The notes beneath the pieces were generated by a model. The model ran no database searches, was not told where the DNA came from, and saw only the letters and a list, made by a program, of their open reading frames with translations. DNA of 64,000 nt, taken from the NCBI GenBank assembly GCA_964036665.1, contig OZ038527.1, forward strand, positions 27,129,901 through 27,193,900. The letters run 5' to 3'. The DNA is from Gordius sp. MW1. Lineage: Eukaryota > Nematomorpha > Gordioida > Gordea > Gordiidae. This document shows, one piece after another, positions 1 through 64,000 of the stretch (its first letter is position 1; each line of letters opens with the position of its first letter). Made by a program: the position numbers and the translations under genes.

Positions 1-295
1 ATTAAAAATTTAAAGGTGTACGCTAGAAGTTAGACTTTTAAATGGACACCTATCATGCCCCTTGAATACCCATTCACCACACATAAATTTAATAATGATT
101 GCTTGATTCTAGAACAGCCTTTGACAAGAAATATGCGCACAGTCTAGTCTATCATTATATGACATATAATTTATTGATTATCATAATATCTTTGTTTTAT
201 ACTAGCGTTACATATTAATTTAGTTCCTAAAAATGCACTTTCCATTATAGTATCATTTTGCAAATGTAGCTAAAACACGCCACAGTAAATTACAC
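1..295. other. Upstream region of the DRP1 gene
   Basis: AT-rich, with no open frame or repeat I can name. It must contain the 5' UTR and promoter of the following gene, but I see no clear TATA box or initiator and mark no start site. Confidence 0.4.
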
Positions 296-17313
<17,018 letters not shown>

Positions 17314-17908
17314 TTTTATCAATTTAAACCAACATTTTTATGTACACTTAAAAATCACTAAAAACGCTTTAATATTTCTTAATTATTTGATTGTCACAAT
17401 GGTCCCACCTTATTAAATGTTTTTTTATATTTATTAACTAACGACAATTGTTATGCTTTTATCTTTATTTCGGAAAAATATGGTATTTTCACGAATATAT
17501 GCACTATGTTTTATGTTAAAGTTTGTAAAGTACAGAATACACCCTTTACCTAACAATTTTAAAAAATAATTTATTGACATATATGTGTAAATTGCAAATA
17601 AATTATTATTCAAATAGAGTTTTATTGATATCGATGCCTTGCTTTAGTTATTTCGGGTTTTATAAACATATTAAAACTCATCTATTTCTTATAAACTACA
17701 AGGGATTAGATTTCGACGATTAGCTTGAAATATACAAGCATTAATTTCATTGTATTTTTTATTTTCTTTTATCTTATATGCGCGATTAAATATACATAAT
17801 GTCAATATCATCATATTTAAAGGAGTAAGTAATTTAAATGAAATACAAAAATCAAATTAATGCATAAAATACACATACATATTAAGTGTATATACAATGT
17901 GAAATTAA

Positions 17909-20900
17909 TCACTTTTCAAGATTTGGGATAGGAAAAGCTGATCCTCTAGCACATAAATATTGAGTGGGACATTTTGATGGGTTTATACTCCCTGTATTAC
18001 AATAAAAACCTTCTGGGCATGGTTTACATTTCCAACGACCTTTCTCATCTGAATAAGTTCCTAAACGACCAAACGATTTTTTAACAAAGCAGACATTTTA
18101 TAAATTTAATCTCACAAAATTGAATAAATTATAATTATTAGGTTAATGATATATACTTTTCACTAAACATCCATTATATATTTAAAGTAGTCCCAAAAAA
18201 TTTATAGGCTTTCTCGCTTGGTCGATTATAAAATAAAAAATGGAACCTATCTCGAAATTATTAATGGAATGTAATAAAAATTTATATAACATGATACTTA
18301 ACAATACCTTTAACCTTTGTTTATCAAATATGTAACATGATATTAACATCTACTTTAGAACTTTACGTATACTTGAAATATTTGCATTTTTTTAGATGAA
18401 AACTTTTTGATAAGGCCAAAGACATAACCTATTTATGGAGTTACACAGCAAATACCTTATATAAAATTACAAGACTTTGTTACCTTTTAAGATTTGGTAT
18501 TTTAGAAACTAACCAATGCCGCCCATACGGCCCGAATTCTTTTCGAATCATCACCCCAGACAGATCTTTTTGTAAAATTAGACTTTAAAAACGCCTAACA
18601 GCTTCAACAGGGCGGCGTTTCTCGCTCCCTTTCAGAAAGCATATCCCCAATTTTACTCATGCGCCCTCAATAGTTATGGAGACCCATCCTTTCTACTGTT
18701 TGGGGTCAAGATAATACACTCCTCTAGTGGGATACAGCAAGGCGATCCCCTAGGCCCAGCGCTATTTTGCCTAGCTATACAGGGGATCATCCAGGAACTG
18801 TCTAACACAGGAAGCTTTAGTTGTAACCTATGGTACATGGACGACGGATTTTTGGTGGGCCCCGCGAGTGAAATACGTAAAATACCGCTGATTATTGAAT
18901 CCTTTTCAGATTCAATTGGCCTCGAACTCAACCACTTAAAATGTGAAGTATATACCAGGGATCCTTCAATAGATCCCCCAACAGTCCCCTTTCCCGTCCT
19001 CACTCTCGACCAGTTCAGCCACCTAGGCGCACCGCTGGGTGGGCCCATATCTTCCCAAAGCTTTCTGGCTAAATTTTTAACTTTCATAGAGGCTGTCAAA
19101 CCTACCCTGCAGAAACTAACCCCACACTATGCTTTTTTATGGCTACAAATTTTCTGCTAATCTCGAAAATAAATCACGCCTTGCGTGCTTCACCTATCTT
19201 TGGCTGCCCAGAGCAATCAAATTTAACCGAACGAAACATTCAGACTCTTTTTGAAACGTGCTTAAATATAAAGTTTACTCCAGTCCAATGGCTCCTCTTA
19301 AGAGTGGGACAATTGGTATTCGATCTCCGCAACAGATAGCATTAGCCGGTTTTATATCTTCGCACATGAGTACCGACCCCCTTATCTCTGCCATGACATC
19401 CCTCCCAGACCCGCACCTCCAGGAGGCTCTCCACAGGTGGGACGCGGACAAGCTCAAATCAGCCGAACGACCACTCGGTGTGACCCAAAAGGAATGGGAT
19501 CTTCCCCTAATAGCACGTTCCCTAGCTTTTCTTTCTTCGAACGAACTATCTCAGGAAAAACACCTTTTCAATTGGGCCTCTTCCAAGAGCGGTTACGAGT
19601 GGCTCGAAGCAATCCCGAGCAGGAATTTGGGACTCCATATGTCTGGGGAGGAGTTACGCATAACAAGAGGCCTCCGTCTCGGATGTGACATAGTATCCCC
19701 TTTCGTATGCGATCCTGCAAACAGCCAGTCCAACCCAATGGTCATAATCCACTCCATTGCAAATACAGCAAAGGCCGCAACCCTAGGCACACTGTGATCA
19801 ACAAAATTATCGGCCAGTACCTTAGGAAGGCTGGCTACCCAAACACCTTGAAGCCCGTCGGCCTTAGCACTACCGATGGGAGAAGACCATACGGGGTCAC
19901 ACTCATCCCATCCCGTGGACTGAATCTCACTTGGGACTTCACCACGGTCGACATATTTGCCCCATCCAACTCCTCTCCCGACCTTATAGTCAGTGCAGGA
20001 ATAGAAAGACATCCAAATATTCTTCCCTCGCGGACACTATATTCATTCCCGTAGTGGCAACCACAATTGGAAATTTAGGCGTTGAAGCTCTCGCTCTCCT
20101 GAAACAAATTGGAAAAGCGATCTCCAGCGTCTCTTTAGACTTGAAAGAGTACTTTTATATCAGGCAAAAGATCACAATGGAAATCGTTAAATCTTACACG
20201 ATTTCCATACACGGATCGATGCCATCCGTTTAGTTATAGCGCGTTTTTATATTTTTTTAGTCGTGTATGTAATTTTTTGTATACCATATATAAGAATACT
20301 TAAACATATATATATTTTAAAAGTTAAAATTATTCTAATTGCTATTCAATTTTTATTAATTTAAACTTGTAATACCCATTAAATAGATAAAGATATATTA
20401 AATGTTAAAATTTTCTTAAAAGGATTAAAATAAGATAAATTTGTTGACTTTCATAAATGAATAATACCATGTGGGCATTGCTCAGGGTATGATGAAGCTG
20501 GTGGACATAAATGACCTAATGGACATTCATCTGTTGGTGACGATTTTTTGAAGCCTCTGCAGTAACTACCAGGTGGACATTGGGTTGGAAACCAAGAACC
20601 AGTGGGGCAATAATAGCCTTTTGCATTTTGTTTAAAGAAGTAAATTGAAAAAGAATTATTATTAATGACATCTTTACAGTGGCGTAAATAAGGGGGGCGG
20701 AAAATTCCTCCCGCCCCCTTGGCAAAAATTGTAAAAAAATTTTAGATTCAAAGTTTTTATTTATAGTTACAATAAATGACTAAGTAAAACACTTATTAAT
20801 TTATTTTTAATTATAAATTAAGTAAATGTTATTTTCCGTTTTTGAATTAAATTTCGACCAAAAGACTATGAACCATTATTGTCCTTTTTCTTTTTCAATT

Positions 20901-23900
20901 GTTCACCTGCAATGAAAAGATATTTAATTCACGATTTTTTCCCCTGATGATTTCATCCGACACAGCTAGTAATTTGTTATTCTAAGCATAATTAATTATA
21001 ATGCTTTATGTTTCTATTAAGTGATAATAATTTAATGCTTTTTCTATTTATACATTTGTTTAAAAAATTTTACAAAATGAATTATATCCTAATTTACTTT
21101 TATTTTAATTAGTATTTAAGATATAGATGTTTTAGATGACCATTTTCTTTTAATATATAATTCAAGCAATCAAAAACATTCTTCTAAACCTCTTTAAATT
21201 TTTAGCTATATATTATTTTTATGAAAATTTATTTATATTTATAAAAATAAATCATGTTAGTTTAATCTATAATTTCTTAAAGGCTTTTTTTATTATATTA
21301 TATATGTATTTTATAGTTATAGAAGTTAGCCAACAAAATTTATCACAAGATGATACTGAGACTGACATTTTACCTTTAATAATCAAACCAAATAGTATTT
21401 ATAATTATTCATATTTTCTAAGTTTATGATTGGTTTTGTATTTTAAATCTTTTTAAATAATTAAATTTAGATTCAAGCGACCCTTTCCCTTATGACATAA
21501 GTTTATATGTAAATAATAATAAATTTTCTATCGGAGTTTTATGCAAATGATCTCCAAGGGATTAATGAAGATCTCATAGCAATATTAAAATCCCTCCCAA
21601 ATATAACGACTCTTCTATATCTATTAGCCTGCCTTCCAATCACAACGTGTACTAATGAACGAAGCTGCTGAACGCTGAGGAGGCTAAAAACTTACATTAG
21701 AAATACCATGTCTAAGAATAGATTAAATGGATTGGCTTTATTGACAATTCATCGGGAGTTAGCTCCTACTCCCGATGAAGTTCTTAATATTTTATTAGTG
21801 GGGAAAAAAAATATAAAATTTCTTTATAATAACTTTCTTTTTATTTTATATGGAAATTTTATATTTTTTGAATATATATTTTTTTTTGTTGAAATAAAAA
21901 TGCTATAAATTTTTTTTTGAAATTTCCCCCCTCCCTTGAGAAAATCCTGGCTACGCGCCTACATCCTTAAAAGTTTATACAATTTTTGAAGAAAATTTTA
22001 AGTATATTTTATATAATATAATTGTGTAAGACCTTTTTCAAATTAAAAAAACTTTAAAATACATTTTTAATATAACATATTTATAGCTATTTTCTTTTTA
22101 CTCGTTAATTCTTCACTGTACCCATTTTTTAAATTTTACATTAATTTAAATTGTGGAAAATGCTATTTGAAGAATTTACATTTTGCTATATATAAAGTTG
22201 TTAACAATTGATATCATTCACAAGTTCTATACATTTATTTAAAAAAATTATCATTCAATTATAAAAAAACCTTATAGTCTAAGTGAAATAATAACGCTAT
22301 TTTTAAACTAATTTTTAAAACCCTCGTGTATAAATATTCGGCTGGGTTTTATTTAGTCTACCTATGGGTTTAACTAAGACTATCGGTCGTTTCTGGTAGC
22401 TTTTCAAATATCGACCAAGCCTAGAGGTCGATTAAGAAAAACAGACCAAAAATTCTTTGGTCGGTTTATGTTTAGTCGACTAAAACCAAAGATCGACCAA
22501 ACAAAACCCAGCCGTTTTAACACTATTTAGAAGATTTATATACCAGGTGGACAAATTCTTTCAACTTTTGTTTGTGCAGGGCGGGGACAATATGTTCCTG
22601 GTGGGCAGGGGGTGCAGTCTGAAAAATCTTCCAAATTTGTTTTATTTGAAAAGTGGCCTTAATAGTGTCAAAAAAATATTAAAATATATTCGTTATAAAT
22701 AATCACAAAATTGATGTATAATATAACCATAGAATACTACATAGACTGCTCATGTCGATTCGTATTCAAACTAAAAGCTGATCATTTTAAAAGCCAAGCA
22801 AATCTAATTGAGAATCCTAACCCTAACCCTTACCCTAACAACCCTGACCCCACAAGACATCAAGCATTTTATATTAGCTTATGAAATGAACAGCTTTTAG
22901 TTTGAACAGAAACGCTCATGTCATATGTTTCATATAATAAAAGTCCATTAATTTGAATTTAACTATCTCCCATTTCTTTCTGCAATGTACCCCCCATTGT
23001 TAAAATAGAAAAAGTGAATTTACCTTCTTTATTAGTTTATAAATAGATAAGAATGTTAATAAATGATTATTTTATAAAATGCACATGGCACGATATTGCT
23101 TTAACATCACATCATCACAGTATTTTTTATTTTAAAGAATTTTGTAAATGTTTTATATGTTTTAAAAACACTTTGATTTACCAAAATTATTATAATAAAT
23201 ATCTATTTCCTTCTCTTATTTGTGCACATTTCAAAATGGCGGAAACACGGTATACACTTATTTAAGGTTGATAAGCAGACTATCTAGTTCTAGTCCATGT
23301 GTATATTATAATAAAAGTATGATACTAGTATGAAGTAATAAAATTAATGTTTTTCCTTTCTTAAATCAAAAAAAAATTAGAAAAAAGGCATTTAATAGCT
23401 CATACTCAATTCCAATAAATAAGCAAATTCTTAAAAACTTCATTAATAAAAAAATAGATTTTTTTAATTGTAAATAAAAAGTAGGTTTGCCTGATGGGCA
23501 TGGGTAGGGTTTTGAAGAGCCTTCGGGGCAATAAAATCCTGTTTCACAGCCACGGGGCGAACTCGAGCCGGTTGGACAATAATACCCCGTCTGACACCAT
23601 TTGGGATATCTTATGCCTTCAGGGCAAAAATATCCTGGTGGACACGGTACTTGAAATTCTATGGAAGCCGGGTCGGGGCAGTAATATCCTGCACGACATA
23701 TTTTTTCTTCTACCGCATTATTTGTAACTTAAAAACACATAAATTTTGGGATTTATTTTAATTACTTTTTATTTTGTAAAAGGTTTGAAAAAAATTGTGA
23801 ATTTCTAACCCGTATTTTGGGATATGACTTGAAGTTTGAATCCGAGACAGATGAAAATTGGCAAGATCAACAGGCAATAGGGTACGAATCGAGGCAGTAA

Positions 23901-23924
23901 CTTTAGATGGTTGGGAGAAATCAT
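17909..23924 (-). CDS. Secreted cysteine-rich protein with GCC2/GCC3 (ephrin-receptor-like) repeats
   Basis: Five exons: 23924-23810, 23727-23491, 22618-22544, 20617-20468 and 18060-17909. Every intron is phase 1 and the joined frame gives about 242 residues. Exon 1 encodes a short N-terminus and a hydrophobic core (CLLILPIFICLGF) that looks like a signal peptide. The rest is repeats of the pattern C-x-x-G-Y-Y-C-P-x-G-S and C-P-x-G-x-Y-C-P, ending with CPHGTYSDE, CKPCPEGFYCNTG and a short tail to TGA. Such Cys repeats are disulphide-rich extracellular modules found in secreted and adhesion proteins; no transmembrane segment or EGF, CUB or kinase domain follows, so it is probably a small secreted protein. 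The exon 2 donor seems to be GC (TCAG|GCAAAC). Convergent with DRP1, 596 bp apart. An RT element, a long TIR element, a foldback MITE and another TIR element fill the introns. Confidence 0.75.
18500..20235 (+). pseudogene. Degraded reverse-transcriptase retroelement, copy 1
   Basis: Broken frames encode RT motifs: VKLDFKNA near 18565, a QQGDPLGPALFCLAIQG region near 18735, and the catalytic WYMDDGFLVGPAS at 18829-18870, followed by a long C-terminal part with LTWDFTTVDIFAPSNSSPDL and PVVATTIGNLGVEALALLKQ. The N-terminal part is cut off and several frameshifts occur. This RT type with a WD..FAPS tail occurs in many invertebrate genomes; I do not assign its clade. It sits in the last intron of the cysteine-rich gene, on the opposite strand. 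A second, shorter copy lies at 29822-30395. Confidence 0.8.
20682..21962. mobile_element. Longer TIR element related to the GGCGTAGCCAGG MITEs
   Basis: The left end GTGGCGTAAATAAGGGGGGC and the right end, which reads GGCGCGTAGCCAGGATTTTC on the other strand, resemble the ends of elements at 28.48, 44.75 and 59.70 kb. The interior is AT-rich with no recognised coding sequence. About 1.3 kb, in an intron of the cysteine-rich gene. Confidence 0.5.
22326..22525. mobile_element. GTTGTAAAAACGGC foldback MITE
   Basis: Strong arms GGCTGGGTTTTATTTAGTC and ACCAAACAAAACCCAGCCG. Lies only 18 bp downstream of the 22618-22544 exon of the minus gene. Confidence 0.75.
22731..23291. mobile_element. AGACTACATAGACTGCTCAT family, copy B, with a nested insertion
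   Basis: Family ends at both sides. Relative to copy A, an extra segment of about 160 bp interrupts it near 22757-22917, bounded by TATTCAAACTAAAAGCTGATC and a right end reading CTGTTCAAACTAAAAGCTG, with CCCTAACCCT inside. The left side repeats CTGCTCATGTC on both sides of the insert (ctgctcatgtc ... gctcatgtcatatg), consistent with a short target duplication. Confidence 0.75.
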
Positions 23925-23999
23925 ATTTAATGAGCAAACAACTTCGCAAATATTACATATTAAAATCAAATTTTTAATTTTCTTTTACGAGGATCTGGT

Positions 24000-25649
24000 A
24001 AAAAGGGGGGTTAGGGGGAAAAAGACAATGGGAAATCTAACATAGTAGGTAACATATCCATTCTAATAACTAAAATCCCTTATTTTTCTGCATCATTTAG
24101 CTATTGGAAAAATGTATAAAGGCAAAAGAAATTTCCTTATTTGTCATAAAAATTGAAAAATTCCACAACCTCATGTCAAAGGTCGAGATTGCTTTTGTCA
24201 TGGAAGAAATAGGAATACGCTAAAGGGGGGGGGGGGGGGGTTTCCTTGTTTATTTAACTTCCTAAACTTAAAGCGCACATGTGGGAAAATAAAATTTATT
24301 TTATGCGCTGACCTGTCAATGGCCCCTCTGTAAATATTAATGTGATAAATTTTAGTAGGTACTTTGATTTAATAAAATTGATTTTTTATTCAAGCTAATA
24401 CAAGTTTATTTCCAAATAGATTAATGAGCAGCAAGTATAGAGAGTCATAGATTGAAATTCTATTGGATTTTACCCTTTTCATGCTGATTTTCAGATATAA
24501 AGAATTTCTTTGGGGGTTTATGTGTACCCTCGGGACCTAAATTATCCAAGGTAGGGCCCACTTCTGGGTCGAAAATGAACTAAAAAGGTGACAGAAAACA
24601 GTTGGATTGTTAATGTAGTGGCATGGGCTTAGCCAGGGTTTGATTTAAAGGGGGGGGGGAAGGGTGCAATACTGATTTAGGAGGTGGCAAAATAATAATT
24701 TTTTTGAGTAATTATAGCCTTAATATATTAAAATTTCGGATTTAAAAGGAGGGGGGGCAGCCGCCCGTCCCTGCCACCCCCTGCCTACGCCATGTGTAGT
24801 GGATATTTGGTTTTGTAAAGGTGTTCTGTTTTAAAATAACCATATGAATTTCAATTAAGTTTCAATAGAAAATATTTGAAATCTATTTTTCTAGGCTTGA
24901 CATAAAGATTTCAAATGGGATATTAGAACAGAGTTGTATTAATTGCATTTTAATGTACAACCCAAACAATTTGTAGAAATCTGCTGAATTTAAGTATTCA
25001 CTCAAATATTTAAAAAATGAAGGAAAAAATCCGGAAAAATATCATGATTATTGAATTAGAATTAAGTTGGACTCATGGGCATAGCCAGGGGGTGGTAGAG
25101 AGGGGCAAGAGAGGGGCAACTGCCCCCCTCTTTAAATTCAAAAAATCGTAGAAATTTTATCAATTTATGGCTAAAATTAAAAAATATCATTATTACCCCT
25201 ACCTAATCATTATTACCCCTCTGTAATTAGGCCCGAGTTCGGCCAGCTAAATCCAAGCCCGAGGTTAGACCGAGCCCGTACCAAAAAACATTCGCTTATA
25301 TTTTACAGCTTTTTAGATATTTTCAATATTTAATATAAGTGTTCAATATTAATTATGTAAAAAATCATCAATAATACTTATTATCGATCTCAAACGAGTT
25401 TTTATTTATTCTAACAAGCGACCAGGAGTTTAATTTTTACTAGTTAGGCATTAAGCTAATTATGAATTTTGAACTTTCTCCAAGGTTAAATTTATTTAAC
25501 AAAAATTACAATGCTTTTTTAATTTTCAACTATATTAAAAGATTTAACCTTTCGAGATCTATTATTTAAAAATCGCAATGAGAAAATAATAATTGTTCAA
25601 GTCATTATTGCAAAAATTAAATAATTATATTAAAAAATATCATATAAAA
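24000..25649. other. Intergenic region with two GGCGTAGCCAGG-type MITEs
   Basis: No gene seen. It holds a 16-base G-run (24225-24240), a MITE at about 24622-24794 (GCATGGGCTTAGCCAGG to CCTGCCTACGCCATG) and a second at about 25074-25230 whose right end is lost, running into a GC-rich fragment (GCCCGAGTTCGGCC) of the TAGAGACCTGCA family. The promoter of the cysteine-rich gene is presumably just right of 23924. Confidence 0.6.
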
Positions 25650-26054
25650 CTAGTGTTTCGATCTCGTATTGGTTAAAAAAGTCTTGGTATCGTCTCGTCT
25701 TGACGAAAATTCTCGACTTTTTAAAAAATTGTTATACTAATAACAATTTTTCCTGATTAATTAAAATTATTAAAACGGCGATATGTCATAGAAAATATGA
25801 AGCAATCAATGAATATAACGTTTTCTATGAAAAGTGCAAATTAAAAAAAAAATTATAAATAATTTTAAAGTATAGATAATTATTTATTTTAGTTTTGGCA
25901 TATTATACACTTGTATCAAATTCTGTGTCTGTCAAGTATAAATAGACTTTAAAATTTGAATGTTAACCTATATTTGACTTAAGTACAAATTAGAGCTAAT
26001 CGAGACCTTTTATTAACACTGGCTAAAGGTTTAAGCTAAAAGCTCATAGCAGAC

Positions 26055-27516
26055 TACGCCTCTGGGAAATAGTCGAGATTCGATTCGAGGTTCGATTCGA
26101 ATTCGGAAATTCGAATCCATATGTGTAAGTTTCGAATCGAATATTTACGCTGCAAGGATTCGAAAATCCAAATCGAATCCTTGAAAATTCCAATTTTATT
26201 TTTTTTAGTTTAATTTAAATAGACGAGATTCAAATATTTAGCTATTTTTATCTTACCGCATTTTAGTTATTTTTCCTGCTACAATTAAAGTTTAATTTAA
26301 AATTTTTCAAACTTACATAAGTTATGGAGAACGAGGATCACAATTTAATTAAAATATGGACTTTAAAAAAAATTGCAAGATAGCACATAAATATTTTACG
26401 ATTAAAGGCTATATATTAAGAATTTGACCCACCAATTAATTACAGAAAGCCAAAACTTGACATGATAGTCAGGTGGAACAGCACCTTTATAATGATAGAA
26501 AAGGCTATTTTAGTAAGGCAGGCATTGGATTTGGCCTTTAAATTCCTCTTAGGGTGAATTATCCAACATTGAATGGGAACAAATTGAAAATGTTAAATTG
26601 ATACTTTTTCCCTTTTACAGTGCAACTAATTTAAAATCCGGGGGGCAAATCCCACAATTAACTTGGTATTACTGGTATATCAACAACCAGGCACAGAAGA
26701 TCATGCTGTCAAAATGGCCAAACAGAAAATTGAAGATATATGGCATTCAATAAGAAGATGGCCTTATTAGCGAGTGTCGTCGATTTAAGGTTCAAAATTT
26801 AAGTGTTTATCACCACTGGGGTGATTCACCAGTACATGGCATATCTTGTAGAGAAATTAAAGATGACTAAAAAACTGCTGTATGAAGTCAGCCCGGTTTT
26901 GTATCAACTAGCGAGGTATCTACTTTGGATCGTTTATTAAGAGCAACTTGAACGCAAAGTCATCATTGGAGACATTTTTGCACAAACCACGTGTGGCCTA
27001 CAATGTTGAGCCTTTACAATGGTGAAAATCGAATCAACGTTGTTTTCCAGCCATCCAAAAATTGGCAAAAAATCTTCTCTCTATACCTGGATCATTTACC
27101 CCGTGCAAAAGAATATTTTTAACCGGAACCAATTTCGTTTAAAGAACTAGTGTTAGGAAGATAATTTGCCTTAAAAGTTGGCTAAAAACGGTTCTTGATT
27201 GTCTTAAACATATCATAGTTTTTGTTCGCTTTTAATATTTTTATTTATGATGTGTGTATTTTTTTAACTGTTAAATAAATCTTTCAAATGTATATGCAAA
27301 TTAAAATTCATAGTAGCCCTTTTAATGTGTTTTTTAATAATTAAAAAAACTTGATAAATATTCGAATCGATTTCGAATCCTTAAATTTTTTTCGAATCGA
27401 ATTCGAATCTTCATTTTAATATCCGTCGAATCTCGATCGAATATTTTTTTTAAAAAAAATTCGAATCCGAATCGAATACCAAAAATATTCGATTCGATTC
27501 GAAATCCAGAGGCGTA
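26055..27516 (+). mobile_element. Degenerate hAT-type DNA transposon
   Basis: Bounded by TACGCCTCTGG and CCAGAGGCGTA, each followed inward by AT-rich palindromic TTCGATTCGA tracts. Between about 26440 and 27180 the + strand carries broken frames; around 27055-27170 one reads LAKNLLSIPGSFTPCKRIF then VRKIICLKS, the pattern of the C-terminal hAT dimerisation region. Stops and frameshifts make it inactive. A second element with the same ends lies at 61642-62541. Confidence 0.7.
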
Positions 27517-28119
27517 TACAGACCCTTGAGTAGCTTTTTTATTGGAATAAGGACATATGGTTTTGCGCGTGCGTCGCCTTTCAACAAAATTCATTATAAT
27601 CAAAAAGCAAGCATGGTAATCCAGTTAAATGACCCATTTAAATAATAATTTTTTATTTTTACAAAAAAATGAATTATTTTGTGAAGGTAAGATAAATAAA
27701 TTATAGAGTCAAGAATTGTAAATATTCGGAAAGCATTCCGCTTAGGCTAATTAATTATATTTACAGATAGTTATGTCGAATTTCTGTCGAATAAAAAACG
27801 GTAAAGAGATTTGTTTTCCTATTTTTTATAATTTGTAAGGCTTGGGGGCCAAAGGTTGTTTGGGTTTTATGTTTTAAAAAATTATTATCAAAATTTAAAA
27901 CTGAAAATGTTCATAGGAAATAAACTTCTATCGCGATTAATCATAATTAAAAGCTTTTAAAATTCTTCCTTTGACATCATATTTCAAAATACAGTATTAG
28001 TTTTATTTATATGAACAATCGATTTATAAAATTATGGAAAATAAGGCACAAGCCTAGTTTATAATGTGGAAAGTAATTTATATTAAAATTATTTAAAAAA
28101 ACGGTTGTGTAAATATTTT

Positions 28120-28400
28120 TAAGAAGACAATAATAACACCTTTAAGTGCCGCAATTAAATTAAAAGAAGGACACTATTATTATCGCCATCTATCGACAAT
28201 TTTAATTAGAGACTAATTTGACTATATACATCCCTATCTTTTTTAGAATGTGACTCGAAATTGATAAATAAAATTTAACGTTTTCCCTCTTATTAAAGCT
28301 CATCAATATACCATAATTAATTTTGTAGTCACATTCTAAGCGAGCTAGGTATACTATAACCACCTTAGCTTAACTTGGATAATTATTCAAATTAATTAAC
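28120..28400. mobile_element. Stem-type MITE, TCACATTCTAAGCGAG family
   Basis: Shares AAGACAATAATAACACC, CGCCATCTA...GACAATTTTAATT, AGAATGTGACTCGAAA and TCACATTCTAAGCGAG with copies at about 45420-45815 and 56945-57230. The paired AGAATGTGACT and AGTCACATTCT words form an internal stem. Confidence 0.65.
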
Positions 28401-28481
28401 CACCAGTTCAATACTACCACATCAGGTATGATGAGGAATTGCGAAATTAAAAAATGCTTTGGCTACATTTATCACTCCAAT

Positions 28482-28503
28482 CATAGGCGTAATTAGGATT
28501 TCC

Positions 28504-28538
<35 letters not shown>

Positions 28539-29346
28539 AGGGGTTATAAAATTTTCGAGGTGAAAATTTTTTGTAACTATTTTTTTGGATAAAAATGTTT
28601 TTTCCCTAAAAGTTTAAAGTGACAATAGCGTAAAAATAATAAAATATTAAAAGTAAATTCCAACAAATATTTATTTTTATTAAATATACAATATAAAAAT
28701 GATATAAATTGAAAATCAATATCGACGATTTTTTGATACAAACGCATTTACAACATCTTTAGTTTCAGGGGTATATTGCCTCTGTACATAGAGAACGTTA
28801 AACCAGTAAGTCTTCATGTCCTCTTACAAAATTAGTACAATCATTTTCTAAAAAATTAAATTCAAGAATCTAAAGTGAGTTTGAACAAATAGTAAATTAC
28901 CCTGATCACTGATTGTTAGTCTTTGTTCATCTTTTTCTACTTAAAATTATCAAATTTTGATAAGCAAGAATCTAGAATCTAGAGTGAATTAAAACAATTT
29001 GTAAATTACCTTGGCTACTAATTGTTGGACTTGTATTAGTATCCTTCCCCTTTGCAAAGTTAATTTTTTTAGGGAAGTAGTTATAAATGGAAATCGTTTC
29101 ATATTGAAATTTTTGAAATGGGTAGGATGGGAGCTATACATTTCAAATTTAAATTCGAAATTCGAGTAAAATTAAAATTTATAAATTTTGAACATAAAAA
29201 AATGAAAATAAACGCAACGCAAAACTTAATAACACTTCCAAAATAATTTATAATTATCAGTAATATTTGTGTGCAAATAAAAAAAATATCAAGGGGGGGG
29301 GGGGGGCTTCTAACCCGAAAACCACCCCCTCCCCACGCCAATGACA
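28482..29346. mobile_element. G/C-run TIR element with a 31-base G tract
   Basis: The left end CATAGGCGTAATTAGGATTT is followed by an uninterrupted run of 31 G (28506-28536); the right end on the other strand reads CATTGGCGTGGGGAGGGGGT. The left 240 bp match the element at 59700-59943 in inverse orientation (shared GTTATAAAATT, TAAAGTGA, GCGTAAAAATAATA). No coding sequence seen. Confidence 0.55.
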
Positions 29347-29821
29347 CCATTAGAAATCATTTTAAATCTAAAAAATTTTTATATATAATTATGCTATGGA
29401 TAAAAATATGTAAAAAAATTTATTCAATTATTCGCATACCCTAAGAACCACTGATACTTAGGTAAAAATAAACACAAATTACCGAAATTTGGATTTTTTC
29501 CAAAAATATATTACATTTATTACACCTGGATTTTTTGTAATATTAAATATATTCCAATCATGTTGATTGTCATTTTATACCTAAATGTGAGTCATACTAA
29601 ATAAAAATACTCAATAAAATTTACTAAAATTTTATGATCAATAGACTAATTTAAGCCGAGATCTCGTCAAAAAATCTCGTATCGTCTCGGTTTTTCGAGA
29701 CAAGACGAGACGAGACCGATCGGTTTTTTTTCATCACTATATAAAAGACATTATTTTTGATACATATACACTTTTATTGGTTGGTATAAAAAAATTACAT
29801 TCGCAACTTAAAAACTATAAA

Positions 29822-30395
29822 AACGCGCTTAAACTACACGGATGGCATTGATCCGTATATGGAAATCGTGATTTCCATTGTAATCTTTTGCCTGATAAGA
29901 AATTACTTTTCAAATGACGTTGGAGATCGTTTTTCCAATTTGTTTCAAGAGAGTCAGAGCTTCAGTGCCTAAATTTCCGATTGTGGTTGCCACTACGGGA
30001 GTTAATATTGTGTCCACGAGGGAGGAATATTTAGTTGTCTTTCTATTCTCTGCACTGACTACAAGGTCGGGAGAGGAGTTGGATGGGGCAAATATGTCGA
30101 CCGTGGTAAAATCCCAAGTGAGATTCAGTCCACGGGACCATGGAATGAGTGTGACGCCGTCTGGTCTTTTCTTATCGGTTGTGCTAAGGCCGACGGGCTC
30201 CAAGGTGTTTGGTAGGCAGCCTTCCTAAGGTACTGGCTGATAATTTTGTTGATCGCCGTGTGCCTGGGGTTGCGGTCTTTGCGTATTTGCAATGGAGGGG
30301 ATGATGACCTTTGGGTTAGACCGGCTGTTTGCAGAAATCGCATACGAAATGGGATACGATGTCATAGCCGGCCGAGACGGAGGCCTAAATCTTAA
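29822..30395 (-). pseudogene. C-terminal fragment of the RT retroelement, copy 2
   Basis: The minus strand reads VGLSTTDKKRPDGVTLIP, LNLTWDFTTVDIFAPSNSS and PVVATTIGNLGTEALTLLK, closely matching the tail of the element at 18.5-20.2 kb, including the non-coding end (GATTTCCAT...GGATC...GCCATCCG and GCGCGTTTTTA). The RT domain itself is absent, and frameshifts split the rest into three frames. Confidence 0.8.
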
Positions 30396-32866
30396 AATAA
30401 AAACATTATAATATAATTTTGCGGACTCGCCGGGCTTCATACCTAGACCCAACACGAGCCCACTTGTTAGCTTTAAGCTTGTCTAAGTCCGGCCCGCAAG
30501 TTTTTTTAACAAAAAGTTTAATTCGCTGATCCGAGCCGTGCAGATCTCTAGTTTAAACCATTAATGTTATAATCTATGCAAGCTCGATAAAAGTCATAAA
30601 TTTCCTTAAGTTTTTAACTTTGTTTTAATACCAACTATATTTGCTTTAATAAAGACGGTTATGAGGATTATTGATTAGTGCTTAAATTCAACTTTATGGA
30701 TAAGATTTTAAGGTAAGGTCAAATGTAGCAAGTAGGAAGCAAGCGTGCGGAAAACTTTGTACAATTATGATTTATCTAGGGTCAAATAATTTAGCTTGTA
30801 TTATAATCTTCCACCTCTATTTTAGAAATTGAGATAGTTTGGAAAGAAATGAAGGGCCAAAATTTTTTGCAAAATTTGTTTTTAAATTGTCAACTTATAT
30901 ATCAGCGCAACACTAAAAAAGTGTCCACTTAATATCAGTAAGATTTTGAGAGTGGAAAAGGGTAGAGAGAGAAGAGAGGCAGTTTAGCAGAGGTCAGATT
31001 TGTTTGGAGATTTCTGCCCGAACCCGGCCCGATTCCATTTTTTGACTCTTCTAAGGTCCGCCCGAATCATTAGGACTGCCCAGACTAAAATATTAAATTT
31101 GTCCGTTAGGCCTGAATTTATGCGATCCAAATTCCACTAAATTAATGCTATTTTGATTAACATATATAAAAATATTTTATTATTACGGACAAAATTAAAT
31201 TTCTTATATTATTTAAAAGTCGACTGAGATACAATTTTTTTAAATGAAACTTTTAATATTTAATTTGTAATCTTAGTAGGTCAAAAAATGGTAGTATTTG
31301 GCCTTTCTAAAAAATTGGCAAGATTTTCTTAAAAAATATAATGTGTCAACTGGCAAAACCGCTCAAAGGTCACAATTAATAGATTAATTGTTAATGCATT
31401 TAGGTACAAACATGTTAGAACATTTACAAATAATTTATCAGCAAAATATTAATTGATTGCAGCCGATGTCCATAATTATATTTATGTAGCAATTTATTAA
31501 TTAACTTTAAAATAAGCATATTTTATAAATAATCTTACAATAAACAAATTAAACTTCCCTCTTGAGTAATCCCGTTTATGCTTTACCCTATAAATAAACT
31601 TATTAATGAATAAAATTAATTCAATTAGTCAAATTCTGTGCTATGTTAATACTTACTAGTTTATTAAAAACTATAATTTATCAATAGAATTCAAATGCAA
31701 TTAAAGGAGAAAAAAAATTTTAAGCAAAAGTATGGAAATTAATTATTTTAAAAATAAAAAATATCTTAGCGATAGCTACGAGTGATAAAGAAATAAAAGA
31801 GGTGATGCGAATTGGGTAAGCAATGTTAAACTAAATTTGATTTGTTAAAAAATTGAATTAAATTAGAATGAAATTTAACACTTGCATGCATTGTGTGAAT
31901 TTGGGCATGACGCTTTTTTATTATGTCTAGAGGGCACATGTTAATTACAAACAATAAAAGGACACATAAATATATATATTTCAATCCTTTCCATGAAGAA
32001 CGCAGCTAGGGACTTGATGGAAATAGAGGGGTCCGGGCAAAAATTATAAAACTCACTTGGGGAGGGGTGGCAAAATCGGGTTTATTAACTTTTTAAGCAT
32101 TTTTCTTATACTACTAAATAAAAAAACAAAATAATACACTATTTAACAAATCTCATTAAGTCCGAATCACCTGAATCTTATCATCGTGCCCGCCTGAAAA
32201 TAAAAATTTACGACCGGCAGGTTCGGGCAGCGGGCCGGGGTGGCGCATTCTGGTCTCTGGTTCAAAGAGACTATATGATATGATTGCTTTACAAGGAAAA
32301 TTAAGAAATATTGTGCTGATAAGTTCTGAGGTAATGTTGTACTTAAAAAAACAGACTTTTTATTTGCAATTAAAAAAAAATTTTGAATCATAAATTGTTG
32401 TTTGTAGTGCTATCTAAATAAAAATTTTAATGTTACCAGATATTTTTATTTGCAAATTTATAAAACACAGAGAATTTAAAGCATCTTAAACTATTTTATA
32501 TACTTGATCTAATATCAAGAAACAGATCAATTTAATCAAACTTTTATTTTTTTGTTAACATATGCAATTTATGATTGGAATTTGTAGCGAGGTACTACAT
32601 CATTTGACTAAGAGAAATGTTAATCCTTTATAGGGTCATATTTTGATTCTATTTGCTATATAAACCCATAACTTGTAAACTCATATTTTGTCAGATAAAT
32701 TAATTAATTAATTGAATTTTTCGAGGCAAAAGTTTACTAAATTGATAATATGTATAACAGTTATTAAATTACAAATTATTGAATATTTATAAATAAATTT
32801 AGATTAAAAACATAAAGGTGTATATTTGTCATAAAAGCAAAATAAATATCATTATGAATATAAGTT
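30396..32866. other. Gene-free AT-rich region with remnants of a GC-rich-ended transposon
   Basis: No exon seen. Segments at about 30430-30560 and 31010-31130 hold GCCCG/CGGGC-rich stretches typical of the TAGAGACCTGCA family (an inverted end GTGCAGATCTCTAGTTT is at about 30540). Another GC-rich piece lies near 32020-32260. The rest is AT-rich without a pattern I recognise. Confidence 0.5.
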
Positions 32867-32926
32867 AAAATGTATCATTATAGGCATGTTCATAAAACTT
32901 TTAGCCCATCAAATCATAAACATTAA
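32867..32926 (-). promoter_or_regulatory. Candidate SECIS element
   Basis: On the minus strand, directly after the MSRB1 stop codon: AATGT, TT, ATGA, TTTGATGGGCT, AAAA, a loop, GCCTATAA, TGAT, ACATT. AATGT pairs with ACATT below the ATGA/TGAT quartet, ATGGGC pairs with GCCTAT above it, and the AA sits 11 nt after ATGA, the spacing expected in eukaryotic SECIS elements. ATGA begins about 73 nt after the Sec codon, which is short but plausible. Helix II is weaker than usual, with one mismatch. Confidence 0.65.
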
Positions 32927-32944
32927 TCATATTTTAATCAAGAA

Positions 32945-33519
32945 CTATTCTAGGTTATCATCTATGAATTTTAATGAATGACTAAAAATTCAAAATCTAG
33001 ATTTTCCATTAGGGCCATCTTTGATAAATTCATGACCAAGACCATTACCACATTTTCCACATGATACCTTGCAAAAAAATGGACTTAAACAATTATTAAC
33101 AATTTTTATATTATCTTATATTCTATCAAATATTATATTAAGCTAATCAAATCATTATTAGCTCTTCTCAAGTGATATACTTTAAATATAGTGGTTGATT
33201 CAGGTTGTTTTTGAACACTGTCTTCATGCAGAGTTTCAGTAAAGGCTGGCCAAGGTGAAGAATGTTTGTATTTTGATTTACTTGAAAATAATTCATATCC
33301 ACATTTTGAACAAGTGTAGATTCCTATAAAAAAAAATTATATGATGTGCAAAAAACTAAGGCTTGAGGGGGGATCGAACCCCCGATCTTTGGTTTACGAG
33401 ACCAACGCCTTACCACTTGGCCACCAAGCCTTATCGAAAATTGTTAAATTCTAAATATATTACTTACCTTGATTAAAACAATTTTTATATATTTCACCTC
33501 CCATAAATTGACAAAACAT
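32945..33519 (-). CDS. MSRB1: Methionine-R-sulfoxide reductase B1, selenoprotein
   Basis: Exons 33519-33468, 33323-33181 and 33067-32945 (phase 1, then phase 0) give 105 residues with selenocysteine at about position 91. It reduces methionine-R-sulfoxide in proteins using thioredoxin. The protein starts [15 protein letters not shown]. It keeps both zinc CxxC pairs ([11 protein letters not shown] and [13 protein letters not shown]), the substrate-site [10 protein letters not shown], and the catalytic segment [12 protein letters not shown]. The Sec codon is TGA at 32992-32990 and is followed by 14 conserved-type sense codons and a TAG (32947-32945), so TGA is read through rather than terminal. 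A SECIS candidate lies just downstream. If TGA were a stop the enzyme would lack its active residue. The length is slightly under the mammalian 116. A tRNA gene occupies intron 1. Confidence 0.93.
33359..33430 (-). tRNA. tRNA-Thr (CGT)
   Basis: 72-nt cloverleaf on the minus strand. Acceptor GGCTTGG pairs with TCAAGCC; D-arm contains TGGCCAAGTGG; anticodon stem TTGGT/ACCAA encloses the loop CTCGTAA (anticodon CGT); T-arm GGGGGTTCGAACCCCC. No variable-arm oddity or intron. A run of six T (33355-33350 on the transcribed strand) follows immediately, a normal Pol III terminator. Lies in intron 1 of MSRB1 on the same strand. Confidence 0.95.
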
Positions 33520-34600
33520 TTCGGAACCAAAATAGAGTTATAGATTTATTCGTTTTACAATGTGTATTGGTAAAAAAATATATTTTCACATGTACTGATC
33601 GTTAATTCTTACGGTTGATTCAAGGTCACTAGATACGTGTTGTAAATATTAATTAATGGTTCAAAAAATTTTCTACTTTTGATTTTCCTCTAAAACTTCA
33701 GGTTTAAATCTCGTTTTTTAACTATTTCAAGTGATGGTATTTGAATTTAGGCGGATATTGCTTCACGCATGATTCATAACATTTAAACTTGTGCCATTAG
33801 ACCGTAATTGGCCATAAATGCAAATAACATTTTTAAACTTGTACCTGCTGACTTTTTTGAATCAATTTTTAATGAAACTGCAATTAATCATTGCTTGAGG
33901 AAAACATCAATTAAAATATTTAAAATTGAGCTTTTCAATTTTTTGCTTTTAGAGTGAAGTTAATCTGAGGTACTATTTTTTAATGGCAATTTGACTGATC
34001 AAATAGGTGAAAAGTTTTTAAAAAGGAATAGGTGAATCATTGCATTTTCCAAAATTTACATTCACCTTAAGAATTTAGCAATCCCTAGGTTTTGTTAGTT
34101 CCCTATTAACCAAAGTCTTTCAAGAATTAAGATATAGTAAAAGGAATCATATTAAATTGTCTAGATCAACAAAATGACATAAATTGATTCCTATAGTTTT
34201 TAAAAATATTATAATTTATTATAATAATATGGTTACTTTTGGGGTCATCAGGCCTTTAAAACATCTCAGATTTTCAAGCAGGACCTAACAAAAAAATTGG
34301 CCAAAATTGGTTTGGCTTTTGGAAGTTTGCAAACTTAAACAAATTAAATACAAAAGCAAACAATAAAAAAAATTTAAAGATTTGTAATCATAAAAGTTGT
34401 TGTTTTTTACAAAATGGTTTCAATATTTTGATAGCATTGGCACATAATTAACAATGGCAATTTATTTGATACAATTTATATAGTGGAATTTATTTTGTAG
34501 CTTTAGTCACAACTCTCATTTTAAAAACTGTTATTTTATTAACACTACCTATAATAAGCATAGCCAAGGCACATGAAGACCAGCTGCCCCATACCCTTGC
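33520..34600. other. Gene-free region upstream of MSRB1
   Basis: AT-rich, no exon or named repeat seen. It presumably contains the MSRB1 promoter next to 33519. Confidence 0.4.
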
Positions 34601-34629
34601 TAAATCCAAAACTACCTAATTTCTAATGT

Positions 34630-35115
34630 CTCAATTTCGCCTCGGTCTTGTTAGCAAAAAATTTTCCCGTCTCATATCTCAATCCTTTTACATTTTTTTA
34701 AACCATCTAATGTGTCTTTTTCTTATTTATCGTTTTTCTGCGAAATCTTTTTCTCGATATTCATTCCTACGTTACTATCGTCCCTTCACTCTACATGGCC
34801 AAACCGTCTTATTATATTTGTTATCAGCTTTGTCTTCAAAGATGTTGTACCCAGATTTTTCTTTTCTTGCTTATGTTCTTTTTGGCTAACTCAAAACATC
34901 CACCTAACCATTCTCATCTCCATGGACGTTAGGCGTTGCTCTTACCTTGACCCATGATTCCGATCTATTCACGACTGTTGATTGTATGATGGACCCAGTG
35001 TATCTTTAAGTCTTGTTGGAATCTTTCTGTCACAAACAGCACTTAAAATCTCTCATTTAAGCCATCCGGAATTTATTCTTTCTTGTGTTTCTTTTTCAGT
35101 TTCACTATTTCCAAC
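34630..35115 (-). pseudogene. RTE-like reverse-transcriptase C-terminal fragment
   Basis: Broken minus-strand frames recall the thumb and C-terminal region of RTE-type polymerases: NSGWLK near 35075, then YNQQS-like, then a MEMRMVRWMF motif near 34920 (family EMRMLRWM) and RFGHVE near 34790. Many frameshifts and stops. Open frames on the + strand here are antisense shadows. Confidence 0.6.
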
Positions 35116-36512
35116 TTTGTAAAAAGACCAATAAAAGTAGTGGAATAAGAACATAAGAGTTTGAAGTTTTCAATAAATTGCACATTTATAATTTTATAGC
35201 AAATACCTTTATTTTCAAAAAGCAAACTATTCTATTAGTAAGACCCCATATTATTTACCAAAATATTTACTAGATCCATTTTTAAAATATTTTAGCCATA
35301 AAATATTATATAGTAAAGCTTTTGATCATATATTTTTGTGTAGTGCGAAATCGCCCAGAAAATTCAGTGCCAACCCTAACTTATATAATGTGTAATATTC
35401 CCCCCATTTTTATTGAAACGAAATAGCAATTTTATTCGCTAAATTTTATTTCAAATCTTTTTTGGATTCCTGGCCTCTTCTAAAAGGGGAAGACAAAGAC
35501 ATATTACTCATAATGCTTTTTTATATCATTATTATTCTAATATATAATTGTAGTATTTAATTTTATGTTGAGATATAAATCAATAAACTAACTTTATCTC
35601 TCAAAAAAATATATATATGACAAAACAAATGCAAAATGTGATTTATAGCTTGAAATTTGGACGCATGTGTTTAAGCTTAACAATTTGGTAGACTCATGAT
35701 CTAATGCTATTGAAGGCAATCATTCGTCAGGCGATACACACGCCGCTGGGGTGCGCAGTAAATTTAGCCATTCAAGCTAAATTTATATAATTATTTTGAT
35801 TGATTAACCACCGATTCAATCGTTCAGTAAGGCAGGGCTCGGGTCAAAAATTAAAATTAATCGGGCTCAGGTCGGGCCTTATGGGTCAACCTACCTGAGT
35901 CCCGAAGTTAAATCTAGCTAAAAGAGTTTTTAACATCTTTTACTAACTCCTTTATTGAATAGGCTATTTAGAGGAGACAAAATATTTTTATGTTGAAAAA
36001 AAGGTGCGAGTGGGTCTGGGTATTCTGAATTTTTTTTATATGAATTTATATTTCAAAAAAGTTAAGCCGGGCTAATGTCAAGCCTGAGTATAAAAAATTT
36101 CGGGTTCGAGTGGGGCTCAGGAAAAATAAAACAAAAAGCGTCCGGCGGGCTCCGACCGAACAAATTCCATTTTGGAGAGCTCTAGTTACATGACATTGTA
36201 CATGTAATTTTTTTAGTTTTTTCATCAATTTTCACACGTATTCAATAAAGTTTAACTTGCAGCAAAAGATGAAATCGATTTTAATTTATAGGAAATCCAT
36301 CTAAATAAATAAGAAGAGCTGTTGATAACGGTTCTGAAGAATGTAACAATGTTTGATTTTTGTACATGTTAGTTTAGTAGCGTAAGTTATAAGAAACATT
36401 CTATCAAACAAAATTTCTTATAATAAGCAACAAAAAGCAAGCATCAAATTAAAATATTGTCAGATTATTACAAAGTGTATATTTTTGATAAGTCTGTGTA
36501 GTAATGTGATCA
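35116..36512. other. Intergenic region with a GC-rich-ended transposon remnant
   Basis: About 35830-36190 carries GGGCTCGGGTC/GCCCGA-rich inverted stretches of the TAGAGACCTGCA type, ending near GAGAGCTCTAG. The remainder is AT-rich. The 3' UTR of the PM20D1-like gene should lie just left of 36513. Confidence 0.5.
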
Positions 36513-39500
36513 TCAATCCTGTTTACTGCTAGTAAAGCCGCTCACATTTTCGATCAATTGGTAATAAAATTCGATGAGATTTCTGTAACTCTCAACTCTG
36601 ATCCGTTCATCGTTCCCGTGGACACCTCTTAAATCCTTGGTCGACATAACAACTGGAGAGAAACGATAGATGTCATTGGCTAGGTCTACAAAATGCTTCG
36701 AGTCAGTTGCTCCCGGCATGATAACTATATTATGGGGATTCATGAATTACAACAATAAATTAGGGTAAATCAATTTTATAAAAAAAATATAAAACGATAT
36801 GAAAGGCCATGGGCGTAGCCAGGGGTTAGAAGGGAGGGGCGGCTGATCCGCTCTAAATCCCAAAATCCTATAAATTCAATACAATGCTAAAATTCGAAAA
36901 TATGATTTTACCCCTCCCAAAATCATTATTGCCCCCCTTTAAGTCCAATCCTGGCTAGGCCAATGTGAAAGCTATTAAAATGAAGAACATTAGAACAAAG
37001 TGTTTCTTTCTCATAACAGTGGAATATGGAGATGCTAGTAATCTAATTAAACATGACTAATTAACTGAGGTCATAGGACAATTGATTTATGTTATTTCGA
37101 AAAGTACTGGATATGTAGGTATCGGGGAAGAGAGGAAGGAAACGACCTCGTGTCACAAGTCGATAAAGTTATGAGAACCAAAGATATTAGTCATAAAGAC
37201 ATGGCACTTACCCTGTCAAGATGGAAGAAACTCATCAAAATAAACCCCACTACTGTGAGACCAAATAAATGATAAAGAAGAAGATTACATTCATAAGGGA
37301 AGATATTATCAAAATTTGCTAGGAATTAAAATACATTGGAAATATATTATAGTATTTTCTAACCTCCTAAAGCAACCTAAAAGTTAGAGTAGATTCGATT
37401 TATAAACTATAAGCATAACAAAATTAAATTTCAAAAAATAAATTTAAAAAAAATAAAAGGGGTTCTAAATTGACGATAAATTCCAAGATAAACGTAACTC
37501 TTCAAAACTTCATTGTGCCGAATCCATAGTTGATTATTTTTTCCAAACTGAATCCGTAATTTATACAAAGTATATGAGGTTACATTAAAGAACCGCAAAG
37601 TCCCTTTTTTCTACCCGACCCGGCCTCAAAAGGGTCAGGATCGGGTCACCCGTGCAGGTCTCTAGGCTAGACCTCTATAATGTTAAAATTAAAAAAAATA
37701 CATTACTAGGAGCCACGACGGTATCTTTGAATAGCTGTAAAACGGTTTTCTTAATGTAATGGTAACCAGTGTGGCAACCATTAGCCCTAAAATCTTCATA
37801 GTTGGACAAAGGAATTTGCGGTACCACACTCTCCACTTCCATTTTAATCCGATCGTCAGCCACTACCTCACGATTTATTGTCATAATCTGCCCCCCCCCA
37901 AAATATCAAAATTAATAGGTTTTCATTGACATTTTTTGCTCTTTTTAAAACTGCATGCTTAAACTCAATATTACAAGCTAACCCTTTTTCACGTATATAA
38001 ACTAAATAGCCAGTCGACCAACTATATCATATTATGTGATATATGTTTTAAATTTATTTAGAGAAAAACGTTTTTTTTTATTTTGATCATTATTATAGTA
38101 CCTCTTGTAGACTTTGCAGTGGATAAATTCTTTGCATAGCTACAGCCTGGGCTTCACTCGGTACAATGTTATCTTTTATACCACCTTGTATTTTTGTTAT
38201 ACACGAAACTGTTTGAACGAAAGAACCCATCAAAGGATGTTTTGCTATATGCCTGTATCAAAAATATTAAGAAAATTTAATAATGAATCACTTTTTATAC
38301 TATTGATACAAAATCGCTTGAAAAAAATTATAATAATTTTTCTAAATCATTGCCAGTTTTTTCCCGTCACTGCCTAAATTGCTTAGCTACTACCATAGAA
38401 TACATAAACTGCTCATGAATCCACCATTTTGAATTTAACTATCTTCTAGGTCTTACTGCAGTGTACCCCATTGTTAAATAAAGTGAATTTACCTTTCTCA
38501 TTAATTAATATTAAAACAGAAGGCTAAAAAATGATTATTTAATAAAATGTAGATGACACTAAATTGCGTTAACATCACATCATCACTGTATTTTTACTTT
38601 TATGATATTTGCAAATCATATATTATAAAATGCTCTTTTTAATGTTTAACCCTCGAGAGCATTCCTGAAAACCCCGAACGCGAGAGCATTCGTGGGGTGT
38701 ATTTGACCCCATTTTTTAACTTCTTATAACTTTTAAAGCATTCTTTTTAAACCTTTCAAAAAGCATTTGTTTATAAAGGTCTTAAGATTGATGGTATAAA
38801 TTTTGATATGAATTTAATCAGCATTACAAAACTTATTAACGATTTTCTGGACTTCCATTTTATTTTGGTTATTTTAGAGCTTCCCCTCATTTTACCTCTT
38901 GACATCATATACCTAAATTAAAAACGTGATTTTTTATTAAAAGAATGTTCAAAATATATTAAAAACACAAATTGTAAAAGATATCATCCAACGAAAAAAA
39001 ATACATACATTTTTTCCAATAGAAAAAAACTTACGTGAGAGCCTTCGTGGGGTACACAGGACCCCTGTGGCCAAAAAGATGCTATATTTGAAAAAGTAGA
39101 GGGCCAAAAGTTATAAAAATTTTTTCAAACTTAGTTATTGGTATAATATTAGGCTACTGAAAAGGCCAGATCAATTCGCTTTTATATGCGTTTTATATTT
39201 AAGTTTATAACTATCGTGGGGTCCGTGGTACCCCACGAATGCTCTCGAGGGTTAACTAGTTCAATACATTTATATTACGTTTTTAAAAACACTTTAATTA
39301 ATCACATTATTATTTATATGTCCTTCCAATATAGGTGCATATTTCAAAATGGCGAAAATATGGTAGGGGAGACCGGGGCCTAAATAGCCATAAAAAATTA
39401 AACCACTTTTAAAAAAAACTAATGATTTTTTTCAATTTTTTTGTTGGAACGTAATTTTAAGGTCTATTTTTACTATACGAAAAAAATTTGGATTGAAAAA

Positions 39501-42500
39501 ATTAATAGTTTTCTCACATATTAAATTTAAAAAAAACAAAAAATCCTAAAAATTTTAAAAATGCCCGGGGCGAGTTATAGCCCCTTTCGTGGGATAGATT
39601 ATCTCTTACGATCTTTCTATTGGTGTATGCTAACTTAAATCAATAAAACGATTGTTTTATTACAAAAAAAACATAGAGAATGCAAATGAATGGATATATT
39701 TTACATAATACAAATAAAAAGGGTCATGAAGACAATCTGATTTAGGTACCCATAAAAGACGAATTCTGCAATGGAAAAAATCTTTAATAGTCTATTAATA
39801 TTCCCAATTACACTAACATAAATTATTATTAAACAAACAATTGTTTTTCAAATCTTGACATTTGTCTACGCAATGAAAAATGGCTACTACTAGCCCCTCA
39901 CCGACTAGCCCCGCCTCCTAATTTTTTATACAAATAATAATTTATCATATTATATTGCTAATAAAAAATTTAAAATTAGGCAATATTTATAGAGTAAAAA
40001 TACCTTTATAAGATAAAACTTAAATTAGTCCAAAATACGTAGGCCAAAAAAAAATATATGCGAAAAATACAAAATTTTGTCAAGGCTACTAACAGCCCCA
40101 AAAAATCGTTTTTCCTCTATAAAAATTTTAATTTTATTCTTTCTAAACAAAAATTTTTTTACTTATACCTTATGGAAAAATACACATATGGTTTAAATTT
40201 TAATTGTATATCATTATAATTTTAAAAAATAATTACAAAGATAATAGTAGCCCCGTGCTACGACTAGCCCCGGTCTCCCCTTCACTATTTAAAGTTATGA
40301 GCAGTCTATCTAGTCTAAGGCTACTACTATGATATTAGAACGGCACCGTCAAAGTAGCAGAAAAAAAGCACCCAAATTGATCAGATCAAGATTGGTCAGG
40401 AGGGTTAGGGTTACGGTTAGTGTTTTAGGTTGGCGTTTTAGGTTAGGGCATGGGCGTACCCAGGTTTTAAATTATGGGGGGGGGCAGATTAAATAAAAAA
40501 AATTTCCTGAGAGCAAAAAAAAAGCAACTGCCCTAAATTAGGCAGTGTGAGCAACCAGACCGCCTGCCCCCCCCCCTGACAAATTAGGGGGGGGGGGGCA
40601 AAACATATATTTTTTTAATTTGTTACGGTTTTTGTATTGAAATTTTTTTTTTTAATTAGGGGGGGAGGTCAGCCGCCCCCTCCCCCAGCCCCCCCCCCCC
40701 TCCTGCGTACGCCCATGAGCTAGGGTTAGGGTTATTTGCACATCAAATTCCCTCCCCATTTGAGATTTAATTCTAATATATTGATAATCTAAAAAATATT
40801 TTTCTGCTACTTTTTCATCATTCTGCTACTTTGACCCCGATTCATTAGAACATATAAAACCTATTTTATATGTATTTGCCAAAAAACTGATTTATTCGAG
40901 AAAAAGTTAGCAAAATAAAATTAGTAAATATATTAAATAATAATTATAATATATCAATAACGTATCAATTAAAAAAATATAGTATGCAATATAACTAACT
41001 TTGATAAAAGTGGAGCAAATAGGTCAGAATTAGCGAAAGCAATTTTAAACAGCCAATTTTTGATAAATGGAGCTATTAGTTTCATCGTTTCAACTTCAGG
41101 ACCTCCTCTATTTATCATAGAATCAAAGTGAAATTCTTGTAGTCTATTCACTGCCTTGGACAATATGGAAATGGCTGTATCTTTAGATGGCATGCTGGAA
41201 TGACCAGGTTTAGTATTAGCGGTTAATGTCACTTTGCAACACACTTTTTCCGCTATGCTTACCCTATTTTCATATATACGTAATATAAAATTATCTAAAC
41301 GCAAAAATTAGTAACACTTGTTTAACATAAATGAATGTATATAGATTAGAAGCGCAAACGAAAATTTATAGAATAACCATAAATTGAAAAGGCTTTCCTT
41401 ACTTCACCCTGCTTAGACCCTTATAGGTTCTAGTATTTTTATTATTTTATAAAACATAAAAATGAGCTGATCTATAAATACAACAGTCAAGTGACGGCAT
41501 CATATTGAGTTTAAACTAGAGGCCTGCAAAGTCACTTTTTTTTACCTAAACCCTACCCGACACTAAAGCGTTTTCCACCGGACCCGCCCCGAAAGCGTTT
41601 TAAAGATTTCAACCCAGGGTTCGGGTAGGGTTTGGGGCCACCCATGGAGGCCTCTAGTGTAAACCTTCAAAGCTTAAATGTATTTTTTATACAAGCCATT
41701 GAGTGGTAATATTGTTGCTTATGTCCAATGGACACAGAACAGGAGGGGACATATTAAAAATGTATTAAATGGAAAAATATTATTTACAATCCCAAGTTTT
41801 GCCCGGTTAATAAATCGTCGAATATATTGAAGCCTTCATCCAGTATGAAATCAAGCGGTTTTCCAGTGGGGAGTCCTGCTTCGATATGTCCATTGGAAGT
41901 CTTGGAAGTGGCTCCTTTATCCAGGAGCTCATCCTTTAAGCATTGAGCAACTTTTTGTGCCCCGTGGAGACCACCAGTTTCTTCGTCATGCCCGAAAACG
42001 AGGTAAAACGACTTGCATTTCGGTCTTTGACCATTTTTTATCGCTAATTCCAAGGCTTCCAAAGTCGCGAAAACTATATCTTTCGCGTCGAGAGATCCTC
42101 TACCATATATGTATTTTCGACGAGATTCCATAGTTATTATATCTCCCGAGAACGGGGGTCTAGTCCAGTGGGCAATATCATGATCCCCTACGGGTACTAC
42201 ATCTAAATGCCCAATCAACATCCAAGGCAAACTACATCCTAGCATACAATAAAATTTTTTTAAACCAATAAGAATAATTACATTGATACTATTTATATAT
42301 TGACTTCATGGGGGTAGCCGGGGGAGGCAGGGAGGGGCGACTGCCCCCATTTAAATTCAAAATTTTGTTAAATTTATTAAAATAATGACTAAAATTGCAA
42401 AAACTGATCATTTTGTCCCTCCCTAATTCACTATTGCCCCCCTCTAATTTTAATGATGGCTACGCCCATGATTGACTTATTCAAAATTGAATGATAAATT

Positions 42501-45500
42501 AAATTTATGGCAAAGTTAAAACATATAATGAGTCAATAATATAAGGTTCGTATATATATAATTATAATTATTTATTTATATATAATTATAAAACACTTTA
42601 TGTGAACCTGTTGAAATTTTCTTTTCTTCGTTCGAACTTACGCATTTAAACATTAGACTATACTTGTTAACAACGGTTTTTTTGATCCAAGGGCACGAAT
42701 AAACACGTGGGAAAACTATAAAAATATTTCAAAAAGCACTATTTACAACCTAAAGTTCAAAAGATTAGAAATGTTTTAATTTTTTAATATGTTTTCAAAA
42801 GTCAATTATAATACAAAAATTATTGATTTTAGTTTATTTTAAAATTTGTAATTTAAATAATATTCAAGAAGACAATTTATAAACAAAATCAATTATCTAA
42901 CCTTTTTCAATATACTTAACAAGTGCAGCCATTTCATTTTGATCGAACTCGTTTTCACCGAAGGATACAGTTTTAAATTGTACAGCACGACTGAGATGCT
43001 CAGCTACTACATCTTCACCTATATCTAAAACAAATTTTTAATATTTATTAAAACTAAAAAAAATACATATTTTTTAATTAATTAGTATTGGGGTGAGATA
43101 ACACATCCAACACATTCAAAACTAAAGATATGAAATAGATTGCACAAAATAAACATCAGTGCTTTATAATAATGTTTTTTTTTAATAGGAAACAATAAAA
43201 CTAGTATATTCGACGTAATGATTTCGAAGAAGATGCCAATAGGTTGAAGAGCAAAGCTTACAAATCCGTCGTAAGACCGGCGTTACTCTATGAAAGTGAA
43301 ACATGGGCACTAAACGTCGCCGAGGAAAAATTATTACAAGGCAGGGAGATGAGAATGCTAGGGTGGAGCTTGGGGTATACTAAGCTCGACTATATGACGA
43401 ATGACTTTCTCATGACAAAAATGAGTATTCAACCAAAGGCTGACTTGATTAACCGGCTAAGGTGGTATGGTCAAATATTAAGAAAGGAGACGAATGAAAT
43501 AAATCTCAAAAAGTATTGGACACGGGTATGCCGGGGCAAAGACGAAGAGGACATAAAGTCATGAAAATAAATTAGGACATGGCCCTTACTCGATCAAGAT
43601 GGCAAAACATATTAAATAAACTCTACGACGTGGGACCAAGTACATACTGTCATGATAATGAGGAAAATTATAAAAATGGATTTAAAAAGATCAAAATCAA
43701 ATGATAAATAAAGGAATCGGCCAGTTTTAATGAATTCATTGTTATTCATTATTAAAACACAGCCAGCTTTAACAACAAAACAAACTCAACGCCATTTTTT
43801 TATATATTAAAACCCGATCTATGTCCCGTGTGATTTAGACAATTGACAGTATTTGCAGTATATAAAACAGGGATTTGCTTAAAAGTTTCATTTTTTAACT
43901 TTTTTTTATATATAGTCATTTTAAATGGTTCATAGATATTGTATAGGAACTTTGTCCACAATTTGTACCTTTTTTGTTATTTATAGTAATTTATAATTCG
44001 TGAAATTAAAATTCATATTTCGGTTTTTAAAGAGTTTCTTAGAATTGAAAAAATCTCTAACAGTGAAAAAAGGGAATTATTTAATTACATAGAAAAGGTC
44101 GAAATCTATTAAAGCTTAGCTCCTTTAAAGTAATGTTAGATTCTTTAAGACTTAATTCTACTAGTCTCAATAAACTTTAAACATTTATTTAACTTTGTTA
44201 GGTGTTATTACTAAAGAAAATTTAAATTATACTTATAGACTACATAGACTCCTTAGGCCATATGTAGGAAAAATTAATGCCATTAAATCCACCATGCAAA
44301 TTTAACTCTCTCCCCTGTTCTGCAGTGTACCCCTTTTTTGAACATATAAAGTGAATTTACCTTCATCATTAGTTAATTAACATAAGAGTATGCTAATAAA
44401 AGATTATTTAATAAATTGGAGATGACACTAAATTGCTTTAACATTACATCATAACAGTATTTTTATTTTTTATTTTTATGAGTTTTATAAATGATATATA
44501 TTATGAAAAGCCGTTTTTAATGTTTTACTAATTCTATATTTTTTTCTTATGTTTTAAAAACACGTTAATTAATCAATCTATATGTCCTTCCCTTGTTTGT
44601 GCACACTAATGGAGGATAACCGGTACACTTACTTAAAGTTGATGAACAGTTTATCTAGTCTATAATTATACCATCCCCTTGCTTTTAGCGATACAAAATA
44701 ACACAAAAAAAGCTCAGGTAAAGATTTATATAACAATTCTTAGCAGGCACGTAGCCAGGATTATCTGACAAAAAAAATTTTTACAACGCCTTTTGTCAAA
44801 ACTTAAATCAAATTAAATTAGATGTATATTTTATGTTTCTAGGTTTTTATAAGTGACTTAAAGTCTTTGATGTAACTAAACTATAATATTTTAACCCCTT
44901 GAATTTAGTTATTAATCAAAAAACCGGGGGGGGGGAATTTCCCGTCGCCCCCCCCCCTCATTTATGCCACTGATTCTTAGGCTATATGATCATTGTCATT
45001 TTTCGTTTAAAAAACGATCAATTAGATGAGACGAGACACATTAGGAGGACAAAAAACATCTCTATCAATTAAGTTGTTTTGACTATATTAGTATTTTTTT
45101 ATCTTGCCAATTTTGCTTCAATAACATTGTCCGGTACCTAAATCGCTTTAAATTAATTTTTTGAGGACGATTTTGTTCAAAAGACACTAATAAAATATTA
45201 ATTTTTTTTAATAAAAAACCATTTTGGGGGATTTTTTTAAATTTTAAATGAAATATCTAAAATAACTTTGAATTTAAGCTTTAGTAAGACAACTAATATC
45301 AGAGTTTCAAATTAAATTAACTCTTTAAACAAAAATTCTAAGTTTAATATTTCTAGGGCTTTAAGAGTCTCATTATCTATTTTATATCATATTTAAAATT
45401 TATTAATATATTGCGGGTTTGTTAATAATTTGAAGAAGATAATAATAACCCCATTGTGCCTCAATTAACTAAAAAGTTTATTAGCGCCATCTAAAGGCAA

Positions 45501-46066
45501 TTTTAATTAATTAAACTATATATATCCTTATCTTTTTTAGCATGTAACTCGAAAATGATAAGGCATATATATATAACTTTTTCGCTGTTAATAGAGCTCA
45601 TTAGTATGCCAAACTTTTATTCTAGTCACATTCAAAGCGAGATAAGTATATAATATAAGACTAGATTAGATTCAGCTCATTCTTATGGTGGTTAAAGATT
45701 TACCTTTATAATTATGGCAGATAATAATCATTTTGTTATATTAAATTTGATATTAATTAAAGTACGGATTTGTTAAATGGGGTTGCTGTTATCTTCTTCA
45801 ATTATTTTATATCAATTTTAAGATTGGAGCCTTTTACTAGTTAAACCAAATAATACTAACTTCTTTTTGGTAATAAATTTATTAAAACAATATATAATTT
45901 TCATAATTTTTAATTACAAAAATAGAATATAACGCTTACTCAAAGATGGTAGTTTTGGGTATGGCATTTGTTTTGCATCTAAAAGGCGCTGGAAAGTTCG
46001 GATCAGCAATAAAATCACCGTTGTAGCTAATACGATTAGAAAAGCTAAGAGAAATGATAAAAACAT
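36513..46066 (-). CDS. PM20D1-like M20 family amidase/peptidase, at least 8 exons
   Basis: Exons: 46066-45940, 43024-42902, 42715-42642, 42238-41788, 41263-41000, 38252-38102, 37887-37707 and 36724-36513 (stop TGA). Related enzymes are zinc-type M20 hydrolases of N-acyl amino acids or peptides. Exon 1 starts at the first in-frame ATG and encodes an N-terminal membrane anchor (FLLAFLIVLATTVILLLI). The metal and catalytic motifs are present: WMLIGHLDVVP, YGRGSLDAKD, GHDEETGG, DEGFN, the dimerisation-domain TKPGHSSMPSKD, GATDSKHF and the C-terminal GVHGNDERI. All junctions agree in phase except exon 3 (ends phase 0) to exon 4 (starts phase 1), where about five residues are also missing against the family, so a micro-exon may lie between 42242 and 42641. 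PM20D1 versus a yeast Cps1-like carboxypeptidase cannot be told apart here. Confidence 0.88.
36808..36965. mobile_element. GGCGTAGCCAGG-type MITE in an intron of the PM20D1-like gene
   Basis: Starts CATGGGCGTAGCCAGGGGTT and ends CTGGCTAGGCCAATG, with conserved interior words. Only 84 bp upstream of the last exon's acceptor. Confidence 0.75.
37080..37272 (+). pseudogene. Retroposon polymerase C-terminal scrap
   Basis: The stretch reads, across broken frames, GRGRKRPR then KDMALTLSRWKKLIKINP, the usual C-terminal end of RTE-like polymerases (a DRSRWR-like motif). Antisense to the host gene's intron. Confidence 0.5.
37600..37672. mobile_element. TAGAGACCTGCA-type terminal fragment
   Basis: CTACCCGACCCGGCCTC, then GGATCGGGTCACCCGTGCAG and GGTCTCTAG, that is, an inverted CTAGAGACCTGCA end directly beside exon 7 of the PM20D1-like gene. 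Confidence 0.55.
38650..39251. mobile_element. piggyBac-type non-autonomous element with TTAA duplication
   Basis: 602 bp bounded by 15-bp perfect inverted repeats CCCTCGAGAGCATTC, with TTAA at 38646-38649 and 39252-39255. TTAA target duplication and CCC ends are the piggyBac hallmark. The interior repeats GAGAGCATTCGTGGGGT and related words near both ends and is otherwise AT-rich and non-coding. Inserted in copy C of the AGACTACATAGAC family. Confidence 0.85.
39366..40280. mobile_element. 915-bp TIR element with GGGGAGACCGGGGC ends
   Basis: 14-bp perfect inverted ends GGGGAGACCGGGGC. Further GGGGCTA or TAGCCCC words recur inside (near 39575, 39890, 40090 and 40250). No open frame of note. 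I cannot define the target duplication or the superfamily. Nested in copy C. Confidence 0.7.
40341..40840. mobile_element. TIR element with CAAAGTAGCAGAA ends and CCCTAA core, interrupted by a MITE
   Basis: Left CGGCACCGTCAAAGTAGCAG and right, inverted, CGGGGTCAAAGTAGCAGAA. The core has GGTTAGGGTTACGG and, inverted, CTCAAATGGGGAGGGAATTT. A GGCGTAGCCAGG-type MITE (40449-40717) is inserted in the core, splitting GGTTAGGGCA from AGCTAGGGTTAGGGTT. Confidence 0.7.
40449..40717. mobile_element. GGCGTAGCCAGG-type MITE nested in another element
   Basis: Starts CATGGGCGTACCCAGG and ends CCTGCGTACGCCCATG, with several G and C runs. Longer than most family members because of an extra internal G/C-run block. 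Confidence 0.75.
41514..41660. mobile_element. Complete TAGAGGCCTGCA MITE
   Basis: Inverted ends ACTAGAGGCCTGCAAAGTC and, on the other strand, ACTAGAGGCCTCCATGGGT, with GGGTTCGGGTAGGGTT inside. Small derivative of the TAGAGACCTGCA hAT-like family, between exons 5 and 4 of the PM20D1-like gene. Confidence 0.65.
42307..42470. mobile_element. GGCGTAGCCAGG-type MITE between exons 4 and 3 of the PM20D1-like gene
   Basis: Starts CATGGGGGTAGCCGGGGGAG and ends GATGGCTACGCCCATG. It sits in the intron whose flanking exon phases disagree. Confidence 0.75.
43200..43700 (+). pseudogene. RTE-like polymerase C-terminal fragment
   Basis: An open frame at 43244-43564 reads SVVRPALLYESETWAL, EEKLLQGREMRMLGWSLG and RLRWYGQILRKE, and continues in another frame as a MALTRSRWQNILNK-like end. 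These are the thumb and C-terminal motifs of RTE-like retroposon polymerases. No endonuclease or catalytic RT motifs are present. Antisense in intron 1 of the PM20D1-like gene. Confidence 0.8.
44237..44660. mobile_element. AGACTACATAGACTGCTCAT family, copy D
   Basis: Uninterrupted about 420-bp copy with AGACTACATAGACTCCTTAG and GATGAACAGTTTATCTAGTC ends, in intron 1 of the PM20D1-like gene. Confidence 0.75.
44749..44972. mobile_element. GGCACGTAGCCAGGATT-type element
   Basis: Left GGCACGTAGCCAGGATTATC and right CCCCCCTCATTTATGCCACT, with a G-run/C-run pair. Related to the elements at 20682-21962 and 59700-59943. Confidence 0.55.
45420..45815. mobile_element. Stem-type MITE with AATTTGAAGAAGATAA ends
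   Basis: The left end TTTGAAGAAGATAATAATAACC is mirrored at the right by GGTTGCTGTTATCTTCTTCAA. Contains the family words CGCCATCTAAAGGCAATTTT and AGTCACATTCAAAGCGAG. Only 125 bp beyond the donor side of PM20D1-like exon 1. Confidence 0.65.
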
Positions 46067-47044
46067 TGGAAAACTTTTTTTTGTGCAATTGAAAACAAAT
46101 TTTGTTATTTTATACAAAAATCTATCTCCACCTAGGCAGCTAAAATTTGGCCGAGGTGCCTAGATTTTGACTTCGTTATAAATATTTGTTAAGACTGATG
46201 AATATAACATCCTTCCTGCAAGGTCAAGATAATGTAACCCATTTTTAACTTTGAATAATAAAGAAAGACTTAGAAGAAAATAAAATTAATGTATTTATAG
46301 AGCTGGTAGTGGTCTCTTAAATTAAATATCTAATAAGTGTAATTTAACATACGATTAAAATCACATATCCTTCAGCACAAATAACACTGGTCAACGAAAA
46401 AAAAATAACCGGGGAAAGGTCAACATATTCCGATAGAGTTTTTTGTGGTGAACACAAATATGTTTTTCGTTTTTTTCCTATAAGTCAAGTTTTTTTAGAT
46501 ATTTCGATTCAAAGTTGCGAAAATGACCGTTATTGACCCTTTTCGATGCTCAATAGAGCAATATTGAATGGCTAAAATTATTTTTAAACCTCTAAGTGGT
46601 AGAACCAACTTAGGTAAAACATTGAAAAATGATTTTTTTCCCTATTGTTTTTACTTTTTCCAATATATCGAATTTCAATTAATCCCTGCGAAGCGGCATC
46701 CTTTGAGCCTGCCTCCCTCCCTCTCTTTCTAATTGGGTTTATAACACTATACTCTTGGTGCATGTGAGTGATTGATGGATGATGTGGGGGTGTGGGTGTG
46801 TAAGAGAAGTGGTGTAATACGAGCTATTCCTCTCGTAGAGAGGGAGGATGACAGGCGTCAGGGTTTCTTTCAGAAAAAATGCTCCGGGGGGGTATTTTCA
46901 ACTTCCGGGGGGGGGGGGGGTAAAAAAATTTTAATTGCTAAACTATTTTGTATAATATTTACTGATTTTTATTGGTGATATAAGTGATATATAAATAGAT
47001 ACATACACGCATAATCATTAAATAAATACATGTAATATTTTAAC
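46067..47044. other. Region between the PM20D1-like and TTF-type genes
   Basis: No exon seen. About 46770-46930 has a GTGTGGGGGTGTGGG-type stretch and two G-runs. The PM20D1-like promoter should lie just right of 46066. C-terminal exons of the TTF-type gene, if they exist, would have to be here, but I found none. Confidence 0.4.
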
Positions 47045-47669
47045 GGGTTGTAAAGAGAACAGACAGAGCATAAAGCCCCACCTAAGGCTTCATCAAAAAT
47101 TAGCCATTTGTATTTAGATGTCCATGAAATCATAAATTTATATGATGGTTTAAGTTTTAAATTTTGCCCATGTTTTTCACTTTCAGAGACTGAGCAATTA
47201 GTAGAGCTGCCAACACACTCATACTTATCAATATATATTAATAATTAAAAACAACTTGCATAATTTTAATTACCAGCATTTTTATCATAAGAAAAAGAAG
47301 AGACAGTTTTCCCCACTCCAGCAGAATTACAATTTTCATCTTGACCTAAAACATGAAAATATATATAATACTTCTATATTAAAACCAAAATCTTTCTTGC
47401 CTCTTTCAAAGTTCATGTGAGTTGGAAGCAGAATAATATCTGCCTTTAACTTATATAAATTTAAAATATTTGATGCTTAAAAATAATTACCATAATTTCC
47501 CATAGTAAGGGATAAAACAAGAGTTTTTTTTAATTCAGTCCCATCTTTACCTATTACAGACAAACATATTCATGTCTTATTTTATATAAACACAAATACC
47601 CATACATAATTAAAATTATTCCAAAATAAATCATATTTACGATCTTTTTTATTAGGCTTTTCCTTTTTA
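47045..47669 (-). CDS. Partial gene with a TTF-type zinc finger (hAT-transposase-like), small exons
   Basis: Consecutive exons 47669-47641, 47550-47491, 47345-47274 and 47189-47045 are each flanked by AG and GT and join in phase 1. They encode a Lys-rich start (KKEKPNKKD), a linker (VLSLTMGNY, SAGVGKTVSSFSYD) and then KFMISWTSKYKWLIFDEALG followed by C-x-x-C. The W-x-x-KY-x-WL-x(n)-G-x-x-C-x-x-C pattern is that of the TTF-type zinc finger of hAT-derived proteins. An ATG is at 47709 but its phase does not fit, and no downstream exons are found. It could be a domesticated transposase or the N-terminal remnant of an element. Confidence 0.55.
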
Positions 47670-47709
47670 CTAAAGTAGTGTAAAAGAGTACTTTTAATTT
47701 ACCAGACAT

Positions 47710-48949
47710 CTGCAATTCAAAATAAGCATATTATAACAATAAAAAACAAACAATAGAATCTATTATTAATAATAATTCTTTTTAAGTTTATAAGTAAGAT
47801 AGTGATTTAATAATTCTAAAAGCATTTATTTATGTTTATTTACCTATTGATATTTTTTAATTAAAGATATTTTGTAACTTTCAAGATTGTAAATTAGGGT
47901 TCACAGATGTTAAAAAATGATATCTATGAATGAATTCCACCTGATTTGTAAAAAAATTTAATTTCGCCAATTTTACATTTTTTTATTGACAAATTAAATT
48001 AATTTATTGAATTTCCATTTTAGCCTATTAATATAATTTATGACTTCATGATGGAACTTGAGTTTTGGCATAGACCTCAGTGTTTTCAATTTTTTAAAAA
48101 GATTAAAACTAGTCTGCCAAAAGAGTCAAAACAAGTAGCCACTAAAATGATTGAATAAATCAATCTTAAAAGTATGTAATGCCAAAACAAAACCCACTTT
48201 ATAATTAACGTGGCCATATGAGCTATTTGGTGTAAGAGTAGAATCAATGAATACTCTTTCTAAGCTCTTGGGCGTATTCAGGGCATAAATAATTACATTG
48301 CAAGATCATATTTGCATTTATCTAGTAATTAGCGCGCGCATGATGTAATTTAAAAATGCTGTTTTATTAAGCCAACAAAATAAATTTTAGCATTCTTATG
48401 GACTTGAGTATCTCAGATCTTTATAACTAAACAGCGTATTAATCGAGCTTATGATATTAACAATTACATTACCATAACCATAAGTATACCATTGGTGAAA
48501 AATTCCACATTTTTGCAAGGGCATCTCTTTGTTACAGTTGACTGTCTAAAACGATATAAATATTGGAATTAATATAAGGCAGCCAAATTAGTACAAAAAT
48601 TAAGATCCATATTAAAGGTTTTCAAATACAAATGTTTACCACCAACCCGAACCATTTTTTTAGTTTTGGCCATCTAAACTCACCACTCTTTATTCGACCC
48701 CGGCCCACCTTTTCTATTTTTGCATTTACTACTATCCGGCATGACTAAAAAAACTGTCCCAAAATTTATACAAAAATATATAATCTTTTAAGTGCATGTT
48801 AACATAACATATTTAATTATTAGAGGCCATTTATAATGTCGGGAATAAACCTTTTTTTTAAATCATTGTCTGAATAAATCTTGATATGTCAGGTACTAGG
48901 TGTGATCGGTGTGATGTCAGGGATTGGGTGTGATCGGTGTGATGGAATA
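47710..48949. other. Gene-free AT-rich region
   Basis: No exon or named element seen. Near 48892-48942 a 19-bp unit (GGTGTGATCGGTGTGATG) occurs twice, just before the rRNA fragment. Confidence 0.4.
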
Positions 48950-49500
48950 TTGATGCTCTTTACTGAGTGTCGTGAGTAGACCTAACTGTTACATTGAAAA
49001 AATTATAGTGCTCAAAGCAGGCTCGAAGCCTCAAATATTGATGCATGGAATAATGGAATAGGACCTCGGTTCTATTTTGTTGGTTTTCGGAAACCGAGGT
49101 GATTAAGAGGAAAGGACGGGGGCATCGGTACTGTGGCGCTAGAAGTGAAATTCTTGGACCGCCGTAAGACGAACGACTGCGAAAGCATTTGCCAAGAATG
49201 TTTTCATTAATCAAGAACGAAAGTCAGAGGTTCGAAGGCGATTAGATACCGCCATAGTTCTGACCATAAGCGATGACCGGTAATTTACTGTAAATCTTTT
49301 TACGACCCAGTAAGCGACCTCTGGAAAACCAAAGTTTTTGGGTTCCGGGAGAAGTATGGTTGCAAAATTGAAACTTAAGGAATTGACGGAAGGGCACCAT
49401 TAGGAGTTGAGCCTGGCTTAATTTGACTAAAAATGGGAAAACTCATCCGGCCAGGACACTGTAAGGATTGACAGATTGATAGCTCTTTCTCGATTCTGAG
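48950..49500 (+). pseudogene. Degraded internal fragment of 18S rRNA
   Basis: Matches the central part of nuclear small-subunit rRNA: GAAAAAATTATAGTGCTCAAAGC, GGTTCTATTTTGTTGGTTTT, AGTGAAATTCTTGGACC, GCATTTGCCAAGAATGTTTT, GAATTGACGGAAGGGCACCA and GACAGATTGATAGCTCTTTC are in the right order. Scattered substitutions and indels (for example a shortened segment around 49260-49320), and the lack of the first and last parts of the gene, show that it is a dispersed pseudogene copy and not part of an rDNA array. Confidence 0.9.
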
Positions 49501-49697
49501 CACGACAAAACGATAGGAATAAAAATAGAGGTTTCTGATAAAGCTGAATATTTTACAGATTTCCGATGCTCTACCGATCCTAAGGGGTCGTGAATATCGT
49601 TGGAGGGTGCAAACACGAGTGTTCCTAAGTCCGAATTAATCCCCTGAGATAATCCAAGACTTATCTTTATTCTAATAACCGTAATTGTGAAATACCA

Positions 49698-51119
49698 CTT
49701 CGTAAGTCGGGTGGGGTAATAATGACCCCAAGCTCTTTAAAAATGCTGTACAAAATAAACTAGTAAATATTACAATTTCATTTATTTAGTAGCTTAACAA
49801 AATTTACCTTAGAATATCTCTTCGAAATTTGGCTAGTTTTTATGCATTTGTTTTTAAGATAGAGAGTGTTTTAGATGGAAGACCCCACCTTCCGTAAAAT
49901 GAAAAAAAAAATTTCAAGATTTTTTTTTGAAATATATTATTAAAACCTATTATTGTAAACCCATCTGTGAAGAAATTTTTTGCATACATATCTTTTTATT
50001 TAAAATATCCAAATTTTAAACTCTGATTTTAACATATCAATTTTTCCTCGTGGTATTTCAAAGTGCTTATTTGTGTGATTTTTCCTGCATTTTTTGATTT
50101 TTAATAAGTCTAATATTAAAAGGTGCAGTTTTATATAGTTCTTCGTCTGAAGATGGTATATGAACATAACAGTTATAACATTTTATTAAATAGTTCTTGA
50201 TGAATCTTTGATTACATATACATGAGTAGTCATGAATCTGAGAGTGAGTTAACAGGAGATTAAGATGAAGAGTTAATTGATATGCCTAACAAAATTAGTT
50301 ACTTTTATAGGAAATAACTTAGAAGCTTTTATTATATGATATATTTCAAAGGGAAAGACAATAATAAGTGGCACAAAATCTGTCCTAAAAAAATGTTAGA
50401 ACAAAATGAACTGTGTATTTTATTTACCTGGAGTAAAGCCAAATGAATGGGCAACCAAAACTCCTCTTAATTTTTTAAATTACTTATTACAGATGAAATA
50501 ATTAAGAGGTTAGTGAAATTTAGCAAATTTATAACAATAAATATATGTAGAAAATGTATGTGTAAAATTTTCATAGCCTTATAAAATTTCTAATATAACA
50601 TTTTTCATTAATTTTTCATTAATTTTGATCTTTTATTATGAATCAATATGAAAAATTTTATAAAATAACATTAAATTTATAAAAAAATGAGTTGAGACCA
50701 ACATTAACTTGCCTTAAAAAAATAAAAAACCAAAAATTGCCTAAGTTTGAACATCTCTATTTTTTTTTGTTTTTATGTTATTTTTTACCAAATTTTCCAC
50801 ATTTATAGTTTCAACCTTCTTTTATGTAATCTTATTGATTAAACCATAAAATAAAATATATTTTTTTTGGTATGGGCCAAAATAGCCATTAGGGGAAAAA
50901 TTTTGGGGGATGCAATAATTATATGCATAAAATTTAAACCTCTTGATTAAATAGACAAGCTAATATATTAATGAATGTATAAGAATTGAAATATTATTCT
51001 TGCAAACTTTGACAAGTTTATATTATAAAATATCTAAGTTATAGCTATTTAAAGTTTGGGGTAATTATGGCCCCAAATACCATCCGTGTTAGCATTTTTG
51101 ACCCAACCTACGAGGTGTT
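49698..51119 (+). mobile_element. Degenerate piggyBac transposon
   Basis: Similar ends CACTTCGTAAGTCGGGT (49698) and, inverted at the right, CACCTCGTAGGTTGGGT. The right flank is TTAA, the left is not. Inside, 50215-50560 reads in broken frames FKGKDNNKWHKICPKK, ELCILFTWSKAK and ITDEIIKRLVKFSKFI, the N-terminal part of piggyBac transposases. No catalytic DDD region found. Confidence 0.6.
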
Positions 51120-52259
51120 AAGATGATTAAGGGATAGGGACACATAATTGTAAATATTCTCAGTCAAACACTTACAGTAATTGAGGGGAACGTAATTGTA
51201 GAATTTTATATAATGAAACAATTTCTTTTCTGAATATCTTTTCAGTTAATTTTTACTTCAGTGTCCAGTCGTTTTCCATCACTCACGAGGGCTTGCCTAC
51301 ATATTTCATCAATTCTCTTTGTCAATCGGCTGTCATCGTCTCGCCTACTTGCTGTTACATTTCCACATCTGGATAGTCTTAATCGTCCCCTTCTCCCGGA
51401 ACTTTTCATTCACATATACAAAGCTTAGTTTTATTATTTTATATTATGCCGCTCATAATAGCTAACGCTGGAATTATATTCAATTTGTGTGGCATCAGCA
51501 TCATAGTAGATTTGTTAATAGAGCTAAAAGGTGTAAAAAGTAAATAATCTATGTAAAATATGTGTAATGACTAGTATGCATTTAAGCCCGATCCAGCCAA
51601 AATAAATATGTGCCAAACCAACTCTGGTAAGTTATTTTTTGTTGAACTGATCATAATTAGAAGTATAGATTATCAAACTAAACGCTTGTCAATTTGCTGG
51701 ATTATAATTATTATTTTAAAAAATTGGTATTAAGCTAATATCACCAAGGAAAGCTCTTAACAAAAAGACGTATGTTATGAGACAAAATAAAAACTATTGT
51801 TGATAGTAACAATTGTGTTGAGCATCTATTTAATTGGTTGTCCATGAATCAAAGTGTTCAAATAAAGCGTTTCATTATTCCTCTAACTTGACTTGACTTC
51901 TCCCACTCCACTATTTTATTTACCTGGCGGCATTCTTATCATTTGCGATTAACATTATTTTTGCGGTCATAACTATCATTTAACTGACGCGTATTACAAA
52001 TTACAATGCTAGTATGGTGACCCTCATCCCCCCCCCCGCCCCCATCGCAATCATATTATACTTAAGAATTACATACATTAACAAGTTATTTACGCGTTGT
52101 GTATTCGGGATAGAGAACTGCAAAGTCACTTTTTCCAGCCCGAACCCGACCCGAAAGCATTTTAATTCTCAACTCTAACCCGTCTGGACCTGACCCAATC
52201 CTTCCCGAACGCGTTTCAAATTTTGGTAACAGACGCGAGGTAAAAAAATTGTGGTGTTT
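51120..52259. other. Intergenic region left of the LTR element
   Basis: 51255-51410 (minus) looks protein-like in two different frames, but a stop and a frame change argue against an exon. 52112-52220 has TAGAGAACTGCAAAGTCACT followed by GCCCGAACCCGACCCG, an end of the TAGAGACCTGCA family, interrupted by the LTR insertion. Confidence 0.5.
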
Positions 52260-52264
52260 ATAAT

Positions 52265-52551
52265 TGTAACGAAGTGGCCGGGGGTATTGTCCTAAACCAT
52301 ACACTAAATCAGGAGACAGAGACAGAGAGGCACAGAGAGACTCTTTTATTAAATAAACACGGCTTTTTATAGATAACTGCGAGTAATAATTATAAAGAAG
52401 GACATACATAATCAAATAAGAGATACCAAGTACGGTGTAAACTAAGGTGTATTCAAATGGCTACGAGTATAATCAAATGTCTGTGACCGCGCTCAAGTAT
52501 AGTAAAAACGCGTGTATTCAAAAAGGCTACCTTGAATACTACTCCATTACA
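52265..52551 (-). repeat. 3' LTR of the Gypsy element
   Basis: 287 bp, TG...CA ends (read on the minus strand from 52551 to 52265). Base by base it reads the same as the LTR at 56413-56699. A flanking duplication ATAAT is at 52260-52264. A purine-rich tract AAAGGGTGGAG (minus, about 52564-52554) precedes it and overlaps the end of the pol frame. Confidence 0.97.
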
Positions 52552-52563
52552 CTACTCCACCCT

Positions 52564-54357
52564 TTAAGCGAAACCTTGAGGGTATCTGACAGTTGGAACC
52601 GATACTCTTTTGTATGGAAGTATGTTGTCTTCTGAAATCGCTGCTGGATCTGGTCGTTTGACTACTCTCATATGGTCGGCGTGTTTTACTTGAGTTTTGT
52701 CACCCAATTGTACGTCATAGGTCAGGTAACTATTTTTCGTAAGGACTTGACCTTCTCTCCAACCTGGAGATCTGTCATTTTGTACCCAAACTTTTTGATT
52801 TGGAGCAAAATCACGGTATTCCAGGCCCCGGTTCCTGTAATACTTTTGTTTCCAAACGGAATCACTGATTTTCTCCTTCCGTGTCCATTTTAATTGGTCA
52901 AGAGTTGTTCGAAGTCTTCTATTGAACATACCTTCCCCCGGACTAATACCAGTGGTGGTATTTACCGTCGTTCGCATATTAAATAAAACTTGTAATAAAT
53001 TTTCACGATCGTTTAGGCCTTGTCTCCTTCCCGCAAAAAATTTGTTGTTTATGGTCCTTATATATCTTTCTGCTAGGCCGTTCGTTCTAGGGTGGTACGG
53101 TGCGCCCCGAAAATGTCGAATTCCATTTCTTTTGCAGAAAGTTGTAAATTCATCTGATGTGAATTGAGGACCATTGTCACTTACTATATAACGGGGAAGC
53201 CCAAATCTGCAAAACAAAACTCGTAGATTATAAATAATGTTAGATGTGTTGATTTGTTTTATAACCATAACTTCAGGCCATTTAGTGAGGGCATCAATGC
53301 AAACCAGCCAATAATTATTTGATATTGGCCCCGCCAAATCAATGTGAATCCTTTCCCATGGTTTGTTGGGAATATTCCAGCTGGACATTGGTACTTCTTT
53401 CGTTAAAGGCCTACCTTCTTGACAATTATTACAACCATTTACAAATTGTTCTATATCATTGTCCATGTTGGTCCAAAATACATAGTATCTCCCTGAAGAT
53501 TTCATCGCTCCAATCCCAGGGTGCCCATTATGTAGTATATTTAAAACCTGTGACTTTAAACCAGAAGGAATAATAATTCTATTATTGAAATATAGTAGGT
53601 TATCTTCAAATGATATAAAATTCTTTAAATCAGAATATTTTTTAACTTTATCGTTAGAACTATCTCCTTGCCAATTATTTTGAAATAATTTAATAACTTC
53701 TTTTAAAATATCGTCTTTTAAAGTTTCGTTAATCAAAGTTTTTCTATTAATTGTTAAGTCATCAATTAGATTTAATTTAATTATTTTATCTTCAAGTTCC
53801 TCTTCTGGATCATAATAATTTGAAACTGGAATTAACCTTGATAAAGCGTCGGCACATTTATTTGAGGATCCCGGCATATATTTAATATCAAAATTATAGT
53901 GCATAAGTTTTGTAGCCCATCTGACTAAGCGATTATTTGTTACTTTACTCAAATCCCTATTAGGACCAAAAATTCTTTCCAAGGGGCGGTGGTCTGTAAT
54001 TAATGTAAATTTCCTACCGTAAATGTATTCGTGAAATTTTTGTATAGCAAACATGATTGCGGCAGCTTCTCGGTCAATAACCGAATAATTACGCTCAGCT
54101 GGACTAAGTGTCCGAGATGTGAAAGCAATCGGTCTTTCATGTCCGTTAAAAAATTTATGTGAAATAACAGCTCCTAAACCTGTTTCGGAAGCGTCGCATG
54201 AAATTATAATAGGTATATTATTTTGATATGGAATTATTGTTTTATCTGTTGAGATTAAGTTTTTTATATTGTTAAATGCCTGTTTTTCTGTTATAGTCCA
54301 ATTCCATTTGACTTTAGTAGATGTTAATTTATACAAAACTGAACTTTTAGATTGCAA
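52564..54357 (-). CDS. Gypsy pol, C-terminal part: RNase H and integrase
   Basis: Frame of 597 codons that continues the gag-pol frame after a frameshift. RNase H motifs come first (SCDASETGLGAVISH, ITDHRPLERI, ADALSRL). The integrase follows: HHCC zinc binding (HNGHPGIG, then CNNC), the core aspartates in HIDLAGPI and VSDNGPQFTSDEF, and the glutamate in NGLAERYIRT. A C-terminal segment with DHMRVVKRPDP ends at TAA 52566-52564, next to the polypurine tract. No ATG begins this frame; it makes sense only as part of the upstream polyprotein. All catalytic residues I can check are intact. Confidence 0.93.
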   Translation of the reverse strand: MQSKSSVLYKLTSTKVKWNWTITEKQAFNNIKNLISTDKTIIPYQNNIPIIISCDASETGLGAVISHKFFNGHERPIAFTSRTLSPAERNYSVIDREAAAIMFAIQKFHEYIYGRKFTLITDHRPLERIFGPNRDLSKVTNNRLVRWATKLMHYNFDIKYMPGSSNKCADALSRLIPVSNYYDPEEELEDKIIKLNLIDDLTINRKTLINETLKDDILKEVIKLFQNNWQGDSSNDKVKKYSDLKNFISFEDNLLYFNNRIIIPSGLKSQVLNILHNGHPGIGAMKSSGRYYVFWTNMDNDIEQFVNGCNNCQEGRPLTKEVPMSSWNIPNKPWERIHIDLAGPISNNYWLVCIDALTKWPEVMVIKQINTSNIIYNLRVLFCRFGLPRYIVSDNGPQFTSDEFTTFCKRNGIRHFRGAPYHPRTNGLAERYIRTINNKFFAGRRQGLNDRENLLQVLFNMRTTVNTTTGISPGEGMFNRRLRTTLDQLKWTRKEKISDSVWKQKYYRNRGLEYRDFAPNQKVWVQNDRSPGWREGQVLTKNSYLTYDVQLGDKTQVKHADHMRVVKRPDPAAISEDNILPYKRVSVPTVRYPQGFA

Positions 54358-56360
54358 ATTTGGAATAAAACTTCCAAGATAGTTACTAGACCAAGGAATG
54401 ATTTTAATTCTTTGCGATTAGTTGGTTCTTTAAATTTTTTAATTGCCTCCACCTTATCTTCACTAGGGTGAATGCCATTAGCATCTATCGTATGGCCCAA
54501 AAATTTAACAGATTTTTTGAACAATTGTAATTTGTTTAGGGATGTTGTTAATCCGGCATTTTTAATTAAATTTAGTGTTTCTAGTAAATTTTTATTATGA
54601 TCTTCCTTGTTTTTTCCACTTATTATAATATCATCCATAAAAACACTTACGCCTTTTAAGCCTTTGAGCAAATTTCTCATATAACGGTGAAAAATTATTG
54701 GCGCTGTTGTTAAACCGAAAGGAAGCCTTAAATATTGAAAATACCCTATATGTGTGGCTATGTTTAACAATTTTGAACTTTCCTCCGAAACTTGTAATTG
54801 CAAAAATGCATCTTTTAAGTCAATAATCGAAAATATTTTACCACCCGATATTTCATTCGCGACGTCCTTGAACGTTGGAAGAAGATCGTTATCCTTTGAT
54901 AGATACTTATTTAACGTCACTCTGAAGTCACCACATATACGGACGTCACCGGATTTCTTCCTGATGTTAACCGTAGGTGTTGCCCATTTGATTGGAGTTG
55001 TGGTTGGATCGATTTTTCGAATAACCCCTTCACTTTCTAAACGTTTCAATTCTCTTTCGATAGCTTGACGCATTGGAAATGGTACCCGTCTCGCCATGTA
55101 GCTTATGGGACATGCTGTTTTTTCTACTTCAATCACGACTTTAAGGTCTTTAACTTTACCCAATTTTTGACTAAAAACTGTTGGAAACTGTTTAAAAATA
55201 TCGTCTTCCGTTAAATATTTTTCTTTATCGGAAATAACATTTAATTTAATGATTGGTGGAAGTGATAATTTGTATTTAATAATGTGAGGGATACCGAAAA
55301 TCAAATTTCCTTTACCTTTAATAACATGTACATCTATGACATGTGATTCATTGTTAACTTCTACCTTGGCACTGCATTTCCCCAAAGTTTGAATTTTGGT
55401 TTTGCCATAACCATATATCTCCGAACCCGGTGTTAGTGGTGGTTTTCCTATGCTACGCCACGTTGGTTCATCTATAACTGTGCAAGCGGCCCCCGTATCG
55501 AATTGAAACGTATATGGTCTCTCATTGATCAAAACATCAATCTCCGCTTTTGTTGTCTCGTCTTTGTTTTTGAGAGCGGATATGTCTCTTGGCGGAAAAG
55601 GAGGATTGTTTCTTGGAGGAAAAGGAGGATTCCACCTGCAATCTCGGGCCAGATGATTTGCTCTTCCACACCTATAACATACGACTTTCGTGTTCCTAAA
55701 AGTGCTAAAATTAGGAACATTTTTAGAAAAATTATTATTCCAATTCCCGAATGTTTTATCCTGTCGTAATTTATTTATATCCAATTCGTTGGACGTTTCA
55801 CCTTCAATTGATGAAAGAGCCAGCGCTAAATTTACGGTTTCATCAAACGTTATGTTACCTAAGGGGTATTTGGCCCTTAATTCAATATTTAGTCTAGGTA
55901 ATTTGACCCCAAGGATAAAAATATCACGTAAAATTTCGTCAGTTGGTAAATTATATTTGCATCGGTTTATAATATTTTTAAGTTTTATTGAAAAATCTAT
56001 TATACTCTCGCTAGTTCTCTCCAATTTAAATAATATTTCTCTGTAATGGTAAATTGAATTTTTATCTGAATATATCCTTATCAAAGATTCCTTTATTTCC
56101 TCATAAGTAACATTATCTACCTCCTTAGGATATATTTGGCTCCTAATTTTGCTCAAATGTAAACTTCCGATATAAGACAATAATACTATTTTTCTAAAAT
56201 CTCCTGTAATATTTCTAAGACGAAAAATTAATTCTAAATGATAAAGATAATCATCAATATTTTTTGTTGAATCATAAGGTGGTATATCTCTAACCCTATC
56301 AAGAGAATATCCAGAATCTAATTCGGATTTTGACCCAATGTCCGGCTTCTTCTCCGTCAT
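54324..56360 (-). CDS. Gypsy gag-pol, N-terminal part: gag, protease, reverse transcriptase
   Basis: 678 codons from ATG 56360-56358 (MTEKKPDIGSK). Gag region first, with a retrotransposon-gag core (RDIPPYDSTKNIDDYLYHLE), then a CCHC zinc knuckle CYRCGRANHLARDC. The protease active site is FQFDTGAACTVID. RT motifs follow: ICGDFRVTLNKYL, FSIIDLKDAFLQL, LPFGLTTAPIIFHRYM and the catalytic VFMDDIIISG. Gag and pol share one frame. After SFLGLV (about 54390) the frame shifts by one base and ends soon after, while the other frame carries on with RNase H. The shift may be a real mutation or a sequencing error. Confidence 0.95.
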   Translation of the reverse strand: MTEKKPDIGSKSELDSGYSLDRVRDIPPYDSTKNIDDYLYHLELIFRLRNITGDFRKIVLLSYIGSLHLSKIRSQIYPKEVDNVTYEEIKESLIRIYSDKNSIYHYREILFKLERTSESIIDFSIKLKNIINRCKYNLPTDEILRDIFILGVKLPRLNIELRAKYPLGNITFDETVNLALALSSIEGETSNELDINKLRQDKTFGNWNNNFSKNVPNFSTFRNTKVVCYRCGRANHLARDCRWNPPFPPRNNPPFPPRDISALKNKDETTKAEIDVLINERPYTFQFDTGAACTVIDEPTWRSIGKPPLTPGSEIYGYGKTKIQTLGKCSAKVEVNNESHVIDVHVIKGKGNLIFGIPHIIKYKLSLPPIIKLNVISDKEKYLTEDDIFKQFPTVFSQKLGKVKDLKVVIEVEKTACPISYMARRVPFPMRQAIERELKRLESEGVIRKIDPTTTPIKWATPTVNIRKKSGDVRICGDFRVTLNKYLSKDNDLLPTFKDVANEISGGKIFSIIDLKDAFLQLQVSEESSKLLNIATHIGYFQYLRLPFGLTTAPIIFHRYMRNLLKGLKGVSVFMDDIIISGKNKEDHNKNLLETLNLIKNAGLTTSLNKLQLFKKSVKFLGHTIDANGIHPSEDKVEAIKKFKEPTNRKELKSFLGLVTILEVLFQICNLKVQFCIN

Positions 56361-56412
56361 CTTGATTGATAATTGCTAGTTAGGTGTGGAAGGGTTTTTC
56401 CTCGTCGCCAGT

Positions 56413-56699
56413 TGTAACGAAGTGGCCGGGGGTATTGTCCTAAACCATACACTAAATCAGGAGACAGAGACAGAGAGGCACAGAGAGACTCTTTTATTAA
56501 ATAAACACGGCTTTTTATAGATAACTGCGAGTAATAATTATAAAGAAGGACATACATAATCAAATAAGAGATACCAAGTACGGTGTAAACTAAGGTGTAT
56601 TCAAATGGCTACGAGTATAATCAAATGTCTGTGACCGCGCTCAAGTATAGTAAAAACGCGTGTATTCAAAAAGGCTACCTTGAATACTACTCCATTACA
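56413..56699 (-). repeat. 5' LTR of the Gypsy element
   Basis: 287 bp, read as identical to the LTR at 52265-52551. The right-hand target duplication ATAAT follows at 56700-56704. Confidence 0.97.
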
Positions 56700-56944
56700 A
56701 TAATGTAATTGACAAATTAAAGTGCGATTTATGAATTGATACCACAGATTTTAATTTATAAATTTATCTGAATGATTTATAATAGTGATTTAAAAATAAC
56801 AAAATCGGGTGGCAAAAAAATTTAAAATATTTAGTTGTGCAATTTAACCATTTAATAAATTTAAACCTACTTTTATTTTGGTTTATTATATTTATGGAGT
56901 TTAAATTAATAAATAACTAAATAATTATTATCTACCATAGGGTT

Positions 56945-57230
56945 AATCCCTAAGTATCATAAGAATGTGTTGAATCTTATTTGGCCTTATAAATAAATAT
57001 CTCGCTTAGAATGTGACTAGAAAATTAACCATGGCATACAGATAAGCTCTAACAAGAGCGAAAATGTCTGTTATCATTTTCGAGTCACATGCTAAAAAAG
57101 ATAGGAATATTATAGTCAAGCTATAATCTAATTAAAATTGCCGATAGATGGCTTAAAATGTACTTTTAAGTTAATTGCTGCACTCCTAAATGGGGTTTTC
57201 ATTATATCTTCAAAATATTTAGATGTTATA
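56945..57230. mobile_element. Stem-type MITE (inverse orientation)
   Basis: Carries CTCGCTTAGAATGTGACTAG, TCGAGTCACATGCTAAAAAA, AATTGCCGATAGATGG and GGGGTTTTCATTATATCTTC, the same words as the copies at 28.1 and 45.4 kb in reverse order. Confidence 0.65.
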
Positions 57231-58182
57231 CCTAAACCTCAATTTGCCAAAAGGCCAAATTTTTGATTTTTTTATTGTGCTAACAATATTTTAAAATCAT
57301 ATAAAAAATGAACTCTATTTTTTTAACTATATATTGAGTAGTTATAAAAGAATATAATCATTTATGTGTGAAATACCTTGGCTTAAAATGTTGTTATTAA
57401 TAATAATATTTTAATTTTTTTGTATAAAATTAAAATTTTATAATATAGGGCGATTGTGTTTTTCCTCCGCCATAAGGCACTTCAATTGTTTTACCCCCAA
57501 AGTGCACATGAATAATGCATGCGCGCCCTCCCAATTTTATCTCTCACATGCTAGGCGAAGCATAAACAACAAGAAAATAAATTGGGGGGGGGGGGGGGGT
57601 TGGTTAATTAAGCACGAATGAGGTGTGTGTATTGGCTAAAGGAGGGAACTAGGTTAGAACGGAGAATGTGCAGGGGAAAAAAGTGTGTATGTATCGTTCC
57701 CACTTATAACATAACTTGTAGATAAGGATGTATAAGGTTTGAAGACACGCAATAAAACAACCCCCTACCCAGCCCCATAAGTTTATCACACAACCTACAC
57801 TAACACTGTTATGGCACATTAGTATGTGCATGTAATGCATCCATAGGCTTTATGAAAATTTGCTAATATATAAATGGCTCTATAATCAAAAATACATACT
57901 AAATATCTAATATTTGTATACTAATAATATTTCAATATTTCTCAATAATAACGGCACACCTTTTGCATTAAATTTTATCTCTAGAAGAATTAAATGCACC
58001 CAAGCGAATCGTAGTCAATGTCAAGCATTGTTCAGACAAGTTAATTTGGGCAAAGATAGCAGATCAAGGGGGCCTCCTAACCGTTATGTGGGTATGCTCC
58101 CCAAATTGTGTTTAGGGAATTAGATAAAGACATATTCTTCGATCCATTGGAAATGGATATACAAAGAAAAGGACATATGGAC
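57231..58182. other. Gene-free region with a G-run
   Basis: Contains a run of 16 G (57584-57599) and otherwise AT-rich sequence. No exon recognised. Confidence 0.4.
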
Positions 58183-58660
58183 TGGCGACTTTTTGGGGAC
58201 GGGTTTTAACTTCCACATAGGAAAAGATCGCTCCGGGTATGAACGAGTTAATGGAGGCTGGCTATGGGCCTGGTCTGAAAAAACAAATAAGGGGAAAACA
58301 CTTTCCATGTATTTCAAGCATACGACATGGCTATCGTTAACATCAATTTTCAGAGACGCGAATCATATTGTGACTTATAGAAGTGGAAAGCATTTTAGTC
58401 AAATTGACTATTTGCTCATACGGCGGAAGGACTTATGGAGTTTAAGTATTGCAAGGTAATACCGGGAGAAAAAATCGCCAAACAACATCGTCCTCTTATT
58501 ATGGATCTTGACATAAGTACTCCCCGTAAGAAGAAAGGTTTATGAACCTCAGATTCGATACAAAAGGCTCATGGATATTCGACGAACGAAAAATGCCATT
58601 AAGATGTCTCTTAACTTTTGGGTGCAAGGGTGTGCTAGTGATGTAAAGTTGCTATAATGC
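58183..58660 (+). pseudogene. RTE-like retroposon, piece 1: endonuclease domain
   Basis: Open for about 260 bp: GTGFNFHIGKDRSGYERVNG, NGGWLWAWSEKTNKGK, IFRDANHIVTYRSGKHF and SQIDYLLIRRKDLWSL, then in another frame REKKSPNNIVLLLWILT. This is the C-terminal half of an APE-type endonuclease (N-x-H-V-G-K and Q-I-D-Y-L motifs). The next piece of the same protein type is at 60640. Confidence 0.85.
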
Positions 58661-59699
58661 TCCGACTTGGACGTATACAGATATATTGCACATGTGCTGC
58701 GACACGTAAGCTACTAGATCAATCGGGGTAAAATGCGTGAGGGGCTAAGTTGTAACAGCAAATACAAGCTCAAGCAGTTATGTATGTAGGCCTATTTAAC
58801 TTGAAATAGATAGCAGTTTTGTACGAGAAACTGTTGGAAGCAAGTTGCTTATTAAATCTGCCCAGCGAATTTGTTAATTACTTATGTGACATATCGCCTA
58901 TCCCCTTTTCACTATCTCTCATAGCGTAAAACGTTGTTCTTATCTTTGAAAGTTTTTCATTCAAATATTCATATGCGGTGATTTGTAAAAAAACTCACAC
59001 TTTTAATAAAATTATTACATTGCAACCAGGCTAAAAACCATAAAATAAAGTTAAACTAAAAATTTATTAGACCTGGGTGAGACAGAATATTCATAGATTT
59101 ATATTTAAAACAATGAAGCATATTTTTGGCATGTATAAAGAAGTAAATTTTGAAATCATTAAATAGATTTCAGCCATCTATATAAAATATTCCATAGAGC
59201 AAAATTTCCCACCTTTATAAACTTTGCATTGTGACCTGGACTAAAAATAATATGAAATTTAAATTTAGAAACATTAGGCCATATTAAAAATGTCAAAAAA
59301 TTTTGAACAATAAAACATAATTTCGCCATTTATAAAAAATAAATTTTAAAAATTACTTTAGATATATATTATGAAAATCGAAAAAAAATTAATTTGCACC
59401 TTTAATAAAATTATAACATTGACATTTGCCCTTAAAAACGATAAAATTTAAAGTTAAACCATTTTAAAATTGTCAAAAAAATTATTACCACCTGGGTGGG
59501 ACAGAATATTCAAAAATTCTTAAAACAATCATATTTTTGGCATGTATAAAAACATAAATTTTAAAATCTTTAAAAAGATTTTAACCATTCAAAATAAATA
59601 TTGCAGGAAAAAAATTTCGCACCTTTTATAAATCTTTGCGTTGTGACCTGGACTAAAAATATAATTCGTTCTAAAAAATATAAATTAATAACAAATAGC

Positions 59700-59943
59700 C
59701 ATTGGCGTAGGGAGGGGGTGGTTTACGGGTAAAAACCTCCCATGATTTTTAATTTATATAATTTTTATATTGTATTTAATAAAAATAAGAATTTTACTTT
59801 TAGTATTCTATTATTTTTACGCTATTTTCACTTTAAACTTTTAGGAAAAAAACATTTATTCAAAAAACAGTTACAAAAAAATTGACCTTGAATTTTATAA
59901 CCTCCCCCCCCCCTCTTGAGGAAATCCTAGTTAAGCCTATGTT
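59700..59943. mobile_element. G/C-run TIR element, inverse copy
   Basis: Ends ATTGGCGTAGGGAGGGGGTG and GGAAATCCTAGTTAAGCCTATG. Interior matches the left end of 28482-29346 in opposite orientation. Confidence 0.6.
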
Positions 59944-60002
59944 AATAGCCATAATTATAATGTGTTTAAAAGCAGTCACATTTACTGCCTCATATTAAAT
60001 TT

Positions 60003-60320
60003 TCTGTTCAAAAAGAAAGCTATTTAAAAAAGAAAGCTGAAATGCGCATGCCTAGCATTTGCACAGACCAATCAGATAGCTGCGCATTTATCTAATACTC
60101 ATGCGTATGCATTTAACAATTATTGCTGCACTATAAAACTTTAAGGGACAGGGTTAAAGTTCGGAGTAGTGTTTTAGGTCAGCGTTTTAGGTTAGGGTTA
60201 GGATTAGTTGATGCACATCAAATTCCCTCCCCATTTGAGATTTAATTTTAAAGGAGTTAGCAATCGTTAACCCTTTTTATAATGCGCATGCGTCACTGGA
60301 TTTCTTTTTGAATAAGAATC
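60003..60320. mobile_element. TIR element with TTCAAAAAGAAAGC ends and CCCTAA core
   Basis: Left CTGTTCAAAAAGAAAGCTAT and right, inverted, TTATTCAAAAAGAAATCC. The core has GTTTTAGGTTAGGGTTAGGA and CAAATTCCCTCCCCATTTGA, as in the elements at 14167, 40341 and 63141. Confidence 0.75.
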
Positions 60321-60639
60321 TATAAATTAAGTACAACATAACACGGATTAATTCATATGACCTAGAATTGTCGATCCGTTTATATGAATATATAATAGAT
60401 GAGATGCTATGAGCAGTTTAGAGAAGTTGCTTGCTCATAGCATTTGCTCATATGAAATCGGTTAATTAACTTATAATGCTGCTCAGGCACACATCTCTAT
60501 ACATTATTGTGTTTTTGCTACTACCCCTTCGCCTCTCGAGCATCTTCATCTGAGACATTAAAAGCCTCATGAGAGAGTAGGATATACAGCGCGTGTGAGG
60601 GGGCAAAACTCATAGTGCGCATTGCTCACTGGAGCGAAT

Positions 60640-61241
60640 TAACAACTGGTGTTGCAAAGGAACGTAGACAACTGGCACACGCTAACTAAGGACACTGTAT
60701 AAACAGGAATTCGGGTTCTAGGACAAACCAAAGGAGGCAAAGCTCTGAATAGGGAACTATGGTGGTGGGATTAATGAATTAGGGATTTCATTAAGAAAAA
60801 GAAAAATCTATAGACGGTGGCACAAATCGAAAAAGTGGAGGATATTAGGAATATACGGATGCAACGAGACCGCAAAAAAGGGCGTTGTAATTGCGAAATA
60901 CAGCCTACACCGAGATGGCAGATAAACTGAACCATAAAGGGAGCGATAGGCTAATGTAAATAGGCCAAGATAAATGAGAAGAAAAGTCGGGATGTCGAAG
61001 TTCTTAATAGTCAAAAACGAGATAGCCAAATCTTATTAAAGCTGAAGGAAGTGATGGAAAGGATATATCAAGGAACTTAGGGATATTGAAAAAGACAAAA
61101 ATTCTCTTCCTAAATTGATACAAATATAAGCATGGTCGAATTCACTCGGGAGGATGAAGTTTGGGCATAGATGAACAAGATGAAAAAGGAAAAGTGAATG
61201 GCCCAGATTAAATTTCTATGGAAGCCTGGGTCAGATGCCGC
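60640..61241 (+). pseudogene. RTE-like retroposon, piece 2: linker and start of RT
   Basis: Broken frames read GGKALNRELWWWD, then KGRCNCEI..., KSRDVEVLNSQK, LLKLKEVMERIY and EVWA-MNKMKKEKVNGPD, SMEAW. This is the region between endonuclease and RT, ending at the KMKNGKAVGPDEIP-like motif. Similarity stops at 61241, where a foreign insertion begins. Confidence 0.8.
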
Positions 61242-62589
61242 TAGAGACCTGCAAAATCAATTTTTTTAAGGCCCGGCCCGGGCCCGGAATTTAAAATGGG
61301 AGAAAATCAGGCCCGCCCCGAGCCCGAATTTTAGCATCTTTAAAAACAAGGCCCGTCGGCTTGGAATTTTTACATTTGCAGGAATTATATCAAACTCAAT
61401 TTTGGTAAAATTTTTAATTAGAAAATAAAACGCACATAATAAAATTATTCGATAATGGAAATATTTTGATGCAAAAAAACACAGGCATCAAAAATTTCCG
61501 CGTTTAAATTTGTTCTCCGGTCTTCATAAATCCGACCCGCTGACCAAAAACACCTCTCACTCGAGGCAGATGATGCAGGTGTTGAAGAACTTTAAAACAA
61601 GGGAGCTAAGCGCTAGAAATTGACCACTGTGGTCTTTCCACTACGCCTCTGGATTTCAAATCGAATATTTATAGTATTCGATTTGGATTCGAAAATTCTA
61701 TTTGAAAAAATATTCGATTCGAGAGTCGTCGAATATTAAAATAAGGCCTTTAAATTCAATTTGAAAAAAGTTTTAAAATTCAAATTCGATTCGAATATTT
61801 TTTAAGTTTTTTAATTTCTAAATATCGCTATAAATGAATTTATGCATAAAAATTCAAAGATTGAATATAAAAATATTAAAGGCAAAAAAGAAGAAATATC
61901 GATATTTTAGTGATTTTTTGTTTTTTATATAAAAAAACTTACATGATGAGATTGCAAGTTGCAAATTCAATGATTCATTATGGTCCCAAATCATTAACTT
62001 ATTTTTATTCTTCAGTATCAAAATTATCAAAATTGTCTCTAATTATAGATTTCGCCAAGATGGCATTAATCAGAGTTTATATATTTAGTTTACTCGTACA
62101 ACATGTTATTATCCTGTTTTATTATAAATCTAAAGTGTTTATGTATATAAATAAAATCTCGGGCTATATAATGCATAATAAAATATTTTATTTATAATTG
62201 AATGATTTAGGTCAAAGTTTAATGAATAAGTACAAGAGTAATAATAATCATTAATTAATAGTTGACGTAAAATGAATTTTTTTTAAATAAACCCCATATT
62301 CTATGTAAAGTGCTATTATATTTTGTATATGCTTACAAATTTTAAATTTAGTGATCGGGGAAAATAACTAATTTGCGAAAAGATGGAAGCAGTTTAATTA
62401 TTTTCGTCTTATATATTTAAAATAACTATCAAGTATAAATAAATTTTTGAACTTTTTTTAAAGATTCGAATCGGATTTTTAGATCTCAGCAGGTAAATAT
62501 TCGATTAATTCGTTTCGAATCGAATATTTCCCACAGGGGTACTTTTCACCATTCCAATATTTCTATTTTTTCTCGTTGATCTTTAACTC
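61242..62589 (-). mobile_element. hAT-like insertion in the retroposon
   Basis: Starts TAGAGACCTGCAAAATC and is flanked by a direct repeat ATGCCGC (61235-61241 and 62590-62596). On the minus strand, 61590-61480 reads SSERCFWSAGRIYEDRRTNL, the C-terminal hAT dimerisation motif. A second hAT-type element with TACGCCTCTGG ends (61642-62541) is inserted inside it. The right end does not match the left, so it may be rearranged. Confidence 0.7.
61642..62541. mobile_element. TACGCCTCTGG-ended element, second copy
   Basis: Begins TACGCCTCTGGATTTC and ends GGGAAATATTCGATTCG on the other strand, just inside CCACAGGGGTA. Shares end structure with 26055-27516 but lacks its transposase region. Nested in the hAT-like insertion. 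Confidence 0.65.
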
Positions 62590-62596
62590 ATGCCGC

Positions 62597-63140
62597 GAAG
62601 AGACACGATGACGAATCTCTTTGACAAGATATTGGTTGGAAGGTCACTTCCTAATCAACGGAGAGCAAAACAATTATAGACTTATTTAAAGGTAAAGGAG
62701 ACACTCAGGACGTGGCAATTACAGAGGTAACAAGCTAATTTACCACTCCTTAAAGATTATGCATAGGATTTATTAACAAGGCTAAACGAGGTGGACATAT
62801 CGGTTAACCAATTCGGATTTGTGGCCGGCAAATTCACAATCGACCCAATATTCGCATTAAGAGTATTGATGGCTAATTATGGTGAAAGAGAAGAGACCTA
62901 CATAATTTCATTATCAAGCTGGAGAAAGCTTATGGCACCCCTCGCGATTTAATATGGTGGTGCTTTAGAAAACAAAATATCCCAGACGCATATATACCTC
63001 TTATGAAAAATGTTTTTAAATCTAACTCATGCGTCAGGACTACTGTTGGAGACTCTAATCAACGATCTACTAAGCCCATTTTTATTATACATAATTATTG
63101 ATAAGATAACTAGAGACATTCAAAAGGCATCTCCTTGTTG
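62597..63140 (+). pseudogene. RTE-like retroposon, piece 3: RT core
   Basis: Reads, with frame changes, TNLFDKILVGRSLPN, then KGKGDTQD, LIYHSLKI, VDISVNQFGFVAGKFTIDPI, FALRVLMANYGE, then RDLIWWCFRKQNIPDAYIPL and TTVGDS. This is the finger-palm region of the RT. It continues directly from piece 2 if the insertion is ignored. Confidence 0.85.
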
Positions 63141-63450
63141 AATTGGGTTCAATAGCCACAGTCCAAAATGCCACACTGAATATCACGAAAAATTAAATCT
63201 CAAATGGGGAGGGAATTTGTTGTGCATCTAATCCTAACCCTAACCTAAAACGCTGACCTAAAACAACCCTGAACCTTAACCCTGTACCTTAAAGTTTTAT
63301 AGTGCAGCAATAATTGTTAAATGCATACGCATGCGCATTATTAAAATGCCCAGCTATCTGATTGGTCTGTTAAATGCATACGCATGCGCATTATAAAAAT
63401 GGAAATTATGCGCAGTGGTATTTTGGACTGTGGTATTTTGAAATGATACC
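63141..63450. mobile_element. TIR element with CACAGTCCAAAATRCCAC ends, 10-bp target duplication
   Basis: Ends GGGTTCAATAGCCACAGTCC and, inverted, GGTATCATTTCAAAATACC followed by CACAGTCCAAAATACCAC. The core has CTCAAATGGGGAGGGAATTT and CCTAACCCTAACC, and an internal pair of TAAATGCATACGCATGCGCATT words. A perfect 10-bp direct repeat CTCCTTGTTG flanks it (63131-63140 and 63451-63460). Confidence 0.9.
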
Positions 63451-63460
63451 CTCCTTGTTG

Positions 63461-63790
63461 TATGTTATGTGCCAATGACATAGTATGCGAAGAGACAAAG
63501 GAGAAAGTGTTCAAGAATGGTCAAAGCGCTTAGCTGGATATGGTTTAAAGGTCAACGATCAAAAACAGTATACATGAAGGTGAACCTTATAGGAACCCCA
63601 TCGCTAGATGACCATACAAAGGACAATAGACATCTTTACATACCTCGGCTCGATGCTACATCAAGAGAGAGGTTGCGCAACAGAAGTCAATGTCCGAATT
63701 CTAAAGGATGGCTTAGATGGCGAAGTATATCCGATGTAATTTACCACAAGAAATTGCAACGAAGGTATATAGTTGCTAAACAATAACTTT
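63461..63790 (+). pseudogene. RTE-like retroposon, piece 4: RT catalytic region onward
   Basis: Starts with the remainder of the catalytic motif (MLCANDIVCEETKEKV, the place of YADDIVL), then a frame at 63517-63786 with KRLAGYGLKVNDQK-like and TVYMKVNLIG sequence. The motif reads AND rather than ADD, so the catalytic aspartate pair is not intact. The element fades out near 63790. Confidence 0.8.
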
Positions 63791-64000
63791 TATTTCCTGG
63801 CTAAGGCTCAATAAAAGGATAAAGTTTAATAATATCATCATATTTTAACATAATGAATATATTGAGATCTTATATAATAACGTTAAAATAATGGCAAAAA
63901 TGCAAGAGTAAACTTTTGAAAATACATTGATTATAACAAGTAATATCTGAACAATATAAATACCATTAAATAGGCATTTTTGTTCGAAGAACATAAAAGT
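63791..64000. other. End of window
   Basis: AT-rich, nothing recognised. Confidence 0.3.

Follow-up and report, generated by a model that had tools for sequence, protein, structure and literature searches.

We find that a gene on the minus strand of a 64,000-nt stretch of DNA (the window) is very likely that of an animal methionine-R-sulfoxide reductase B1 (MSRB1, also called selenoprotein R), intact and split into three exons. An in-frame UGA in it would be read as selenocysteine (Sec), and a hairpin beyond the stop codon would serve as the SECIS. The window belongs to the 28.2-Mb contig C1; the genome, judged by its genes to be an animal's, measures 211.8 Mb in 12 contigs. The coding sequence of 318 nt is spread over three exons (33519-33468, 33323-33181 and 33067-32945) that splice together in frame; it runs from an ATG at 33519 to a TAG stop ending at 32945 and specifies a conceptual product of 105 residues. 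Both introns are of the GT...AG type, with lengths of 144 nt (intron 1) and 113 nt (intron 2). The sole internal stop of the frame is the TGA at 32992-32990, codon 91, after which 14 sense codons lead to the TAG. The original prediction had placed the TGA at these coordinates, and they held when re-checked. The features are as follows.

33468 to 33519, minus strand: MSRB1 exon 1, from the ATG to the donor GTAAGT; 17 codons and one base of codon 18; aligned to MsrB1 chains.
33324 to 33467, minus strand: MSRB1 intron 1, 144 nt, GT...AG, containing a tRNA gene.
33181 to 33323, minus strand: MSRB1 exon 2, carrying the first CxxC; aligned to MsrB1 chains.
33068 to 33180, minus strand: MSRB1 intron 2, 113 nt, GT...AG.
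32945 to 33067, minus strand: coding part of MSRB1 exon 3, with the second CxxC, the putative Sec codon and the TAG stop.
32990 to 32992, minus strand: in-frame TGA, codon 91, taken as Sec (the catalytic residue); it shares a column with the [C/S] of SRF[C/S]IFS in MsrB1 chains.
33358 to 33431, minus strand: tRNA-Thr (anticodon CGT), called by ARAGORN and matching the Rfam tRNA model with 67.6 bits; nested in intron 1.
32868 to 32924, minus strand: SECIS-like hairpin with lower stem, ATGA/TGAT core, helix II, AA run and mini-stem.

Performing family searches with the conceptual protein, in which Cys was put in place of Sec, we obtained a match to Pfam SelR (PF01641) with an E value of 3.5e-21 and 75.7 bits against a cut-off of 24.9. 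Four MsrB models of NCBIfam also matched, each under its whole-protein cut-off (TIGR00357, 73.9 versus 113.05), as did, weakly and again under the whole-protein cut-off, the model for archaeal transcription factor S. In a list of 21 solved chains, those of MsrB1 took the first two places (2kv1, E 3e-45; 3mao, E 2.1e-42) and the next chain followed at 2.7e-13; MsrB3 and MsrB2 chains gave 4.6e-12 and 1.1e-7, respectively. By sequence, the predicted protein is closer to MsrB1 than to the other MsrB types.

The alignment with 2kv1, which we take to be a mammalian chain, shows 70 identities in 100 aligned residues. Identity remains high on both sides of the TGA, with 20 of the 25 preceding columns (one of them a gap) and 7 of the 10 following ones identical, and the earlier claim that conserved sequence continues past the TGA is borne out. 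Two CxxC pairs (CSKC and CGKC), which bind zinc in MSRB1, are aligned and kept, and so is the N-terminal FC. The TGA itself aligns with the catalytic column, occupied by Cys in 2kv1 and by Ser in 3mao; these we assume to be engineered replacements of Sec, presumably the proper residue of the catalytic column in MsrB1. The proposal that the TGA sits at the Sec position of vertebrate MSRB1 is supported by its place in the MsrB1 chain alignment. Mammalian MSRB1 and the gene described here share the family, the catalytic column, the CxxC pairs, the N-terminal FC and the conserved tail. The family assignment, the TGA column, the conserved continuation, the GT/AG introns and the Sec machinery genes of this genome support a predicted MSRB1 selenoprotein.

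These data bear on two other ways of looking at the TGA. If the gene were a pseudogene, the TGA would be a nonsense mutation; the TGA itself, and nothing more, speaks for this. We see no frameshift, no other stop and intact splice borders, conservation is strong on either side of the TGA, and the SelR search of the genome gave four pieces at two loci, namely exon 2 of MSRB1 and one other MsrB locus (C3) of the Cys form with the catalytic motif RYCINSA. We regard a pseudogene as scarcely credible. It is also very improbable, though less so, that the ribosome inserts a standard amino acid at the TGA or stops there and leaves a truncated protein, with selenocysteine playing no part. UGA readthrough free of a SECIS has been proposed for insect SPS1-UGA, as the available part of PMC4561486 describes. 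Here, on the other hand, the TGA occupies the catalytic column of MsrB1, truncation at the TGA would cost the protein its catalytic residue, and the genome has tRNA-Sec, SepSecS, eEFSec and other genes with Sec-type TGA codons. An annotation that has no rule for selenocysteine would probably end MSRB1 before this residue.

Searching the genome for the Sec-decoding machinery, we find that 4 of the 16 listed tRNA-Sec matches lie above the Rfam cut-off; the 14 control genomes all give matches, 5 above the cut-off. ARAGORN called three of five tRNA-Sec loci as tRNA-SeC (TCA), left one uncalled and called one tRNA-Ser. The three tRNA-Sec(TCA) genes (L002, L003 and L004) lie on three separate contigs; animals often carry fewer than three such genes. 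SepSecS was found as five pieces on contig C8, one of them spanning stops (presumably an intron), with matches in 3 of the 14 control genomes. For eEFSec, domain III gave one match on C5 (E 4.9e-20), and none of the 14 control genomes matched. Three selD (SPS2) pieces on C4 (best E 6.5e-14, none of the three above the whole-protein cut-off) are unspecific and by themselves no evidence for Sec decoding, because all 14 control genomes match as well. By its predicted genes, the genome has the Sec-decoding set of tRNA-Sec, SepSecS and eEFSec.

Two further loci carry a TGA of the same kind. The GPx search gave four pieces at three loci, one of which shows a TGA (L015:1627) where the other two have Cys, as judged by eye. 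Rdx, a SelW-type family, gave two matches; by eye, one locus has a TGA before GYENKFKKLQ (L018, minus strand, position 1380 of the reverse complement) and the other has Cys there. For the SelW-like gene with the TGA, the Cys of the CxxU motif would fall in a separate exon. A SECIS candidate of the GPx gene (L015:2139) starts 23 nt past the presumed stop, and that of the SelW-like gene (L018), the best by energy of the six listed there, lies at a genomic distance of 328 nt past the TGA. Both have GGA as the 3' core and pass the loose core rule only; within the 1-2 kb scanned, no strict SECIS candidate was present at either locus. The rule ATGA/NGA at the energy of the GPx candidate is satisfied by 49 of 1784 background stretches, and since 1-2 kb were scanned at this background rate, the two candidates are suggestive only. 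Our first helix score picked other places at both loci, and the 3' flank of GPx gave no Rfam SECIS_1 match. By plain folding, the SelW-like candidate was no better than shuffled sequences, of which 143 of 200 folded as well, and the GPx candidate was little better (43 of 200).

The hairpin of MSRB1 spans 57 nt and begins 20 nt 3' of the TAG stop. Its lower stem pairs AATGT (32924-32920) with ACATT (32873-32869), and its core consists of ATGA (32917-32914) and TGAT (32877-32874). An AA run (32902-32899) follows 11 nt after the ATGA, helix II has six pairs (ATGGGC/GCCTAT), a small stem is also present, and bases beside the core are unpaired. The quartet, the 11-nt interval and the AATGT/ACATT stem are as first described, while the start given as 19 nt after the stop was off by one, our count being 20. 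The hairpin fits the eukaryotic SECIS pattern: it lies 3' of the stop and has a UGA/GA core, a helix II and an AA run at the expected 10-13 nt. With its mini-stem, we take it to be what is named SECIS form 2. It shares ATGA, the 11 nt, AA, the mini-stem, TGAT and the lower stem with eukaryotic mini-stem SECIS elements; unlike them, it scores below the SECIS_1 gathering score, has a helix II of six pairs and carries unpaired bases beside the core.

To judge how often such a hairpin arises, we used a strict rule: ATGA, AA 10-13 nt on, TGA, six or more pairs in helix II and the energy of the target. Six of 1784 stretches of 200 nt satisfied it, both strands being counted. The stretches came from the window minus the target and from 23 of 41 loci, some overlapping; the loci kept out of this background were 3 of the target, 3 of the TGA genes and 12 from contig ends. 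Dinucleotide shuffling of the 200-nt flank gave 1 success in 4000. An earlier and different helix score was less striking: it was reached by 72 of 5000 shuffles of the first 150 nt and, in real DNA, by 2 of 852 stretches from the window and 4 of 900 from the loci (6 of 1752 together). The hairpin occurs here beyond chance. Within about 2 kb downstream it is also the sole candidate to pass the motif-plus-fold filter, whether in its strict or in its loose form; a weaker motif at 32893, overlapping the hairpin, surfaced with the first helix score only.

Folding stability and the Rfam model are of little help. Because the Rfam SECIS_1 model (RF00031) aligned to the hairpin, in the right register, with 12.8 bits against a gathering score of 35, the hairpin is not assignable to RF00031 and is filed only as a putative element working like a SECIS. 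The SECIS_1 row at the hairpin was seventh by bits among eight rows, which is chance level. It was absent from the rows of a wider Rfam search of 1101 bases with E up to 1, and a whole-genome SECIS_1 search with E up to 10 gave no match. The SECIS_1 model is not useful for this gene. Unconstrained folding by methods that cannot model the non-standard core pairs gave z -0.13 in an 86-nt context (82 of 200 shuffles as stable); the 57-nt hairpin by itself had z -0.96, with 32 of 200 shuffles as stable. The best fold in the 86-nt context retains helix II and loses the lower stem and the core. When just the 57 nt are folded, some bases of the core pair up. Folding stability does not set the hairpin apart from shuffles.

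One may ask, then, whether the gene is a true selenoprotein whose hairpin is a chance match, the real SECIS lying elsewhere in the 3' UTR or being non-standard. The Rfam score under the cut-off, the ordinary fold energy and an AT-rich flank that yields such motifs at times (at the strict-rule and first-score frequencies given above) are what this would lead one to expect. It sits poorly with a candidate that lies within the first 80 nt past the stop and has no competitor at either filter over the 2 kb downstream, and we hold it to be unlikely. Judged by motif, fold, position and context, the hairpin is in all likelihood the SECIS, a reading in which we have good confidence.

From the sequence we infer Sec insertion, a function for the hairpin and enzyme activity. 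With the hairpin as SECIS, the UGA at 32992-32990 would be decoded as selenocysteine by tRNA-Sec delivered by eEFSec, and the hairpin 20 nt past the TAG would recruit a SECIS-binding protein. In the product, Sec would attack methionine-R-sulfoxide and reduce it, and the two CxxC pairs would hold a zinc, as is known for the MSRB1 enzyme.

The gene is of a known kind, and the short UGA-to-SECIS spacing is its one quantitative point of interest. From the TGA to the ATGA we count 72 nt, and from the TGA to the lower stem 65 nt. The original prediction had given about 73 nt to the core; that number shifts by one, and its placement near the short end stands, the minimum spacing being 51-111 nt as cited from a Dio1 study in the available part of PMC3316567. 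The same text gives 207-5207 nt for mammalian selenoproteins, against 72 nt from UGA to core here. In the part of PMC3737529 at hand, 51 nt is cited as the minimum and at least 200 nt is said to have been held optimal, and the thioredoxin reductases eTR1 and eTR2 of Euplotes crassus have 138 nt and 124 nt, figures which that paper measures from the stop codon and treats as UGA-to-SECIS distances. These are also short-spaced, whereas the present case is an animal gene with 72 nt. The spacing is short, yet within the range reported as possible.

No natural spacing under 72 nt came up in the portion of the literature available to us, and we claim no record. We suggest only tentatively, with more doubt than conviction, that this is a naturally used animal SECIS which, at 72 nt from the UGA, is among the closest of any eukaryote. 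If so, a ribosome that terminates at the TAG would abut the hairpin or sit on it, the hairpin's base being 20 nt away, and the gene would be nature's own trial of how short this distance can become with the SECIS still serving repeated rounds of translation. It would also be a natural example within the 51-111 nt window cited from the Dio1 study (PMC3316567, as far as available).

Among animals, PMC3473315 counts SelR as a selenoprotein for all 6 of 6 marine invertebrates, from sponge to amphioxus; the present gene is likened to these by that listing, and it fits the picture of a Sec-form SelR widespread in animals. For flatworms, the part of PMC3828610 available reports Cys forms of SelR only. 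As to exons, we find three coding ones and a tRNA gene in intron 1, while human MSRB1 has four exons according to the part seen of PMC2901347.

The nested tRNA-Thr (CGT), which has the orientation of MSRB1, takes up 74 nt of the 144-nt intron 1, and a T6 run lies close behind it. Its DNA was the only match listed in a genome search that scores the best candidates only. We regard the nested gene as a curiosity, because C. elegans commonly has its tRNA genes inside introns (44% of 609, PMC4999229). Elsewhere in the window, 48840-49347 and 49415-49574 on the plus strand match eukaryotic small-subunit rRNA, the first piece with 259.2 bits and the second with 57.5; contig C1 seems to carry a fragment of rRNA here. 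Examining 12 of the 24 contig ends, we found TTAGGG or its complement at 10, which argues against an arthropod whose chromosomes end in TTAGG; TTAGG repeats, searched as a 25-base pattern, occurred in two places only, both inside contig C6.
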